Below, piece after piece: positions 1-64,000 of a stretch of 64,000 nucleotides of DNA. This DNA comes from Sphaerisporangium corydalis (GTDB lineage: Bacteria > Actinomycetota > Actinomycetes > Streptosporangiales > Streptosporangiaceae). Both the position numbers and the translations under genes were made by a program. Where the stretch lies: NCBI RefSeq assembly GCF_025506355.1, contig NZ_JANZYP010000012.1, forward strand, positions 62,001-126,000, given 5' to 3'. Position 1 is the stretch's first letter; each line of letters starts with the position of its first letter. The notes below the pieces were generated by a model. The model had not been told where the DNA came from and did no database searches. It saw only the letters and a program-made list of their open reading frames with translations.

Positions 1-2
1 TC

Positions 3-158
3 GACACCATCCTCGGCCCGCTGAGCTGGGGGGCGACCGGGGAGCCGAAGGGCAGGTTCCTGCTCGCCCAGTGGCAGTCGGGAAAGGTGGAGGTGGTCGG
101 CCCCGCCGACGTGGCGACGACCAAGACCGTGGTCAACCCCAAGCCCGCCTGGAAGTAG
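3..158 (+). CDS. C-terminal end of ABC transporter substrate-binding protein (partial)
   Basis: The left edge of the window cuts this gene; 51 codons and a TAG stop remain, ending in the residues NPKPAWK. The tail (GPLSWGATGEPKG...QWQSGKVEVVGP) looks like the end of the extracellular binding protein of branched-chain amino-acid (Liv/HAAT) ABC transporters, where a GEPKG-type turn is followed by a strand reporting the output of the binding protein. The call rests mostly on position: livH, livM/livG and livF follow on the same strand. A GC-rich hairpin lies between this gene and livH, as is common where the binding protein is made in excess over the membrane parts. Confidence 0.7.
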   Translation, partial: DTILGPLSWGATGEPKGRFLLAQWQSGKVEVVGPADVATTKTVVNPKPAWK

Positions 159-202
159 CCGTAACTCGCAAGCGGCCGTAACCCCCAAGCCCGCCTGGAG
201 GC

Positions 203-232
203 GGCCCGCCGCCGGCCCGCCCGGCGGCGGCC
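203..232 (+). terminator. GC hairpin between binding-protein gene and livH
   Basis: GGCCCGCCGCCGG pairs with CCGGCGGCGGCC around a 5-nt loop, with one bulged base. No T-run follows. It probably attenuates read-through from the binding-protein gene into livH. The sequence just before it (180-199) also repeats the 3' end of the upstream gene (135-153). Confidence 0.5.
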
Positions 233-259
233 CCGGAGGGCCGACGAGGAGTTCTCGAG

Positions 260-1138
260 ATGACACAACTTGTACAGGCGATCATCCTAGGCCTGCTGAT
301 CGGCGGGGTGTACGCGCTCATGGCCTCCGGGCTCACCCTGATCTTCGGGGTCATGCAGATCATCAACATCGCGCAGGGCGCGTTCCTGGTCCTGGTGGCC
401 ATGCTGACCTGGTGGCTGTGGCAGCGGACGGGCATCGACCCGATCGTCGCCTCCCTGGTCACCACCCCGCTCATGTTCGGCTTCGGCTGGGTGGTCTACC
501 GCCTGCTGATCTCCCGGATCCGGGGGTCCTCGGCGTCGATGTCGGTGCTGCTGACCTTCGGCTTCGCGCTGGTGATCGAGGGCGTACTGAACGTGGTCGC
601 CGGCAACAGGTTCAGGTCGGCCGCCCCGTCCTACTTCGAGGAGTCCTACCGCGTCGGGGACATCTCGCTGCCCAAGACGCAGGTGTTCGGCTTCCTCGCC
701 GCCGTCGTGGTCCTCGGGGTGCTGTACTTCGTCCTGACCAGGACCTGGACCGGCCGGGCGATCCGCGCGGCCACGCAGAACCCCTCGGGCGCCGCGCTGG
801 TCGGCGTCGCCGCCACCGGCACCGCCGCCCTGGCGTTCGCGATCGGCAGCGCGACGACCGGCGTCGGCGGGTCGATCCTGTCGGTGCTGTACCCCTTCTT
901 CCCCGCCTCCCACTACGACTGGATCTCCCGGCTGCTCGGGATCGTCGTGCTCGGCGGCATGGGCAGCCTGCCCGGCGCCCTGGTCGGCGCGGGCATCCTC
1001 GGCCTGGCCGAGACGCTGACGGCCACCTACGGGTCACTCGGCTGGTCCACGCTGGTCTTCTACGTCGTGATCATGGTGGTGCTGCTGATCCGGCCGCAGG
1101 GCCTGTTCGGCGCCAAGCTGCGCGAGGACGCCGTATGA
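260..1138 (+). CDS. livH: Branched-chain amino-acid ABC transporter permease LivH
   Basis: A 292-residue inner-membrane permease of the LivH type. It starts with MTQLVQAIILGLLIGGVYALMASGLTLIFGVMQIINIAQG: the N-terminal 'GxxxGxxYALxAxGLTLxFGVMxxxNxAxG' signature is diagnostic. About eight hydrophobic segments are visible, and the family's late motif GGMGSLPGALVGAGILGLAE is present near residue 240. The start is ATG with GAGGAGTTCTCGAG upstream. It overlaps the next gene by an ATGA. The substrate cannot be read from the sequence: this family carries branched-chain amino acids but also amides, urea and aromatic acids, and the neighbouring catabolic enzymes suggest a carbon source rather than leucine. 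Confidence 0.93.
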   Translation: MTQLVQAIILGLLIGGVYALMASGLTLIFGVMQIINIAQGAFLVLVAMLTWWLWQRTGIDPIVASLVTTPLMFGFGWVVYRLLISRIRGSSASMSVLLTFGFALVIEGVLNVVAGNRFRSAAPSYFEESYRVGDISLPKTQVFGFLAAVVVLGVLYFVLTRTWTGRAIRAATQNPSGAALVGVAATGTAALAFAIGSATTGVGGSILSVLYPFFPASHYDWISRLLGIVVLGGMGSLPGALVGAGILGLAETLTATYGSLGWSTLVFYVVIMVVLLIRPQGLFGAKLREDAV

Positions 1139-3099
1139 CCCGGCTGCGGGCGATCCCCCGCGCCCACCTGGCCGCCGCGCTGGTGCTGGTCGCGCTCCTG
1201 GTGTACCCGGTGGTCAACCCCTGGCAGCCGTACCCGCAGGCGGTCATGCTGCTCGGCTTCCTGCTGGCGATCCAGGCGTCGAGCTGGAACATCATCTCCG
1301 GCTACGCCGGCTACATCTCGCTCGGCCACAGCATGTTCCTCGGCCTCGGCTCCTACACCGTCGGCATCCTGGCCCTCCAGTGGGGGATCAACCCGCTGTG
1401 GATCGCCCCGCTCGGCGGGGTCACCGCCGTGGTCGTCGCGATGCTGATCGGGTCGGTCGTCCTGCGCACCCGGGGCCACGCCTTCGTGATCATCACGATC
1501 GCGATGCTGCTGGCCGCGCAGATCCTCGCGATCAACTCCAGGGGCCTCACCCACGGCTCGGACGGCATCACCCTCGAACTGCCCTTCTGGAGCCGCGACT
1601 TCCAGAACATCCCCTTCTACTACCTGTTCCTCGGCCTGCTGGTGCTCACCGTGCTGTTCAGCGCCTGGCTGCGGCGGACCAAGTTCGGCACCGGGCTGGT
1701 CGCGATCCGCGAGGACGAGGGCAAGGCCGCTTCCATCGGCGTCGACACCACCCGCTTCAAGATCGTGGGGTACGCCGCGAGCGCCTTCTTCATCGGCGCG
1801 GCGGGCGGCGTGTACTCCTACTACCTGACCTTCATCAACCCGGTCGGGTCGTTCACCATCCTCGGCAGCGTGACCATCGTGCTCGCCGCCCTGGCCGGCG
1901 GCCGGGGCACCCTGTACGGGCCGGTCGTCGGCGCCTTCCTGGTCCAGCTCGCCGGCGAGGCGGCCACCGTGTACGGCGGCGGCACCCAGTCGCGCGTCCT
2001 GCTGTTCGGCCTCGCGCTGATGCTCGTGGTGCTGTTCGTCCCCAAGGGCATCCTGCCGGCCCTCCAGGCGTGGTGGCTGCGGCGCCACCCGGCGGACGTC
2101 GAGTACACCGACCAGGCCGGCGCCCTCGGCCGCGCCCCTTCGACCGCTCACGAACCCGCGACGGCTCACGTACCCGCGTTCGCTCACGAACCCGCGCCCG
2201 GCCAGGATCCCGCGCCCGCCCCCGAACCGGCGCCCGGCCAGGGTGTGGTGACCGTCCGGGAGCGGGCACTCGAACGGGCCGAAGCGGCCGGTCGGGTGGC
2301 GCCAGGGGAGGTCCTGCTCGACGTCCGAGGGGTGTCCAAGACCTTCGGCGGCCTGATCGCCGTCGACGGCGCCGGGCTGACGGTCCGCAAGGGGAGCGTC
2401 ACCGCGCTGATCGGCCCGAACGGCTCGGGCAAGACGACCCTGTTCAACCTGGTCACCGGTGGCATGGCCGCCGACGCGGGGGAGATCTGGTTCGACGGCG
2501 AGCGGATCGACGCGATGCGGCCCTGGCGGCGCGGGCACCTCGGCCTCGGGCGCACCTACCAGGTCACCCGCCTGTTCAAGGAGATGACGGTCCAGGAGAA
2601 CGTGGTCGCGCCGCTGCCCGACTCGCGCTGGCGGACGATGTTCGCGGGCGCGGTCAGCGGGCACGAGGCGGCGCGGGCGCGGGAGCTGCTCGACATCGTC
2701 GGCCTCGGCCGGTTCGCCGGGCAGCGCGCCGGCTCGCTGTCCTACGGCCAGCAGAAGCTGGTCGAGCTCGCCCAGGTGCTGATGCTGCGGCCCAAGCTGA
2801 TCCTGCTCGACGAGCCGGCCGGCGGGGTGAACCCCAGCCTGCTCGGGCGGCTCACCGAGGTCATCCGCGAGCTGAACCGCGGCGGGGTCACGTTCCTGGT
2901 GGTCGAGCACAACATCCCCCTGGTCCTGGAGCTGTGCGATCCGGTCGTGGTGTTCTCCCGAGGCCGGCCGATCGCCGAGGGCCCGCCGGCGACGATCCGG
3001 GAGGACCCGGTGGTCCTGGACGCCTACCTCGGCGACGACTGGCGGCCCGCGCCGGACGACCCGCCGCGAGACGTGACGACGCGAGAGGCGGTGCAGTGA
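1135..3099 (+). CDS. livMG: Fused LivM permease - LivG ATPase of branched-chain amino-acid-type ABC transporter
   Basis: A 654-residue fusion. Residues 1 to about 320 are a LivM permease (SGYAGYISLGHSMFLGLGSY, then the EDEGKAASIGVDTTRFK cytoplasmic loop). Residues about 325-390 are a low-complexity linker with repeated AHEP and AP(G/A) units. Residues about 390-650 are a LivG ATPase with Walker A GPNGSGKTT, signature LSYGQQ, Walker B LILLDEPAGGVNP and an H-loop (VEHNIPLV). The ATG overlaps the livH stop (ATGA). The reading frame is open much further upstream, but that stretch is the shadow of livH. Separate livM and livG genes are the norm; fusions occur in actinobacteria. It would sit in the membrane with LivH and LivF. 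Confidence 0.92.
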   Translation: MTRLRAIPRAHLAAALVLVALLVYPVVNPWQPYPQAVMLLGFLLAIQASSWNIISGYAGYISLGHSMFLGLGSYTVGILALQWGINPLWIAPLGGVTAVVVAMLIGSVVLRTRGHAFVIITIAMLLAAQILAINSRGLTHGSDGITLELPFWSRDFQNIPFYYLFLGLLVLTVLFSAWLRRTKFGTGLVAIREDEGKAASIGVDTTRFKIVGYAASAFFIGAAGGVYSYYLTFINPVGSFTILGSVTIVLAALAGGRGTLYGPVVGAFLVQLAGEAATVYGGGTQSRVLLFGLALMLVVLFVPKGILPALQAWWLRRHPADVEYTDQAGALGRAPSTAHEPATAHVPAFAHEPAPGQDPAPAPEPAPGQGVVTVRERALERAEAAGRVAPGEVLLDVRGVSKTFGGLIAVDGAGLTVRKGSVTALIGPNGSGKTTLFNLVTGGMAADAGEIWFDGERIDAMRPWRRGHLGLGRTYQVTRLFKEMTVQENVVAPLPDSRWRTMFAGAVSGHEAARARELLDIVGLGRFAGQRAGSLSYGQQKLVELAQVLMLRPKLILLDEPAGGVNPSLLGRLTEVIRELNRGGVTFLVVEHNIPLVLELCDPVVVFSRGRPIAEGPPATIREDPVVLDAYLGDDWRPAPDDPPRDVTTREAVQ

Positions 3100-3848
3100 C
3101 CGTGCTGTCCATGAAGGGGGTCGTCGCCGGGTACGGCGGGGGCGCCGTCCTGCAGGGCGTCGACCTGGACTGCGCCGAGCGGACCGTGACCTGCATCGTC
3201 GGCCCGAACGGCGCCGGCAAGTCGACGGTGCTCCGCGTCATCAGCGGGCTGCTCAGGCCGAGCGCGGGCGAGATCTCCATGGACGGGGAGGCGATCGGCG
3301 GCCGGGCGCCCGACGAGGTCCTGCGCAGGGGGATCGCCCAGGTCCCGCAGTCGCACGCCCTGTTCCCCGCCATGTCGGTGCACGAGAACATCCTCATGGG
3401 CGGCTACCTGATCCGCAAAGACCGCCGGCTGCTGCGCGAGCGCCTCGACATGGTCAGGGACCGCGTCCCGATCGTGGCCGAGCGGGCCGGCGACAGCGCG
3501 GGCAACCTGAGCGGCGGCCAGCGGCGGATGGTGGAGATCGCGCGCTGCCTCATGCTCGACCCCCGGCTGATCCTGCTCGACGAGCCCTCGCTCGGCCTGG
3601 ACCCGCGCAGCCTGGCCGGGGTCGCGGCCCTGATCCAGGAGCTGAACCGGGCCGGTACGACGGTGCTGCTCGTGGAGCAGAACGTGCGCCTCGGCCTCGG
3701 GCTCGCGACCCACGGCGTGGTGATGGAGGGCGGCCGGGTCCGGCTCAGCGACACCGCCGAGAAGGTCAGGGACCACCCGGAGATCGCGTCGCTGTACCTC
3801 GGCGGCACGACCGCCCCGTCGGGGAGCACACGTGCGCCCGCCGGCTGA
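3096..3848 (+). CDS. livF: Branched-chain amino-acid ABC transporter ATP-binding protein LivF
   Basis: A 250-residue second ATPase of the transporter. Walker A GPNGAGKST, signature LSGGQRR, Walker B LILLDEPSLGLDP and the LivF-type VPQSHALFPAMSVHENI Q-loop region are all readable. The GTG start overlaps the livMG stop (GTGA), giving translational coupling. The last residues (LGGTTAPSGSTRAPAG) are a short tail beyond the family core. LivF normally pairs with LivG to power LivHM. Confidence 0.93.
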   Translation: MTVLSMKGVVAGYGGGAVLQGVDLDCAERTVTCIVGPNGAGKSTVLRVISGLLRPSAGEISMDGEAIGGRAPDEVLRRGIAQVPQSHALFPAMSVHENILMGGYLIRKDRRLLRERLDMVRDRVPIVAERAGDSAGNLSGGQRRMVEIARCLMLDPRLILLDEPSLGLDPRSLAGVAALIQELNRAGTTVLLVEQNVRLGLGLATHGVVMEGGRVRLSDTAEKVRDHPEIASLYLGGTTAPSGSTRAPAG

Positions 3849-3908
3849 GCCCGGCGGGGCCGCCCCCCGCCCGCCGTTCGCGCACGTCATCCGCGCCGGC
3901 GGGGCCGC

Positions 3909-4008
3909 GCCCGTTCAGCTCGCGCCCGTCGTCCGCGCCGGCGTGGAACGCCTCCTGCCGGGCCGGCCGGTCCGTGCCCGTTCAGCTCGCGCCCATCACC
4001 CGCGCCGG
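3909..4008. repeat. Duplicated 3' end of the FAD oxidoreductase gene
   Basis: A 33-bp segment at 3976-4008, which contains the stop codon (3982-3984, minus strand) of the next gene, recurs at 3909-3941 with three mismatches. The copy retains an in-frame stop. A third partial copy (GTCATCCGCGCCGG) is at about 3887-3900. See the finding on stop-codon duplications. Confidence 0.75.
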
Positions 4009-5550
4009 GTCGATCCCCAGGTCGGTGAGCACCACGCGGGCGGCGTTGCGGCCCGGGCGGCCGGAGACCGAGCCGCCCGGGTGCGTGGTCGCGCCGGTCA
4101 GGAACAGCCCAGGGACCGAGGACCGGTACGAGAGCCACCCCGGCAGCACCTCGCCCGACGGCGTGCGGAACTCGCCGCCGTGGCAGGAACCCCCGAGGTT
4201 GTGAACGTTGTGAGCGGCCACGTCGACCGGGGACTCGGCCCGCAGGGCCAGGATGTCCTCCGGCTCCAGCCCGCCGGCCCGCGACCGGACCACGCCGAGG
4301 ACGGCGTCCGCGTACTCCTGCTTGCTCTCCGCCCAGGACCGCCCGTCCGCCCGCTCGTACGGGGCGATGGTGAGGATCTTGAAGGTGGCGCCGCCGCCGG
4401 GCACCCGGCTCGGGTCGGCCACGGTCTGGTCCACCACCAGCAGCCACGGGTCGGTCGCGTCGGTCTCGCCCCGGTGGAAGGCCGCGATCTGGCGGGCGAC
4501 GCCCTCGGTGCCGCCGAACCCGCCGGCCGCGCTCCGGATCGGCCCCTTGCCCGAATGGAAGCCGAGGTTGCCGCGCAGGGCGGCGTGGACGGCGAAGACG
4601 CTGAGCCCCGGCCGCCAGGTGTCGCGTGCCTCGGCGAGGTCGGCGGGCACCTCGATGCCGCTGATCATGCCGGCGAGCCGCGCCAGGTGGGCGCTGGACA
4701 CCACCGCGCGGCGGGCCCGCACCCTGCGGCCGTCATCGGTGCGCACCGCGACGGCCCGTCCCCCTTCGACGTCGACGGCCGACACCGGCGCCGAGCACGC
4801 GACGCGGCCCCCGTGCGCCTCGATCTGCCTGATCAGCGCGTCCGGCAGGGCGCCCGACCCGCCGATCGGGGTGGTCCAGCCGAACGCGAGCCGGCCGGCG
4901 GCGATGGACGAGGGCAGTACGCCGGTGCCCGGCCGGTGCGGGTCCTGGATGGTGGCGAGCGCCAGCCACAGCATGAACGAGCGCACGGCCGGGTCGGTGA
5001 ACCGCTCGTGGACGACGTCCCACGCGCTCGCGCGCCGCAGGGCCCGGTACCGGTCCGCCGCGCCGCCGTCGCCGAGCGGCAGGCCGGACCCCCACCTGCC
5101 GTGGACGGCGGCCAGGCCGCCGGACCACTCGGCCATCAGCGCGCGGAACGACTCCGCGTCGGCCGGCGACCAGCGGGCGATCTCGCCGGCGGTGCCGTCC
5201 AGGTCGCGGTGCATGACCAGGGCGTCGCCGCCTGGCTGGGGGAGCACGACCGCCGGGTCGGTCATCACGTACCGCAGCCCGTAGGTCCCGAGCAGGCCGA
5301 GCTCGTCGTCCCGGAGCAGGGGGTTGGACTGGATCAGCACGTGGGCGCTGGAGCACGAGTCGTGGGCGAACCCCGGCAGCGTCAGCTCCTCGGTGACGGT
5401 GTTCCCCCCGGGGACGTCGCGGGCCTCCAGGACCAGCACCTCCAGCCCGGCCGCCGCCAGGTACCCGGCGCACACCAGGCCGTTGTGGCCCGCGCCGAGG
5501 ACGACGACGTCCACCGCCTCGGGCAGCTCCTCGAAACCCCGGCCGTCCAT
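3982..5550 (-). CDS. CrtI/phytoene-desaturase-like FAD-dependent oxidoreductase
   Basis: A 522-residue flavoprotein. The N-terminus carries a Rossmann FAD motif VVVLGAGHNGLVCAGYLAAAG followed by VLVLEARDVPGGN, and the C-terminus has the family's second FAD-contacting motif (GLFLTGATTHPGGSVSGRPGRNAA). These are typical of the COG1233 phytoene dehydrogenase/amine-oxidase-like group. No transmembrane segment is seen and there are no carotenoid neighbours, so a role in oxidising a small catabolic substrate is more likely than carotenogenesis. I chose the ATG at 5550 because GGAGGAAACG precedes it; the frame is open further upstream but would run into the divergent gene's promoter. It is divergent from the hydrolase gene at 5657. 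Confidence 0.85.
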   Translation of the reverse strand: MDGRGFEELPEAVDVVVLGAGHNGLVCAGYLAAAGLEVLVLEARDVPGGNTVTEELTLPGFAHDSCSSAHVLIQSNPLLRDDELGLLGTYGLRYVMTDPAVVLPQPGGDALVMHRDLDGTAGEIARWSPADAESFRALMAEWSGGLAAVHGRWGSGLPLGDGGAADRYRALRRASAWDVVHERFTDPAVRSFMLWLALATIQDPHRPGTGVLPSSIAAGRLAFGWTTPIGGSGALPDALIRQIEAHGGRVACSAPVSAVDVEGGRAVAVRTDDGRRVRARRAVVSSAHLARLAGMISGIEVPADLAEARDTWRPGLSVFAVHAALRGNLGFHSGKGPIRSAAGGFGGTEGVARQIAAFHRGETDATDPWLLVVDQTVADPSRVPGGGATFKILTIAPYERADGRSWAESKQEYADAVLGVVRSRAGGLEPEDILALRAESPVDVAAHNVHNLGGSCHGGEFRTPSGEVLPGWLSYRSSVPGLFLTGATTHPGGSVSGRPGRNAARVVLTDLGIDPARVMGAS

Positions 5551-5619
5551 CGTTTCCTCCAAGTCCGTCCCGTCCCGAGCGGTTCGGGTCGTGACGGTCG
5601 ACTCACAATGGACGAGACC

Positions 5620-5631
5620 GCACTCGTTTGC
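5620..5631. promoter_or_regulatory. Candidate operator (GCAnnnnnTTGC motif) in divergent promoter region
   Basis: GCACTCGTTTGC lies between the divergent FAD oxidoreductase and hydrolase genes. Its reverse complement, GCAAACGAGTGC, differs by one base from GCAAACGATTGC at 6771-6782 in the next promoter. Sharing by adjacent promoters of one cluster suggests a common regulator, which is not encoded in the window. Confidence 0.45.
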
Positions 5632-5656
5632 AAGTACGAAGATTGGTGGTCCACTC

Positions 5657-6718
5657 ATGGATGATCGCGTCGCTTCCGCCATCGCGCACTGGGCGCCCCG
5701 GTTCATCGCCAACGGGGTGACGGTCTCCGACTTCGAGCGCGTCACCGGCGGGCTCGAACACTGGGCCGACTGGTGCGCGTCCTGGTCGGCGGTCGCCGCC
5801 GAGCACGAGACGCTCGGGCGCGACGCCCTGGCCGCCGAGCGGTTCGTCTCGGCCGGTCAGCACCTGTCCCGCGCCTCGGTCTACCACCACTTCGCCAAGT
5901 TCGTGTTCGTGGAGGACCTGGACCAGATGCGCGAGGCGCACCGCCGTGCGGTCGACTGCCTGACCACCGCCCTGCCGCACCTGTCCCCGTCCGGCCGCCG
6001 GGTCGAGATCCCCTTCGAGGGCACCGTGCTCGCCGGCGTGCTGCGGTTCCCGGACGGACCCGGTCCGCACCCCGCCGTCGTGATGCTGTCCGGCCTGGAC
6101 TCGGCCAAGGAGGAGCTGCGCTCCACCGAGGAGACGTTCCTGCGGCGAGGGATCGCCACCTTCAGCGTGGACGGCCCGGGGCAGGGCGAGGCCGAGTACG
6201 ACCTGCCCATCCGGGGGGACTGGTCGGCACCCGGGCACGCGATCCTCGACGCGCTCGCCGCCGAGCCGGACGTCGACGCGTCCAGGATCGCGGTGTGGGG
6301 CGTCAGCCTCGGCGGGTACTACGCGCCCCGGGTCGCCGCCGCCGTCGGGGACCGGGTCAGGGCCTGCGTTGCCCTGGCGGGGCCCTACGACTTCGGCGAG
6401 TGCTGGGACGGGCTTCCGGACCTCACCCGGCAGACGTTCCAGGTCAGGTCGGGTGCCGCCTCGGAGAAGGAGGCGCACCGCATCGCCTCGACCCTGAGCA
6501 TGGACGGCCAGGCCGAGCGGATCCGGGTGCCGCTGCTGATCGTGTTCGGGCGCCGGGACCGGCTCATCCCGTGGCGGCAGGCCGAGCGGCTCGCGGCGAC
6601 CGCGGGCGGTGGCGGCGTGGAGCTGCTGATGCTCGAACAGGGCAACCACGGCTGCGCCAACGTCTCGCCGTGGCACCGCCCGTACACCGCCGACTGGGTG
6701 GCCGAACGGCTGCGCTGA
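5657..6718 (+). CDS. Alpha/beta hydrolase of the FrsA / dihydroxypseudooxynicotine-hydrolase type
   Basis: A 353-residue protein with a helical N-terminal region (about residues 1-120: HWAPRFIANGV, the HHFAKFVF segment) and an alpha/beta-hydrolase domain. The nucleophile elbow GVSLGG is near residue 215, an Asp lies in the GRRDRLIP strand near residue 300, and a late His is in QGNHGC near residue 335, giving a full Ser-Asp-His triad. The overall plan (helical cap, then VVMLSGLDSAKEE oxyanion strand) resembles 2,6-dihydroxypseudooxynicotine hydrolase and FrsA-like C-C bond hydrolases. The exact substrate is unknown. The ATG follows an unremarkable RBS; it is divergently paired with the FAD oxidoreductase. 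Confidence 0.82.
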   Translation: MDDRVASAIAHWAPRFIANGVTVSDFERVTGGLEHWADWCASWSAVAAEHETLGRDALAAERFVSAGQHLSRASVYHHFAKFVFVEDLDQMREAHRRAVDCLTTALPHLSPSGRRVEIPFEGTVLAGVLRFPDGPGPHPAVVMLSGLDSAKEELRSTEETFLRRGIATFSVDGPGQGEAEYDLPIRGDWSAPGHAILDALAAEPDVDASRIAVWGVSLGGYYAPRVAAAVGDRVRACVALAGPYDFGECWDGLPDLTRQTFQVRSGAASEKEAHRIASTLSMDGQAERIRVPLLIVFGRRDRLIPWRQAERLAATAGGGGVELLMLEQGNHGCANVSPWHRPYTADWVAERLR

Positions 6719-6736
6719 GCCCCCGGCCGCGCCTTC

Positions 6737-6782
6737 TTGACAGGCGCGTGATCACCTCCTAATTTGTGCAGCAAACGATTGC
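6737..6782 (+). promoter_or_regulatory. Sigma-70-type promoter with overlapping inverted-repeat operator
   Basis: TTGACA at 6737-6742 and TAATTT at 6760-6765 are separated by exactly 17 bp. GCAAACGATTGC (arms GCAA/TTGC, 4-bp spacer) follows at 6771-6782, where transcription should begin. The arrangement suits repression of the three-gene operon starting at 6797. Confidence 0.65.
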
Positions 6783-6796
6783 AGAGGCGGAACCAG

Positions 6797-7765
6797 ATGA
6801 CTGATTCGACTACGAGCGCTCCCGGTCCGCTGGTCGGCTGGATCGGAACCGGCCGCATGGGCGTCGCGATGGCGCAACGCGTCGCCAGGGCCGGCGTCGA
6901 CCTCACCGCCTGGAACCGCACCCTGTCCAAGGCGGAGCCCCTCAAGCGGGACGGCGCCGCGGTCTGCGAGACCATCGCCGGCCTGCGCGGCAAGGACGTC
7001 GTGCTCACGATGGTCTCCACCCCGGCCGACCTGGAACAGGTGCTGCTGGGCGAGGGCGGGCTGCTCACCGACCCCGGGAACCTCCCCGGGATCGTCGTCG
7101 ACTGCTCCACCGTCTCCACCGAGTCGTCGGCCGCGATGCGCGTCGCGTGCGAGGAACGAGGGGTCGGGTTCCTCGCCGCCCCGGTCAGCGGCAACGGCAA
7201 GGTCGTCAGGGCCGGAGCGCTCAGCATCGTGGTCTCCGGGCCCAAGGAGACCTACGACAAGGTCGCCCACCTGCTGAGGCACATCGGCAGGTCGGTCACC
7301 TACGTCGGCGAAGGCGACCTCGCGCGCCTGGTGAAGATCGCCCACAACCTGATGCTGGGCGTGGTCACCCAGACGCTGGCCGAGATCACCGTGCTGGCCG
7401 AGAAGGGCGGCGTCCCCCGGCACGCCTTCCTGGAGTTCCTGAACAACAGCGTCATGGGGTCGGCGTTCACCCGCTACAAGTCGCCCGCGTTCGTGAACCT
7501 CGACTACACCCCGACGTTCACCCCGATCTTGCTGCGCAAGGACTTCGACCTCGGCCTCGCCGCCGCCCGCCGCCTCGACGTGCCCATGCCCGTCACCGCC
7601 CTCACCGCCCAGCTCGTCCAGGCCAGCGTCGGCAGCGGGCGCACCGAGGAGGACTTCTCCATCCTGCTCGACCTCCAGGCCGCCGCCTCGGGGATGACGC
7701 TCAAACCCGAGAACGTCGTGGTCGACGACGGCCTCGGCGCCGCCGCCGGGAAAGACGCGCTGTGA
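6797..7765 (+). CDS. NAD(P)-dependent beta-hydroxyacid dehydrogenase (3-hydroxyisobutyrate dehydrogenase-like)
   Basis: A 322-residue cytosolic dehydrogenase. The N-terminal Rossmann motif is GWIGTGRMGVAMAQRVARAG. The family substrate motif appears as AAPVSGNGKVVRAGALSIVVSG (consensus DAPVSGG...AGTLTIMVGG). The catalytic Lys is in LVKIAHNLMLGVVTQTLAE near residue 175, and the C-terminal RKDFDLGLAAA helix is typical. I start at the ATG at 6797, preceded by GAGGCGGAACC, rather than an in-frame codon 33 bp upstream that would include the operator. It overlaps the next gene (GTGA), so it is part of an operon with the M24 protein and the aldehyde dehydrogenase. It may oxidise a hydroxyacid to a semialdehyde for the downstream enzyme. 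Confidence 0.87.
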   Translation: MTDSTTSAPGPLVGWIGTGRMGVAMAQRVARAGVDLTAWNRTLSKAEPLKRDGAAVCETIAGLRGKDVVLTMVSTPADLEQVLLGEGGLLTDPGNLPGIVVDCSTVSTESSAAMRVACEERGVGFLAAPVSGNGKVVRAGALSIVVSGPKETYDKVAHLLRHIGRSVTYVGEGDLARLVKIAHNLMLGVVTQTLAEITVLAEKGGVPRHAFLEFLNNSVMGSAFTRYKSPAFVNLDYTPTFTPILLRKDFDLGLAAARRLDVPMPVTALTAQLVQASVGSGRTEEDFSILLDLQAAASGMTLKPENVVVDDGLGAAAGKDAL

Positions 7766-9006
7766 CGGCCATGGCCCCGCTGCCCGCGCCCGGGCACATG
7801 GGGGTCGACTACGAGCAGCGCGTCGACTTCGGCCGGCTCCGGGACCACCGGCTGGGCAGGGCGCGCGCGGCCCTGGAGGCGAGCGAGTGCGGCGCCTTCC
7901 TGCTCTTCGACTTCTACAACATCCGCTACACCACCCAGACCTGGATCGGCGGCGCGCTCGGCGACAAGATGACCAGGTACGCCCTGCTCATCCGCGGCGA
8001 GGAACCCAAGCTGTGGGACTTCGGGTCGGCGGCGCGCCACCACCGCCTGTACAGCCCGTGGCTCGACCCGGCCGACTGCCACGCGGGCATGCTCGGCATG
8101 CGCGGCGCCATCGCCCCCACGGCCGGGCTCATGGAAAGCGCGATCCGCCAGATCAAGGGCATGCTGGAGGACGCCGGCCTGGCCGGGGCCCCCGTGGGCG
8201 TCGACATCGTCGAGCCGCCGTTCCTGTTCGAGATGCAACGCCAGGGCCTGTCCGTCGTGGACGCCCAGCAGCTCATGCTCGACGCCCGGCTGATCAAGTC
8301 CGCCGACGAGATCATGCTGCTCACCCAGGCCGCGGCCATGGTCGACGGCGTGTACCAGGACATCGTCGAGGTGCTCAAACCCGGGATCCGCGAGAACGAG
8401 ATCGTCGCGCTGGCGAACAAACGCCTCTACGAGATGGGCTCCGACCAGGTGGAGGCCGTCAACGCCGTGAGCGGCGAGAGGTGCAACCCCCACCCGCACA
8501 ACTTCTCCGACCGGCTGATCCGCCCCGGCGACCAGGCGTTCTTCGACATCATCCACTCCTACAACGGCTACCGCACCTGCTACTACCGGACGTTCAGCGT
8601 CGGCAGCGCCACCCCGAGCCAGCGCGACGCCTACACCCGGGCCCGCGAGTGGATGGACGCATCGATCGGCGCGGTGCGGGCAGGGGCCGGTACCGACCAG
8701 GTGGCCGCCGTCTGGCCGGCCGCGACCGAGTTCGGATTCGAGGACGAGATGGCCGCGTTCGGCCTGCAGTTCGGCCACGGGCTCGGACTCGGCCTGCACG
8801 AACGGCCGATCATCTCCCGGCTCAACAGCATGCGCGAGCCGATCGAACTCCAGGTCGGCATGGTGTTCGCGCTGGAGACGTACTGCCCGGCCGACGACGG
8901 CTTCTCGGCGGCCCGCATCGAGGAGGAGATCGTGATCACCGAGCAGGGGCCACGCGTCCTCACGCTGTTCCCCGCCCAGAGCCTGGTCGTCGCCAACCCG
9001 TACTGA
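7762..9006 (+). CDS. M24 (creatinase/aminopeptidase P fold) family protein with altered metal site
   Basis: A 414-residue protein with an N-terminal creatinase domain and a C-terminal pita-bread domain. Counting from the GTG start, the five M24 metal-ligand positions read Asp262 (FFDIIH), Cys273 where the second Asp is expected (GYRTCYYRTF against the usual GY..D..RTF), His339 (FGHGLGLGLHE), Glu372 (FALETY) and Glu387 (ARIEEEIVIT). A Cys at the second position argues against a normal dinuclear metallopeptidase. It may be a non-peptidase hydrolase or lyase like creatinase, ectoine hydrolase DoeA or DddP-type enzymes, or use a single metal. GTG at 7762 overlaps the upstream stop; an ATG at 7771 is the alternative start. 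Confidence 0.83.
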   Translation: MTAMAPLPAPGHMGVDYEQRVDFGRLRDHRLGRARAALEASECGAFLLFDFYNIRYTTQTWIGGALGDKMTRYALLIRGEEPKLWDFGSAARHHRLYSPWLDPADCHAGMLGMRGAIAPTAGLMESAIRQIKGMLEDAGLAGAPVGVDIVEPPFLFEMQRQGLSVVDAQQLMLDARLIKSADEIMLLTQAAAMVDGVYQDIVEVLKPGIRENEIVALANKRLYEMGSDQVEAVNAVSGERCNPHPHNFSDRLIRPGDQAFFDIIHSYNGYRTCYYRTFSVGSATPSQRDAYTRAREWMDASIGAVRAGAGTDQVAAVWPAATEFGFEDEMAAFGLQFGHGLGLGLHERPIISRLNSMREPIELQVGMVFALETYCPADDGFSAARIEEEIVITEQGPRVLTLFPAQSLVVANPY

Positions 9007-9020
9007 AGAAAGGGTCACCC

Positions 9021-10481
9021 ATGGGAGACAAGAGCCAGGTGACGGTGGGCGACCTGCTCACCGACCTGTACATCGCGGGCCAGGCCGTCCCGGCCGGCGA
9101 CGGCGGGCGGTTCGACGTGCTCGACCCGGCGACCGGGCGGGTCATCACCACGGTGGCCGACGGCACCGTCGAGGACGCCATCACGGCCGTCGACGCGGCG
9201 CACGCCGCGGCCGGCCCGTGGGCCGCCACCGCGCCCCGGCAGCGTGCCGAGATCCTGCGCAAGGCGTTCGAGCTGATGACCGAGCGGGCGGAGGACGTCG
9301 CCCTGCTGATCTCCCTGGAGAACGGCAAGGCGCTGCCCGACGCCAGGGGAGAGGTCGCCTACGCCGCCGAGTTCTTCCGGTGGTACGCCGAGGAGGCCGT
9401 GCGGGGCAACGGGTCGGTGGTCACGGCGCCCTCGGGCGCCAACCGCATCGTCGTCGTCCACCAGCCGGTCGGCATCTGCGTGCTGGTGACGCCGTGGAAC
9501 TTCCCCGCCGCCATGGCGACCAGGAAGATCGGCCCCGCCCTGGCCGCCGGCTGCACGGTCATCCTCAAGCCCGCCAGCGACACACCGCTCACCGCCCTGG
9601 CGATGGCCACCATCCTCGCCGACGCCGGGGTGCCGCCGGGGGTCGTCAACGTGCTGCCCGCCCGGCGGTCCGGCGCCGTCGTGTCGGCCATGCTGCACGA
9701 CCCGAGGGTACGCAAACTGTCCTTCACCGGGTCGACCGAAGTCGGGCGGGTCCTGCTCGGCGAGGCCGCCGACCAGGTGCTCAACACCTCCATGGAACTC
9801 GGCGGCAACGCGCCGTTCGTCGTGTTCGCCGACGCCGACCTCGACCAGGCGGTCGACGGCGCCATGATCGCCAAGATGCGCAACGCCGGCGAGGCGTGCA
9901 CCGCCGCCAACCGGTTCTACGTCGAGTCGCCCGTCGCCGAGGAGTTCGGCAGGCGGCTGGCCGCGAAGATGGCGGCGCTGACCGTCGGCCCCGGCACCGA
10001 GGAGGGCACCGAGGTCGGGCCGCTGGTGAACCAGGAGGCGGTGGACAAGGTCGACGGCCTCGTACGCGCCGCCGTCGGCGAGGGCGCCAAGGCGGTCATC
10101 GGCGGCGTCCGCCCCGACCGGCCGGGGTTCTACTACGACCCGACGGTGCTGGTGAACGTGCGCCCCGACTCCCCGATCCTGCGCGAGGAGATCTTCGGGC
10201 CGGTCGCGCCGATCGTCACCTTCGAGGAGGAGGACGAGGCGGTCCGCTTGGCCAACGACACCGAGTTCGGGCTGGTCGCCTACGTGTACACCGGCGACCT
10301 GGCCCGGGGCCTGCGGGTCAGCGAACGGCTCGAATCGGGAATGGTCGGGCTGAACCGCGGCCTGGTCAGCGACCCGGCGGCCCCGTTCGGCGGCGTGAAA
10401 CAGAGCGGCGTCGGCCGCGAGGGCGGCCACGAGGGCATGCTCGACTACACCGAAGCCAAATACATCGCCGTGAACTGGTAA
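9021..10481 (+). CDS. NAD(P)-dependent aldehyde dehydrogenase (succinate-semialdehyde dehydrogenase-like)
   Basis: A 486-residue aldehyde dehydrogenase. The oxyanion Asn is in VTPWNFPAAM near residue 160, the general base Glu in TSMELGGNAPFVVF near residue 262, and the nucleophile Cys in NAGEACTAANRF near residue 294. The GEACTAANR context and the IVVVHQPVGICVLVTPWNFP segment resemble succinate/glutarate-semialdehyde dehydrogenases. It lies 14 bp after the M24 gene with GAAGAAAGG upstream, and is the last gene of the operon, followed by a strong hairpin. It would convert a semialdehyde from the pathway to an acid for central metabolism. Confidence 0.9.
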   Translation: MGDKSQVTVGDLLTDLYIAGQAVPAGDGGRFDVLDPATGRVITTVADGTVEDAITAVDAAHAAAGPWAATAPRQRAEILRKAFELMTERAEDVALLISLENGKALPDARGEVAYAAEFFRWYAEEAVRGNGSVVTAPSGANRIVVVHQPVGICVLVTPWNFPAAMATRKIGPALAAGCTVILKPASDTPLTALAMATILADAGVPPGVVNVLPARRSGAVVSAMLHDPRVRKLSFTGSTEVGRVLLGEAADQVLNTSMELGGNAPFVVFADADLDQAVDGAMIAKMRNAGEACTAANRFYVESPVAEEFGRRLAAKMAALTVGPGTEEGTEVGPLVNQEAVDKVDGLVRAAVGEGAKAVIGGVRPDRPGFYYDPTVLVNVRPDSPILREEIFGPVAPIVTFEEEDEAVRLANDTEFGLVAYVYTGDLARGLRVSERLESGMVGLNRGLVSDPAAPFGGVKQSGVGREGGHEGMLDYTEAKYIAVNW

Positions 10482-10507
10482 CCCCCCTCCACCCATTCCC
10501 GCCAACA

Positions 10508-10542
10508 ACGTACGGTCCCGCCGAAGTGGCGGGGCCGTACGT
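10508..10542 (+). terminator. Strong hairpin after aldehyde dehydrogenase gene
   Basis: A 15-bp stem (ACGTACGGTCCCGCC with GGCGGGGCCGTACGT, one G-T pair) and a 5-nt loop, 27 bp past the stop. It is followed by TCTCTC rather than a T-run, which is usual in actinomycetes. Confidence 0.8.
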
Positions 10543-10561
10543 CTCTCAGGTGTGCCCGCCC

Positions 10562-10890
10562 GAAATGGAGCGCCTCCGGCGCGCGTCATTTCCAGCGCGA
10601 CCCTCGCCGCTGACGGCCTCCGCCGACCCGCCCCCCGACCTAGCGGCAGAACCGAACTCCTCCTTCGGCCTTACTTCAGAAGACCGTCCACCGGGAAAAC
10701 GGAGCGCCTCCGGCGCGCGATCTCTTGATGCGACCCTCACCGATGACCGCCTCCGCCGACCCGCCCACTGATCCCAGCCGCAGGGCCGAACCTTCCGCCT
10801 TTCCGGTTGCCTCCGGACGCCGCACCGGGAAAATGGAGCGCCTCCGGCGCACGATCTCCCAAATGCGACCCTCACCGCCGACCCGCACCA
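10562..10890. repeat. Three direct copies of a hairpin-forming intergenic repeat
   Basis: Copies begin near 10562, 10695 and 10827. Each has the core GGAGCGCCTCCGGCGC (self-complementary around its centre), then GCGACCCTC and usually GACCGCCTCCGCCGACCCG; copies 2 and 3 share CCGGGAAAA in front. The stretch 10482-10924 holds only this array and the terminator. A related element is at 21961-21990, so the family borders both sides of the lanthipeptide island. Confidence 0.75.
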
Positions 10891-10924
10891 AACTCCACAA
10901 ACCCTGGCCTTCCCGTTGCCGCCG

Positions 10925-11218
10925 ATGTCATGGCGGATAACGTCACCAGGCCTCCGATCAACGCGGTCCCCGGCGATTTCGGAGACGTACGCTCAGGTTT
11001 GCGGAGACAGGTCGCTCTTACGGTGTAAGCGCGAGTTCGGTTTTGATCCAGGGGAGGTCACGACCTTTCTGGTCGATCCGGAGACCGGACGCCAGCCGGG
11101 CGTCACCGCTTTGGGATCTCTCCAGCAGGCCACCCCGGATGCCGTGGCAAGGTCGGTCGACCTGCCCGTCTGTCCCGACTGCTTAGAGAAAGTGAAGCAA
11201 GTTCCCCTCGGCTCCTGA
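10925..11218 (+). CDS. Small hypothetical protein with paired cysteines
   Basis: I do not recognise a named family. The second half (CKREFGFDPGEVTTF...DPETGRQPG, ending in PVCPDCLEKVKQ) looks conserved: a Cys, a FDPxxV segment, a DPETG turn and a terminal CPxC, like short actinobacterial proteins that may bind zinc. The first 35 residues (from ATG at 10925) look like noise, so translation may begin further downstream. It lies at the left end of the island, on the same strand as the next gene. Confidence 0.4.
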   Translation: MSWRITSPGLRSTRSPAISETYAQVCGDRSLLRCKREFGFDPGEVTTFLVDPETGRQPGVTALGSLQQATPDAVARSVDLPVCPDCLEKVKQVPLGS

Positions 11219-11363
11219 TCTGACGTTCTCTTGCCTTATCGACATCTGTCGGGAGCGCATGATGGACGGGCGGCGTAAGTGCGTGATCCTGACCGTCCTA
11301 CATGGTCAACGGAAAGGACGGGAGATTGGCCTGTCGGCCCGGGAGTACGCCAGGATCTGACTC

Positions 11364-12377
11364 ATGCGACTTCTCATCTTCGGGGGTACGAAGTTCCTCG
11401 GGCGCGCGGTAGCGGAAGAGGCGCTTCGCCGCGGTCACAGGGTGACGACGTTCAACCGTGGCGCGTCCGGTGCCGACGTGCCCGGTGTCACGGCCGTGCG
11501 TGGCGATCGCACCAGCGCTGAGGACCTGGAAGTTCTCGCCGCGCAGGGCGACTGGGACGTGGCCATCGACACAAGTGGCATGACCCCCACGCTTGTCCAG
11601 GACTCCACCCGCATCCTGCACGGGTCGGCCACACGCTACGTCTTCGTGTCCACGGTCAACGTCTATGAAGGTTGGCCCACGCTTCCGCTCACTGATGACT
11701 CGCCCGTACGGGAATACACCCCAGTCGGCCCAGCCGGGGAGAGCGACGCCGAGGAGTACGGCCGACTCAAGGCCGGCTGCGAGCAGGCCGTCTCTAACTG
11801 CTATGGAGACCGCGCCGCGTTGCTACGCCCCGGTGTCATCCTCGGCCCGAACGAGTACGTTGGCCGTGTCCCCTGGTGGTTGAACCGGGTCCTTGCCGGA
11901 GGCCGGGTACTCGCTCCCGGCCGACCCGACTGGCCGATCCAGCCCGTGGACGCACGCGACGTCGCCGCGTTCGCTCTCGACGTCGCCGATCAGGGTCTTG
12001 CCGGGTCGTACAACGTGACCGCGCCAATCGGCCACTCCACATTCGGGCAATTCCTACACACCTGCATCAAGGTGACTCACTCCAGCGCCGAGCTGATCTG
12101 GGTCGAGGATGCGTTCCTACGCGAGCACGGTGTCCCCGAATGGGTCGGCCTGCCCCTATGGCGGGACTATGAAGGCACCTGGAACGTGCACGCTACCCGG
12201 GCCAAGGCCGCGGGCTTGAGATGTCGGCCGCTGGAAGAGACCATCGCTGACACCTGGCAATGGTTGCGCGGCGGCGCCGCAGTCTCATCCGAACGGGCCG
12301 CAGAGCTGGGTATCTCGCGCGAACGGGAAGTGGAGCTCCTCGCGACATGGGACACCCGCACGGAGGCCGCCTGCTAA
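11364..12377 (+). CDS. NAD-dependent epimerase/reductase, extended SDR family
   Basis: A 337-residue extended short-chain dehydrogenase. It begins MRLLIFGGTKFLGRAVAEEAL, the Rossmann GGTxFLG motif, with TSGM and VFVSTVNVYEG strands. The usual active-site Tyr-x-x-x-Lys is seen as YGRLK near residue 128. The PVDARDVAAFALDVAD segment is common to isoflavone-reductase/NDP-sugar epimerase-like proteins of actinomycetes. It has no link in sequence to the lanthipeptide genes beyond its position beside them; a tailoring or unrelated role is equally possible. Its 3' end overlaps the convergent regulator gene by 4 bp. Confidence 0.82.
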   Translation: MRLLIFGGTKFLGRAVAEEALRRGHRVTTFNRGASGADVPGVTAVRGDRTSAEDLEVLAAQGDWDVAIDTSGMTPTLVQDSTRILHGSATRYVFVSTVNVYEGWPTLPLTDDSPVREYTPVGPAGESDAEEYGRLKAGCEQAVSNCYGDRAALLRPGVILGPNEYVGRVPWWLNRVLAGGRVLAPGRPDWPIQPVDARDVAAFALDVADQGLAGSYNVTAPIGHSTFGQFLHTCIKVTHSSAELIWVEDAFLREHGVPEWVGLPLWRDYEGTWNVHATRAKAAGLRCRPLEETIADTWQWLRGGAAVSSERAAELGISREREVELLATWDTRTEAAC

Positions 12378-13891
12378 AGCGTCCCCGGAGGAAGCGCCCG
12401 CACCGTCGATCCGGCGTTGAAGTCCCTGAGCGCTTCGGTCAGTTCATGGACTGCGCGAGTAGCCTGAATCTGTGCAAGCGGGATGCGCATCCCTCGCAAC
12501 CGGTGAAGTACCGGGAAGGTTCTCATGTCTCCCGGAAGACTGAACACGGGGCGCAGCGTGTTACAGGCGCCGGACACGTCGCCGAGGAAAAGCCGGGCTG
12601 TGGCCATGTCCGAGAGGATGGTCGCCTCAACGATGGTGGAGCGCTGTTCGAAAGGCGCGGCATGTGACATGGTCAGAGCCCGGTTGCAATGAGCAAGAAT
12701 CAGGTTGGTGAAGCAGTGCAATGCCGCCGGGTCCAATTCGGCGTCCTGGCGCTGGATCAGTTCGAGAACCGCAGTTGATGCGCACCGCTCTTCCCGCACA
12801 CGATCCCAGTTGAAGACGCCGCCTACGTAGGCCAAATCATCGTGTTCATCGTCTCGTGCGTTGGCACGGGCATCTTGAGCGTTCCGCACGGCTTGGAGCG
12901 TCCGCTCAGTGTTCCCCAGGTGTGACCAGGTGCGTGCTCTGATGCTGTTCAGGCGTGCCGATGCCACCCCGCTGGGGTGGTGTTCTTCGGCACGGCTGAT
13001 CGCGACCAGGGCGTCATTGGGAGCGTCGTTCCAGTAGGCAGAGGTCGCCTGCATGCCACGTGCCCACACCGCAAGTGGCACGTGCCCGATGTTATTGGCG
13101 TGGACCCATGCGGCACAGGCGTGGTCGTTAACCATCTGGTGCTCGCCCAGGTCGATGCTCGCCTCCGCCAGCAGAGCGCACAGCACACCATTCAAGAAGG
13201 ACAGGTGACGAAGCTGGTCCGGGTGCCGAGTCTGCCGTGTTTTGCCCTCCACTTGAGTGCGTAAGTCGCTGATCTTGGGAAACATTACGATAGGCGACTG
13301 GGAAAGGTAGCTTCGAGCAAGCGCTACCACGTCGCTCTCAAGAATTTCCAGGGCAGATCGGCCTAGCGCTGTTTCTGCATGGGCAGCTGAATCACGAGAC
13401 TTCTCGGCAGCGGACATCATCAACTCACGGAGGTTTAGGGGAATAGGGCGGGCGTTGCGCCCGGCTACGGACTCGGCCGTCGAACGTGCTGCACCGCATT
13501 GCGATGACAAGTCGATCGTCTCGGCATCCATGTCAGGAGCAGGAACATCCACCTGGACAGGCATCTTGGTCAACAACTTGCTGGCCGGGTGGCCGAACAT
13601 CGTCTGTAGGACCACACAGGCATCCGGTAGCGGAAGCCCCTTCAGCTCACCGGCCAACCACCGCAGATACTGGCGCCGCTCTACGCTGAGCCCACGCAAC
13701 TCGAGATCACGAGCCGTCTTCTCAAAAATACGGACAAATCGTTTGTATGGCAGCAAGTCTCGTGCCCGGACAAGCTGCTTGAGGTAGGTCTCCTCCACCT
13801 GCTCCACTGCAAGCCGGCCCTTTCCCTGCGCGTACTGTCGCCCGCAGCGTAAGCGGCCGAGACCAGCGGTGATAGGTAATCCGGCCGACAT
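12374..13891 (-). CDS. TPR-containing transcriptional regulator next to lanthipeptide genes
   Basis: 505 residues if translated from the ATG at 13891. The first recognisable block (ETYLKQLVRARDLLPYKRFVRIFEKTARDLELRGLSVERRQYLRWLAGELKGLP) looks like the atypical N-terminal domain of actinobacterial regulators that cooperate with a TPR region. The rest is helical, with tetratricopeptide-like pairs through residue about 480. The true start may be one of the in-frame GTGs at 13807 or 13798, since homologous-looking domains begin near ETYLK. It is divergent from the precursor gene, with GAAGTCAC repeats in between, and is the likely cluster regulator. Confidence 0.7.
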   Translation of the reverse strand: MSAGLPITAGLGRLRCGRQYAQGKGRLAVEQVEETYLKQLVRARDLLPYKRFVRIFEKTARDLELRGLSVERRQYLRWLAGELKGLPLPDACVVLQTMFGHPASKLLTKMPVQVDVPAPDMDAETIDLSSQCGAARSTAESVAGRNARPIPLNLRELMMSAAEKSRDSAAHAETALGRSALEILESDVVALARSYLSQSPIVMFPKISDLRTQVEGKTRQTRHPDQLRHLSFLNGVLCALLAEASIDLGEHQMVNDHACAAWVHANNIGHVPLAVWARGMQATSAYWNDAPNDALVAISRAEEHHPSGVASARLNSIRARTWSHLGNTERTLQAVRNAQDARANARDDEHDDLAYVGGVFNWDRVREERCASTAVLELIQRQDAELDPAALHCFTNLILAHCNRALTMSHAAPFEQRSTIVEATILSDMATARLFLGDVSGACNTLRPVFSLPGDMRTFPVLHRLRGMRIPLAQIQATRAVHELTEALRDFNAGSTVRALPPGTL

Positions 13892-13919
13892 GTCGAAGAT
13901 GTCCCGGACACGTCACGCA

Positions 13920-13981
13920 GAAGTCACACCGGCGTCGCGATGGGCCGTGAGAAGTCACCGTCGGCGACCTCCCGAAGTCAC
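13920..13981. promoter_or_regulatory. Three direct repeats GAAGTCAC in regulator/precursor intergenic region
   Basis: GAAGTCAC occurs at 13920, 13951 and 13974 in the same orientation (spacings 31 and 23 bp), each followed within 2-5 bases by a CGGCG/CGTCG-like stretch. A weaker CGTCAC is at about 13911. Iterated direct repeats 125-185 bp upstream of the precursor start fit binding by the TPR regulator. Confidence 0.5.
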
Positions 13982-14105
13982 TCCGTCGCCCGTCATGCTC
14001 AGTTCACGCCCAAGAACCACGCGATGGAAAAACGAAAGCTACACATCCCGTCCACGGCGCCCAAGAGGTCCGAACCTGGTGCGCCACCAGAAATGGAGTT
14101 GTCCC

Positions 14106-14258
14106 ATGAATGGCAGCAAAGTCCTGGATGACCTCACAATTGATCTGTTCGATCTCGACGCCAGAATGGTGGACGGCAACCTGCTGGCCGTCGATGCGAT
14201 TACCGACAACGGTTGCGGCACGCAGCCCGCCTGCCGCTACCCCGACCCGCAGAGCTGA
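14106..14258 (+). CDS. lanA: FxLD-family lanthipeptide precursor peptide
   Basis: A 50-residue peptide, preceded by GGAG 7 bp before the ATG. The leader has FDLD at residues 15-18 (the FxLD family signature) in an acidic, amphipathic stretch. The C-terminal core, from about residue 31, contains Thr33-Asp34-Asn35-Gly36-Cys37, Gly38, then Thr39-Gln40-Pro41-Ala42-Cys43, ending in RYPDPQS. The two Thr and two Cys would give two methyllanthionine rings, each T-x-x-x-C, separated by one Gly. There is no Ser before the last residue, so both dehydrations must fall on Thr33 and Thr39. The leader-core cleavage site is not evident. LanB follows 50 bp downstream. Confidence 0.88.
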   Translation: MNGSKVLDDLTIDLFDLDARMVDGNLLAVDAITDNGCGTQPACRYPDPQS

Positions 14259-14308
14259 AGCCACCTGACCATGCGACGGGCCACGGCCCTCAACAAGGGA
14301 GTCTGGCT

Positions 14309-17149
14309 GTGGCCCGTCCAATCTTCACAGCCCGAAGCAGCGCGTTGGCGCGCATTCCTCTGCGCCCGGCGGATGACTTCGGCCACGACACCGACCGTAC
14401 GGACCCACTGCTCGACGAAGCGGTGACAGTGGCTAGCGGATCGGCGCGGAACGCGGCCTACCATTCCGGTCCAGGAGCGTTGACCTGGCGCGCCTACGAC
14501 ATACGGTCACGGATACGCACCACCCCACACGGAGTGTTCGCGGGTGTCGCCCCCGCCGTCTTCTCAGACGAACCGCACCTGCGCCTTGGAGCGCATCACC
14601 GAACCGTCACGAACCCCGATCCACAATGGCTGAGCCTGTTGGCGCGCTCGATCATAAGCGAAGCCGGAGGGTTGTCGAAGGCGAGGCTGACGACCAGCAA
14701 CCTCGCCTTCATGCGAGGAGATCGCTGGGAGATCGAGCGCCCAATGAGTGGCGGCCCATCGCAGCCGATGACGGTCAGCGTCCGCAACACGGAGGTGACC
14801 GCCTTCGTCCTGCGAGCCTGCCGAGAGGGTTTGCCGGCGGTATGGGCGAGCGCTGAGCTGGAGAGACGGTGGCCGCAAGCGGCTCCGGGGTCGGGGCCGA
14901 AGTTCCTGCGGGAACTGATCGATGGTGGTTTCCTGCTGCACGATCTCCTCCCCGATGATCCGCGCGCCGATCCTCTGGGACATTTGCTGGACCGGCTCCC
15001 GGCCGATCTTCCGCAGTACCACCTTTTGGAACAGCTCCGTGATCGTCTCATCGAGGCTGACGAACATAGGGCGGGCAGCCTGAAGCGGCTGGAGCTTCTC
15101 ACCGGCTCGTCCGCCGTCGCCCAGTCGATCCTTCCGGCGGATCGCCTGCTGCGCGTTGACACCGTTGTAGATGCCACCGTAGTGCTGCCCGTTCAGGTGG
15201 CGGAGAAGGCCGCTGAAGCCGCCGGTCTCCTGTGGCGGATCGGCTGGGGCACCGACCCGCTCACCGACTACCATCAGCGGTTCCTCACCCGCTACGGAAC
15301 CTCGCAAGCCGTTCCGCTTCTGGATGTCCTCGATCCCGTCACCGGTCTCGGCCCGGTCGACGCTGTCGCCCCCATCGGGGCCGGTAATGGCGACGTCGGC
15401 CGAGAAGCGGTACTGGCTCGGTTGCTGTCCGACGCAGTCTCCGAGGGCAGGACCGAGATCGTCTTGGATGAAGCGACCGTGGACCGACTGACGAACCGCA
15501 GCAAGGCTGCGGTCCCACGTAGCGCGGAGGTCTATGTTCGCATCCTCGCCGGTGACATCACACCGGCGGCGGACCGCCCATTCCAGTTGGCGGTGTCTGG
15601 CGGTTCCCAGGACGCGCTGTCGACCAGTGGCCGGTTCGTTCCACTGCTCGGACTGCCCTCAGAGTTCCCCGAGACCAAAGACGGCGCCCTTGTCGCCGAA
15701 CTGGTGGTGCGCCCCCGTATCGACGCCGCGGCATCCGTCACAGCGGGGACCGGGCTCGTCCCCCACCGCATCCCGGTAGGGATCCCGCCGCGGCCCGGTG
15801 ATCTGAATCTCCCGGACCTGGCGGTCTTCTCCGACGGTCGACGTCTTCTCGTGTGGTCACAGGTCCACGACCAGCGTGTCATTCCCGTCCTGTACTCACG
15901 GGTCGCTTTGTCGTTACTTCCGCCGGTTGCCCGGTTCCTGGCCCTGGTGGGCCACGCGGGGGAGCGTCCCTGGCACTGCTGGTCATGGGGGACCAGTACC
16001 GCTCCGTTCACCCCGGCCGTCCGCTATCGGGACTCTTGGCTCACGCCCGCCCGCTGGGTCCTGCCGAAGCACCTTGTGTGGGCCGCTGCGACCTCGGACC
16101 GGTGGGAGGCCGCGCTCACCTCATGGCGGTCGACAGCCTGGCCGCAGCCTCCCGACGTCGTGGCCACCGATGACGTTGACCGACAACTGCTACTGGATCT
16201 GCGGCGGGTCGATGATCGTGAGCTGCTGGGCCGTTATGTTCGGCGAGGTATTACGGCCGTTACCGCTCCGCACGGAGGCGACCAGTTCACCGCTGCCGTC
16301 CTCCCCGGCTCCGGCGGGGGCCATATTCTGGAGCTGGTCGTCTCCCTCGATGGAGTCGTCTCCCCGCCGGTCTCCGCCGTGGCCGCGCCTCCGATTCGCC
16401 AGCGCGGGGCCGGCCTGTACCTCCCTGGTGGACCTTGGCTGTCACTCGCCATCCAGGCTCCCTCCAGCTGCCACGAAGAAGTCCTGCGATCGCTGGCCCG
16501 CCGGGTAAGGGAGATACCCCGGCGCTGGGACCGATGGTTCTGGCTCCGTTACTACGACCTGCGGCACGGTGAGCACCTCCGAGTCCGGTTCCACGCCGAC
16601 CCCGTGGACGTGAATGGCATCGTCCTGCCGTTCCTGTCACGGTGGGCGGCTGATCTCATACGTCAGCGTCTGATCTTCAGCTTTTGCGTCGAGCCCTACG
16701 ACCAAGAGATCGAGCGATATGGCGGAACAGCCGCCATCACCGCAGCGGAACAATTCTTCGACGCCGATAGTCGGCTGGCCCTCGATGTCCTGTCCGCCAC
16801 CCGAGAGGAGGATGCTCGGCTGACCATCGCCGCGATCACGGCGGCCATGATCGCCAGACGGGTCGGCAATGGTGCCATCCCAGCCGTGCGACTCGATCGG
16901 GAATCCCACAGGCGTGCGAACACCCTGAGACGGCGGATACAGGCCGCTCGGAACCCATTCCCGCCCGGCTGGGAACTGGCGCTGTACGCCTACGCCTCCG
17001 TCCTCCCCCCAGCGCGAGGCGCCAGCATCGCCTCGGACTTGATCCACCTGCACTGCAACCGGCTGGCACCCGCCCGCGAACAGCTCATCCGGGCGCTGGC
17101 CATCGACCTGATCGCGCGCCACACCCACCTCACCGAGGGATCCCGATGA
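14309..17149 (+). CDS. lanB: Class I lanthipeptide dehydratase LanB
   Basis: A 946-residue full-length LanB. The large N-terminal part matches the tRNA-Glu-dependent glutamylation domain (YDIRSRIRTTPHGVFAGVAPAVF: the RSxxRxTPxGxFAG signature; later FLTRYGTSQAVPLLDVLDP). The last roughly 280 residues are the elimination domain (WFWLRYYDLRHGEHLRVRFH, then the terminal ARxxLIRALAIDL helix). It should glutamylate and then eliminate Thr33 and Thr39 of the precursor. I chose GTG at 14309 with AAGGGAG upstream; the frame is open for 96 bp more but overlaps the precursor gene. It overlaps lanC by ATGA. Confidence 0.9.
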   Translation: MARPIFTARSSALARIPLRPADDFGHDTDRTDPLLDEAVTVASGSARNAAYHSGPGALTWRAYDIRSRIRTTPHGVFAGVAPAVFSDEPHLRLGAHHRTVTNPDPQWLSLLARSIISEAGGLSKARLTTSNLAFMRGDRWEIERPMSGGPSQPMTVSVRNTEVTAFVLRACREGLPAVWASAELERRWPQAAPGSGPKFLRELIDGGFLLHDLLPDDPRADPLGHLLDRLPADLPQYHLLEQLRDRLIEADEHRAGSLKRLELLTGSSAVAQSILPADRLLRVDTVVDATVVLPVQVAEKAAEAAGLLWRIGWGTDPLTDYHQRFLTRYGTSQAVPLLDVLDPVTGLGPVDAVAPIGAGNGDVGREAVLARLLSDAVSEGRTEIVLDEATVDRLTNRSKAAVPRSAEVYVRILAGDITPAADRPFQLAVSGGSQDALSTSGRFVPLLGLPSEFPETKDGALVAELVVRPRIDAAASVTAGTGLVPHRIPVGIPPRPGDLNLPDLAVFSDGRRLLVWSQVHDQRVIPVLYSRVALSLLPPVARFLALVGHAGERPWHCWSWGTSTAPFTPAVRYRDSWLTPARWVLPKHLVWAAATSDRWEAALTSWRSTAWPQPPDVVATDDVDRQLLLDLRRVDDRELLGRYVRRGITAVTAPHGGDQFTAAVLPGSGGGHILELVVSLDGVVSPPVSAVAAPPIRQRGAGLYLPGGPWLSLAIQAPSSCHEEVLRSLARRVREIPRRWDRWFWLRYYDLRHGEHLRVRFHADPVDVNGIVLPFLSRWAADLIRQRLIFSFCVEPYDQEIERYGGTAAITAAEQFFDADSRLALDVLSATREEDARLTIAAITAAMIARRVGNGAIPAVRLDRESHRRANTLRRRIQAARNPFPPGWELALYAYASVLPPARGASIASDLIHLHCNRLAPAREQLIRALAIDLIARHTHLTEGSR

Positions 17150-18444
17150 CCACCACCTCCCCCGGAACCCGCACCACCGACTCCGCCGGGGCGGCCCTCG
17201 CCATCGCCGACCGGCTTCTGGATACCGAACCGATCATCACCGCGGCCGGTTCCGCGGCGACCTCTCTGTCGCGAGGTCTGGCGGGGACCGCGCTCCTGCA
17301 CGCCCGCCTGTCCAGGTGTCACCCGCGCTTCGCGACGGCGGCAGACCTCCACTGGACCCGCGCCGCCCGTATGAATATCTCCGCGCCTCCACGGACAGGC
17401 GGAGTGTTCAACGGTGTAGGCGCGCTCGCCGCCTCCCTGATTCTGGGAACCCCCTACCTACCCGACCCCGGGCCATACCAGGCGGCGGTCCGTCGCTCCG
17501 TCGAGTGGTTGACTGCCCGGGCCATCGCGATAGCAGCCTGGCAGCAGGACTGGCTAGACGCCAGTCAGGCAGGAATGCCCTGGCAGACCTACGATCTGAT
17601 CAACGGCCTGTCGGGAATCGGCCGAATCCTCCTCGCTGCCGTCCAAGCTGGACACCTCGACGCCGAATCAGGGCTGCTAGCCGCGAGCAACTCACTCACC
17701 ACCATGATCGAAACACCTCGCAGGGACAAACCCGGCTGGTGGAGACCGCAACCACACAACCCCGCCGCGCTTTCCGACCCGCACAATTGCGATGCCGCGA
17801 ACACCGGACTCGCTCACGGGATAGCCGGGCCTTTGGCCTTCCTGGCAGAGTGCCAGCTCGCGGGACGGGGTTGCGCCGCGCAGCCCGATGCGATCCGGAC
17901 CGCCGCCCATTGGCTGCTCCAGTGGCGGGCCGGCGATAGCTGGCCGCCGCAGGTCACCGTTGACGACCTCGCCGGAACCAGTACCAGCCCAAGTAGCCGA
18001 GGCCGCCGCGACGCCTGGTGCTACGGCGCGCCGGGCATCGGCGCCGCTCTTTTCGCCGCCGGTCGTGCGGTGGCCGACCCGCGCCTGATCGAGGCGGCTC
18101 GCTCCGCGATCGACGCCCTCGCCGTCCGAACCGGTGAATGGGACACCGAAGGGCCTACGGTCTGTCACGGAAGCGCGGGAGTGCTGCTCTGCGCCGGACT
18201 GACCGGCAGCCACGTCACTGCGGACCTCGCCGCCGACGCCCTGATCGCGCAGTACGATCCGCAGCTTCCGTTCTGCTTCCAGCATCGCGACCACGGCAGA
18301 ACCATTGATGAGCCGGGGCTCCTGGTCGGTGCGGCCGGAATCGCCCTAGCTCTGGCCGACCGGAGCGGACTGGCCACCCGCAAGCCGCCCACGACATGGA
18401 CCGCCGCCCTCCTGCTGCCCACGTCCGTTTCGCTCCCCGAGTGA
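17146..18444 (+). CDS. lanC: Lanthionine synthetase C-like cyclase LanC
   Basis: A 432-residue cyclase. The zinc ligands are visible: Cys292 (DAWCYGAPGIG), Cys340 and His341 (TVCHGSAG). Upstream the catalytic-region His is in GLAHGIAGPLAFLAE, and the alpha-toroid repeats carry GxxG motifs (DLINGLSGIGRILL, EPGLLVGAAGIALAL). It adds the two precursor Cys thiols across the dehydrobutyrines. The ATG overlaps the lanB stop, which argues for one transcript. Confidence 0.92.
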   Translation: MTTTSPGTRTTDSAGAALAIADRLLDTEPIITAAGSAATSLSRGLAGTALLHARLSRCHPRFATAADLHWTRAARMNISAPPRTGGVFNGVGALAASLILGTPYLPDPGPYQAAVRRSVEWLTARAIAIAAWQQDWLDASQAGMPWQTYDLINGLSGIGRILLAAVQAGHLDAESGLLAASNSLTTMIETPRRDKPGWWRPQPHNPAALSDPHNCDAANTGLAHGIAGPLAFLAECQLAGRGCAAQPDAIRTAAHWLLQWRAGDSWPPQVTVDDLAGTSTSPSSRGRRDAWCYGAPGIGAALFAAGRAVADPRLIEAARSAIDALAVRTGEWDTEGPTVCHGSAGVLLCAGLTGSHVTADLAADALIAQYDPQLPFCFQHRDHGRTIDEPGLLVGAAGIALALADRSGLATRKPPTTWTAALLLPTSVSLPE

Positions 18445-18471
18445 TCCCAGGACCGAAGATAGGTTGCCACG

Positions 18472-19683
18472 ATGGACACCGACATCCGTCAAACCACCGA
18501 GCGGCTCCGTGCCGACCTCGTCGACTTCTTGCTCGCGCGCGGGACGATCAAATCCGGCCGAAATGAGGCCGCGTTGCGATCGGTACCCCGGCACGCCTTC
18601 GTCCCGGACGTCTCGTCGGAAACGGCCTACGCCCCTGACGATGCTGTTGTCACGAAACGGGACATCGCCGGGGTAGCGCTCAGTTCGGCCTCCGCGCCTG
18701 GAGTCGTCGCCGTGATGCTGGAGCAACTCGACGTCCGGCCTGGAGACCGCGTGCTGGAGATCGGAGCCGGAACCGGCTACAACGCCGCCCTCCTGGCCGA
18801 GCTGGCCGGGCCGGACGGTCACGTCGTCACCATCGATATCGACGCCGACGTCGTTGACGGAGCACGAGCGGCTCTGGCCTCCACCGGCTACGGGCATGTC
18901 GAGGTGTGGTGCGCCGACGGCGCCGACGGCTACGCGCCCGCCGGCCCTTACGACCGGATCATCGTCACCGCAGGAGCGTGGGACCTGCCCCCGGCTTGGC
19001 GGCAGCAGCTCACCCCGGCCGGACGGCTCGTCGTGCCATTGCGGATCATCGGCGGAACGACCCGCTCCATCGCATTCGACCTTCACGACGACCACCTAGT
19101 CAGTCGATCAATGGTGACCTGCGGCTTCCTGGCCATGCGCGGCATCGGCGCCCGACCGGAGCCTGCCATCCCCCTCATCGATGGCGTCACCCTCCTCCTT
19201 GGCGACGGACGCACCGCGCCTTCCCACGCCCTCGCCCGCGCACTCTCTCAGCCCGCGCTGCGCTCCTGGTCCGGGATCTCGATCCCGTCAGGCCCGTCTT
19301 TCCAGGACCTAGACCTGTGGCTGGCGACCACCAGTCGTGAATTCTGCCGGATCGTCGCGCAACCTGAGGCCGTCGACACCGACCTGGCGACACCGGCTTT
19401 CAGGTGGGGCGGCGCTGCCGTGACCAACGAGATCGACTCTTTCGCCTACCTCACCATCCGGCCCAGTGATCCCGTCGGTGACGGCACTCTCTTCGAACTC
19501 GGCGTCCGTGCCCACGGACCTGAGCGCGACCGCCTCACGACCTCACTCCTGGAGCGGATCAGGGACTGGGACACGAACCACCGCGACACCACCCCGCGCA
19601 TCGACGTGTACTTCAAACCGGTCCAGGTCACCGCCACGACGGTCATCGACAAACCCCATACGCTCTTGGCCGTCACCTGGTGA
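18472..19683 (+). CDS. PIMT-like methyltransferase of FxLD lanthipeptide systems
   Basis: A 403-residue SAM-dependent enzyme. Residues 1 to about 220 resemble protein-L-isoaspartate O-methyltransferase: ALRSVPRHAFVPD near the N-terminus, then VLEIGAGTGYNAALLAEL (SAM motif I, near residue 97) and VVTIDIDADVV. The remaining roughly 180 residues are a C-terminal extension found in the 'methyltransferase, FxLD system' group. Enzymes of this kind methylate a core Asp, which collapses to succinimide and then isoaspartate or stays as aspartimide. Asp34, inside the first predicted ring and next to Asn-Gly, is the obvious candidate (inference). It begins 27 bp after lanC. Confidence 0.88.
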   Translation: MDTDIRQTTERLRADLVDFLLARGTIKSGRNEAALRSVPRHAFVPDVSSETAYAPDDAVVTKRDIAGVALSSASAPGVVAVMLEQLDVRPGDRVLEIGAGTGYNAALLAELAGPDGHVVTIDIDADVVDGARAALASTGYGHVEVWCADGADGYAPAGPYDRIIVTAGAWDLPPAWRQQLTPAGRLVVPLRIIGGTTRSIAFDLHDDHLVSRSMVTCGFLAMRGIGARPEPAIPLIDGVTLLLGDGRTAPSHALARALSQPALRSWSGISIPSGPSFQDLDLWLATTSREFCRIVAQPEAVDTDLATPAFRWGGAAVTNEIDSFAYLTIRPSDPVGDGTLFELGVRAHGPERDRLTTSLLERIRDWDTNHRDTTPRIDVYFKPVQVTATTVIDKPHTLLAVTW

Positions 19684-19687
19684 CGGG

Positions 19688-20782
19688 ATGATCCCCGAAC
19701 TGCGCGAGGACGTCGCCCGCCGCTTTCCCCTCGTGCCCCGCGGCAGGCCCGTCTGCCACCCTTTGGACGTACGTGTCCGCCAGGTCGCCGACCTGGCGGA
19801 CAGCGGGTCCGACTATCCTGAGGAAGCCACGAGGATCGCAGCCGAAGCGCACAACCTCGGCGCACTGGTCGCAAGCGATTGCGGCTTTTCCTCCCTGGCC
19901 CGCGACTTGTGCTGGAGACAGTTCCAGATCTTCCACGACGCCCAGCCGTTCGATGCGGCGACCGCGAAACTCGCTCTACAACCGCTCGTCAACCTCGGTC
20001 GCCTTCTCGCGCGAGAGGGCAACGGCACCGCCGCTCACCATCTGATCGAAACGCTGTTCACCGCTGTCCGCCATAGCGCGACCGGCACCTTCGGTGGCAC
20101 GGTCATCGACCTCGGCAACGTGACCCACAGCTCCGACGATCACCGTGAAATCGTTCAATGGCTATGGACTGTGCTTCTCGCCGATGGAATCCGAGCCTTG
20201 GCGCAGGCGGGGCGCTGGAGTCAGGCACTTCAGCACGTCCAAGATCATCGCGGCATAAGTCGCAGCCTCCTCGACGGTCGCCAGATCGCCATCATCGCCC
20301 ACCGCGCAGTCGGTGACCGCCGGACATCCACATGTCTCCTGACAGAAACCGATACGCCCACCCCGTGGGAACGGACCGTGGCAGCTGGTCTGGCGGTTCT
20401 CACAAGCAGCGAAAGCGGTGACCCTATCTCCCTGGTGGATCGCTATCTCCCGCTTGGCGGGCCATCCACGCAGGTTGTTTTTCGAACCCGTCTCGGCCTG
20501 GTGGTTCTCGACCTCGTCGACGAACGATTCGGTCCGCGTTTGGCTCACACGATCGCGATCGACGTCCAGCGGTCGCAGGACGCCTACGCGGCCCGCGAGG
20601 TACTCGCCCACGCGGGATGCGCATCCCTGATCCCCGCGACAGCGAGAAGAGTTCTGACCAGCCTTGTGCAGGTCTCGTGCCTGGGAAGAGGAACCATGCC
20701 CATCGAACTTTGGGACCAATTCCGCATGGCCATGACCACCGCCGAGACCTCGCTCAGAGAGGCGCTTTCCCGGCGGCCGTAG
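19688..20782 (+). CDS. Unknown helical protein in the lanthipeptide cluster
   Basis: A 364-residue protein I cannot assign. It looks all-alpha and TPR-like: repeated Leu/Ala-rich helices such as LAREGNGTAAHHLIETLF and GIRALAQAGRWSQALQHVQ. There is no signal peptide, metal motif or nucleotide-binding loop. It begins 4 bp after the methyltransferase stop, so it is almost certainly co-transcribed and co-regulated. Possible roles are a scaffold, leader-peptide chaperone or immunity-linked factor; nothing in the sequence decides. The RBS (GGTGACGGG) is weak, as expected for a coupled gene. Confidence 0.75.
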   Translation: MIPELREDVARRFPLVPRGRPVCHPLDVRVRQVADLADSGSDYPEEATRIAAEAHNLGALVASDCGFSSLARDLCWRQFQIFHDAQPFDAATAKLALQPLVNLGRLLAREGNGTAAHHLIETLFTAVRHSATGTFGGTVIDLGNVTHSSDDHREIVQWLWTVLLADGIRALAQAGRWSQALQHVQDHRGISRSLLDGRQIAIIAHRAVGDRRTSTCLLTETDTPTPWERTVAAGLAVLTSSESGDPISLVDRYLPLGGPSTQVVFRTRLGLVVLDLVDERFGPRLAHTIAIDVQRSQDAYAAREVLAHAGCASLIPATARRVLTSLVQVSCLGRGTMPIELWDQFRMAMTTAETSLREALSRRP

Positions 20783-20960
20783 CATGATCTATCCGAGTCG
20801 CAGGTCGTACTCAAGGCTGGGGCCGAGCAGGTCGTCGGCTTCATGGCCGTGGTCCGCTCTGGTCGGCCCGATCTGGAAGCATTCGGCTGGTCTCCTAAGT
20901 ACCCGATACCAGCGATAGCCGACCGCATCTGTGCGTTCATTGATGGGAGCCACAGGCCAT

Positions 20961-21833
20961 ATGAGCCTTTATCTGTACTCAATTGTCCGCTGTCTTCCTG
21001 ATCCGCGGACCGGGGAGTTCGTGAATTTCGGTGCGATCGCTGGTAACCCGGACATTGGAGACTGGTCGATTCGCCAGCTCAGCAAGGTCGATCGGATCCG
21101 CAAGATCGCGGGGGCGTCCGCGCTGGAGGCCGCAGCGAGCTTCGTGTTCGAAGTAGATGCTGAGATCGATCAAAGTCGTAGCGGGTTGGACGAGGGATTC
21201 GACCCGCTGGGCGAGGACTGGCTGCTCAACAAGCATCGAAACCACCGCAATGTGGTGCAATTGAGTATGCCAGCGCCGATCTTGGCCGACAGCGCAGAAG
21301 AGGCACTCGAAATAGTCTTCGGGCATCTCATCATCGATCCGATCGCGGAACCTCGCGAACAATCAGTCACCAAGTACGACCTGAACAGAGGGCTACGGCA
21401 GGCGTACCGCCAAGCTCGTGTGGCCGAACCTTTCGTACGGCCTCGAGCGCAGGTTCACATCGGTGCCCACGTTCACTCCACGATCGACTTCGCCATTGCG
21501 AACGGCCGGACGGTGCAACTCACGCAAGCATGGTCGTTCCGTAGAGCGCAACTCGACGAGGTGTCACAACAGGTCAAGGCGTGGGCGTACGCGATGGAAC
21601 GGCTGCGCGGCGGCGAGGAAGCCCGTGTCGTCGACACACAGAACCGCATGAGTACGATCACCCGAAACGTCGATCTGCAGGTCGTCATAGCAACCCCGAC
21701 GACACCCGAGCAGATCGTCGCCTACGAAGAGGCGGAACAGGTGTTCGCCGGCCTGAACGCTGATGTACACCCCCTGGAGGACGTCGAAGCGGTCGGGCGT
21801 CGCGCGGCGCAGCTGGTCTCCGAGTTGCGCTAA
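20961..21833 (+). CDS. DUF3037-type protein
   Basis: A 290-residue protein opening with LYLYSIVRCLPDPRTGEFVNFGAIAGNPD, which fits the DUF3037 pattern (Y-S-x-V-R-x-x-P-D-x-x-x-G-E-x-x-N-x-G). The function of the family is unknown; relatives are often next to HipA-like genes, which are absent here. The middle part (residues 150-290) has AQVHIGAHVHSTIDFAIANG and a C-terminal helix ending in VGRRAAQLVSELR. I start at ATG 20961, because the residues before it (MRSLMGATGH) have no conservation signal. A strong terminator follows. The 178 bp before the start shows nothing notable. Confidence 0.7.
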   Translation: MSLYLYSIVRCLPDPRTGEFVNFGAIAGNPDIGDWSIRQLSKVDRIRKIAGASALEAAASFVFEVDAEIDQSRSGLDEGFDPLGEDWLLNKHRNHRNVVQLSMPAPILADSAEEALEIVFGHLIIDPIAEPREQSVTKYDLNRGLRQAYRQARVAEPFVRPRAQVHIGAHVHSTIDFAIANGRTVQLTQAWSFRRAQLDEVSQQVKAWAYAMERLRGGEEARVVDTQNRMSTITRNVDLQVVIATPTTPEQIVAYEEAEQVFAGLNADVHPLEDVEAVGRRAAQLVSELR

Positions 21834-21844
21834 CCGTACATGCG

Positions 21845-21878
21845 AACGGCTCTCACCTCGGCTGAGGCGAGAGCCGTT
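21845..21878 (+). terminator. Hairpin terminator after DUF3037 gene
   Basis: A 10-bp stem (AACGGCTCTC with GAGAGCCGTT), one mismatch, then 4 more pairs (CCTC/GAGG) and a GGCT loop; TTCA follows. It starts 12 bp after the stop codon. Confidence 0.85.
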
Positions 21879-21902
21879 TCACCCGTGCTGTGAACCCCCG
21901 GC

Positions 21903-21949
21903 CGGGCAGGTCCCCGGCCTCATGGCCGGGGTCTGATCTGGCCTGCCCG
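21903..21949. repeat. Two-tier inverted repeat
   Basis: The outer arms CGGGCAGG and CCTGCCCG enclose a perfect inner hairpin, CCCCGGCC-TCAT-GGCCGGGG. It lies between the terminator of the DUF3037 gene and the 3' end of the xylanase gene on the other strand, and may terminate transcription from the right. Confidence 0.6.
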
Positions 21950-21960
21950 CGCGGTGGGCA

Positions 21961-21990
21961 CCGGAAAACGCGCGCCTAAGGCGCTCCATT
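21961..21990. repeat. Right-hand copy of the island-border repeat
   Basis: CCGGAAAACG followed by GCGCGCCTAAGGCGCTCCAT. The reverse complement of the second part, ATGGAGCGCCTTAGGCGCGC, matches the left-hand repeats (ATGGAGCGCCTCCGGCGCGC) in 18 of 20 positions. Confidence 0.6.
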
Positions 21991-22046
21991 AGCGGCGTGT
22001 GGCGCGGCGGTTTGGGGCCGCCGCGCCTGAGGGTTCGGGGTCGGGG

Positions 22047-23075
22047 TCAGGATGCGCTGCAGGAGACCGTGGGCCAGGTGGTGGAGCCGTTGGTCTGGAT
22101 GGTGACGCCGAAGTTGTTGCCGCTGCCGTTGGGTCTGGCGGTCAGGACCTGGGCGCTGGGGTAGCTGGCGCTGATGTTCCAGGTGGCGATGATCTTCTCG
22201 GGGGACGGGACGTTCATCGTGACGGTCCAGTTGGTCGAGCCGCTGACCGCGACGTTGAGGTTGTACCGGTCACTCCACTGCTGGCCCGCGGACAGCGACG
22301 CGGTGCAGCCGCCGCCTCCGCCGCCGCCACCCCCACCGCCGCCTCCGCCGCCACCACCGGTGGAGCCGCCGACCGTGATGTTCGAGTTCCCGCTGCTCTG
22401 GTATCCCTCGGTCGCGAGGATCTGGTAATCGTGGTTGCCCAGGTTCATTCCATAACGGGCCCACGCGTCGAAGTGGTTGCCGGCGGTGATGGTTCCGCCG
22501 GTCTTCTTCGACTGCCGTACGCTCCAGTACTGATTGAAGGTCCTGATGCCATCGATGGAGGGGGCGTTGGTGCGCGTCGTCTGGTAGATGTCGTAGGTCC
22601 CGCCATCGCTGGTGACCGTGCCCTTGTACGACCCCGTGGGCCGGTAGGTGCCCCAGTTGTCGAGGATGTAGTACTCCACCAGCGGGTTTCTCGTCCAGCC
22701 GTAGAGGGTCAGGTACGCGTTGCCGGATGGGTTGAAGCTGCCGGAGTAGGTCACGGCCCTGCGTGCGCCGGTGCTCCAGCCCTTACCGGCGACGAAGTTC
22801 CCGACGTTGCTCCATGAGGTGCTGTAGTTGCCGCCGGATCCGAGTTCCATGGAGGACGACCCACCGCCATCGCTCCAGAACGAGAAGAAGTAGCCGTTGT
22901 TGGTGCCGGTCTGGTTGGTCGATATGGCGGCGTTGGCCATGCTGGGGAACATCGTGAGGACCGCGACCAGCGCCATGGCGAGGGCACGGCCGATGAGCGG
23001 CCCGAAAGCGAAGACACGTCCGATGAGGGGCCTGGCGCGTCCGCGGCTCCTCGGGCGGGCGGGGGCGTCGTTCAT
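22047..23075 (-). CDS. Secreted GH11 endo-beta-1,4-xylanase with CBM2 module
   Basis: A 342-residue extracellular enzyme. Residues 1-49 are a signal peptide with a twin-Arg-poor basic start and an ...SMANA cleavage site. Residues 50-235 are a GH11 jelly roll, with nucleophile Glu134 (LVEYYI) and acid/base Glu223 (ATEGYQSSG). Residues 240-256 are 17 consecutive Gly, and residues 257-342 form a family 2 carbohydrate-binding module bounded by two Cys, with SWxVT-like NWTVTMNVP and [10 protein letters not shown] strands. The start at 23075 has GAGGAGG upstream; the frame is open a further 309 bp but without a plausible signal. It hydrolyses xylan outside the cell. Confidence 0.93.
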
Positions 23076-23301
23076 GTGCGTGCTTCCTCCTCGTGAAGGC
23101 CGGCGGGGGCAGGCAGCGAGATACGACAGAGCAGGACCGCCGGTGGCCGGGGACGCGGCCACCACGCCCTGGTGTCGCACGACGCGGCGGTGTTGGCCGG
23201 TCGTCGTGCGGTCGACGACGACCGGAGGACCAGGCCGCGCGGCGGGTGACCCGGATCGACGGTGGTCTGACCCTGTCGATGGCGACAGTGTTAGCCCGAT
23301 C

Positions 23302-23430
23302 CTGAAAGTTGTCAACGATTCCCGAAAGATTGCGAACGCCATGTACTGATCAAGGGCTGATGACACCGTATTTGTCCTGATCAATGGTTATCCACGGCAG
23401 TTCTGATCAGGGCTGGTCGATGAAAGTTTC
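23302..23430. promoter_or_regulatory. Xylanase upstream region with GAAAG boxes and CTGATCA repeats
   Basis: CCTGAAAGTTG (23301) and CCCGAAAGATTG (23321) are two copies 20 bp apart, and GAAAGTTTC (23422-23430) is a perfect GAAA-G-TTTC palindrome of the kind reported upstream of Streptomyces xylanase genes. CTGATCA occurs at 23346, 23377 and 23403. The remainder of 23076-23469 has no gene. It controls the xylanase and perhaps ends the TetR transcript. Confidence 0.5.
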
Positions 23431-23469
23431 GGACGCCCGACAGGATTGGGAAGAGCGACCGCGGGTCAC

Positions 23470-24078
23470 TCAGACAGTGCGAGAGCTGTCCGCGGAGTCC
23501 AGACGGCACACGGTGGCGATCTCCGGCATCAACTCCGAGAACGGGACCGGACGTACGGCCTGCTGGGTGAGGGTGCCGAGGAGGTAGGAGAACAACGCGT
23601 GGGCTCGCGCAGGGGGATCGTCGACCGGAACATCGGCCAGGAGATCGTGAAGAACGCCGATCATCGCCTGGTGCATCCGGTCGATCGGCTCAAGGCGGCC
23701 CTTCTGCCCTACGTCGACCCAGTAGCTGAACCACAGGAGTGCCGCGTTCGGCCGCTCCGCGAAGATCTCCAGGTACGTTCGGACGGCGGCCCAGAAGCGA
23801 TCCACAGGTCGCTCGTGCCGGTTCGCCGCGTCGCCGATGCGATCGAGGCAGCCGCTCATGTGACGTGCCATCGCGAGGTCGACGATCTCGTCCATGTCAT
23901 CGAAGTAGTAGTGGATCGCGCTCTTGGTCAGCGGGCTGGCGTCCGCAACCGCGCGCGCCGTGCACGCGGCCAGGCCGTCTCGGGTGATGACCTCCCTGGC
24001 CGCCTCGATGATCTGTTCCTGCTTGGCACGCTGATTGGGCGACCACCTCCTGGCCTGACCCTCCGAAGACGACTCCAT
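23470..24078 (-). CDS. TetR-family transcriptional regulator
   Basis: 202 residues. The N-terminal HTH reads RAKQEQIIEAAREVITRDGLAACTARAVADASPLTKSAIHYYF (the TetR pattern with TxxxVAxxSxxxKxxIxxYF). It has a C-terminal helical ligand domain (TetR_C). The ATG at 24078 is preceded by GGGGAGCAT-type purines. It is divergent from the VOC and LLM genes, with two operator-like repeats in the gap, so it most likely represses both directions. Confidence 0.88.
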   Translation of the reverse strand: MESSSEGQARRWSPNQRAKQEQIIEAAREVITRDGLAACTARAVADASPLTKSAIHYYFDDMDEIVDLAMARHMSGCLDRIGDAANRHERPVDRFWAAVRTYLEIFAERPNAALLWFSYWVDVGQKGRLEPIDRMHQAMIGVLHDLLADVPVDDPPARAHALFSYLLGTLTQQAVRPVPFSELMPEIATVCRLDSADSSRTV

Positions 24079-24111
24079 GGAAGGGGAGCATACCCGCCCG
24101 ATTGCACTTTC

Positions 24112-24146
24112 AGGACACACGTCCTAATGTTCGGGACGTTCGTCCT
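24112..24146. promoter_or_regulatory. Two tandem TetR operator candidates
   Basis: AGGAC-ACAC-GTCCT (24112-24125, perfect 5-bp arms) and GGGAC-GTTC-GTCCT (24133-24146, one mismatch). Their centres are 21 bp apart, two helical turns, between the TetR start and the VOC start. Confidence 0.7.
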
Positions 24147-24176
24147 AATCTACCCCGAACGAAGAAAGGGGCCATC

Positions 24177-24536
24177 GTGACCCAGCCGTTCGTCTTCATG
24201 GACCTCCGGACCGCCGACCTTGAGGTCTCACGACGCTTCTACACCGAGCTGTTCGGCTGGACCGTCGCCGACGTGCCATCAGGACCCGCGACCATCCCGA
24301 TGTTCGTCGACGTCGACGGCCCGTGGGGAGGCTTCACACCGCTCGCCGGGGACGACGATCGCCCGCCGCAGTGGATCCCGTACGCGCCGGTGACCGGCCT
24401 GGACGACGCGGCGATGCGCGCGACGGAACTCGGCGCCACCATCGTGCGACCACGAGTGGACTTCCCCGCCGGCTCAGTGATCGTCATCCAGGACCCGAAG
24501 GGCGCCACGATCGCCCTGTGGGAACCCGCCTCATGA
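24177..24536 (+). CDS. VOC (glyoxalase/bleomycin-resistance fold) family protein
   Basis: 119 residues, from GTG 24177 with GAAAGGGG upstream. It has one beta-alpha-beta-beta-beta pair: FVFMDLRTADLEVSRRFYTELFGWTVAD, then a second half ending VIVIQDPKGATIALWEPAS. Such proteins detoxify or modify small molecules, or sequester drugs. It overlaps the LLM gene by ATGA and sits behind the TetR operators, so it probably answers to the same ligand. Confidence 0.85.
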   Translation: MTQPFVFMDLRTADLEVSRRFYTELFGWTVADVPSGPATIPMFVDVDGPWGGFTPLAGDDDRPPQWIPYAPVTGLDDAAMRATELGATIVRPRVDFPAGSVIVIQDPKGATIALWEPAS

Positions 24537-25552
24537 CGACCCGCCCCGGCTACTCCTGCGCGCTCGCGCCGACCGCCGACGTCGTCGACAAGGCCAGGCT
24601 CGCCGAACGGCTCGGGTACCGGCGCCTCTGGCTGTTCGACTCGCCGGCGCTGCACGGCGACGTGTGGATCGCCCTGGCCCGCATCGCGTCCGCGACCGAC
24701 CGGATCGGACTCGCCACCGGAGTGGCCGTACCGGGCCTGCGTCACCCGATGGTGACCGCGTCAGCCATCGGCTCCGTTCACGAGCTGGCACCCGATCGGC
24801 TCGTCGTCGCCATCGGGACCGGCTACACGGCGCGGCTCTCCCTGGGAAAAAAGCCCGTCACCTGGGCCGGCACCGTCCGATATATCCGGCAGGTACGGGC
24901 GCTGCTCAACGGTGAGGTCGTCGAGATCGACGGTCGGCCGTGCCAGATGATGCACCTGCCCGGCTTCGGCCCGTCGCGTCCCATGGACGTGCCGCTGTGG
25001 GTGGCGGCCTCAGGACCGAAAGGGTTCACGGCGGCGCGGGAGCTCGACGTGTCAGGCGTCGTCACGACCGGCATCCCGGCGGAAGGCGATCGAGGATGGA
25101 CGGAGTGCGCGTTGCTCAGATTCGGCACCGTCCTGCGTTCGGGTGAGGACCACACCAGCCCGCGCGTCATCGAGGCCGCCGGCCCCGGTTACGCCAGCAT
25201 CGTTCACGCCGTGTGGCAGAACTCGAACGACGACGCGGTCGATGCCCTGCCCGGCGGCAGGCAGTGGCGTGCCGCGATCGAAGCCGAACGCCCCGAAGGC
25301 CAACGGCACCTTGTCGTCCACCAGGGCCATCTCTCCGAGCTGACCGAACGCGACCGCGCCGTCGTGACCGCCGCCGGACCGGCGATCACGCAAGCCGGGT
25401 GGACAGGCGACGACGCCTCCATCGCCGTCCGATTCGACCAAGCCGGCGCCGCCCGGGTGACCGAGGTCGTGTACGTCCCCGCCGGCCCGGACATCCCCGG
25501 CGAACTGGAGGCGTTCGCCCGAGCGGCCGCTTCGCCCCCAAACCGCGCCTAA
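24533..25552 (+). CDS. LLM-class (F420 or flavin-dependent) oxidoreductase
   Basis: A 339-residue luciferase-like TIM barrel protein: DKARLAERLGYRRLWLFDSPALHGDVWIALARIASATDRIGLATGVAVPGLRHPMVTASAIGSVHELAPDRLVVAIGTG shows the family blocks in order (xxxxAExLGYxxxWxxD; TxRxxxGTxV; HPxxxAxxxxxxxxLxxGR). Such enzymes in actinomycetes usually use coenzyme F420 for hydride transfer. It is translated after the VOC gene through an ATGA overlap. Confidence 0.87.
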   Translation: MTTRPGYSCALAPTADVVDKARLAERLGYRRLWLFDSPALHGDVWIALARIASATDRIGLATGVAVPGLRHPMVTASAIGSVHELAPDRLVVAIGTGYTARLSLGKKPVTWAGTVRYIRQVRALLNGEVVEIDGRPCQMMHLPGFGPSRPMDVPLWVAASGPKGFTAARELDVSGVVTTGIPAEGDRGWTECALLRFGTVLRSGEDHTSPRVIEAAGPGYASIVHAVWQNSNDDAVDALPGGRQWRAAIEAERPEGQRHLVVHQGHLSELTERDRAVVTAAGPAITQAGWTGDDASIAVRFDQAGAARVTEVVYVPAGPDIPGELEAFARAAASPPNRA

Positions 25553-25558
25553 CCCCGG

Positions 25559-26545
25559 TCAGCGGAAGGCTGCGGTCAGGGGGGAGGCGATCGCGGTGGC
25601 CACGCGTACGAGTTGTCCGAGGGCCGGGTTGGCGAGGCGTCGTTGCCACACGATGGGCTTCAGCGATACGCGGACGGCGTCGGCGGCGTAGGCGGCGGGG
25701 CCGCGTTCGTATTCGTGGACGGCGAGCGGGATCGTCGTGAGGCCCTTGGCCGCGTCCGCCAGGTGGGTGGCCAGCAGGTCGGCGTCCCGGATCGCGGTCG
25801 CGGCGGCACGCCCGCCGGTCGGGGGCATGGCGTGCACGGCGTCGCCGAGCGCGGTGACCGTGCCCGATGGCCAGGGCGTGAGATGCGCGTCGGGGTCGCA
25901 GGTGTGGTACTGGAACGTGCCCACGCTGCTCGGATCGGCCCCGCTGACGATTTTCCGTACCACGGGTGACCAGCCGCGCAACAGGTCGCCCGCAGCGCGC
26001 ACGGCGGCCTCGGCGCCCATTTTGCGGGCGTTGGGCAGCCGGTCGAGCGCGACGTTGACCCCCCAGTAGACGACCGGTGGCTCCGGGAACGCGGGCACGT
26101 CGACGCAGAGCGCCGGGTCGAGCGCGGGCCCGGGGACGGTGTCCTGCAACGTGATGAAGATGCTCGTCCCGCCGGGGCCGACGGCGAGGATGGAGCCGAT
26201 ACGCAGCAGATCGGGCAGGAGCGCCCGGATCTCCGGCGTGAGCGGGCTGCGGCCGGCGATGCCACCGATGCCGACAGGCGACGAGGTCGGCCTGCCCGCG
26301 AGTGCCGTGGCCACCCGGGAGGTGGCCCCGTCGGCGCCGACGAGCAGGTCGCCGTGGTCGGCCGAGCCGTCGGCGAAGGTCGCGGTCACCGTGCCGTCGG
26401 GGTGGGTCTCGTGGCCGACGTACTCGCTGCCCCAGCGGATCGCGTCGTCGAGCCCGTGCGCGAGAAGCACGCGCAGCGGGACGCTACGCAGGGCCTGGGC
26501 GAGGGCCAGGCCGCCGATGCCCGCCCCGATCACGATGACTCGCAT
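25559..26545 (-). CDS. FAD-dependent monooxygenase, apparently shortened near the N-terminus
   Basis: A 328-residue PHBH-fold flavoprotein. It has the GxGxxG FAD motif (VIVIGAGIGGLALAQALR) and the GD motif (GTVTALGDAVHAMPPTGGRAAATAIRDADLLATHL). After residue 20 the sequence jumps directly into SVPLRVLLAHGLDDAIRWG, which in full-length members (about 390-400 residues) lies some 60-80 residues further on. The VxVxERxxxx and substrate-side helix region is therefore missing in frame. FAD binding may be impaired, so this may be a decaying gene. It is convergent with the LLM gene (6 bp between stops), and an AT-rich operator-like region lies upstream. Confidence 0.8.
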   Translation of the reverse strand: MRVIVIGAGIGGLALAQALRSVPLRVLLAHGLDDAIRWGSEYVGHETHPDGTVTATFADGSADHGDLLVGADGATSRVATALAGRPTSSPVGIGGIAGRSPLTPEIRALLPDLLRIGSILAVGPGGTSIFITLQDTVPGPALDPALCVDVPAFPEPPVVYWGVNVALDRLPNARKMGAEAAVRAAGDLLRGWSPVVRKIVSGADPSSVGTFQYHTCDPDAHLTPWPSGTVTALGDAVHAMPPTGGRAAATAIRDADLLATHLADAAKGLTTIPLAVHEYERGPAAYAADAVRVSLKPIVWQRRLANPALGQLVRVATAIASPLTAAFR

Positions 26546-26712
26546 GACTGTTTCCTTACTTGGTGCCGATCGAGATGGTTGTGATGACTACGAGAATCCG
26601 GAGGCGGTGTAGAGGGCGCGGCCGTCTCGGGCTCCCTGCGCGGCGAGGGCGGGTGAGCACGTCGAGGTCGTGATCACCGGGGGATGGGGGAGCCCTCCCG
26701 GTAAGATTGATA

Positions 26713-26745
26713 CTACTTTGACCTAATCAATATAGTCAAGTATAT
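26713..26745. promoter_or_regulatory. AT-rich promoter/operator upstream of the monooxygenase gene
   Basis: The stretch 26700-26756 is far richer in A/T than its surroundings. It contains TACTTTGAC and GTCAAGTA as an imperfect inverted repeat, and ATTGAT/ATCAAT arms nested in it. It is probably the promoter and TetR operator for the minus-strand monooxygenase. Nothing else is seen between 26546 and 26830. Confidence 0.5.
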
Positions 26746-26832
26746 CCATTTGAGAGGGTAGGGGGGTTGGGAAGGTGGGTCGGCGACGCTACGGCGGTCT
26801 TCGCGGTACATCTCCGCATGCGCGTTCACCGG

Positions 26833-26886
26833 GTGTGGTCAGGCCAATGGGTGTGGTCCGGCTAACGGATGTGGTCCGGCTAACGG
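26833..26886. repeat. Three 18-bp tandem units copying the TetR gene's stop region
   Basis: GTGTGGTCAGGCCAATGG, GTGTGGTCCGGCTAACGG and ATGTGGTCCGGCTAACGG lie back to back. TGGTCCGGCTAA recurs once more at 26953-26964, where CTA (26961-26963) is the stop codon of the TetR gene on the minus strand. Confidence 0.8.
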
Positions 26887-26960
26887 GCGAGAAGCAGCCG
26901 TCGGCCGCGATCGACGCTCCCGCCGGACTCGGCGACCGCCGGCGATACGCCCTGGTCCGG

Positions 26961-27626
26961 CTAAGCGCCTTGGCGGGTCAGCTGCTGGCCGAGGATCTCC
27001 GCGAGCCAGCTCTCGTACTGGTCGTCGGTCCAGCCGAGTCCGGTGGTGCCACGGAAGTAGAGCTCAAGCGCGCTCAGCATCCACGCGCGGTCGATGGCTT
27101 GGTCGCGGGTGAGGTGCGCGGCGAGTTCGCCGGCCTCGTCCAGGGACGCGATGATCGGCGCGAGCCACTCCCTCGATTCGCGCTCTCCGTGGTTCTGCAG
27201 TTCGACCACGGCGGGGTCGCTCGCCGCGTTGATCGCCGCCGCCCACATGTCGCGCCCGTTGGAGTACAGCTTCCGGAGGAATGACGCGTACAGCCCGAGC
27301 TTGCGGCGCGGATCGGGTTCCTCCTGGATGCGCGACCCCCACCGGTCGCGGTCCGCCTCCGCCTCCAGCCTCGCGATCATCTCGCCGACGATCGCCGCTT
27401 TGGTCCCGAACGTCGCGTATACCGTGGGCGTGGCGACCTTGGCATGCTTGGCGATCATGGCCACGGTCGTACCACCGAACCCTCGGCTCGCGAAAAGCTC
27501 ACGCGCGGCCGCGACGATCCGGGTGCGCGTCGCGGCGGCACCTTCCTCACGCAGCGGCGACTGATACGACCGCCGCGCCGACGGCGCATCAGCCGGACTC
27601 CGCCCGCTCGCCGCTGGATCGTTCAC
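26961..27626 (-). CDS. TetR-family transcriptional regulator
   Basis: 221 residues from a GTG. An N-terminal tail of about 30 residues precedes the HTH (TRTRIVAAARELFASRGFGGTTVAMIAKHAKVATPTVYATFGTKAAIV). The C-terminal ligand-binding domain is of the TetR_C/AcrR sort. It lies upstream of and on the same strand as the shortened monooxygenase, separated by 415 bp that hold an AT-rich palindromic region, so it probably controls that gene and itself. Its stop codon region is repeated three times downstream. Confidence 0.87.
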   Translation of the reverse strand: MNDPAASGRSPADAPSARRSYQSPLREEGAAATRTRIVAAARELFASRGFGGTTVAMIAKHAKVATPTVYATFGTKAAIVGEMIARLEAEADRDRWGSRIQEEPDPRRKLGLYASFLRKLYSNGRDMWAAAINAASDPAVVELQNHGERESREWLAPIIASLDEAGELAAHLTRDQAIDRAWMLSALELYFRGTTGLGWTDDQYESWLAEILGQQLTRQGA

Positions 27627-27657
27627 GCGGCGAAGTTATCAGTATGGCTCGCTCTAT

Positions 27658-27888
27658 TCAATGTAATAGCACGTCAAGGCTTGAGGTTTTCACGGTGCCG
27701 ACGAATTCCGACCATCCGCCTGAACCGAAGAGCAGCACAGGGCCGTCGGGCTGCTTGCTGTCACGAACCGCCACGACGCCCGGCAGGTTACGGGCGACCT
27801 CGATACAGTTCCCACCCTCCGACCCTGACCGCCGCGCCTTGCGCCACTCGGCCTTGGACAGGTCGATGTTCAGCATGCTGGGTTCCAT
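27658..27888 (-). CDS. DUF397 small protein
   Basis: 76 residues. It shows the DUF397 pattern: WRKARRSGSEGGNCIEVARN...VAVRDSKQPDGPVLLF...WSEFV. The gene overlaps the end of the XRE-family gene by 19 bp, so it is coupled to it. A second ATG at 27876 is a possible start. In Streptomyces such proteins accompany WhiJ-like regulators and are thought to relieve their repression. Confidence 0.88.
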   Translation of the reverse strand: MEPSMLNIDLSKAEWRKARRSGSEGGNCIEVARNLPGVVAVRDSKQPDGPVLLFGSGGWSEFVGTVKTSSLDVLLH

Positions 27889-28709
27889 TGATCTCGTGCA
27901 TCCTTGATCATCTTGAGCGAGGTGCCGACAGGGAATGCCTCGGATCGTATCTTGTCATAGGCACCCCATATACGGGTTACTAGGTCATGCTCTGCGCTGA
28001 TTTCGCCTCGGCCCGCGGACTCCACGGATACGACCACGGTTGCGTCTGGAAGCTGGGCGAGCACGAACCCCGACGACAGGCCCGCCGTGCATGGATTGTC
28101 GCCGGGTACGAGCTGGATGTTCACATTGTGCCGCTGGGATATCTGTAGTAGATAGTCCAGTTGCTCCCACATAACCGATACGCCGCCGATAGGGCGACGT
28201 AGGACCCATTCATCCATCAGAGCCCAGATCGCGGGCGGCCTCTCGCGGTCCAAAATCATCCTTCTTCGGATTCGTGCCTGCACCCGATCGTCGATCTCGT
28301 CGGGAATGGCGTCAGGCGCTCCCGCGAAGATGCAATGTGCGTACGCCTCGGTCTGCAAGAGGCCCGGGATCAGGAGCGGATCCCAGCTCCGCAGGATCAG
28401 GGCTTCCGGCTCGATCGCCTCCACCCAGCGCATGAACCAGCCTGGCCCACCTGGACGCGCGGTCATGCGCTCACGTAGTCCGACGAAGTACCTGTTGTCG
28501 GTCAGCCCGAAAAGCTGATCCAGCGTCTCGGCCTGGCTCAGTTGCGGTGTCCGCTTCCCCATCTCCAGTCGTGACACGTGGGTCTGGGTCACCTGTAGAC
28601 GCACTGCCACCGCATTCTGCGACAATCCGGCTGTCTCGCGCAGTCGGCGCAGTTCATTCCCGAATCGCTCACGTGGTGTCTCGGGTGCGTAAGGCATCTC
28701 ATCTCTCAT
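27870..28709 (-). CDS. XRE-family regulator with DUF5753 domain (WhiJ-like)
   Basis: 279 residues. An N-terminal XRE HTH (FGNELRRLRETAGLSQNAVAVRLQVTQTHVSRLEMGKRTPQ) is followed by the DUF5753 effector domain (LRSWDPLLIPGLLQTEAYAHCIF...VVSVESAGRGEISAEHD). This is the standard build of actinomycete WhiJ-type developmental regulators. It is divergent from an AbaA-like ATPase gene, with a perfect inverted repeat close to that gene's start. Confidence 0.92.
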   Translation of the reverse strand: MRDEMPYAPETPRERFGNELRRLRETAGLSQNAVAVRLQVTQTHVSRLEMGKRTPQLSQAETLDQLFGLTDNRYFVGLRERMTARPGGPGWFMRWVEAIEPEALILRSWDPLLIPGLLQTEAYAHCIFAGAPDAIPDEIDDRVQARIRRRMILDRERPPAIWALMDEWVLRRPIGGVSVMWEQLDYLLQISQRHNVNIQLVPGDNPCTAGLSSGFVLAQLPDATVVVSVESAGRGEISAEHDLVTRIWGAYDKIRSEAFPVGTSLKMIKDARDQWNPAC

Positions 28710-28870
28710 GTTTTCTTCATATTGCTGGAGACCAGGGTGTTCGGCACGCAGTCCATATGCGTGATCCAGTCCTCGACAGTCCAGGCTCGGGGCATTCTTT
28801 GACCTTCCATGGACTTGAGTTCTGCCTCCTGAACACCGTACGACGCGGGCAATCTAATCAAAGAACAGCT

Positions 28871-28895
28871 ACATGCCGGGCAACATCCGGCATGT
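28871..28895. promoter_or_regulatory. Perfect inverted repeat in the XRE/ATPase intergenic region
   Basis: ACATGCCGG and CCGGCATGT, perfect 9-bp arms with a 7-bp spacer, end 29 bp before the ATPase start. It is a likely binding site for the XRE-family regulator. No terminator-like features accompany it. Confidence 0.6.
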
Positions 28896-28924
28896 ATGAC
28901 CGCCGTAGTCCCGCAGGTGAGGCA

Positions 28925-29389
28925 ATGAGCATGGCAATCACATCAGAGTCCGAATTTCGGCATTTGGTTAGATTGGTGGGTGCCGTGAGGACTTTAGGTC
29001 TTCTGGGCACCCTCGAACTCCCGGGTGCGGACCTCTCAGCCTCGATGGCGCGAGCGTATGTACGGGAGTTGCTCGGTGCGGCCGGTCATCCGAAGGTCGA
29101 TGAGGTCGAACTTCTGGTGAGCGAACTGGTGACCAACGCCGTGCGGCACTCTGACTCCGGGCGTAGGGCGCACGGCGTGGTGCGACTGGTGGTAGCGGAC
29201 GACGGCCACGCCCTGCATGTGGCCGTGATCGACGAGGGGTCATCTGAACACGTGCCGCGTATGCGACCGCTGAGCGCTGACAGTGACGGGGGGCGAGGGT
29301 TGTGGCTGGTCGATCAGATCGCCTCTGAGTGGGGAGCGTACGAAGACCGCGCAGGGCATGTCGTCTGGTTTCAGGTGGCCGGACGATGA
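28925..29389 (+). CDS. HATPase-type anti-sigma factor-like protein (AbaA/RsbW-like)
   Basis: 154 residues. The GHKL ATPase motifs are visible: N box ELLVSELVTNAVRHSDS near residue 70, then HVAVIDEGSSEHVP (G1, Asp) and DGGRGLWLVDQIASEWG (G2). There is no kinase H-box, so it resembles the RsbW-like ATP-binding proteins of actinomycete regulatory triads with XRE and DUF397 partners. I begin at ATG 28925 (GCAGGTGAGG upstream); another ATG is 6 bp on. The long upstream frame extension is non-coding. Confidence 0.87.
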   Translation: MSMAITSESEFRHLVRLVGAVRTLGLLGTLELPGADLSASMARAYVRELLGAAGHPKVDEVELLVSELVTNAVRHSDSGRRAHGVVRLVVADDGHALHVAVIDEGSSEHVPRMRPLSADSDGGRGLWLVDQIASEWGAYEDRAGHVVWFQVAGR

Positions 29390-29562
29390 TCTCTCCTCGC
29401 CCCACCGATCTCAGCGACCGCCTCCTGACCTGCCACGTCGCCCGTCCGTTCACCCAAACGGTCGTGGCCGTGCACTTTCGTCAACTCGCGACTTCGAGGA
29501 CTGACCGCTCCGGCTGGCCCGGGCTCGTGGGCTTTGGGGTGGGCACGTTCAGGGGGAGTGGG

Positions 29563-31743
29563 TCAGGGGGTGGCGTTGATGGTGGCGATTATGGAATCGG
29601 GGGTGAGGGGGAGGTCGCGGAGGCGGATGTCGAGGGCGGCGGCGAGGGCGTTGGCGATGGCCGCCGCGGTCGGGCCCTGGGCCGCCTCGCCCGCGCCCAC
29701 GGACGGCAGGCCCGGGGCCTCGACGAGGATCACGGAGATCTCCGGGGTCTCGCTGAAGCGCAGGATCGGGTAGCTCTCCCAGTCGTCGCTGGTGACCCGG
29801 CGGCGGTCGAAGCGGACGCGTTCCTTCAGCGTCCAGCTCGCCGCCTGGGTGGCCCCGCCCTCGATCTGGTTGCGCACCCCGTCCGGGTTCACCACCAGGC
29901 CGACGTCCACGGCGATGGTCAGCCGGGGAACGCGGATCTCCTGCTCGGCTTCCACCTCGGCGACCACCGCGCAGTACGCGCCCTTGTCCTTGTAGCGGGC
30001 GAACCCGATGCCGCGACCCGAGCCCTCGGGCATCGGGGCGCCCCAGCCGGAGGCGTCGGCGGCGGCGGTGAGGACCCGGCGCCCGCGCGCGTCGCCGAGG
30101 TGCGCCAGCCGGTACTCCAGCGGGTCGGCCCCGGCGGACAGGGCGAGCTCGTCCATGAAGGACTCGATGGCGAACACGTTCATGAAGGCGCCCAAAGCGC
30201 GCAGCGCCGACGACCGCAGCGGCGCCCTGAGCAGGCGGTGCCCGGTGACCCGGCGGCGCGGGAAGTCGTAGATCGGCACCGCGTTGCGCACCGTGCCCGA
30301 CCCGGCGGCCGGCGGCGGGTCGACCGCGGGGGGCTGCGGCCAGGGCCGTTCCAGGTGGCCGGCCGCCAGCAGTCCCGGCACGCCGGCGAACCCGGGGCGG
30401 CTGGTGTGCCCCTGGCTCCACACGTCGTAGTCCCAGGTCAGCACCGCCCCCGACTCGCTCACCTCGGCCGCCACCTCGACCGACATGGCCGACCCGAACG
30501 GCGACCACGCCAGCTCGTCGCGCCGGCTCCACTGCACGTGCACGGGCCGCCCGGGGACGGCGCGCGCCAGCAGGACGGCGTCGAACGCCGCGTCGTCGGC
30601 GGCGTTGTGCCCGTAGCACCCGGCGCCCTCCGCGTGCTCGACCTCGATCCGGTCCGCGTCCAGGCCGAGGGCGAGTCCGATGGCGTTCCGCAGCCCGTTG
30701 ATGCCCTGGCTGTGGCTCCACACCGACAGCGTCCCGTCGTCGTTCCAGCGGGCGACGCCGCAGCTCGGCGCCATCGAGGCGTGCGCGAGGAACGGCCTGC
30801 CGTAGCTCGCCCGCAGGCCACGGGCGACCGGCCGCGCCGCACCGCCCGCCGGCACCTCCGAGCCGTCCGGCGCCTCCGAGCCGTCCGGACCCGAGCCGTC
30901 CAGGGGAGGCGTGAGGACGGGGAGGGTCTCGTGGGGGCCGGAGCGCAGGAAGTCGCGCAGGCCGTCCTCGTCGGGCAGCGTGTCGTGCTCGTCCCAGCTC
31001 GCGGCGGCCCGCAGCACCTCGGCGGCGCGGGACACCTCCGCCTCGTCCGCGCCGGTCACCCCGACGAAGGAACCGTCCCTGACCAGCAGGACGTCCATCC
31101 CCGCGAGCCGGCCCTCGTCCACGTGCCGCAGCGCGGCGCCCGGGGACGGTGGGCGCACCACCCTGCCGAACCACTGCCCGGGCAGGCGCAGGTCGTGGAT
31201 GAACCTCGGCCGCCCCGCGATCTTGTCGGGCAGGTCCAGCCGGGGCGCGCTCGTGCCGACGGCCACGGCCTTCCCGCCGTGGGTGAACGGCGCGAGGGGG
31301 TCGGCGGGCACGTCCAGGTCGACGGCGCCGGCCAGCGCGCCGTAGGAGGTGACCCGCTCGCCGCACTCCAGCAAGCCCCGCCGTACGGTGACCCGGGCGG
31401 CGCCGACGTCCCAGCGCCGCGCCGCCTCGGCGGTGAACCGGGCCCTGACCTGGGCGCACGCCACGCGCACGGCGCCGCCCGAGTGCATGATCGACATGCT
31501 CCCGGACGTCAGCCCCTCGTCCGGGCCGGACGCGGTGTTCGCGGGCCGCATCCGCACGCGTTCCAGCTCGACGCCGAGCTCGTCGGCGGCGATCTGGGCC
31601 AGGGCGGTCAGGATCCCCTGGCCGAGTTCGACCTTGCCGACCCGTACGTCCACGCCGCCGTCGGGGTGGACGGTCACCCATCGCGACAGGATCGGGTTCG
31701 CCGCGAGGTCCTTGGGCATGGACGGCGCCCGCACGGTGGTCAC
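29563..31743 (-). CDS. Molybdopterin-binding large subunit of a xanthine-dehydrogenase/isoquinoline-oxidoreductase-type enzyme
   Basis: 726 residues, GTG start. The VGKVELGQGILTALAQIAADELG segment near residue 40 and the late GAGEAAQGP motif (catalytic Glu; near residue 695) mark the xanthine-dehydrogenase family. A domain order starting directly with the molybdopterin region, 2Fe-2S partner separate and no FAD subunit, is like IorB/nicotinate dehydrogenase subunit B. Such enzymes hydroxylate N-heterocycles or aldehydes with water. It is the last gene of the VOC-GntR-2Fe2S operon, 37 bp after the iron-sulfur subunit. Confidence 0.87.
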   Translation of the reverse strand: MTTVRAPSMPKDLAANPILSRWVTVHPDGGVDVRVGKVELGQGILTALAQIAADELGVELERVRMRPANTASGPDEGLTSGSMSIMHSGGAVRVACAQVRARFTAEAARRWDVGAARVTVRRGLLECGERVTSYGALAGAVDLDVPADPLAPFTHGGKAVAVGTSAPRLDLPDKIAGRPRFIHDLRLPGQWFGRVVRPPSPGAALRHVDEGRLAGMDVLLVRDGSFVGVTGADEAEVSRAAEVLRAAASWDEHDTLPDEDGLRDFLRSGPHETLPVLTPPLDGSGPDGSEAPDGSEVPAGGAARPVARGLRASYGRPFLAHASMAPSCGVARWNDDGTLSVWSHSQGINGLRNAIGLALGLDADRIEVEHAEGAGCYGHNAADDAAFDAVLLARAVPGRPVHVQWSRRDELAWSPFGSAMSVEVAAEVSESGAVLTWDYDVWSQGHTSRPGFAGVPGLLAAGHLERPWPQPPAVDPPPAAGSGTVRNAVPIYDFPRRRVTGHRLLRAPLRSSALRALGAFMNVFAIESFMDELALSAGADPLEYRLAHLGDARGRRVLTAAADASGWGAPMPEGSGRGIGFARYKDKGAYCAVVAEVEAEQEIRVPRLTIAVDVGLVVNPDGVRNQIEGGATQAASWTLKERVRFDRRRVTSDDWESYPILRFSETPEISVILVEAPGLPSVGAGEAAQGPTAAAIANALAAALDIRLRDLPLTPDSIIATINATP

Positions 31744-31780
31744 GAGATCCCCATGGGAGAGCGGGCGTTCACGAGCGGGG

Positions 31781-32254
31781 TCATGGGGTCTCCTCGGCGG
31801 CGCCGGCGTTCACGATGGCGCGCACGACGCGGCGCTGGACGCCGCACCGGCACAGGTTGCGGTCGAGCGCCTCGATGACGGCCCGCTCGCCGGGCGCGGG
31901 GTCGGCGTCGAGCAGGGTCGCCGCGCTCATGATGATCCCGGAGATGCAGAAGCCGCACTGCGCGGCCTGTTCGTCCAGGAGCGCGCGCTGCACCCGGTGC
32001 AGCCCGCCGCCGGCGCTCAGGCCCTCGACGGTCACGACCGTCCGGCCCGCCGCCGACCACATGGGCACGTCGCAGGACGGGACGACGTTGCCATCCATCC
32101 GCACGAAGCACGCCCCGCACAACCCGAGCCCGCAGCCGAACCTGGTCCCCTTCAGGTCCAGGACGTTGCGCAGCACGTGGAGCAGCGTCGCGTCCGGGTC
32201 GGCCTCGACGCGGACGGGCTCGCCGTTGACGGTCAGCTCGAACGCCCGGGTCAT
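31781..32254 (-). CDS. [2Fe-2S]-binding small subunit of molybdenum hydroxylase
   Basis: 157 residues. The plant-type ferredoxin cluster motif is CGLGLCGAC with a later Cys (VPSCDVP); the second cluster motif is QCGFCISG, then LDRNLCRCG. That is the complete two-cluster set of the IorA/CoxS family. It passes electrons from the Mo subunit. ATG 32254 overlaps the GntR stop (ATGA). Confidence 0.92.
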   Translation of the reverse strand: MTRAFELTVNGEPVRVEADPDATLLHVLRNVLDLKGTRFGCGLGLCGACFVRMDGNVVPSCDVPMWSAAGRTVVTVEGLSAGGGLHRVQRALLDEQAAQCGFCISGIIMSAATLLDADPAPGERAVIEALDRNLCRCGVQRRVVRAIVNAGAAEETP

Positions 32255-32949
32255 CGGGCCGTCCCCTCGAAGACCTCGGGGTGGGCGGAGAGCTCGATGC
32301 GCGTGCGGCGGATGTGCCCGCCGAGGTGCCGTTCGGCGTCCACGGCGTCGCGCCGCGCGATGGCGTCCAGGAGCAGCCGGTGCTCGGCGTTGATCACCCA
32401 GCGCCGGCCGGGGCCGGTCAGGTGCATGAAGGCCCGCCGGTAGTGCTGGGTGGAGTTCCACAGCCGGACGACCATGGAGGAGAGCTGGTCGATGGGGCAG
32501 CCGGAGTAGGTGAGCAGGTGGAACTCGCGGTCGAGCGCCAGGAACTCGCCGATGCCGTCACCGGCTTCGATGCGCTCCTGGATCGCCTCAAGCCGGCGCA
32601 GGTCGTCCTCGGTGAGGTGGGGCAGGCTCTCGGCGAGCGCGAGCGGTTCGAGGCGCTCGCGCATCTGGTAGATCACGTCCACCTCGTGCCCGCTCAGCCG
32701 GGGGACCCAGGCGCCCTTGTGGGTCTGGCTGTCGATGAGGCCCTCGGCCTCGATCATGCGCAGCGCCTCGCGCACGGGCAGGCGGCTGGCCCCGAAGCGC
32801 TCGGCGACGTCCTCCTGCCGGATCCGCTCGCCGGGGGCGATCTCGCCGCTGAGGATGGCCTCGCGCAGGTAGCCCGCGATGCGCCGGCTCGCCGCGTTCT
32901 CGGGCCCGCCGTTCGCCTTCGACCCGGCCGGCCGGGTGAGGGTGGTCAT
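32251..32949 (-). CDS. GntR-family regulator with FCD domain
   Basis: 232 residues. The N-terminal winged helix reads IAGYLREAILSGEIAPGERIRQEDVAERFGASRLPVREALRMIEAEGLI. An FCD ligand domain follows (YQMRERLEPLALAES...DREFHLLTYSGCP...EHRLLLDAIARRDAVDAERHLGGHI), with metal-site Asp and His residues visible. It overlaps both neighbours through ATGA junctions. The palindrome CATTGGATCCAATG, typical of this regulator family, lies between it and the divergent E1 gene. Confidence 0.92.
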   Translation of the reverse strand: MTTLTRPAGSKANGGPENAASRRIAGYLREAILSGEIAPGERIRQEDVAERFGASRLPVREALRMIEAEGLIDSQTHKGAWVPRLSGHEVDVIYQMRERLEPLALAESLPHLTEDDLRRLEAIQERIEAGDGIGEFLALDREFHLLTYSGCPIDQLSSMVVRLWNSTQHYRRAFMHLTGPGRRWVINAEHRLLLDAIARRDAVDAERHLGGHIRRTRIELSAHPEVFEGTAR

Positions 32950-33452
32950 CGGACCGGGGGCCGGTGGTCGAAGGCCTTGCCGGCGGGGTAGGACACGAGC
33001 TCGAACTGCATGCCCCACGGGGACAGGAAGTACACCCAGCGCTGCCCCTCGCTCGGGCCGCTGCTCGCGGTCGGCTCGCCGAGCACCGTGACGCCCCGCT
33101 CCCTGAGGTACGCGACCGCGACGTCCAGGTCGTCGACGTAGAGCGCGACGTGGTGGCCGCCGACGTCGCTGTTGCGCGGGGGCGTCGTGGCCTGCTCGGG
33201 CGCGGAGTACTGGAAGACCTCGAAGACGGCCTGGCCGCCGCACCGGAAGAAGTGCAGCTCCCGCATCACGGCGCGCGGGTGGACGTTGAGGTGCTCGGAC
33301 ATCCACCCGGTGTCGTCGTGCCGGTAGGGGCCCAGCGTGTACATGTACTCGCAGCCGAGCACGTCGACGAGGAAGTCCCTGGCCTGGCCGAGATCGGGCA
33401 CGGTGAAGCCGATGTGGTCCAGGCGGGCCAGCCCGGGGAGTCCGGTGCTCAT
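32946..33452 (-). CDS. VOC-family (glyoxalase-fold) protein
   Basis: 168 residues from ATG 33452 with GGAGGGACAC upstream; an open frame further up would take in the operator. The two halves are RLDHIGFTVPDLGQARDFLVDVLGCEYMY and HHVALYVDDLDVAVAYLRERGVTVLGEP, ending WVYFLSPWGMQFELVSYP. His, His and Glu in the expected strand positions suggest a metal enzyme (glyoxalase or ring-cleaving type). First gene of the four-gene minus-strand operon. Confidence 0.87.
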   Translation of the reverse strand: MSTGLPGLARLDHIGFTVPDLGQARDFLVDVLGCEYMYTLGPYRHDDTGWMSEHLNVHPRAVMRELHFFRCGGQAVFEVFQYSAPEQATTPPRNSDVGGHHVALYVDDLDVAVAYLRERGVTVLGEPTASSGPSEGQRWVYFLSPWGMQFELVSYPAGKAFDHRPPVR

Positions 33453-33470
33453 CCTGTGTCCCTCCGCTGT

Positions 33471-33546
33471 CATTGGATCCAATGCAGCATAGTCCCGGCG
33501 GATTTCCCGCGTCCAGGGGAGTAAAGCCTGTTCATCGGATCCCATC
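33471..33546. promoter_or_regulatory. GntR operator pair in divergent promoter
   Basis: CATTGGATCCAATG (33471-33484) is a perfect 14-bp palindrome 18 bp before the VOC start. CATCGGATCCCATC (33533-33546) is a degenerate second copy 62 bp away and 45 bp before the E1 start. The placement would let one GntR/FCD dimer control each direction. Confidence 0.72.
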
Positions 33547-33591
33547 ATGTGTCAGTCTGTAAATCCTGCACTCGATTGCATGGAGAGCCTC

Positions 33592-35769
33592 ATGACCGAG
33601 CACAACCGCCTCAGCCCCGCCGTGCCGTGGGTCGAGGTCGTCGCCACCGAGGCCGACTGGGACGAGGCCGACCCGGACCTGCTCACCGCCATGCTGAGCC
33701 AGCTCGTCCTCATCCGCACCTTCGAGGAGTACGTCCTGGAGCTCGCCCGGGCCGGGCTGATCCACGGCCCCGCGCATTCGAGCATCGGCCAGGAGGGCGG
33801 CGCCGTCGGCTCGATCCTGTCGCTCACCAGCGCGGACACCGTGAACGGCTCACACCGAGGCCACCACCAGTTCCTCGCCAAGGTCCTCGCGCACGTCGAG
33901 CCCAAGGGCATCGACCCCCGGCGCGAGTTCTCCGCCGAGGTGCGTGCGGTGCTGCTCAGGAGCATGGCCGAGATCTGCGGCCTGGACCGCGGCTTCAGCC
34001 ACGGGCGCGGCGGCTCCATGCACCTGCAGCTCAAGGAGGCCGGCGCCATCGGCACCAACGCCATCGTCGGCGGCGGCGTCCCCCTCGCGGCCGGGTCGGC
34101 GTGGGCGCACCGGCAGGCCGGCACCGACGCGGTCGCGGTCACCTACTTCGGCGACGGAGCCGCCAACATCGGCTCCACGCTGGAGACCCTCAACCTGGCC
34201 TCGGCCTGGCGCCTGCCCCTGTGCTTCTTCATCGAGAACAACCAGTACGCCGTCTCGACCAGCGTCCGCGAGGCCACCGGCGAGCCCCGGCTCTCGGCCC
34301 GTGGGCCAGGCTTCGGCATCCCGAGCTGGAAGGTCGACGGCATGGACCCGCTGGCCGTCCACCTCGCCATGCGCGAGGCCCTCGCGCACATGCGCGCCGG
34401 CCGGGGACCCGCCGTGATCGAGGCGGACGTCTACCGCTACTTCCACCAGAACGGCCCCTTCCCCGGCAGCGCGTTCGGCTACCGCACCAAGGAGGAGGAA
34501 CGCGAGTGGCGTGACCGCGACCCGATCGCGCAGCTCTCCGGGCACCTGCTGCGGCGCGGCGTCCTCACCGCCTCCGAGATCGAGGCCACGACCGAACGCG
34601 CGAAGGCGCTGATGTCCGGCATCGGTGACGAGCTCGTCGAACCGGTGCCGGGCGGCAAGCCCGGGCAGCGCCGGATCAGGCCGGAGGAGTGGCCCGACCC
34701 GGACTTCGCCGACGTGGGCGTGCGGGGCGACCTCGGCGAGTTCGCCGGCGCCCGGTTCGCCGACCGCGCGGACTTCACCGGGGCCGTCGCCGAGCAGCGG
34801 TTCATCGACGCCGTCGCCGGGGTGATGGCCCGGCGGATGGCCACCGACGACACCATCGTCGTGATGGGCGAGGACGTCCACCGTCTCAACGGGGGCACCA
34901 ACGGCGCGACCAAGGGCCTCAAGGAGGCGCACCCCGACCGGGTCCTCGGCACTCCTATCAGCGAGAACGCCTTCGCCGGGCTCGGCGGCGGCATCGCGCT
35001 CGATGGCCGGTACAAGCCGGTGGTCGAGTTCATGTACGCCGACTTCATGTGGGTGGCCGCCGACCAGCTGTTCAACCAGATCGGCAAGGCCCGGCACATG
35101 TTCGGCGGCGACGGCGAGGTGCCCTTCGTGCTGCGGAGCAAGGTCGCGATGGGCACCGGGTACGGCTCCCAGCACTCGATGGACCCGGCGGGGATCTTCG
35201 CGACCTCCGCCGGCTGGCGCATCGTCGCGCCCTCGACCCCCTTCGACTACGTGGGCCTGATGAACAGCGCGCTGAGGTGCAAGGACCCGGTGGTCGTCCT
35301 GGAGCACGTCGACCTGTACGCCTCGACGGGCGACGGGCCCGTGGACGACCTCGACTACTGCATCCCGGTCGGCAGGGCAGCGGTCCGCAGGTCAGGATCG
35401 AAGATCACCGTGCTCACCTACCTGGCGATGACCAACTACGTGCTGGAGGCGGTGGCGTCCGGCGGCGTCGACGCGGAGGTGATCGACCTGCGCTGGCTCG
35501 ACCGGGCCAGCGTCGACTGGGACACCATCGGGGAGAGCGTCCGCAAGACCAACAACGTCCTCATCGCCGAGCAGGGCGCGGTGGGCACCTCCTACGGCGG
35601 GTGGCTGGCCGACGAGATCCAGCGGCGGTACTTCGACTGGCTGGACGGGCCGGTGCACCGCCTGACCGGCGGCGAGGCCTCGCCCAGCATCAGCAAGGTC
35701 CTGGAGCGCGCGGCCATCGCCAAGGGCGAGGAAGCGGCCGCCAAGCTCGACGAGATCACCGGGTACTGA
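33592..35769 (+). CDS. Fused alpha-beta E1 component of a 2-oxoacid-dehydrogenase-type complex
   Basis: 725 residues from ATG 33592 (GGAGAGCCTC upstream). Residues 1 to about 350 are the E1-alpha domain with the thiamine-diphosphate motif GDGAANIG...ENNQYA; residues about 400-720 are E1-beta (MGEDVHRLNGGTNGATKGL, ENAFAGLGGGIALDGRYKPVVEFMYADF). The two are usually separate genes in acetoin and branched-chain complexes; here they are one chain. The substrate is unknown. The E2 gene is 1 bp downstream. No E3 (lipoamide dehydrogenase) gene is nearby, so E3 must be shared. Confidence 0.88.
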   Translation: MTEHNRLSPAVPWVEVVATEADWDEADPDLLTAMLSQLVLIRTFEEYVLELARAGLIHGPAHSSIGQEGGAVGSILSLTSADTVNGSHRGHHQFLAKVLAHVEPKGIDPRREFSAEVRAVLLRSMAEICGLDRGFSHGRGGSMHLQLKEAGAIGTNAIVGGGVPLAAGSAWAHRQAGTDAVAVTYFGDGAANIGSTLETLNLASAWRLPLCFFIENNQYAVSTSVREATGEPRLSARGPGFGIPSWKVDGMDPLAVHLAMREALAHMRAGRGPAVIEADVYRYFHQNGPFPGSAFGYRTKEEEREWRDRDPIAQLSGHLLRRGVLTASEIEATTERAKALMSGIGDELVEPVPGGKPGQRRIRPEEWPDPDFADVGVRGDLGEFAGARFADRADFTGAVAEQRFIDAVAGVMARRMATDDTIVVMGEDVHRLNGGTNGATKGLKEAHPDRVLGTPISENAFAGLGGGIALDGRYKPVVEFMYADFMWVAADQLFNQIGKARHMFGGDGEVPFVLRSKVAMGTGYGSQHSMDPAGIFATSAGWRIVAPSTPFDYVGLMNSALRCKDPVVVLEHVDLYASTGDGPVDDLDYCIPVGRAAVRRSGSKITVLTYLAMTNYVLEAVASGGVDAEVIDLRWLDRASVDWDTIGESVRKTNNVLIAEQGAVGTSYGGWLADEIQRRYFDWLDGPVHRLTGGEASPSISKVLERAAIAKGEEAAAKLDEITGY

Positions 35770-35770
35770 C

Positions 35771-37009
35771 ATGGCGAAGCTGCTGCGCATGCCGGAAGTG
35801 GCCGCGAACGCGGTCGAGGCCGTCCTCCAGGGGTGGTCGATCGCGGAGAACGCCCCGTTCGCCGCCGACGAGGTGATCGCGACCGTCGAGACCGAGAAGG
35901 CCGTGGTCGACGTCCCCGCCGAGGCGGCCGGCGTGCTCCTCAAGACCCTGGTGCCCGAGGGCGCCGGCGTCGAGGTCGGCGCGCCCATCGCGCTGCTCGG
36001 CGACCCGGGGGAGAAGGTGGCGGACCTGGGCGCGCTGCTCGCCGAGCTCGGCCTCGCCGTCCCGCCGCATGTGACGGCCCCCGAACGCCGGGACGTCCCT
36101 GACGCGGCGGCCCAGACGGGGGCGCCCGCCGTCAACGGGGTGGTACGGCGGGTGTTCGCGAGCCCGCTGGCACGCCGGATGGCGGGCGAGGCGGGCATCC
36201 CGTACGAGAAGATCGTCGGCACCGGCCCGAACGGCCGGATCGTCCGCAGGGACGTCGAGGCGGCGATCGCGAGCGCGAACACCCCCGCCGCCCCGGTGGC
36301 GGCGGGGCTCTCGTGGACCAAGGCCTCGGCGTCGTTCACCGACGTGCCGCATTCGCGGCTGCGCAGGGCGGTCGCGTCCCGGCTGACCGCGAGCAAGCAG
36401 GACACGCCGCACTTCTACCTGCGCGGCACCGCCCGGGTCGACCGGCTGCTGAAGCTCAGGCGGCGGCTCAACGACGGCGGCCAGGTGCGAATCTCCGTGA
36501 ACGACCTGGTGATCAAGGCCGCGGCCCAGGCGCACACGCTCGTCCCCGCGATGAACGTGATCTGGACCCCGGAGGCGATCCGGTCGTACTCCACGGTCGA
36601 CCTCTCGGTGGCCATCGCCACCGAGCGGGGCCTGGTGACGCCGGTGCTCCGGTCGGTCGAGCGGATGACGGTCTCGTCGGTGGCCACGACCGTGCGGGAC
36701 TTCGCCGACCGGGCCAAAGCGGGCCGGCTGCGCCAGGAGGAGCTGGAGGGCGGCACGTTCAGCGTGACCAACCTCGGCATGTTCGGCACCGAGGAGTTCG
36801 CGGCGATCATCAACCCCCCGCAGGCCGCGATCCTCGCCGTCGGGGCCGCCAGGACCGAGCCGGTCGTGGACGGCGGCAAGGTCAGGGCGGGCACCGTGAT
36901 GCGGGTGACGCTCTCGGTCGACCACCGGCCGGTCGACGGCGCGGTGGCCGCCGAGTGGATGCGCACGTTCCTGTCGCTGGTCGAGAACCCTTTGCGAATC
37001 CTGGCCTGA
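35771..37009 (+). CDS. Dihydrolipoamide acyltransferase (E2 component)
   Basis: 412 residues. An N-terminal lipoyl domain has the lipoylated Lys in VETEKAVVDVPAEAAG (near residue 42). A peripheral-subunit-binding domain is at about 133-170 (FASPLARRMAGEAGIPYEKIVGTGPNGRIVRRDVE). The catalytic domain ends with the HxxxDG motif DHRPVDGA near residue 390. It partners the fused E1; the binding domain would recruit E3. It is in the same transcript, starting right after the E1 stop. Confidence 0.92.
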   Translation: MAKLLRMPEVAANAVEAVLQGWSIAENAPFAADEVIATVETEKAVVDVPAEAAGVLLKTLVPEGAGVEVGAPIALLGDPGEKVADLGALLAELGLAVPPHVTAPERRDVPDAAAQTGAPAVNGVVRRVFASPLARRMAGEAGIPYEKIVGTGPNGRIVRRDVEAAIASANTPAAPVAAGLSWTKASASFTDVPHSRLRRAVASRLTASKQDTPHFYLRGTARVDRLLKLRRRLNDGGQVRISVNDLVIKAAAQAHTLVPAMNVIWTPEAIRSYSTVDLSVAIATERGLVTPVLRSVERMTVSSVATTVRDFADRAKAGRLRQEELEGGTFSVTNLGMFGTEEFAAIINPPQAAILAVGAARTEPVVDGGKVRAGTVMRVTLSVDHRPVDGAVAAEWMRTFLSLVENPLRILA

Positions 37010-37102
37010 ACATAACAGGACCTTTCACGACATATCCCATTAATCTAGGGCATGTCGGGTAGAAGTCCCCAAAGTAACTCATCGATCTTTCGGGGGGTAC
37101 CG

Positions 37103-37537
37103 ATGATCAACGAAGGAAGCGGCAAGAGGGCCGAGGACGTCATGCACCAGGGAGCGCAGTGCATCGGCGAGAGCGACAGCCTTCTCATGGCCGCACGGAT
37201 GATGCGCGACATGGGCGTCGGCGCGCTGCCGATCTGCGGGGACGACGACCGGCTCAAGGGGATCATCACCGACCGCGACATCGTGGTCATGTGCTGTGCC
37301 GAGGGCATGGACATGGAACGGACGACGGCGGGTGAGCTGGCCCACGGCCTGGTGTGGATCGACGCGGGCACCAGCGTCGAGGAGGCGCTCTCCACCATGG
37401 AGCAGCACCAGATCAAACGCCTCCCCGTGCTCGACGACGACCGCATCGTCGGCATGATCAGCGAGGCCGACCTCGCCAAGGAACTCTCCGACAACAAACT
37501 CGCCGAGTTCGTCCACCGCATCTACGCGGGCGCCTGA
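37103..37537 (+). CDS. CBS-domain pair protein
   Basis: 144 residues from ATG 37103 (GGGGGGTACC upstream); an ATG 51 bp upstream in frame has a poorer RBS. It consists of two CBS motifs: ESDSLLMAARMMRDMGVGALPICGDDDRLKGIITDRDI and SVEEALSTMEQHQIKRLPVLDDDRIVGMISEADL. Stand-alone pairs bind AMP/ATP or NADH-like ligands and sense energy or redox state. The AT-rich promoter at about 37020-37050 suggests its own transcript. A strong terminator follows. Confidence 0.92.
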   Translation: MINEGSGKRAEDVMHQGAQCIGESDSLLMAARMMRDMGVGALPICGDDDRLKGIITDRDIVVMCCAEGMDMERTTAGELAHGLVWIDAGTSVEEALSTMEQHQIKRLPVLDDDRIVGMISEADLAKELSDNKLAEFVHRIYAGA

Positions 37538-37562
37538 CCCGGCCGGCCGTCAGGGAAAGCGA

Positions 37563-37589
37563 AATCCCCAGGTCGACGACCTGGGGATT
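37563..37589 (+). terminator. Hairpin after CBS gene
   Basis: AATCCCCAGGTC pairs with GACCTGGGGATT. The same arms occur again at 44751-44782 before the tRNA genes. Confidence 0.8.
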
Positions 37590-37619
37590 CGTCGCGTGCT
37601 TTCGTCCAGGCAGGGCCGT

Positions 37620-38000
37620 CTAGCCGGCCGCGGGCTCCTCTTCCACCGTCACCCGGTCGGGGTAGAAGGCGACGTGGTCGGCGATGGAGGTCACCGCGGG
37701 GTACGGGGTGCGGTACGTCCAGACGGCGTCGGTGAGTTCCTGGCCGTCGAGGGCGAGGTGGTAGTACGAGGCGTCGCCCTTGTAGGGGCAGTACGTCAGG
37801 GTGGGGCTCTCGCGCAGCACGGACGGGTCGACGTCCTTGAGCGGGATGTAGTGGACCGGCGGGTAGCTGGCCTCGCGCAGCGTCAGCGCGGAGGTCGTGT
37901 CGGCGATGACGGTGTCACCGACGCGGGCGGTGACGCGTGCCGTGCCGGCCTCGATGGTGATCGGGTGGTCAGGACCGGGTTCCACGGGCAGGCGGGTCAT
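37620..38000 (-). CDS. DUF427 protein
   Basis: 126 residues. It has the DUF427 pattern of a small beta barrel: VTARVGDTVIADTTSALTLREASYPPVHYIPLKDVD and the hallmark TYCPYKGDASYYHL, then DAVWTYRTPYPAVTSIADHVAFYPDRV. Its function is unknown. The ATG at 38000 is supported by GAAGGAACGCG; 19 residues upstream in the open frame are unlikely. It is convergent with the CBS gene. A 14-bp palindrome lies 105 bp upstream. Confidence 0.9.
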   Translation of the reverse strand: MTRLPVEPGPDHPITIEAGTARVTARVGDTVIADTTSALTLREASYPPVHYIPLKDVDPSVLRESPTLTYCPYKGDASYYHLALDGQELTDAVWTYRTPYPAVTSIADHVAFYPDRVTVEEEPAAG

Positions 38001-38104
38001 GATCGCGTTCCTTCCTCGGAGACGGCGCGACCGCCCCGGGGCGCGCCCACTTCCCACAACCCCCGTCCTGCCCCGTCTGTTCCGGTCGGCCGCGTCGAGA
38101 TTCG

Positions 38105-38118
38105 ACAGACCGGTCTGT
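38105..38118. promoter_or_regulatory. Palindrome upstream of DUF427 gene
   Basis: ACAGACCGGTCTGT is a perfect 14-bp palindrome of the sort bound by TetR-family dimers. It lies between DUF427 and the 3' end of the peroxidase gene; no regulator gene is adjacent. Confidence 0.5.
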
Positions 38119-38176
38119 GCGGAAGAGCCGGGTGGAAGACCCTCGCGCCTCCACCCGGCTCATGTTCCTGGCCCGC

Positions 38177-41050
38177 CTAGGGCGTCTGGGCCACTCCTTC
38201 CGCGTGACGGCGCGTGGACGCCGCCGGAGCCGTGGTCGTCGTCGCGGTGGTTTGCGGGGTGGTGAGGGCTGGGCTGGTGGGGAGGAGGAAGACGTTTGTG
38301 GGGAGGTCGGCTGGGGGGATGTCGGTGTTGAGGGCGATGAGCTGTGACAGGGTTTTGCGGTGGTCGATGCCGTATTGCTGGCGCAGGACGGTTTGCAGGG
38401 GGTCGTTTTGGTAGTGGAAGCGGTCGCCGTCGCGGGCGGCGGTGAACTGGTCGCGCCAGATGGCGCGTTGGAGTTCGCCCAGTTCTGAGCCGGTGGCGTG
38501 TTTTTCGGCGAGCATGCCGGTGAAGGCGTCCAGGTTGGCCACGGTGCCGTAGACGGCTTTGAGGCGGGCGGCCAGGGTGGTGCGGCGGACCACGCGGGTG
38601 GCGTTGTCGGCCGCAAGGGTGGTGGGGACGCCGTTGATGTCGAACAGCTGGACGATGTCGAGGCTCTGGGGGTCGTTGATCTCGTTGCCGGGGGTGAGCA
38701 GCGGGTCGGCGGGGAAGGCGTCGGTGGACTCACCGGTGATGGCGGTGAAGGAGGACTTGGCGGGCAGCCCGTAGGCGGCGCGCAGCTGGTTGTAGGCGGG
38801 CATGCCGTGGTCGCGGCCGCGTTGCAGGTCGATGGCCCCCAGGTCGACCACCCCGTGGAAACACGCCGGCAGGGTGGGACCGTCCAGGCAGGCGGGGTTG
38901 CCGGCCACCGGGACCTGGAACAGCACGCTGCGCAGCTGGTTGTCGATCATCTCGTCGTTGTTGTACTCCGACTCCCCGCCGATCCCGGCCAGCACCGGGC
39001 CCAGCTGAATCTGATTGACCAGATCAGGGTTGAAGAACGCCACGTTCAGCGGGACGGCCAGGTCGACGTCGGCACCGTCGAGTTCCACCTCCACGCCTTG
39101 TGCCTCCAGCGCGGCCAGGGTGGCGGGGGTGTAGCGGGCGGCGGTGGTCTCGAACTCCATCTCCCCATGGATCTGACTGTGAGCGCGATACCCCACGGTG
39201 GCGAACTCGTTGGAGAGACTCGGGTCCACGTGATCGTCGTAGCCCTGGTAGGTGGGCAACGTGACGCCCATCGCGGGGAGGAACTCGTGGTAGGTGATGT
39301 ACTGCTGCTCGGCGATCACCACCGCGCGGGCGAGCTGGAACTTGTCCTGCTGGGACATCGAGGCAGGTAACGCCGCGACGATCCGGTTGTGCTCGCGGGC
39401 GAACAACGTCTGGGTCGCGGTCAGCGCGATGTTCTCGTTCGCGCGGACGTCTCCGGCGACGGCGGCGTTGGTCGGGTTGCCCAGCAACCGGCCGTCGACC
39501 TGCATGGCGGGCGCGGTCGCGGCGTTGCCCCGGCTGGTACGCCGGGGCAGATACCCGCCGGGCAGCAGCAAGGTGGCGTTGTTGTTGGCCGGGTTGCCGT
39601 CCACCGACCCCTCACGCAACCAGTCCAGCCGCGCATCGGTCCCGCCGTACACCGCCCACGCGTCAATGAAGGAACTGACCGTGTTCACCTGCTGACGCGC
39701 ATTGGACACCCCGGTACCCGGCGCCGCGGCCGTGCGGGTGAACGGCACCACCCCCAGATCATTGGTGAACGACTCCAGCGCGTCGGTGCGATCGAAGGGG
39801 ATGTCGGCCGCGGTCCCGTTCTCCTGCCGCAACCCGATGGTGTGGTCCAGGAACTGCCCCCACACATTCCCCCACTGGGTGACCCCCCGTTCCGAGAACA
39901 CATTCACATTCGTGTCGTTGAACACCCGGTTGGAGACATAACGGGCGTTCGGCCCGGCGACCACCTGGCCCTTCCCGTCGGCGTACCGGGCGGGGGCCTT
40001 GCGGGCGTAGTTCGTGCCGACGCTGCCCAGGGCCGGTGTGAACGGGTTGTTGCCCGCGCCGGTGAGGCTTTCCGGTTCCCACGTCCCGAGGATCGGGGCG
40101 GCCGGGAGGCCGTACACCTCCAGCCCCCACAGCGAGTAGCCGTAGGCGGTGCGCCGCACGGTGCCGTGGATCCGCACGTAACGGCCGACGCCCGCGACCG
40201 CGATCCGCTGGACGCCGCCGGTGCCGGTGGTGGTCGAGTACAGCGTCGTCCAGGCGGCGGCGTTGTCGGAGACCTGGACCTGGAAGGCGGTGGCATAGGA
40301 GTTCTGCCAGTTCAGCACCACCTGGCAGACGCGCTGCGACGAGCCGAGGTCCACCTGGATCCACTGCGGGTCGGCGAACGCGCTGGACCAGCGGGTGCCG
40401 GCGTCCCCGTCGACCGCAGCCGACGCCGGCGTGCCCGCGCCCTCCACGGAGGACGCGGACGCCGGCCGGTTCAGCGCCAGGTCGGCAGTGCCGCAGCCGG
40501 CCCGGACGAAGGAACCGTAGACCTGGAACTCGTACAGCGAGAAGCCGTACACGGTGTGCCGGGCCGTGCCGTACATCCGGACGAACCGGCCGGTCCCCGA
40601 CAGGTTGAGTGTCTGGACGCCACCGGTGCCGGTGGTGGTCGAGTAGAGCGTCGTCCAGGCGGCGGCGTCGTCGGAGACCTGGACCTGGAAGGCGACGGCG
40701 TAGGAGGTGTGCCAGGTGAACACGACCTGGCTGATCGCGGCCCTGGCGCCGAGATCGACCTGGACCCACTGCGGGTCGCTGAACGCGCTGGACCAGCGCG
40801 TGCCGGTGTTTCCGTCGGTCACCGCCGAGGCGGGGGTGCCGACGGCCTCGATCGTCGACGCGGTGGCCTGCTTGCCCTGCGACAGCAGGGCGGGGGCGGC
40901 CTGGGCGGGGGTGCCCATGGCCACGACCAGGCCGGCCAGCAGCGCGAGCACGGCCACGACGGAGGGGACGCGGTGACGGCGGCGGCGCTGAGGACGCCCG
41001 CCGGCGGCGGGCCGGGGGAGCCGGCCCGCCGAGGGAGGAACAGGTTGCAT
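38177..41050 (-). CDS. Secreted animal-type heme peroxidase with two discoidin (F5/8 C) domains
   Basis: 957 residues. A signal peptide (basic start, hydrophobic VVAVLALLAGLVVAMG, ...PAQA) is followed by two near-identical F5/8 type C modules (about residues 60-180 and 190-310; each with WSSAFxDPQWxQVDLG and AFQVQVSDxAAAWTTLYSTTTGTGGVQ). A peroxidase domain then occupies about 330-900. The distal site is GQFLDHTIGL (Asp-His), the catalytic Arg is in LFAREHNRI, and the proximal His in GYRAHSQIHGEM. Such enzymes oxidise halides or phenolics with hydrogen peroxide; the discoidin modules should bind polysaccharide. The tail is Thr/Ala-rich. It is the second gene after the Fn3 protein. Confidence 0.92.
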   Translation of the reverse strand: MQPVPPSAGRLPRPAAGGRPQRRRRHRVPSVVAVLALLAGLVVAMGTPAQAAPALLSQGKQATASTIEAVGTPASAVTDGNTGTRWSSAFSDPQWVQVDLGARAAISQVVFTWHTSYAVAFQVQVSDDAAAWTTLYSTTTGTGGVQTLNLSGTGRFVRMYGTARHTVYGFSLYEFQVYGSFVRAGCGTADLALNRPASASSVEGAGTPASAAVDGDAGTRWSSAFADPQWIQVDLGSSQRVCQVVLNWQNSYATAFQVQVSDNAAAWTTLYSTTTGTGGVQRIAVAGVGRYVRIHGTVRRTAYGYSLWGLEVYGLPAAPILGTWEPESLTGAGNNPFTPALGSVGTNYARKAPARYADGKGQVVAGPNARYVSNRVFNDTNVNVFSERGVTQWGNVWGQFLDHTIGLRQENGTAADIPFDRTDALESFTNDLGVVPFTRTAAAPGTGVSNARQQVNTVSSFIDAWAVYGGTDARLDWLREGSVDGNPANNNATLLLPGGYLPRRTSRGNAATAPAMQVDGRLLGNPTNAAVAGDVRANENIALTATQTLFAREHNRIVAALPASMSQQDKFQLARAVVIAEQQYITYHEFLPAMGVTLPTYQGYDDHVDPSLSNEFATVGYRAHSQIHGEMEFETTAARYTPATLAALEAQGVEVELDGADVDLAVPLNVAFFNPDLVNQIQLGPVLAGIGGESEYNNDEMIDNQLRSVLFQVPVAGNPACLDGPTLPACFHGVVDLGAIDLQRGRDHGMPAYNQLRAAYGLPAKSSFTAITGESTDAFPADPLLTPGNEINDPQSLDIVQLFDINGVPTTLAADNATRVVRRTTLAARLKAVYGTVANLDAFTGMLAEKHATGSELGELQRAIWRDQFTAARDGDRFHYQNDPLQTVLRQQYGIDHRKTLSQLIALNTDIPPADLPTNVFLLPTSPALTTPQTTATTTTAPAASTRRHAEGVAQTP

Positions 41051-41075
41051 CGACCTAATCCCTGCTGGAGATGGG

Positions 41076-42560
41076 CTACTGGGCGAGGGCGCTGGACTCC
41101 GCTGTCCGCGCGCTCTCCCCGGCCGCGTTCACGGCGCTGAACTGGTAGTAGTAACGCTGTCCCGCGGTGACCGCCCGGTCGACGTAGGTCGGCGAGGTGA
41201 CGTGCACGTACGGCGTCGCGCCCTCGCCACCCGGGGTGGTCGAGCGGTAGACGTTCCAGGTGGCGTTCGCCTGGTAACCCCACTGGAGCAGGATGTCGCC
41301 GGCCCTGGGGCTGATCACGACGCCGAACGGGACGCCGGGCGCGCCGGTGGGCGGCGTGACCGTGACGGTCGGCGTCGGGGTCGGGGTCACCGTCGGCGTG
41401 GTCCCGCCGGGCACCGCCGTGACCTCGGCCGAGTTCGGCGAGCCGCCGACCGCGTTGGCCGCCGAGACGAAGTAGTAGTACGTCGTCCCGTTGCGCAGCC
41501 CGGTGTCGGTGAACGTGGTGGTGGTGCCGTTGGTGGTCCCGACGGGCGTGTTGACCTCGCCGTCGGACTTGGTGCCCCGGTAGATCCGGTACGACGTCGG
41601 GGCGCCGCTCGCGCTCGCCGTCCACGTCAGCTTGACCGAGGCGGCGGCCGGGGTCGCGGTCAGGCCGGTCGGCCCGGACGGCACCGACGCCGTCGCCGGG
41701 GTGACCGTCATCTGGTCCACCCGGGACAGGCCGTGGTCGCTGACGGCGATCTGGCTGATCGAGTTGACCCCGGCGCGCAGCTGGACCTGCAGGGCCGAGT
41801 GCTGGTAGACGTCGAAGCTGCCGGTGATCGGGAAGCTCTGCGTCCGGGTGATGACGGTGCCGTTGACCTTGAGTCCCATCTGGCGGTTGTTGACGCCGGG
41901 GAACAGTCCTCCCTGGAAGGCGTACCGCCAGTCCACGGTGTACAGGCCGCTGGTGGGGACGACGACGTTGTTGAACGTCATCGAGCCGTCCTCGGCGTAC
42001 GCCATGTCGACGACCCGGTCACCGGGGGAGTCGGATCCGGAGGAGCCCAGCACGTCGGGGAACCACCCGTTCAGCGTCTGGAACCAGTCGAAGCCGCCGA
42101 GCAGGGCGTCCTTGCAGTAGTAGACCCAGCCGTTGCCGGCGGGCACCCCGGCGACGTTGCCGCCGGTGCCGATCGGCGGCGGGGTCTTGGAGGCGTCCTC
42201 GGGCGTGCGTGCGGACTCGCCCGAGGAGTTGACCGCGCTCACCTGGTAGAAGTACGTCGGCGTCGCGCTGAGTCCGATGTCGTCGTAGCTGGTGGCCGGC
42301 GCGTTCACGGTCGCGATCGGCGTGTTGCCCTCGGCGCCGGAGGCCGTGCCCCGGTAGATCCGGTAGCTGGTCGCGCCGGGGCTGGCCTCCCACTCGACCT
42401 CGATGGACGAGTCGCTGTGGGCGGTCAGTTCGATCTCGTCGGGGGTGGCGGGGACCGCCGCGGCGGTCGCCGCGAAGGGGGTGGCGGCGGCGATGCCGAC
42501 GCCTCCGGCGATGAACGTCAGCAGGGCGATGAGGGCCCGTGCCGCTAGTGCTTTGTGCAT
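41076..42560 (-). CDS. Secreted protein with three fibronectin type III domains and a CBM-like module
   Basis: 494 residues with a signal peptide (ALIALLTFIAGGVGIAAATPFAATA). The domain order is Fn3 (about 40-125), a beta-sandwich module (about 145-290: FNNVVVPTSGLYTVDWRYAF...LQVQLRAGVNSISQIAVSDHGLSRVDQMTV) resembling CBM35/CBM6 sugar-binding domains, a second Fn3 (about 295-385), a TPTPTPTVTVTPP linker, and a third Fn3 (about 405-492). All Fn3 repeats share YRIYRGTxSxGExNTP-like hairpins. It has no catalytic residues; it is probably a wall- or polysaccharide-binding partner of the peroxidase 25 bp downstream. Confidence 0.87.
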   Translation of the reverse strand: MHKALAARALIALLTFIAGGVGIAAATPFAATAAAVPATPDEIELTAHSDSSIEVEWEASPGATSYRIYRGTASGAEGNTPIATVNAPATSYDDIGLSATPTYFYQVSAVNSSGESARTPEDASKTPPPIGTGGNVAGVPAGNGWVYYCKDALLGGFDWFQTLNGWFPDVLGSSGSDSPGDRVVDMAYAEDGSMTFNNVVVPTSGLYTVDWRYAFQGGLFPGVNNRQMGLKVNGTVITRTQSFPITGSFDVYQHSALQVQLRAGVNSISQIAVSDHGLSRVDQMTVTPATASVPSGPTGLTATPAAASVKLTWTASASGAPTSYRIYRGTKSDGEVNTPVGTTNGTTTTFTDTGLRNGTTYYYFVSAANAVGGSPNSAEVTAVPGGTTPTVTPTPTPTVTVTPPTGAPGVPFGVVISPRAGDILLQWGYQANATWNVYRSTTPGGEGATPYVHVTSPTYVDRAVTAGQRYYYQFSAVNAAGESARTAESSALAQ

Positions 42561-42629
42561 GACACAACTCCCAGGGCTGGGGGGTCTGGGGTGATCCGCG
42601 ACGCCGGTTCCGGTCGGCGCGGGGCATGC

Positions 42630-42643
42630 AGAGAGCGCTCTCT
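42630..42643. promoter_or_regulatory. CelR/CebR-like operator upstream of Fn3-peroxidase operon
   Basis: AGAGAGCGCTCTCT is a perfect 14-bp palindrome 70 bp before the Fn3 gene start. It matches the GAGCGCTC core of the LacI-family CelR/CebR boxes (TGGGAGCGCTCCCA) that control cellulose and cellobiose genes in actinomycetes. Confidence 0.68.
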
Positions 42644-42865
42644 CTCCAGCAAGGTATCACCAGGCCAGGGCCATTTGTCAATGCTTGGCAAAAGTATCGA
42701 AGAAACGTCGCGGTAACGTGCCGGCGCCTCCCGCCGGGCCCCCAGGGCGGCTCGCGGGGGGCGGCTCGGACGCGGCTTGGAGTGACCCCCGTCATAGGGC
42801 ATGCGGGGCGGTCCGCGGGCCTGGGACGGTCTGCGGGCGCTTGACGTGATCGAGGCGTACTGAAA

Positions 42866-42882
42866 TATTGCCACTTGCAATA
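42866..42882. promoter_or_regulatory. Inverted repeat upstream of the SnoaL/SRPBCC/NmrA operon
   Basis: TATTGC-CACTT-GCAATA, 6-bp arms, lies 68 bp before the SnoaL start in an A/T-rich patch. It is a likely operator. The rest of 42561-42950, apart from the CelR-like box, shows no gene. Confidence 0.55.
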
Positions 42883-42950
42883 AGCGAACGTGCACTAATG
42901 AAGACTGCCTCACCCCATCGCGGGCCATCCCCAGAGAGCGAGATGAGCAG

Positions 42951-43382
42951 ATGACCATCGCCCATGACCCCGGGCCGATCCTCGACCTGTTCGCCAGGGC
43001 CGCCGCCGCGTGGGCGGCCGGCGACGCCACGGCGTACGGCGAGCTGTTCACCGAGGACGCCGAATACATCACCTGGTTCGGCCAGCGGATCCGCGGCGCG
43101 CGGGAGATCGCCGAGACGCACCGAGCGCTGTTCGCCAAGATCCCCATGGGCGGCCAGGACGGCCCCGCCCCGGAACCGTCCATCCGCTTCCTGCGGCCCG
43201 GCGTCGCGGTGAGCGTCACCGTCGCCGAGTCGCCGGTGCGCGAGCCCGGACAGCCGGGCGCCACGAGCGTCGTCACCCACGTGGCCGTCGAGCAGGACGG
43301 CGCGTGGCGGATCGCCTCCTTCCAGAACACCCGCGAGACCCCGATCCCGGGCTGGGACGGTTCCCCTGGGCCTCGGCCGTGA
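42951..43382 (+). CDS. SnoaL/NTF2-like protein (SgcJ type)
   Basis: 143 residues. It has the NTF2 cone fold: ILDLFARAAAAWAAGDATAYGELFTEDAEYITWFGQRIRGAREIAETHRALFAKI (the SgcJ/EcaC DUF4440 pattern) and a late VEQDGAWRIASFQNTRETPIPG strand. It is either a small enzyme or a binding protein for a hydrophobic substrate. It overlaps the SRPBCC gene by GTGA. Confidence 0.88.
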   Translation: MTIAHDPGPILDLFARAAAAWAAGDATAYGELFTEDAEYITWFGQRIRGAREIAETHRALFAKIPMGGQDGPAPEPSIRFLRPGVAVSVTVAESPVREPGQPGATSVVTHVAVEQDGAWRIASFQNTRETPIPGWDGSPGPRP

Positions 43383-43816
43383 GCCGCCGCAGTACGGTCG
43401 CCGAGGCCAGCGACGTGATCCGCACCCCGCTCGACAAGGTGCTCGACCTGGTGATGGCCGTCCGCCCCGGGCGCGTGGGAAGGGACAACCTCTGGCTGCT
43501 GGCCGACGGCGTCAGGGAGTTCGTCCTCAGCGGGGGCCCGGAAAGGTTCGACGCCCACTCCGGCGGCCAGCACCTGCTGTACATCGACGTCGACCGCGCC
43601 CGCCGCACCATCGGAGTCCAGGGCCACTGGTGGTACCGGGGCGAATACAGCTTCGACCCGGACAACGCGGGCACCCGGGTGACGTACCGGGTCCTCAACG
43701 TCGCCCCCCACCTGCGCTGGGCCGTACCCCTGGCCAACCGGCTGTTCGTCGGCTACAGCGACTCCGTACGGCGGGCCGTCACGGGCCTGGCACGAAAGAT
43801 CGAGGAGAACGGATGA
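43379..43816 (+). CDS. SRPBCC-like small protein
   Basis: 145 residues from GTG 43379, overlapping the upstream stop. The layout is that of a START/SRPBCC ligand-binding fold: TVAEASDVIRTPLDKVLDLVMAVRPG at the N-terminus, HLLYIDVDRARRTIGVQGHWWYRGEYSFDPDNAGTRVTYRVLNVAP in the sheet, and a C-terminal helix YSDSVRRAVTGLARKIEENG. The ligand is unknown. Its stop overlaps the next ATG (ATGA). Confidence 0.78.
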   Translation: MSRRSTVAEASDVIRTPLDKVLDLVMAVRPGRVGRDNLWLLADGVREFVLSGGPERFDAHSGGQHLLYIDVDRARRTIGVQGHWWYRGEYSFDPDNAGTRVTYRVLNVAPHLRWAVPLANRLFVGYSDSVRRAVTGLARKIEENG

Positions 43817-44676
43817 TCCTTGTCACCGGCGCCACCGGCCACGTGGGCCGCGAGCTCGTCACGCGGCTGCTCACCGCGGGGGAGCGGGTCCGCGCGTTCA
43901 CCCGCGACCCGTCCCGCGCCAGGGGCGTGCTCCCCGCCGGGGCCGAGGTCCTCGGCGGCGACCTCACCACCGGCGACGGGCTGCCGGACGCGCTGCGCGG
44001 CGTGGACGGGGTCTTCCTGTTCCTGGACGCCACCCGGTCGGCGACCGGCGCCGCCGGCCCCGCGGCGACCATGATCGCGGCGTCCGGGGTGACGCGCGTG
44101 GCGGCGCTGTCGTCGGCCTCGGCGGCCGGCGACCCCGGCAACCTGATCGCCGCCGGGCACCTGATCGCCGAGGCCGCGCTGGCCGACGCCGGTCTGGCGG
44201 CGACGCTCCTGCGTCCGGGTGAGTTCATGTCCAACGCGTTGCAGTGGGCCCCGGCGATCCGGTCGGGGGAGGTCCTGCGGATCCCGTTCCTCGACCTGCG
44301 GTCGGCCGTGGTCGACCCGGCGGACATCGCCGCCGTCGCGAGCGTGTCGCTGCTCCGGCCCGGACACGAGGGCAAGATCCATCCCATCAGCGGCGGGGAG
44401 TACCAGAGCGCGCGCGACCGGGTGGGCACCCTGGCGCGGGTGCTGGACCTCGACATCACCGTGGAGGAGGTGTCCGAGGCCGAGCACGTCGAGCGGATGA
44501 GCCGCTACATGCCCGCGTTCGTCGTCGAGGCCGTGCTCGACCTGGTGCGCCAGGCGCGGGAGCTGAACCTGCCGGAGAAGGACTGGCTGTTGCCGACGGT
44601 GCGGGACCTCACCGGGCGGGCGCCGAGGACGTTCGCCGAGTGGGCCACCGGCCACGCGGCCTTCTTCCGGCCCTGA
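43813..44676 (+). CDS. NmrA-like NAD(P)-binding protein
   Basis: 287 residues. It begins MILVTGATGHVGRELVTRLLTAGERVRAFTRDPSRA, the Rossmann GATGxxG and NADP-type Arg, followed by VLGGDLTTGDGLPDAL, TRVAALSSASA and LLRPGEFMSN. This is the NmrA/QOR2-like atypical SDR group. It may be a quinone reductase or an NADP sensor. It is the third gene of the ATGA-coupled operon. Its 3' end (CTTCCGGCCCTGACCCGC, containing the stop) is exactly repeated 41 bp on. Confidence 0.88.
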   Translation: MILVTGATGHVGRELVTRLLTAGERVRAFTRDPSRARGVLPAGAEVLGGDLTTGDGLPDALRGVDGVFLFLDATRSATGAAGPAATMIAASGVTRVAALSSASAAGDPGNLIAAGHLIAEAALADAGLAATLLRPGEFMSNALQWAPAIRSGEVLRIPFLDLRSAVVDPADIAAVASVSLLRPGHEGKIHPISGGEYQSARDRVGTLARVLDLDITVEEVSEAEHVERMSRYMPAFVVEAVLDLVRQARELNLPEKDWLLPTVRDLTGRAPRTFAEWATGHAAFFRP

Positions 44677-44722
44677 CCCGCACGGTCTTCCGGCCGGTTC
44701 TGACCTTCCGGCCCTGACCCGC
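44664..44722. repeat. Duplicated stop-codon segment after NmrA-like gene
   Basis: An identical 18-bp segment at 44664-44681 (containing the stop TGA 44674-44676) and 44705-44722, with a degenerate half-copy (CTTCCGGCCGGTTCTGACC) between them. Confidence 0.8.
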
Positions 44723-44750
44723 CGCAGCGCCGGAGTCGGCCGGGAAAAAC

Positions 44751-44782
44751 GAAATCCCCAGGTCGGCTGACCTGGGGATTTC
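44751..44782. terminator. Bidirectional hairpin between NmrA gene and tRNA genes
   Basis: A perfect 14-bp stem (GAAATCCCCAGGTC with GACCTGGGGATTTC) and a GGCT loop, between convergent transcripts. It matches the terminator at 37563. Confidence 0.85.
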
Positions 44783-44788
44783 GGAGGG

Positions 44789-44860
44789 TGGGCGATACTG
44801 GGATTGAACCAGTGGCCTCTACCGTGTCAAGGTAGCGCTCTCCCACTGAGCTAATCGCCC
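44789..44860 (-). tRNA. tRNA-Val (GAC)
   Basis: 72 nt. Acceptor GGGCGAT/ATCGCCC with discriminator A; D arm TAGCTCAGTGGGAGAG; anticodon stem CTACC/GGTAG with loop TTGACAC (anticodon GAC); T arm GGTTCAATC. CCA is not encoded. Last gene of the tRNA group. Confidence 0.95.
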
Positions 44861-44874
44861 TCGATGAGAATCAG

Positions 44875-44946
44875 AGCGGACGACGGGATTCGAACCCGCG
44901 ACCCTCACCTTGGCAAGGTGATGCTCTACCACTGAGCCACGTCCGC
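44875..44946 (-). tRNA. tRNA-Gly (GCC), copy 2
   Basis: 72 nt. Acceptor GCGGACG/CGTCCGC with discriminator T; anticodon loop TTGCCAA in stem TCACC/GGTGA (anticodon GCC); T arm GGTTCGAAT. It is identical to the gene at 45103-45174. Confidence 0.95.
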
Positions 44947-45021
44947 ACGATCACTCGGAAAACGGTTCCCGAGCGATGCCTGTACAACTTTACCGGATCT
45001 CGCAGGTGCGTGATCCCGCAG

Positions 45022-45092
45022 AGGTGGAGACGGGATTTGAACCCGTGTACGCGGCTTTGCAGGCCGCTGCCTCGCCTCTCGGCCACTCCACC
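45022..45092 (-). tRNA. tRNA-Cys (GCA)
   Basis: 71 nt. Acceptor GGTGGAG/CTCCACC, discriminator T; anticodon loop CTGCAAA in stem GCGGC/GCCGC (anticodon GCA); T arm GGTTCAAAT. It sits between the two tRNA-Gly genes. Confidence 0.95.
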
Positions 45093-45102
45093 AGGATTTC
45101 CG

Positions 45103-45174
45103 AGCGGACGACGGGATTCGAACCCGCGACCCTCACCTTGGCAAGGTGATGCTCTACCACTGAGCCACGTCCGC
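45103..45174 (-). tRNA. tRNA-Gly (GCC), copy 1
   Basis: 72 nt, identical to 44875-44946. It is the first gene of the Gly-Cys-Gly-Val group read on the minus strand. Gly-Cys-Val is the arrangement familiar in actinomycetes, so one Gly copy is extra. Confidence 0.95.
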
Positions 45175-45312
45175 GTGAAAACCGGGGAGCGATCCCCGGC
45201 CACGCAAAGACTCTAGCGCGTCCGGCGACTCGGTGTGCGCAGTCGGCGGCGCGAGCCGTAGGTGAACGCCAGGTTTCCGATCGCCCCGCGCGGGGCGGGC
45301 GATCGGCGGCGA

Positions 45313-45960
45313 TCAGCCCGTCCCGCGCGCCGCCGCGGCCTTGATCGTCCACATCAGGTCCTCCAGGTCGGCGCGGAACTCCGCGTCCCAGTCCACGGCG
45401 GCGTCCAGGTGGGCCGCGAGCCGGTGGTGCGCGGGCAGGTGGCCGGGTTCGGGCCCGCCGCGCCGGGAACGGGCGTCCGCCGACCCCGCCGAGAAGCGCC
45501 CGCCGGCCTCGGACACGGCGAAGCCGAGCACGAACGTGCTGACCAGGCGTTCGACCCTCGGCACGTGCGCCTCGGGGACGCCCGCGTCCAGCAGGGCCTG
45601 GTAGAGCAGGTCGACGACGAGGACGGCGGCGGGGGTGACCGAGGGCCGGGAGAACAGCAGGGGGAACACGGCGGGATGCCTGCGCGCGGTGTCCCGGGCG
45701 CCGTTGGCGATCAGCTCCAGCCGTTCCTCCCAGGGCGCGGACGGGTCCGGCGCGGGCAGGTCGGACAGCAGGAGTCCCACGAGGGCGTCGAGCAGCGCGT
45801 CCTTGCCCTCGAAGTAGCCGTACAGCGCCATCGGTGTGACGCCGACGCGCTCGGCGACCGTGCGCATCGACACCGCGTCCAGCCCTCGCTCGGCGGCGAT
45901 GGCCAGCGCGGCGTCCAGGATCTCGGGCCGGCGCTCGGTCTTGATCTTCCGTTTCCCCAC
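45313..45960 (-). CDS. TetR-family regulator of the adjacent ABC exporter
   Basis: 215 residues, GTG start. The HTH is RRPEILDAALAIAAERGLDAVSMRTVAERVGVTPMALYGYFEGKDALLDALV. The C-terminal domain is TetR_C-like, with a basic stretch (SADARSRRGGPE). It is divergent from the ATPase and permease genes. A perfect 13-bp-arm inverted repeat fills the gap, so it should repress the exporter and itself until a drug or metabolite binds. Confidence 0.9.
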   Translation of the reverse strand: MGKRKIKTERRPEILDAALAIAAERGLDAVSMRTVAERVGVTPMALYGYFEGKDALLDALVGLLLSDLPAPDPSAPWEERLELIANGARDTARRHPAVFPLLFSRPSVTPAAVLVVDLLYQALLDAGVPEAHVPRVERLVSTFVLGFAVSEAGGRFSAGSADARSRRGGPEPGHLPAHHRLAAHLDAAVDWDAEFRADLEDLMWTIKAAAARGTG

Positions 45961-45969
45961 TTGCCGCAG

Positions 45970-45999
45970 TCTACACCGTAGAGTAGTCTACGGTGTAGA
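45970..45999. promoter_or_regulatory. TetR operator between regulator and ABC exporter
   Basis: TCTACACCGTAGA and TCTACGGTGTAGA, perfect 13-bp arms with a GTAG spacer. Each arm is itself TCTAC-NNN-GTAGA, so two dimers could bind. It overlaps the region where both promoters must lie. Confidence 0.8.
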
Positions 46000-46017
46000 T
46001 TAAGAAGGGGTGGGCCG

Positions 46018-46830
46018 ATGCTCAAGGTCACAGGGCTGGTCAAGCGGTTCGGCGCGACCCTCGCGCTCGACGGGTTCTCGCTGGAGGCCCGCGCCGGGGA
46101 GATCGTCGGGCTGGTGGGGCACAACGGCGCGGGAAAGACGACCTTCGCCGAGGTCGCGTCCGGGCTGGTCAAGCCGGACGAGGGGCAGGTGACCGTCGGC
46201 GTGCCGAGGGCGGAGACCGGGTTCGCCCCGCAGCGGCTCGCCCTGTACCCGAGCCTGACCGTGCGCGAGACGCTGCGCCTGTTCGGCGGGCTCGCGGGCC
46301 TGCGGCGGCGCGCCCTCGCCCGCGCGATCGACGAGATCGCGCAGTCGCTCATGCTCACGGGGTTCCTCGACAGGCACGTCGGGGTGCTGTCCGGCGGGCA
46401 GCAGCGGCGGGCCCAGGCCGCGACCGCGATGCTGCACCGCCCGGCGCTGCTGATGCTCGACGAGCCCACCGCCGGCGCCGATCCGGAGACCCGCAAGGCC
46501 CTGCTCGACGCGGTCGCCGCGCGGGCCGCCGAGGGGGCGGCGGTCGTGTACACCACGCACTACCTCCCCGAGCTGGCCGACCTCGGGGCGACCCTCGCCG
46601 TGGCCAGGGCGGGCAGGATCATCGCGCGCGGCACCGCCGCCGAGCTGCTCGGAGGGCTGCCGGGGGAGGTGCGGCTGAGCATGGACGACGAGGAGATCCG
46701 CGTCACCACCACCGATCCGACCGCGACGCTGGCCGAGTTGCTCGCCGGTCTCGACCGGCCGGTGCGCGCGATCGACGTGCGGCGGCCGTCCCTCGACGAC
46801 CTGTACCGGGCGGTGGCCCATGCGGCATGA
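46018..46830 (+). CDS. ABC transporter ATP-binding protein (DrrA-like)
   Basis: 270 residues. Walker A GHNGAGKTT, signature LSGGQQRRAQAA, Walker B LLMLDEPTAGADP and H-loop TTHYLPE. The order (ADP after LDEPTAG) and the C-terminal TTTDPTATLAELLAGLDRPVRAIDVRRPSLDDLYRAV tail are those of the daunorubicin-resistance/CcmA export group. It overlaps the permease by 11 bp. Confidence 0.92.
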   Translation: MLKVTGLVKRFGATLALDGFSLEARAGEIVGLVGHNGAGKTTFAEVASGLVKPDEGQVTVGVPRAETGFAPQRLALYPSLTVRETLRLFGGLAGLRRRALARAIDEIAQSLMLTGFLDRHVGVLSGGQQRRAQAATAMLHRPALLMLDEPTAGADPETRKALLDAVAARAAEGAAVVYTTHYLPELADLGATLAVARAGRIIARGTAAELLGGLPGEVRLSMDDEEIRVTTTDPTATLAELLAGLDRPVRAIDVRRPSLDDLYRAVAHAA

Positions 46831-47575
46831 CCCGCTCCACCGCGTGGCCGTCCTCACCAGGCACAACACGATCCTTCGCCTGCGCGACCCCGGCCATCTG
46901 ATCAGTTACCTGGTCATGCCGATGGCGCTCATGCTGGTCCTCAAGCCCCTGTACGGCGGCTCGATGACCGAGGGCCCGACGCAGGCGGTCACCGGCATGC
47001 TGGTGATGTTCTCGGTCCTGTCCCTGTCGATCGTGGGGACGGCGACGCTGAGCGAGCGCACCTGGCACACCTGGGACCGGCTGCGCGCGACGCCGGCCAG
47101 GCCGATAGAGCTGCTGGCGGGCAAGGCCATCCCGGTCTTCGTGATCCTCGCCGTGCAGCAGGCGATCCTGCTCGCGTTCGGCTCGGCGGTGGTCGGCATG
47201 CCGGTGACCGGTCCGGTGCTCCTGCTCGCGATGGCGGTCGCCGTATGGGGGTTCGCGCTGCTCGCGATCGGCACGGCGGTGGCGGCGCTGGTCCGCAGCC
47301 AGGGCGAGCTGAGCGCGGTCTGCGACGTCGGGGCCATGGCCGTCAGCACGCTCGGCGGCGCGTTCGTGCCGGTCGCGATGATGCCGCCCTGGGCGCAGGC
47401 GATCGCGCCCGCTTCGCCGGGATACTGGGCGGTCTCCATGCTCCAGGCCGCCGTCCGGGGCGACGTGGCGGCGACGCTCCGGCCGGCGGGGATCCTCGCC
47501 GCGCTGGGCGTGGTCGCCGGCACGGCCGCGTGCGTCGCGCTGAGCCGGGGCTGGGGACGCAGCAGACTGCTCTGA
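46820..47575 (+). CDS. ABC-2 type permease (DrrB-like)
   Basis: 251 residues with six hydrophobic segments in the ABC-2 pattern (LISYLVMPMALMLVLKPLYG; MLVMFSVLSLSIVGTATLSERTWHTWDRLRATPARPIELLAGK; GAFVPVAMMPPWAQAIAPASPGYWAVSML). It forms the export channel with the ATPase; the substrate is likely a drug or secondary metabolite. A hairpin follows the stop. Confidence 0.9.
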   Translation: MRHDPLHRVAVLTRHNTILRLRDPGHLISYLVMPMALMLVLKPLYGGSMTEGPTQAVTGMLVMFSVLSLSIVGTATLSERTWHTWDRLRATPARPIELLAGKAIPVFVILAVQQAILLAFGSAVVGMPVTGPVLLLAMAVAVWGFALLAIGTAVAALVRSQGELSAVCDVGAMAVSTLGGAFVPVAMMPPWAQAIAPASPGYWAVSMLQAAVRGDVAATLRPAGILAALGVVAGTAACVALSRGWGRSRLL

Positions 47576-47603
47576 GGGCCGTCACGAGCCAGGGATCGCG
47601 TAT

Positions 47604-47627
47604 ATCCTGCCCGATTTCGGGCAGGAT
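47604..47627 (+). terminator. Hairpin after ABC permease gene
   Basis: ATCCTGCCC and GGGCAGGAT, 9-bp perfect stem, loop GATTTC, followed by TCTTGG. Confidence 0.82.
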
Positions 47628-47667
47628 TCTTGGCGTGCCATCGTTTTCCTGCGTAAAGTCCTCGCCT

Positions 47668-47943
47668 GTGTCCACGGCACGGCATTCCTACGATGATCTG
47701 ATCGCGCACCTTACCCGGACGACGCCGCTCGGGCCAGGAGAGGCGGCCCGCGTGGTGGCGGAGGTGGTGGCGTACTTCTCCGAGTCCGTCGAGGAGTTCG
47801 TCCGGCGCCGCCACGGCGAGCTCAGGGCCAGGGGCCTCACCAACGACCAGATCTTCCCCGGCATCGCCGGTGAGCTGACCGCCCGCCGTGTCGCGGCACC
47901 CGAGCTGTCCCTGCGCCAACTGCGCCGCATCGTGTACGGCTAG
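47668..47943 (+). CDS. Conserved small protein upstream of glmS
   Basis: 91 residues from GTG 47668; an in-frame GTG at 47635 would add 11 residues. SYDDLIAHLTRTTPLGPGEAARVVAEVVAYFSESVEEFVRRRHGELRARGLTNDQIFPGIAGELTARRVAAPELSLRQLRRIVYG is helical and looks strongly conserved at both ends; I know of no assigned function. It is 16 bp before glmS and probably shares its transcript. Confidence 0.75.
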   Translation: MSTARHSYDDLIAHLTRTTPLGPGEAARVVAEVVAYFSESVEEFVRRRHGELRARGLTNDQIFPGIAGELTARRVAAPELSLRQLRRIVYG

Positions 47944-47959
47944 CGCCAAGGAGATCGAA

Positions 47960-49780
47960 ATGTGCGGAATTGTCGCCTATATCGGACCGAAGGATGCGGC
48001 GCCGATCCTCCTGGAGGGTCTGCAGCGCCTCGAATACCGGGGCTATGACTCGGCCGGTCTGGTCGTCAGCAACAAGGGGCTCAAGGTACGCAAGGTCAAG
48101 GGCCGGGTCGCCGACCTCGCGGCGGTCGTACCGGGCAGGTTCAAGGGCGGCCTCGGCATCGGGCACACCCGCTGGGCCACCCACGGCGTGCCCAACGACG
48201 TCAACGCCCACCCCCACCTCGACGGCAAGGACCGCATCGCCGTCGTCCACAACGGGATCATCGAGAACGCCGACGAGCTGCGCGCCAAGCTAGTCGCCGA
48301 CGGCGCCGTCTTCCTGTCCGAGACCGACACCGAGGTGCTCGCCCACCTCATCGGCCGTACCGTCCAGGACACCGACTCCCTGGAGGAGGCGGTCAGGAAG
48401 GCGCTCAAGAGCGTCGTCGGCACGTACGGCATCGCGGTGATCGACGCCGAGCGCACCGGCGAGATCGTGGTCGCCCGCAACGGCAGCCCGATCGTCATCG
48501 GCATCGGCGAGAAGGAGATGTTCTGCGCCTCCGACGTGGCGGCCCTGGTCCGCTACACGCGGCAGGTCGTCCACCTGGAGGACGGCGAGCTGGCCGTGCT
48601 CAAGGCCGACGGGTTCCACACCTTCACCATGGACGCCCGCGCCACCTCCAAGGAGCCGCTGACCGTCGACTGGGACGCCGGCCACTACGACACCGGCGGC
48701 TACGAGCACTACCTGCTCAAGGAGATCTCCGACCAGCCCGAGTCGGTGGCCCGCACGCTGCGCGGCCGGCTCGACGCCCGGTTCAACATCGCCCACCTCG
48801 GCGGCCTCAACCTCGACCCCCGCGAGACCCGCGCCTTCCGCCGCGTCAAGATCATCGGCTGTGGCTCGGCCTACTACGCCGGCCAGATCGGCGCCCAGCT
48901 CATCGAGGAGCTGGCCCGCATCCCCGCCGACGCCGAACCGGCCTCCGAGTTCCGCTACCGCAGCCCCGTCGTCGAGCACGACACCCTGTACGTCGCGGTG
49001 AGCCAGTCGGGGGAGACCTACGACACCCTCGCCGCCGTGCAGGAGCTCAAGCGCAAGGGCGGGCGGGTGCTCGGCGTCGTCAACGCCGTCGGCAGCGCCA
49101 TCGCCCGCGAGGTCGACGGCGGCGTCTACCTGCACGCCGGGCCCGAGGTGTCGGTCGCCTCCACCAAGGCGTTCACCTCGACGGCCGTGGCGTTCGCTCT
49201 GATCGCCCTGCACTTCGGCCGCGTCCACGACCTGTCGCCCGCCGACGGGCGGCGCATCGTCGAGGGCCTGCGCAGGCTGCCCGACCAGATCGAGGAGATC
49301 GTCAAGCAGAGCGACGCCATCGAGGCGCTCGCCCAGAAGTACGCCACCAACCCCAGCATGATGTTCGTCGGCCGCGTGCGCGGCTACCCGGTCGCCCGCG
49401 AAGGCGCCCAGAAGCTCAAGGAGATCTCCTACGTGCACGCCGAGGCGTACCCGGCGAGCGAGCTGAAGCACGGCCCGCTGGCGCTGATCGGCCCCGACAT
49501 GCCGACCGTCGCCATCGTGCCCGACGACGAACTGCTCGACAAGAACCTCACCACGCTCGGCGAGATCCGCGCCCGGGGCGGCAAGGTGCTCATGGTCGGC
49601 CACCGCGTGCCCGACAGCAAGCTCGCCGAGGACGTGATCGTGGTGCCGAAGAACGAGGTCGAGCTGGACCCCATCCTGCTCGGCATCCCCCTCCAGCTCC
49701 TCGCCTACCACGCCGCCGTCGCCCTCGAACGCGACGTCGACAAGCCCCGCAACCTCGCCAAGAGCGTCACCGTCGAGTGA
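47960..49780 (+). CDS. glmS: Glutamine-fructose-6-phosphate aminotransferase
   Basis: 606 residues, normal length. After Met the catalytic Cys begins the glutaminase domain (CGIVAYIGPKDAAPILLEGLQRLEYRGYDSAG; later HTRWATHG and HNGIIENADELR). Two SIS sugar-isomerase domains follow (GCGSAYYAGQ, SQSGETYDT, EVSVASTKAFTST; then GRGxxYPVAxEGAxKLKEISY as GRVRGYPVAREGAQKLKEISYVHAEAYPASELKHGPLALI). The C-terminus is the invariant DKPRNLAKSVTVE. It makes glucosamine-6-phosphate, the first step to peptidoglycan precursors. AAGGAG precedes the ATG. Confidence 0.98.
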   Translation: MCGIVAYIGPKDAAPILLEGLQRLEYRGYDSAGLVVSNKGLKVRKVKGRVADLAAVVPGRFKGGLGIGHTRWATHGVPNDVNAHPHLDGKDRIAVVHNGIIENADELRAKLVADGAVFLSETDTEVLAHLIGRTVQDTDSLEEAVRKALKSVVGTYGIAVIDAERTGEIVVARNGSPIVIGIGEKEMFCASDVAALVRYTRQVVHLEDGELAVLKADGFHTFTMDARATSKEPLTVDWDAGHYDTGGYEHYLLKEISDQPESVARTLRGRLDARFNIAHLGGLNLDPRETRAFRRVKIIGCGSAYYAGQIGAQLIEELARIPADAEPASEFRYRSPVVEHDTLYVAVSQSGETYDTLAAVQELKRKGGRVLGVVNAVGSAIAREVDGGVYLHAGPEVSVASTKAFTSTAVAFALIALHFGRVHDLSPADGRRIVEGLRRLPDQIEEIVKQSDAIEALAQKYATNPSMMFVGRVRGYPVAREGAQKLKEISYVHAEAYPASELKHGPLALIGPDMPTVAIVPDDELLDKNLTTLGEIRARGGKVLMVGHRVPDSKLAEDVIVVPKNEVELDPILLGIPLQLLAYHAAVALERDVDKPRNLAKSVTVE

Positions 49781-49828
49781 CCCCGCCCCCGGGGCCGACC
49801 AGGTGCGAGGGCGACATAAGGTCGTCGC

Positions 49829-50983
49829 GTGAGCAACCTGGAACGGGAACCCCGGGAGACGGTGTGCGGCGGCCGGGCCGCCGCCGGCGAGGGTCCGGTA
49901 CGCGAGCTGCTGCCCGGCCGCGACGTGGTCCTCGGGGGACCGAGGGGCATGAAGGTCACCAGGACCCTGCCGAACCGCGACCGCCGGATGGTCGGGGCCT
50001 GGTGCTTCCTCGACCACTACGGCCCGGAGACGGCGGTCATGCGGGTGCCGCCGCACCCGCACAGCGGGCTGCAGACCGTGAGCTGGCTGCTCGAAGGCGA
50101 GATCCTCCACCGGGACAGCATCGGCAGCGAGCAGCTCGTCGACCCGGGCCGGCTGAACCTGATGACCGCGGGCCGCGCGATCTCCCACTCCGAGGAGTCG
50201 GTGCGCGAGGGCGTGCTGCACGGGGTGCAGCTGTGGGTGGCCCTCCCGGAGGGCGCCCGGCACATCGAGCCCGCCTTCGAACACCACCCCGTCCTGCCCG
50301 TGCTGACCGGCCTCGGCGTGCGGGTGACCGTCATCGTGGGCGAACTGGCCGGCGTCACCTCGCCGGCCAGGATCCACACCCCGCTGGTCGGCGCCGAACT
50401 GACCTTCGACGACCAGTCCCACCTCACCCTCCCCCTCGACCCCGCCTTCGAATACGCCCTCCTCACCCTCACCGGCGCCATCGACGTCACCGACCCCGAA
50501 ACCGACCCCGCCGCCAAGCCGGGTCCAGCCCCCGCGACCGCCCCCGCCACCGCGACCGCCCCCGCCACCGCGACCGGCTCCGCCATTGCGACCGGCCCCA
50601 GCGGGGAGATCGGCCCCGCCGCCGAGATCGGCCCTGGTGCCGAGCCGGACGACACGAAGGCCGCCGCCGAGCCCGGGGAGGCCGAGTCCGGTGAAGATCC
50701 TCTTGAGCCCGGTCCGCTGCTCTACCTGGGCTCCGGGCGGTCCGAACTGACCTTCCGCGCCCGGCGTCCCAGCCGGGTGCTGCTCCTCGGCGGCGAGCCG
50801 TTCGAGGAGGAGATCGTCATGTGGTGGAACTTCGTCGGCCGCAGTCACCAGGAAATCACCGAGTTCCGCGATGAATGGTCCAAGGGCACCGACTTCGGCA
50901 CCGTAACCGCCTACGACGGCCCACCCCTCCCGGCCCCCACCCTCCCCGCCACCCCCCTCAAACCCCGAGGCCGCCACCGCTGA
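49829..50983 (+). CDS. Pirin-family bicupin protein with low-complexity insertion
   Basis: 384 residues, GTG start. The metal ligands of pirin are present: HPHSG, then HRDS and ISHSEES (His, His, His, Glu). The C-terminal cupin has LLYLGSGRSELTFRARRPSRVLLLGGEPFEEEIVMWWNFVGRSHQEI. Between the two cupins (about residues 225-295) lies an added stretch of Ala-Thr-Pro repeats (ATAPATATAPATATGSA...GPSGEIGPAAEIGPGAE) not found in ordinary pirins of about 300-320 residues. Some pirins act as quercetinases. It follows glmS by 48 bp. Confidence 0.9.
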   Translation: MSNLEREPRETVCGGRAAAGEGPVRELLPGRDVVLGGPRGMKVTRTLPNRDRRMVGAWCFLDHYGPETAVMRVPPHPHSGLQTVSWLLEGEILHRDSIGSEQLVDPGRLNLMTAGRAISHSEESVREGVLHGVQLWVALPEGARHIEPAFEHHPVLPVLTGLGVRVTVIVGELAGVTSPARIHTPLVGAELTFDDQSHLTLPLDPAFEYALLTLTGAIDVTDPETDPAAKPGPAPATAPATATAPATATGSAIATGPSGEIGPAAEIGPGAEPDDTKAAAEPGEAESGEDPLEPGPLLYLGSGRSELTFRARRPSRVLLLGGEPFEEEIVMWWNFVGRSHQEITEFRDEWSKGTDFGTVTAYDGPPLPAPTLPATPLKPRGRHR

Positions 50984-51070
50984 CCAGCACGGGCAAGTGA
51001 ACTATGGGCGTTTTCTTTGCACCCGCGCCTCGCGAGGCCTGACCGGGGGAGTGGGCGATTTTGTGATGGG

Positions 51071-52063
<993 letters not shown>

Positions 52064-52211
52064 GACGCTCGCTCCTTTCCCACCTGAGGACCCCCCGCGC
52101 CTCGTTCGCGCCGGTGAACGGCCTCCTCACGTGCCATTCCTGTATAGACGAGACCACCGACAAAACCACAACCCCACCGACCGGCCGAAGACGCACGGCG
52201 CCGATGGGAAG

Positions 52212-52236
52212 GGGACCGGCCTGGGCGGCCGGTCCC
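52212..52236 (-). terminator. Hairpin after the beta-gamma-crystallin gene
   Basis: GGGACCGGCC and GGCCGGTCCC, perfect 10-bp stem with a 5-nt loop, 30 bp beyond the stop on the minus strand. Confidence 0.8.
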
Positions 52237-52265
52237 TGGCGGCTCCCTCGGGAAGGTGGTGGGGG

Positions 52266-53054
52266 TCAGCGGGGGACGCCCCAGTTGGCGACCGAGGAGA
52301 TGCGGTCGTTCCACCCGATGGACCCGAGGTCGCCCCAGGCGTGCCCGTCCGCCGGGTTCCCCGTGTACGCCGGGGAGAAGAACGAGCTGCCTCCCCAGTT
52401 GATGTGCTCGTAGTACGTCACGTTGCAGTCGGTGGCGGAGATGGAGCTGATGGTGTCGTTCCAGTCGCTTCTCGACCAGATGGGGCCGTGGTAGACGCGG
52501 GTGAGGTCGTTGTAGCCGAACCCGGCGCTCAGCCAGAACCAGTCGCCGTCGAAGTTGTGGTGCTGGAACATCTGCACCTGGCCCTTGGTGAACGGGGCGG
52601 ACGCGCTCGCCGCCGAGGTCGCTCGCTCCTGCTCGCGCAGCAGCGACGACACCCACAGGGCGGTGCGCAGCGGCTGGTCGTCGGTGAAGGCGAGCAGGCG
52701 CGGCTCACCGCCGGCGCCCCGGCTCGCCACGAAGTGCAGGGGCTGCCCGTCGAAGCGCCGCAGGTCCTCGGGGGCGTGCTCGACGCCGTCCACGACCACG
52801 GCCATGGACGGCGGGCGGTGGACGGAGCCCTCGGACGCGGACGCGGCGCCCGGCCAGGCGGGCTCGGCGGGCACGGGGGCGGCCGACCGGGGCGCGCTGA
52901 GCGTGTGCCGGATCAGCGACTCCAGCGTGGTGATGCCCTGCTCGCGCAGGACGTCGAGCACCTCCTGCTCGTGGAGCTCGCCGACGTGCTCGGAGAACGC
53001 CAGGAAACGCTCGACGTTGCGACGGGTCTCCGTGGTGAACTGCTGGGTCGTCAC
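52266..53054 (-). CDS. Beta-gamma-crystallin domain protein with two calcium-binding motifs
   Basis: 262 residues from GTG 53054, with GAAGGAG just upstream. The first half is mostly helical and has no recognised domain (RRNVERFLAFSEHVGELHEQEVLDVLREQG; then RFDGQPLHFVASRG). The last 110 residues form a beta-gamma-crystallin pair: VQMFQHHNFDGDWFWLSAG and VTYYEHINWGGSSFFSPA start the Greek keys, and NDTISS and NDRISS match the (N/D)(N/D)xx(S/T)S calcium clamp. It is without a signal peptide, so it seems intracellular. It is next to the sigma factor gene, same strand, 202 bp apart. Confidence 0.82.
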   Translation of the reverse strand: MTTQQFTTETRRNVERFLAFSEHVGELHEQEVLDVLREQGITTLESLIRHTLSAPRSAAPVPAEPAWPGAASASEGSVHRPPSMAVVVDGVEHAPEDLRRFDGQPLHFVASRGAGGEPRLLAFTDDQPLRTALWVSSLLREQERATSAASASAPFTKGQVQMFQHHNFDGDWFWLSAGFGYNDLTRVYHGPIWSRSDWNDTISSISATDCNVTYYEHINWGGSSFFSPAYTGNPADGHAWGDLGSIGWNDRISSVANWGVPR

Positions 53055-53203
53055 GGTCCATCTCCTTCGTCTGTGCCAGGACCCCGGCGGCCGGGATCCG
53101 CCTCGGAGCGGGCGGGGCATGTCGTCCCGCCTGGGGGAACAGCGGGACGTTATCATAAACGTAATCGTCTGACTACTTTGAGTAACGAAGATGGTACGGG
53201 AGT

Positions 53204-54586
53204 ATGGGCCCGGCAATGCGAGTGTTTCGAAGTGGCAAAGTGGGACGCGAGAGGATGGCCGATGTGAGCGTGCGTGCCGTGGTCGCCCCGCTGGTGAGCG
53301 GTGCCACCTACCGGCGCGGGGTCCACCTGCTGCTCGGCGGCGTGCTGCTGCTGCCGTACGTCCTGGCGGGGGCGGCCTTCGCGCGGGCGCTGGCCGGGGA
53401 GCGGACGCCGCGCGGCCTGGTCCTGCCGGTCATGGCGCTGACCGTCCTGATCGCGGCCGTGCCCCCCTTCCTGCGGGGCACGCGCGCGCTGGAGATCGTC
53501 GCCGCGCGGTCGCTGCTCGGCGTCCCCCTGCCTGATCCGCCCGCCTCAGCGGGTTCCTGGCGGGAGGAGCGGGAGACGCGGCTGCGCGCGGCGCTGTGGT
53601 TCACCGTCCATCTCGCGATCGGCGGCGTTGTGGTCACGCTGGTGCTCGTCCCGCTGGCGCTGGGCGTGGTCCTCCTCGTCCAGCGGTTCGGCATCGCGGG
53701 GGAGGTGGTCGCCGGCGTCCGCGTCGGGCCGCTGGACGAGCACGACCCCGGGTGGCTGTCTCTGGCGGGCGCCGTGCTGCTCGTCGGCGTCCTGTACGCC
53801 GTGGCGGGCCTCGGGGCGCTGGCGGCGGTCATGGCGCCCGTCCTGCTCGGCCCCTCGCCGGCCGAGCGGATCGCGGCCCTCGAGGCGCGGGCGGCGCGGA
53901 TGGCCGAGCGCGACCGGCTGGCCCGCGAGCTGCACGACTCCATCGGGCACGCGCTGACGGTCACCACTTTGCAGGCCGCGGCGGCGCTGCACCTGCTCGA
54001 CACCGACCTCGGGTTCGCCCGCCGCGCCCTGGTCGCGATCGAGGACGCGGGCCGGGCCGCCACCGAGGACCTCGACCGCGTGCTCGGCATGCTCCGCGAC
54101 GGCGGCCCAGCCGACCGCGTGATGTACCAGATGCCGGACGATGGGGCGCCGGCCCCTGGATCGGCCGGCGGCCCGCCGCAGCGGCCGCCCGACGACGGGC
54201 CGCGCCACCGGCTGGCCGACCTGGACCGTCTGGTGGCGCACTCGCGCGGCACCGGGGTCGAGGTCCGCACCCAGGTCGAGGGCTCGGTCGCCTCCCTGCC
54301 CCCCTCGGTGTCCGCGGAGGGGTACCGCATCATCCAGGAGAGCCTGACGAACGTGCTCCGGCACGCGGGCCCGGTGCCGGTGGCGCTGCGCGTCGCCGTC
54401 GACGGCCGTACGCTCGCGATCGAGGTGGCCAACCCGGTCACCGGGGACGCGCCCCGGCGCGAGGGCGGGCGCGGGCTGGACGGCATGCGCGAACGCGTCG
54501 CCCTGCTCGGCGGAGCCATGACCGCCGGCCCGGACGACGGCCAGTGGCGCGTCTCGGTCCGGCTTCCGGCGGGAGACGCGTTGTGA
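53204..54586 (+). CDS. Sensor histidine kinase (HisKA_3/NarX-like)
   Basis: 460 residues from the first ATG; 53216 and 53255 are alternatives. Four or five membrane segments occupy residues about 40-230. The dimerisation/phosphoacceptor helix is RLARELHDSIGHALTVTTLQ (His in ELHDSIGH). The ATPase domain has the N box ESLTNVLRHAG and GGRGLDGMRERVALLGG. An insert of about 25 Pro/Gly/Asp residues (MPDDGAPAPGSAGGPP) lies between the two. It phosphorylates the adjacent response regulator, 127 bp downstream. The signal is unknown. Confidence 0.9.
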   Translation: MGPAMRVFRSGKVGRERMADVSVRAVVAPLVSGATYRRGVHLLLGGVLLLPYVLAGAAFARALAGERTPRGLVLPVMALTVLIAAVPPFLRGTRALEIVAARSLLGVPLPDPPASAGSWREERETRLRAALWFTVHLAIGGVVVTLVLVPLALGVVLLVQRFGIAGEVVAGVRVGPLDEHDPGWLSLAGAVLLVGVLYAVAGLGALAAVMAPVLLGPSPAERIAALEARAARMAERDRLARELHDSIGHALTVTTLQAAAALHLLDTDLGFARRALVAIEDAGRAATEDLDRVLGMLRDGGPADRVMYQMPDDGAPAPGSAGGPPQRPPDDGPRHRLADLDRLVAHSRGTGVEVRTQVEGSVASLPPSVSAEGYRIIQESLTNVLRHAGPVPVALRVAVDGRTLAIEVANPVTGDAPRREGGRGLDGMRERVALLGGAMTAGPDDGQWRVSVRLPAGDAL

Positions 54587-54717
54587 GCGGGAGACCCGTT
54601 GTGAGCGGGGGATCCGGTGTCGAGCGGGGCTTTCGTCGTGAGTGCAGGGATCTGGCGCTCGGCGGGGGTTTCGTCGTGAGTGGGAGGATCAGGGTGTCGG
54701 GCGGGGGTTCGGGATGA
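54569..54717. repeat. Array of about eight degenerate ~18-bp units joining the kinase stop to the regulator start
   Basis: GCGGGAGACGCGTTGTGA (54569-54586, kinase stop) is followed by GCGGGAGACCCGTTGTGA (54587-54604), then diverged copies at 54605, 54624 (GCGGGGCTTTCGTCGTGA), 54642, 54662 (GCGGGGGTTTCGTCGTGA), 54680 and 54701. The last runs into the ATGA start of the regulator. Five of the eight units end in TGA. Confidence 0.8.
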
Positions 54718-55385
54718 GCGCGGACATCCGGGTGGGGATCGTCGATGACGAGGAGCTGGTCCGGGTGGGGTTGCGGGTCATCCTCGACGCCCAGCCCGGC
54801 CTCACTGTGGTGGGTGAGGCGGCCGACGGCGCCGAGGTCATGGACATGGTGGCCCGCACCCGTCCCGACGTCCTGCTCATGGACGTGCGGATGCCCGCGA
54901 TCGACGGCATCGAGGCCACGCGGCGGCTGCTCGCCGCGTCGGCCCGGCCGCCCAGGGTGCTGGTCGTCACCACCTTCGAGAACGACGACCACGTGTACGA
55001 GGCGCTCCGCGCGGGCGCCAGCGGGTTCCTGCTGAAGCGCACCCGGCCGCCGGAGGTCGTGGAGGCGGTACGGGTGGTCGCGCGCGGCGAGTCCCTGGTC
55101 TTCCCCGCCGCGATCCGCCGGCTGGCCGGCGCGTACGGCGGCGCGGGAGCGGGCGGGCCCGCCGGCGACCGGCTCCGGCGGGCCCGGCTGACCGAACGGG
55201 AGGAGGAGGTGCTGCGCCTCATGGCCACCGGCCTGTCCAACGCCGAGATCGCCGCCCGGCTGACAGTGGGGGCCGAGACGGTCAAGACGCACGTCGGCAA
55301 CGTGCTCACCAAGCTCGCCGCCCGCGACCGCACCCAGGCCGTGATCGTCGCCTACGAGTCCGGCTTCGTCAGCCCGGTCGGATGA
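54714..55385 (+). CDS. NarL/FixJ-family response regulator
   Basis: 223 residues from ATG 54714. Receiver domain: acid pocket GIVDDEE, phosphoacceptor Asp in LLMDVRMP, then VLVVTTFEND and LLKRTRP (Thr and Lys switch residues). The LuxR-type HTH is LTEREEEVLRLMATGLSNAEIAARLTVGAETVKTHVGNVLTKLAARDRTQAV. It is the partner of the upstream kinase. The upstream in-frame extension is inside the tandem array and is not coding. Confidence 0.93.
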   Translation: MSADIRVGIVDDEELVRVGLRVILDAQPGLTVVGEAADGAEVMDMVARTRPDVLLMDVRMPAIDGIEATRRLLAASARPPRVLVVTTFENDDHVYEALRAGASGFLLKRTRPPEVVEAVRVVARGESLVFPAAIRRLAGAYGGAGAGGPAGDRLRRARLTEREEEVLRLMATGLSNAEIAARLTVGAETVKTHVGNVLTKLAARDRTQAVIVAYESGFVSPVG

Positions 55386-55443
55386 CCGAACCCTCGCCCC
55401 CGTCAGGAGCACGGGTCCGGTCCGCCGGCTCTGGGGTGGTTTG

Positions 55444-56472
55444 TTAGGCCGGTTGGGCGGGGGGTGCCGGGTCGCAGCGGGAGATGAGCTGGTCGCACAT
55501 GTCGGCCAGGGCGTCGCGGGCGGGTGAGGCGGGCAGCGGGAGCAGGGCGCGCCTGGCGCGGTCCGCGTAGCGCTCCACTTCGGTGCGGGCCTCGGCGAGC
55601 CCGGGGGAGCGCTGGAGCAGCCGCGTCACGGTGGCCAGGTCGCCCGCGTCGGTGATGGGCCCCCCGGCCAGCATCCTGCGCAGCCGGGCCGGCCTGTTCC
55701 TGAGCCGCCCCTGGCCACGGCCTCGCACGCGCAGGGCCCGCAGCACCGGCAACGTGGCCACACCCTGACGCAGGTCGGCGTTGGCCGGTTTGCCCGCCCG
55801 CGCGGTCGGCTGGGTGACGTCCAGGACGTCGTCGGCGAGCTGGAAGGCGATGCCGAGCGCCTCACCGTAGGCCCCCAGCGCCTCAAGGTGGCCGGCGGGC
55901 GCGCCCGCGGCGTGCGCCCCCAGCCGCGTCGCGAGCGTGAACAGGGCCGCGGTCTTGTCGGCGATCACGCTCATGTAGTAGCGCTCCGGGTCGGCGTCCG
56001 GCCCCGCGCCCACCGTCTCGCGGAGCTGCCCGGTGACCAGCCGGGTCAGCATGCGGGCCTGCTCCTCCGCAGCGGCCGCTCCCAGCGGCGCCGCCAGCTC
56101 GGCGGCCCTGGCGACCAGATAGTCACCGGCCAGGATGGCCACGCGGTTGCCCCACTTGGCGTTGATGCTCGGCACGCCGCGCCGGGTGGCCGCCTCGTCC
56201 ATGACGTCGTCGTGGTACAGCGAGGCCACGTGCATGAGCTCGACGGCCGCCGCGGCGCGGACGACCTCGGGACGGTCGGGGTCGCCGAACCGCGCGGCCA
56301 GGAGCACCAGCGTGGGCCGCACCCGCTTGCCGCCCGCCGCGAGCAGGTGCGTGGCGACGGTGGTCAGGAACGGGTCGCCGGGGGTGTCCAAGGTGGTGCG
56401 GAGCAGGTCCTCCACGGCGTCGAGCGAGCGGCGCGTCCAGGCGGCGAGGGTGTCGTCGGTGATGGTCGGCAC
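55444..56472 (-). CDS. Polyprenyl diphosphate synthase (heptaprenyl/octaprenyl type)
   Basis: 342 residues from a GTG. The first Asp-rich motif is LYHDDVMDEAATRRG and the second is FQLADDVLDV; GGKRVRP (substrate Arg) is near residue 49. Length and motifs fit long-chain E-polyprenyl synthases that make the menaquinone side chain. No menaquinone genes adjoin it. Its RBS is weak. Transcription points away from the SNF2 gene's 3' end. Confidence 0.92.
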   Translation of the reverse strand: MPTITDDTLAAWTRRSLDAVEDLLRTTLDTPGDPFLTTVATHLLAAGGKRVRPTLVLLAARFGDPDRPEVVRAAAAVELMHVASLYHDDVMDEAATRRGVPSINAKWGNRVAILAGDYLVARAAELAAPLGAAAAEEQARMLTRLVTGQLRETVGAGPDADPERYYMSVIADKTAALFTLATRLGAHAAGAPAGHLEALGAYGEALGIAFQLADDVLDVTQPTARAGKPANADLRQGVATLPVLRALRVRGRGQGRLRNRPARLRRMLAGGPITDAGDLATVTRLLQRSPGLAEARTEVERYADRARRALLPLPASPARDALADMCDQLISRCDPAPPAQPA

Positions 56473-56666
56473 GGCCGCTCAGCCCCGTCGTCCACGAGCC
56501 GCGCGGGCGCCGCGCCGCCGCGTTCCGCGGCCGGGGGCGTCCGGGGACGTCGGCAAGAGCGATGTGGAAGGCAAGGTGTCCCCCTTGGTGGAAAGCGCGG
56601 AAGATCCGCACACCTCACGATCGCGCGATCACCCACCCCGGCGACTCCCCCCGGCACGGGAACCCC

Positions 56667-56684
56667 CTCCCCCGTACGGGGGAG
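56667..56684. repeat. 18-bp perfect palindrome
   Basis: CTCCCCCGTACGGGGGAG lies about 195 bp upstream of the prenyl synthase start. It could be an operator or a hairpin; nothing else is recognised between 56473 and 56740. Confidence 0.5.
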
Positions 56685-56740
56685 AGACCCTGGACAGCGG
56701 GATTCCGGTGGTTCCAACAGGTCACTGGCCTGATCTGGTT

Positions 56741-56856
56741 AAGGGCCTCACTCCGCTCGGGCCGTGCTCTGAGGGCTTCGCCGGGTCCTTGCCAGGTCGT
56801 AGCCGCCTTGATACCGCGAAGCTCCAAGAAGACAGTCCGAGCGGAGCGAGGCCCTT
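56741..56856 (-). terminator. Long imperfect hairpin after the SNF2 helicase gene
   Basis: The outer arms 56741-56760 and 56837-56856 are complementary in 19 of 20 positions; pairing continues inward, imperfectly, to GCTTCGC/GCGAAGC, giving arms of about 46 nt. It starts 4 bp past the helicase stop. It may be a terminator, a structured RNA or a miniature mobile element. Confidence 0.5.
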
Positions 56857-56859
56857 TGT

Positions 56860-59232
56860 TCAGGAGTCGGTGGTGGAAAGGGCGAGGCGGCGTTGCTCGG
56901 CTTCGACGATCTCGCGGGCCAGGGACTGCTCGGAGACGTCGAGGGCGTCGGGCGCCGACTCGGCCAGGTCGCTGCGCCGGGCGTAGGCGTCGAAGAGCCT
57001 GCTCTTGGTGCGGAGGATCTCCAGCATGCGCTGGTCCACGCTGTCGGCCGCCAGGATGCGGTGGACCTGGACCTTGCGCACCTGTCCCATGCGGTGGGCG
57101 CGGGCGACGGCCTGGCTCTCCATGGTCGGCTTGACCTGGGGCTCGCAGAGGACGACCACCGAGGCCGCCTGCAGGTTGAGCCCCACGCCGCCGGCCTGGA
57201 TCTGGCAGAGCAGCACCGCGTGCCCGTCGGCGCCGGTGAACTCGTCCACGATCTCCTGACGCCGGGCGGGCGGCAGCCCTCCGGAGATCGGCCCGTGAAC
57301 CCGCCCGGCGGCTCCCCGGGCCGGGTCGGCGGCGTCCTGGATCGGGCCGGCGGCTCCCCAGACAGGGCCGGCGGCTCCCCAGACAGGGCCGGCGCCTCCC
57401 CGGACCGGATCGGCGGTGTCCCGGGTCGGCTCGGTGGCGTCCTGGGTCGGGCTCACGGCTTCCGGGGCGAGGTCGCCGGTGGGGTTCGCGGGGGTGAGGG
57501 CGGTTCGGACGGTGGACAAAACGTCGCGGAAGTAGGAGAAGACGACGACCTTCAGTCCGGTGCCCGCCGCCTCCTCCACGATCTCGCACAGCCGTTCGAG
57601 CTTGGCCGACTTCTCCGGGACGGCGTACGCGGCGCGGCGCATGGCCATGAAGTTCCCGGCCGCCACGGCGGCCCGGTAGGCGTCGGAGTCGGCCGCGCTG
57701 AGCTCCTCCCACTCGTCCACGTGCACCAGATCGGGCAGTTCGGTGAGCACGTCCTGCTGGTTGCGCCGCAGGTAGGCGGGGGCGACGGCGCGGCGGAACG
57801 CCTCCGGGCCCGCGGCGGCGTCGCTGGCGCGGATCTCGGGGACCATCTCGGGCCGCAGGTAGCCGACCAGGGTGCGGAACTCCTCGACGCGGTTCTCCAT
57901 CGGGGTCCCGGTCAGGAAGAGCACCCGGCCGGTGCGTGCGCACCACCGGGCCACGGCCAGGGACCGCCGGGCCTCGGGGTTCTTCACATAGTGCGCCTCG
58001 TCGACCACCAGCATGCCGAGCGTCACCTCGGCGGGGACCTCCAGCCGGTGCAGCGCGTCGATCGTGGTCACCGCGACCCCGCCGCCGCGCACCCATTCCG
58101 CCAGGGCGCCCGTACGGTCCGACCCGTGCACGCGGAAGGGCCTGAGGGTGCTGCGCGTCTCGATCTCGCGGCACCAGTTGATCAGCACGCTGGCCGGGCA
58201 GGCGACCAGGAAGTGGGTGTGGCCCCCGGCCCGGAGGTGCGCGAGGGCGGCGATGGCCTGGATGGTCTTGCCGAGCCCCATCTCGTCGCCGAGGATCACC
58301 CGGCCCTGGGCGAGGGCGAAGCGGGCGCCGAACGCCTGGTAGCCGCGCAGCGAGACCCGCCGGTGGGTGTCGTCCAGCGCCTGGGCGTTGACCCGGGCGG
58401 ACAGGTCGCTCGGGACGAACCCCTCAGAGGCGACCCGGTCGGGTTCCAGGGCGGCGATCTCGGCGAGCAGGCTGTAGTACTCGGGCGCCTGGATCTCGAA
58501 GTCGATCCACGCCTCGACGGCCTGGACGGGCGGGCGGAGCAGGTCCACGGCGGCCTGGGCGAGCAGCATCCGGGTGCCGCTCGCGGCCGATTCCGCCAGG
58601 AACGCGCCGATGCGCGCCAGCGACTCCCGCGCCCGCTCGCGTCCCGCGCGGCCGGCGAGCATCATCCGCAGCCACCCCTGGGCGGGCCGGGCGCCGGGCA
58701 GCAGCGGGGTCAGCCTCGCGTCGACCGCCGTGGCGGCGTCGCAGGCCCGCGTGAGGTCGGGGCCGGCGGTCACCAGCCGGTTCAGCGCGACCAGCAGCGC
58801 CGTCGCCCGGGGGTCGCGCCGCTCGACGTCGATGCGCAAGGTGACGGTCTCCTCGGCGGCGCGCGCGATCTGCCCGGCGGCGGCGATCACCTGGGCGGCG
58901 GTGCGGGCGCCGACGCCGGGGACGAGCTGGAGCGCGTACGGGGTGGCGTCCAGGACGTCCTTGACGGTCGCGTAGCCGGCCTGCTCGATCGCGCCGAGGC
59001 GCAGCCGCCCGCCGGTGACGTCCTTCAGGCGGGCGACGGGGATGGCGGCCAGCTCGTCCCTGGCCAGCTCCGCCCGCAGCCCGGCCAGGGCCCGCTGGAC
59101 CTCGTCCCTGGCGCGCGCGTGGTCGGCGAGCAGGGTGCGGGACTCGGAGAGGAGGCGGCCGGCCTGGAGCAGGATCGCCCTGGCCTGCCTGGTGGTGGGC
59201 GCCCGCGCCTCCCCGGCCGTCACCTCGCCCAC
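56860..59232 (-). CDS. SNF2/DEAD-like helicase
   Basis: 790 residues, GTG start with GGGCGGAGAT upstream. The N-terminal 250 residues hold a helix-hairpin-helix (LQLVPGVGARTAAQVIAAAG). SNF2 motifs: LGDEMGLGKTIQAIAAL (I), FLVACPASVLINW (Ia), VVDEAHYVKN (II), LFLTGTPMEN (III), QAGGVGLNLQAASVVV (V) and QAVARAHRMGQVRKVQVHRIL (VI). Between motif IV (VVVFSYFRD) and the QEIVDEFTG segment is an extra block of about 70 residues with GAAGPVW units. It remodels or repairs protein-DNA complexes; the target is unknown. Confidence 0.92.
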   Translation of the reverse strand: MGEVTAGEARAPTTRQARAILLQAGRLLSESRTLLADHARARDEVQRALAGLRAELARDELAAIPVARLKDVTGGRLRLGAIEQAGYATVKDVLDATPYALQLVPGVGARTAAQVIAAAGQIARAAEETVTLRIDVERRDPRATALLVALNRLVTAGPDLTRACDAATAVDARLTPLLPGARPAQGWLRMMLAGRAGRERARESLARIGAFLAESAASGTRMLLAQAAVDLLRPPVQAVEAWIDFEIQAPEYYSLLAEIAALEPDRVASEGFVPSDLSARVNAQALDDTHRRVSLRGYQAFGARFALAQGRVILGDEMGLGKTIQAIAALAHLRAGGHTHFLVACPASVLINWCREIETRSTLRPFRVHGSDRTGALAEWVRGGGVAVTTIDALHRLEVPAEVTLGMLVVDEAHYVKNPEARRSLAVARWCARTGRVLFLTGTPMENRVEEFRTLVGYLRPEMVPEIRASDAAAGPEAFRRAVAPAYLRRNQQDVLTELPDLVHVDEWEELSAADSDAYRAAVAAGNFMAMRRAAYAVPEKSAKLERLCEIVEEAAGTGLKVVVFSYFRDVLSTVRTALTPANPTGDLAPEAVSPTQDATEPTRDTADPVRGGAGPVWGAAGPVWGAAGPIQDAADPARGAAGRVHGPISGGLPPARRQEIVDEFTGADGHAVLLCQIQAGGVGLNLQAASVVVLCEPQVKPTMESQAVARAHRMGQVRKVQVHRILAADSVDQRMLEILRTKSRLFDAYARRSDLAESAPDALDVSEQSLAREIVEAEQRRLALSTTDS
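57304..57450 (-). repeat. In-frame minisatellite inside the helicase gene
   Basis: A 21-bp unit (7 codons, GAAGPVW on the coding strand) is perfectly repeated at 57346-57366 and 57367-57387, with degenerate copies on both sides (PVRGGAG, PIQDAADPARGAAG). It lies between helicase motifs IV and V. Confidence 0.75.
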
Positions 59233-59356
59233 ATCTCCGCCCTTCGCCGCGACTGGGTCACATGATTACACGTGCCGGGCACGCCGCGGCCACAACTCGT
59301 GTGCGAGGCCGCCAAACTGGGCATTTAGTCTTATATCGGGGGAAAGGGCGTTAACG

Positions 59357-60319
59357 ATGCGTCGACGGCAGGTGCTCGCGCTCGGCGCCGGGCTCGTCAC
59401 CCTGGCCGCCGGCTGCGGAAGCGCCACCGGCTCGCGCAAGCTCGCCTCGACGTCCCTGTCGATGATGGTCCCCGGCCCGTACGGAGGCGAGGCGGACCGG
59501 CTCGCCCGCTCGCTCACGGGCGCGGCCGAGCGGGACGGCCTGGTGGGACGCCTGCGGGTGGTCGACCGCCCGGCGCGCGCCGCGCTGGCCGAGTTCACCC
59601 GGGCGCGCCGCGCCGACCAGGTGCTGCTCGCCGAGCCCGCGCTGGTCTGCACCGTGCCCCCGGTCCGGCAGGCCACGGCCTTCGCCGGGACCACCCCGCT
59701 GGCCCGGCTCTGCGGCCAGTGGGAGGTGCTGGTCGTCCCGGCCGCCTCCCGCCTCGCGACGTTCGGGGCCTTCGCCGACGCCATGCGGCGCGACCCGGCC
59801 CGGGTGGCGGTCGGCGGCAGGGCCGAGGGCGGGGTCGACCACCTGCTGTTCGGCATGCTCGCCCAGAGCCTCGGCGTGGACGCCCGCACGCTGCACTACG
59901 TGGCCTACCCGACCAGCGCCGAGGCGGTCACCGCGCTCGCCGGCGGGCGGGTGGCGGCGGCCCTCGGCGGCCACGCCGGAGTGCGCGACCGCGTGCGGAC
60001 AGGGGAGCTCCACGCGCTCGCGGTCTCCTCGCCCGACCGCATCCAGGGCGTGCGGGCCCCGACACTGCTGGAGTGCGACGTCCACCTGTCCTGCGCCGAC
60101 TGGCGCGGCCTGCTCGGCTCGGCCGACCTGCCCGACGAGGACCGGGCGGCCCTGTCCGGCCTGTGCCACGACGTCGCCGAGTCGGCCCGCTGGACCGAGC
60201 TGTGCGCGCGCGACGGCTGGACGCCGCTCTACCTGGAGGGCGAGGACTTCCGCCAGTGGCTGCGCGTGGAGACCGCCCGGCTGGGCCGCGCACTCGGCGA
60301 CCTCGGCCTGCGCGTGTGA
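59357..60319 (+). CDS. TctC-like tripartite tricarboxylate transporter substrate-binding lipoprotein
   Basis: 320 residues. The signal peptide ends in the lipobox LAAGC (Cys20). The core reads SMMVPGPYGGEADRLARSLTGAAERDG, the TctC/Bug N-terminal pattern (xVPxxxGGxxDxxAR), and VAVGGRAEGGVDHLLFGMLAQSLGVDARTLHYVAYPTSAEAVTALAGGRVAAALGG, the ligand loop. No TctA/TctB membrane subunits are near, so it may capture a carboxylate for a transporter encoded elsewhere or act as a sensor. The ATG at 59357 has GGAAAGGGCG upstream. Confidence 0.85.
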   Translation: MRRRQVLALGAGLVTLAAGCGSATGSRKLASTSLSMMVPGPYGGEADRLARSLTGAAERDGLVGRLRVVDRPARAALAEFTRARRADQVLLAEPALVCTVPPVRQATAFAGTTPLARLCGQWEVLVVPAASRLATFGAFADAMRRDPARVAVGGRAEGGVDHLLFGMLAQSLGVDARTLHYVAYPTSAEAVTALAGGRVAAALGGHAGVRDRVRTGELHALAVSSPDRIQGVRAPTLLECDVHLSCADWRGLLGSADLPDEDRAALSGLCHDVAESARWTELCARDGWTPLYLEGEDFRQWLRVETARLGRALGDLGLRV

Positions 60320-60415
60320 CACGGCCCTTACCGTGACTCCGGCCTGCGCGTGTGACACGGCCCGCACGGGTGACACGGCCCTTACCGTGACCCTCGTCCT
60401 GCGCGTATGACGCAT
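60307..60415. repeat. Tandem copies of the TctC gene's stop-codon region
   Basis: CCTGCGCGTGTGACACGGCC (60307, with stop TGA 60317-60319) recurs at 60343, and GTGACACGGCCCTTACCGTGAC recurs at about 60370; CCTGCGCGTATGACGC is at 60398. The unit is about 36 bp and degenerate. Confidence 0.75.
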
Positions 60416-60456
60416 CCTTCGCCTAGGGGGAGGGTGGCGGTACGTGACGACCTCGA

Positions 60457-60503
60457 ACACAACCTGTAGGGGTTGTTGTGCGGGTGGCCACTAGATGTAG
60501 GAT
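60457..60503 (+). promoter_or_regulatory. NrdR box pair upstream of nrdAB
   Basis: ACACAACCTGTAGGGG (60457-60472) and CCACTAGATGTAGGAT (60488-60503). The shared TGTAGG elements are 31 bp apart, three helical turns, the spacing typical of tandem NrdR boxes. The second overlaps the likely -10 (TAGGAT). Confidence 0.65.
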
Positions 60504-60510
60504 CCTGATC

Positions 60511-60690
60511 GTTGCTGGTTCGCCCTTGGGGCGAGGCAAGAGGGAACCTGGTGCGATTCCGGGGCTGCCCCGCAGCGGTGAGCGGGAACGACCGCCGTCA
60601 TTCGAGCACTGGGCCGGCCCCGGCCTGGGAAGCGACGGCCAGTAGGCACGAGCCAGGCGCCCGCGAGTCCGAAGACCTGCCGGTGACGTG
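60511..60690 (+). ncRNA. Cobalamin riboswitch controlling nrdAB
   Basis: The conserved blocks occur in order: GGTTCGCCC, AGAGGGAACCTGGTGCGATTCCGGGGCTGCCCCGCAGCGG (split: GAGGGAA, CCGGGGC, TGCCCCGC), CACTGGG, GGGAAGCGACGGCCAGTAGG with the B12 box core GCCAGTAG, and GCCCGCGAGTCCGAAGACCTGCCGG. This is the class-I B12 element. The gene starts 123 bp later. It should shut off class Ia RNR when B12 is present, when the B12-dependent class II enzyme can serve. Confidence 0.93.
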
Positions 60691-60812
60691 TCGTCCAGGC
60701 CCCGAGGGAGGGCCGCGGGCGGGGTTTCCGGCGTGCCCGCCCGGCGGGTCCACCGGTCGTGCTCCGACGCGTGCTCCCACAGCGGGGATCCGAACGCTAT
60801 GAGGGAGAGCAC

Positions 60813-63056
60813 ATGACCGTGACACGCGACCTGCCGGCGCCGATCCGGGAGGATCAGGCGGCGAGGCGGCTCGCCATCGAGGAGGCCGCCGCCCGGGTCG
60901 TCACCGACCCCGCCAACTCCCGGCTCGCCGCGGGGCTGCTGGCGGCGGAGATCGTGGACGAGGCCGCGGCGCACGGGGTGCGGTCGTTCTCGGACTCGAT
61001 CGCCGCCACGCACGCGGCCGGACTCGTCCAGGACGCCCTGAACGCGTTCGTCCAGGCCCACCAGGCCGAGCTGGACGACCTGGTCGACCCCGACGGGGAC
61101 GCCAGGTTCGAGTACTTCGGGCTGCGCACCGTCTACGACCGCTACCTGCTGCGCCACCCGGTGACCCGTGGCGTCCTGGAACGGCCGCAGCACTTCTTCC
61201 TGCGCGTGGCGTGCGGCCTGGCCGGAACCGTCGCCGAGGCCGCCGAGCTCTACCGGCTCATGTCCACGCTGTCGTACCTGCCCAGCTCGCCGACGCTGTT
61301 CAACTCCGGGTCCCGTCGCCCGCAGCTGTCGTCCTGCTTCCTGCTCGACTCGCCCCGCGACGAGCTGGAGGCCATCTACGAGCGTTACGGCCAGGTCGCG
61401 CGCCTGTCGAAGTACGCGGGCGGCATCGGCATCTCCTACACCCGCGTGCGGTCGCGCGGCTCGCTCATCCGGGGCACCAACGGGCACTCCAACGGCATCG
61501 TCCCCTGGCTGCGCACGCTCGACTCCAGCGTGGCGGCCGTGAACCAGGGCGGCCGGCGCAAGGGCGCCGCCTGCGTGTACCTCGAACCCTGGCACGCCGA
61601 CGTCGAGGACTTCCTCGAGCTGCGCGACAACACCGGCGAGGACGCGCGGCGCACCCACAACCTCAACCTGGCGAACTGGATCCCCGACGAGTTCATGCGC
61701 CGCGTCGAGGACGACGGCGTGTGGTCGCTGTTCGACCCCAAGGAGGTTCCCGAGCTGGTCGACCTGTGGGGCGACGCGTTCGACGCCGCGTACCGCGCCG
61801 CCGAGGCCGCCGGGCGGTACGCCCGCCAGGTGCCCGCCAGGGCCCTGTACGGCCGCATGATGCGCACGCTCGCCCAGACCGGCAACGGCTGGATGACCTT
61901 CAAGGACGCCGCCAACCGGGCCTCCAACCAGACCGCCCGCCCCGAGAACGTCATCCACCTGTCCAACCTGTGCACCGAGATCCTCGAGGTGACCAGCGAC
62001 GCCGAGACCGCGGTGTGCAACCTCGGCTCGGTCAACCTGGCCGCCCACCTCGGGGAGGACGGGGTCGACTGGGCGCGGCTGCGCGCCACGGTGGCGACGG
62101 CCGTCCGCTTCCTGGACGCCTCCATCGACCGGGGGTTCTACCCGACGCCCGAGGCCGAGGCGGCCAACCTGCGCTGGCGGCCCATCGGCCTCGGCGTGAT
62201 GGGCCTGGCCGACGTCTTCTTCGCGCTGCGGCTCCCGTTCGACTCCCCTGAGGCGCTCGCGCTGTCCACGCGGATCGCCGAGGAGATGGCCCTGGCCGCC
62301 TATGGCGCCTCCGCTGCCCTCGCGCGGTCGCGGGGGACGCACCCGTCGTACGCCGACACGCGCGCCGCCGGCGGCGTCCTGCACCTGGACCACTTCCCGG
62401 CCGCGAACCCGGCGCACCCCGCCGAGTGGGCGGCCCTGCGGGAGACCATCGCCGAGACCGGCCTGCGGAACTCGCTGCTCCTGGCCGTCGCCCCGACCGC
62501 GACCATCGCCTCGATCGCCGGATGCTACGAGTGCGTCGAGCCGCAGGTGTCCAACGTGTTCAAGCGCGAGACGCTGTCGGGCGAGTTCCTCCAGGTCAAC
62601 CGCTACCTGGTCCGCGACCTCCAGGGCCTTGGGCTGTGGAACCCGCAGATCAGGGACGAGCTCAAGCGCGCCGACGGGTCGGTCCAGGGCATCGCCGCGA
62701 TCCCGGAAGAGGTCAGGGGCCTGTACCGCACCGCCTGGGAGCTGCCGCAGAAGTCCCTGATCGACCTGGCCGCCGCGCGGCAGCCGTACATCGACCAGTC
62801 GCAGTCGCTCAACCTGTTCATGGCGACCCCGACGATCGGCAAGCTGTCCTCGATGTACGCCTACGCCTGGCGGGCCGGTTTGAAGACCACCTACTACCTG
62901 CGCTCGCGCCCGGCCACGCGCATCGCGCAGACCACCGTGGCCGCCGAGGCCCTGGCCGTTGCCCCCGTGGCCCCCGGGGCGCGCGCGGCCGTGCCCGACC
63001 CGGACGCGGTCGCGTGCTCCCTTGAGAACCCCGAGATCTGTGAGGCGTGCCAGTGA
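60813..63056 (+). CDS. nrdA: Class Ia ribonucleoside-diphosphate reductase large subunit
   Basis: 747 residues, ATG with GAGGGAGAGC upstream. The catalytic machinery is visible: LSSCFLLDS (first active-site Cys), NLCTEI (radical-site Cys region) and a C-terminal redox CEACQ. The middle carries GGIGISYTRVR and PIGLGVMGLADVFF. Residues 1-30 lead directly into the helical domain; the N-terminal ATP-cone (about 90 residues, overall activity regulation) is not visible. It is controlled by NrdR boxes and a B12 riboswitch. The stop overlaps the nrdB start (TGATG). Confidence 0.93.
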   Translation: MTVTRDLPAPIREDQAARRLAIEEAAARVVTDPANSRLAAGLLAAEIVDEAAAHGVRSFSDSIAATHAAGLVQDALNAFVQAHQAELDDLVDPDGDARFEYFGLRTVYDRYLLRHPVTRGVLERPQHFFLRVACGLAGTVAEAAELYRLMSTLSYLPSSPTLFNSGSRRPQLSSCFLLDSPRDELEAIYERYGQVARLSKYAGGIGISYTRVRSRGSLIRGTNGHSNGIVPWLRTLDSSVAAVNQGGRRKGAACVYLEPWHADVEDFLELRDNTGEDARRTHNLNLANWIPDEFMRRVEDDGVWSLFDPKEVPELVDLWGDAFDAAYRAAEAAGRYARQVPARALYGRMMRTLAQTGNGWMTFKDAANRASNQTARPENVIHLSNLCTEILEVTSDAETAVCNLGSVNLAAHLGEDGVDWARLRATVATAVRFLDASIDRGFYPTPEAEAANLRWRPIGLGVMGLADVFFALRLPFDSPEALALSTRIAEEMALAAYGASAALARSRGTHPSYADTRAAGGVLHLDHFPAANPAHPAEWAALRETIAETGLRNSLLLAVAPTATIASIAGCYECVEPQVSNVFKRETLSGEFLQVNRYLVRDLQGLGLWNPQIRDELKRADGSVQGIAAIPEEVRGLYRTAWELPQKSLIDLAAARQPYIDQSQSLNLFMATPTIGKLSSMYAYAWRAGLKTTYYLRSRPATRIAQTTVAAEALAVAPVAPGARAAVPDPDAVACSLENPEICEACQ

Positions 63057-64000
63057 TGTTGCTCGACCCCGGAATGGACCTGACGTTGCGGCCGATGCGG
63101 TACCCGGAGTTCTACGAGCGGTACCGGGCGGCGATCCGCAACACCTGGACGGTCGAGGAGGTGGACCTGCAGTCCGACCTCGCCGACCTGGCGAAGATGG
63201 ACGCGGGGGAGCGGCACCTGATCAACCGGCTGGTGGCCTTCTTCGCCACCGGCGACTCGATCGTGGCCAACAACCTGGTGCTCAACCTGTACACCCATGT
63301 GAACGCCCCCGAGGCGCGGCTGTACCTGTCGCGCCAGCTCTACGAGGAGGCCGTGCACGTCCAGTTCTACCTCACCTTGCTGGACACCTACCTGCCCGAC
63401 CACGACGAGCGGGCCAAGGCGTTCGCGGCCGTGGAGCACATCCCCTCCATCAGGGACAAGGCGGAGTTCTGCTTCCGCTGGATCGACTCGATCAACGGGC
63501 TCACCCGCCTTGAGACCCGGGACGACCGCCGGGCGTTCCTGCTCAACCTGATCTGCTTCGCCGCCTGCATCGAAGGACTGTTCTTCTACGGCGCCTTCGC
63601 CTACGTGTACTGGCTGCGCTCGCGGGGGCTGCTGGGCGGGCTGGCCACCGGGACGAACTGGGTGTTCCGCGACGAGTCCATGCACATGGAGTTCGCGTTC
63701 TCGGTCGTGGACACCGTGCGGGCCGAGGAGCCGGACCTGTTCGACGACGAGCTGGGCGGCATGGTGACCCGGATGGTCGAGGAGGCCGTCGCGGCCGAAC
63801 TGGCCTTCGCCCGCGACCTGTGCGGCGACGGCCTGGCCGGCATGAGCGCCGGCCAGATGCGCGAGTATCTGGAGTACGTCGCCGACCGGCGCCTGGCCCG
63901 CCTGGGCCTGCCGATACGGTACGGCACGGCCAACCCCTTCGCCTTCATGGAACTGCAGGACGTGCAGGAGCTGGCCAACTTCTTCGAGCGCAGGGTGTCG
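63056..64000 (+). CDS. nrdB: Class Ia ribonucleoside-diphosphate reductase small subunit (partial)
   Basis: The first 315 codons; the window ends before a stop. ATG 63056 overlaps the nrdA stop; GTG 63053 is an alternative. Di-iron ligands are in place: Asp (FFATGDSIVANN), Glu and His (LYEEAVHVQFY), Glu (CIEGLFFYG), and Glu plus His (FRDESMHMEF). The Tyr four residues after the first His (EEAVHVQFY) matches the E. coli Tyr122 radical position, supporting class Ia. There is no N-terminal ATP-cone here either. It supplies the radical to NrdA. Confidence 0.93.
   Translation, partial: MLLDPGMDLTLRPMRYPEFYERYRAAIRNTWTVEEVDLQSDLADLAKMDAGERHLINRLVAFFATGDSIVANNLVLNLYTHVNAPEARLYLSRQLYEEAVHVQFYLTLLDTYLPDHDERAKAFAAVEHIPSIRDKAEFCFRWIDSINGLTRLETRDDRRAFLLNLICFAACIEGLFFYGAFAYVYWLRSRGLLGGLATGTNWVFRDESMHMEFAFSVVDTVRAEEPDLFDDELGGMVTRMVEEAVAAELAFARDLCGDGLAGMSAGQMREYLEYVADRRLARLGLPIRYGTANPFAFMELQDVQELANFFERRVS

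Follow-up and report, generated by a model that had tools for sequence, protein, structure and literature searches.

PIMT-like enzymes have been reported as the most frequent auxiliary enzymes in class I lanthipeptide clusters, where a conserved Asp residue is described as their target (PMC7268733, PMC13001092). The class I families I_1 to I_4 have a PF01135 methyltransferase and an Asp that is fully conserved (PMC7268733), the TxDGC core motif has been described (PMC10787088), and OlvA/OlvSA is a known example of this kind (PMC13001092). OlvSA methylates an Asp that sits within a methyllanthionine ring; the resulting ester breaks down to a succinimide, which opens mainly to isoAsp, and isoAsp is methylated faster than Asp (PMC13001092).

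The locus described here lies in a stretch of 64,000 nucleotides, hereafter the window. Like the lanthimiditides (OlvA/OlvSA of Streptomyces olivaceus and the class I families I_1-I_4 of Walker 2020), it combines LanB, LanC and a C-terminally extended PIMT-like LanSA with an FxLD-type leader and a small first ring that holds a candidate site, but the conserved Asp of TxDGC is replaced by Asn in the window. Its methyltransferase shares the fold and the SAM motif of canonical PIMT and, in our proposal, its substrate logic as well, namely an Asn-derived isoAsp. In contrast, canonical PIMT serves in protein repair and mostly has no C-terminal extension, and Asp is the residue that RiPP homologues of PIMT are known to methylate.

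The gene arrangement is unremarkable, as all five genes recur in this order on Streptomyces plasmids. Plasmid pM92 of Streptomyces sp. M92 and the NBC_01216 plasmid both harbour the series precursor-LanB-LanC-fxlM-companion homologue, annotated as an FxLD system. They differ from the window in their ring, TDDNC rather than TDNGC, in a longer fxlM (about 690 aa) and in a precursor annotated as an FxLD family member, whereas that of the window scores under the family cut-off. A cluster of Actinomadura craniellae LHW63021 (L043, in genome G066) also has all five genes; its core, ITDNGCGTQPACRYPDPQS, is identical to that of the window, although its enzymes and companion are merely 57-70% identical to their counterparts.

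The five-gene operon and its class

The five genes, at 14106-20782, form one operon (Table 1). Fifty bp separate the precursor and LanB genes, LanB and LanC overlap by 4 bp, and the gaps are 27 bp between the LanC and methyltransferase genes and 4 bp between the methyltransferase and companion genes.

Table 1. Features of the lanthipeptide operon, in window coordinates.
Feature	Position	Strand	Evidence
Precursor peptide, 50 aa	14106-14258	+	Translation MNGSKVLDDLTIDLFDLDARMVDGNLLAVDAITDNGCGTQPACRYPDPQS
Ring 1, T33-D34-N35-G36-C37	14202-14216	+	63 methyltransferase-linked precursors compared
Predicted ring 2, T39-Q-P-A-C43	14220-14234	+	Sequence; ring formation presumed
LanB dehydratase, class I, full-length, 946 aa from GTG	14309-17149	+	PF04738 (Lant_dehydr_N) 443.6 bits; PF14028 (Lant_dehydr_C) 122.7 bits
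LanC cyclase, 432 aa, zinc ligands C292/C340/H341	17146-18444	+	PF05147 (LANC_like) 127.5 bits
LanSA/FxlM-type PIMT-like O-methyltransferase, C-terminal extension, 403 aa	18472-19683	+	TIGR04364, PCMT
TPR-like helical-repeat companion protein, unannotated, 364 aa	19688-20782	+	Recurrent beside FxLD methyltransferases; fold model

Translation and searches for protein families bear out what a preliminary description of this DNA had observed: a single strand with small gaps or overlaps, a precursor with FDLD at residues 15-18, a LanB matched in both halves, a LanC with the listed Cys and His ligands and a PIMT-like methyltransferase. The core, T33-D-N-G-C37-G-T39-Q-P-A-C43-RYPDPQS, holds exactly two Thr (33, 39) and two Cys (37, 43), arranged as T33-DNG-C37, G38 and T39-QPA-C43, as had been noted. 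With the glutamylation and elimination domains of LanB and the zinc ligands of LanC, this is a class I lanthipeptide locus, for which two five-residue methyllanthionine rings are a reasonable prediction.

The methyltransferase scores 468.3 bits against TIGR04364 (cut-off 320), over profile positions 2-394 of 394, and such over-cut-off FxLD methyltransferase matches occur in 181 of the 299 genomes of the family. With an intact LanSA gene next to LanB and LanC, the operon has the gene content of lanthimiditide clusters. As for the precursor, it reaches 15.4 bits (E 0.014) with TIGR04363, the FxLD model by which the preliminary description had proposed to check the 50-residue ORF, and the curated cut-off is 30. 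This sub-threshold match covers the FDLD leader and the first ring (residues 13-39), and the neighbouring genes are those expected of an FxLD system. The label 'FxLD-type' given earlier is supported for the methyltransferase, which passes the model of the FxLD system. Under the refuting condition set in the preliminary description, the lack of an FxLD HMM hit, the precursor falls short of the curated cut-off. The same genome has a second FxLD cluster (L001, on contig C117 of G000, 64739-64849, minus strand; also L072), whose precursor, MDYELNLRLVDAGPAATGFATDTDDNCGSGNTGSDACSGG, passes TIGR04363 with 44.1 bits and has a normal ring, TDDNC. Since the model works in the same genome, we regard the window peptide as a divergent relative.

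By gene content the cluster is of a large known kind, but it fails two defining sequence tests, the TIGR04363 cut-off and the conserved Asp. For these reasons, we classify it as a class I lanthipeptide cluster that encodes a methyltransferase of the FxLD system and represents an Asn-bearing variant of the lanthimiditides. It is more than a chance assembly, because two relatives, G001 (LanB 77% identical) and A. craniellae (LanB 61% identical), have precursors with 80-82% identity to that of the window, and the other genes of the cluster have dN well below dS. No match to the precursor was found in other species of the genus.

An Asp-Pro pair close to the end of the core (PDPQS, 14238-14255) has counterparts elsewhere, such as DPS, DPF, DPA or DPV. 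Of 61 distinct precursors sampled, 27 have such a pair, in many cases within loci L003-L146, and it is possibly a recognition or processing element.

Asn at the modified position of the first ring

Methyltransferase loci were gathered from related genomes and precursors were sought alongside. In the unbiased set, chosen by methyltransferase score only, 63 of 115 loci have a recognisable first ring. Position 3 of this ring is Asp in 62 of the 63 (T-x-D-[G/N/T]-C), and the sole exception, L141, has Asn-Gly. The window ring, T-D-N-G-C, thus departs from the conserved Asp of T-x-D-G-C, with Asn35 at the position where related precursors carry the target Asp of the methyltransferase. The preliminary description had suggested looking for a mass change on Asp, which overlooks the Asn at the position modified by this enzyme family. 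Among the freely readable papers covered by our literature search, none describes Asn at this position.

TDNGC is common to the window, G001 (LanB 77% identical), A. craniellae (61%) and three loci with LanB 43-46% identical (L044, L045 and L071), and elsewhere in this LanB clade the ring reads TNDGC, TSDTC or TDDGC. Two sister rows on the methyltransferase tree, the Asn-type TTTDCTDNGCSATC (L044) and the Asp-type TTTDCTDDGCSATC (L077), align without gaps, as TTTDC-TDNGC-SATC and TTTDC-TDDGC-SATC, respectively. Because this pair aligns around position 3, Asp changed to Asn in place and not through a shift by insertion.

A targeted pattern search, which demands NGC with glycine encoded by GGC (and thus missed the window, with GGT), added three TSNGC clusters and one further TDNGC cluster, L167. 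Each of these four has LanB and an intact methyltransferase; in L168, LanC is split across two frames. It also yielded L171 (contig C53 of G027, around 7624-9130), a decaying TDNGC cluster with an intact precursor, a LanB cut to about 150 residues of similarity and a partial methyltransferase. An earlier TDNGC genome pattern contained a leader part (ACCTS) incompatible with the window's own GATCTCGAC, and its zero matches are uninformative. The residue after position 3 is Gly in all nine Asn-type rows, compared with G51/N12/T4 in the Asp-type rows. Gly after Asn as a rule is only suggestive from these sequences, given that the pattern that supplied four of the nine Asn rows itself demands Gly.

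On the methyltransferase tree (76 sequences), the Asn/Asp state needs at least five changes (5-5 in bootstraps). Three remain when L141, whose LanB is matched only over about the first 280 residues, and L045, whose LanC is shortened, are left out. The LanB tree gives five changes (4-5 in bootstraps), of which well-supported branches alone force two. Along the methyltransferase tree, Asn and Asp have thus replaced each other at least three to five times, with the enzyme remaining intact, although few of these switches are truly independent. Asn-type methyltransferases retain the near-invariant residues, and no column of the alignment tracks Asn versus Asp beyond the signal of the clades.

One could argue that the aspartimide modification has been lost, Asn being tolerated and the methyltransferase acting elsewhere, for instance on Asp47 of the tail, or nearing loss itself. 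Two Asn-type loci are indeed damaged, L171 with its LanB fragment and part of a methyltransferase and L141 with a truncated LanB. However, both the window and A. craniellae have an intact methyltransferase under constraint (403 and 408 aa, 70% identical, dN 0.216, dS 0.746, ratio about 0.3), the cores of these two clusters are identical at 61% LanB identity, and Gly follows Asn in every case seen. We consider such a loss unlikely.

The second position of the ring suggests another possibility, that the methyltransferase modifies Asp34 and that Asn35 is simply its unmodified n+1 residue, which would make the peptide an ordinary lanthimiditide whose target lies one residue earlier in the ring. 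In the LanB clade of the window, Asp is found at position 2 in seven of seven Asn-type members as opposed to one of eight Asp-type members (Fisher p 0.0014, uncorrected for kinship). Asn is also listed among n+1 residues (PMC13001092), and an Asp-then-Asn context is accepted in 12 of the 63 sampled precursors (TSDNC, TGDNC, TEDNC). Nevertheless, Asp at position 2 is common anyway, next to the conserved Asp (24 of 61 distinct precursors overall), L044 and L077 differ by D/N at position 3 only, with Asp already at position 2, and the TSNGC peptides, which have no Asp in the ring, retain LanB and the intact enzyme. A shift to Asp34 is a strong alternative, somewhat less probable than the reading preferred below.

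A proposed route through an Asn-derived succinimide

Our preferred reading is that the modified Asp has been replaced by Asn-Gly, that the succinimide forms spontaneously and that the methyltransferase acts on the resulting isoAsp or Asp; we give it a probability slightly above 0.4. Asn-Gly is the fastest-deamidating pair, in which the same succinimide forms fastest unaided (PMC4682632). Spontaneous entry of Asn35-Gly36 into the cycle is the simplest reading in view of this published chemistry, the repeated interchange of Asn and Asp and the retention of a constrained enzyme.

By analogy with the family, LanB would dehydrate T33 and T39, and LanC would couple them to C37 and C43, yielding two five-residue methyllanthionine rings. 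In ring 1, Asn35-Gly36 would lose ammonia (-17.03 Da) and close by itself into a succinimide, which water would open mostly to isoAsp (+0.98 Da). The methyltransferase would then methylate the isoAsp or Asp carboxylate and drive the return to the succinimide. Asn would thus be a pre-activated Asp, and the enzyme would behave as classical PIMTs do, at a site derived from Asn. Either the precursor or the product is probably bound by the TPR-like protein, and leader removal and export would depend on genes located elsewhere.

Some observations speak against Asn35 as the site. The Asp at position 2 in all Asn-type members of the window clade fits an enzyme that has moved to Asp34, and the sole Asn case of the unbiased set, L141, whose LanB match stops after about 280 residues, may reflect decay. 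The small ring could also hinder succinimide formation at Asn35. The masses predicted for modification through Asn35 and for modification of Asp34 differ: relative to the full precursor with two methyllanthionine rings (5316.48 Da), a succinimide at Asn35 would give 5299.46 Da and isoAsp or Asp at residue 35 would give 5317.47 Da, against 5298.47 Da (-18.01 Da) for a succinimide at Asp34.

Building on the spontaneous start at Asn35-Gly36, it is tempting to speculate, slightly more tentatively, that a lanthipeptide branch encodes its aspartimide/isoAsp site as Asn-Gly, with upkeep by the PIMT-like enzyme, and that Asp and Asn have been exchanged in both directions since both converge on the succinimide.

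Companion protein, neighbourhood and significance

The last gene of the operon, described earlier as encoding an unknown protein, indeed has no Pfam, NCBIfam or PHROGs match, but it is a recurrent cluster member and not a stray gene. Of 251 genomes of the family, 70 have homologues (including L178-L206). At least 38 of 75 tallied sites have one of the listed strong FxLD methyltransferases within 10 kb, which is either the immediate neighbour (starts about 1.1-1.2 kb apart) or some 6.5 kb distant. The companion is thus a conserved member of FxLD clusters, common there without a family model. Its homologues on the plasmids are annotated only as hypothetical proteins.

AlphaFold2 applied to 27 homologues gave a confident helical solenoid (pLDDT 94.8). 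The nearest solved folds are TPR proteins, with Rap/NprR peptide sensors at the top (Z about 13; best VIA-align Z 13.2, for Rap of pLS20, close to the chance level for helical repeats), and the best Foldseek E value is 1.3e-3. As a Z of about 13 is near chance for such repeats, 'TPR-like' is the only safe name for the model. Its fold and its genomic company suggest that the companion might bind the leader or the product.

A gene for an NsdA-family TPR-like regulator (12374-13891, minus strand; 67.8 bits, just under the cut-off of 75) is divergent from the operon and could regulate it. We rejected it as a member of the operon: it has no detectable relation to the companion and no match beside the A. 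craniellae cluster. A glycosyl hydrolase family 11 (xylanase) gene is also found near the operon (22047-23384, minus strand). In line with the preliminary description, no transporter or leader protease gene was recognised among the ORFs tested beside the operon. The tested flanks of relatives likewise showed none, save for an MFS gene beside L068. Promoter and terminator scans gave results at chance level.

In A. craniellae, an asparagine synthase-like gene (L065, 10601-12511, minus strand) adjoins the cluster on the opposite strand. This is probably a coincidence and was given no weight here, as no similar gene was recognised next to the operon in the window.

These clusters raise two questions, of which one is the conserved TPR-like companion. 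The other concerns the enzyme, whose usual chemistry may start differently here, Asn-Gly being able to form the same reactive ring unaided. Natural Asn-Gly peptides with an intact enzyme are a ready-made experiment on whether the succinimide or isoAsp itself is selected, or something about Asp. They would also make peptides with aspartimide or isoAsp accessible by simple genetic means.
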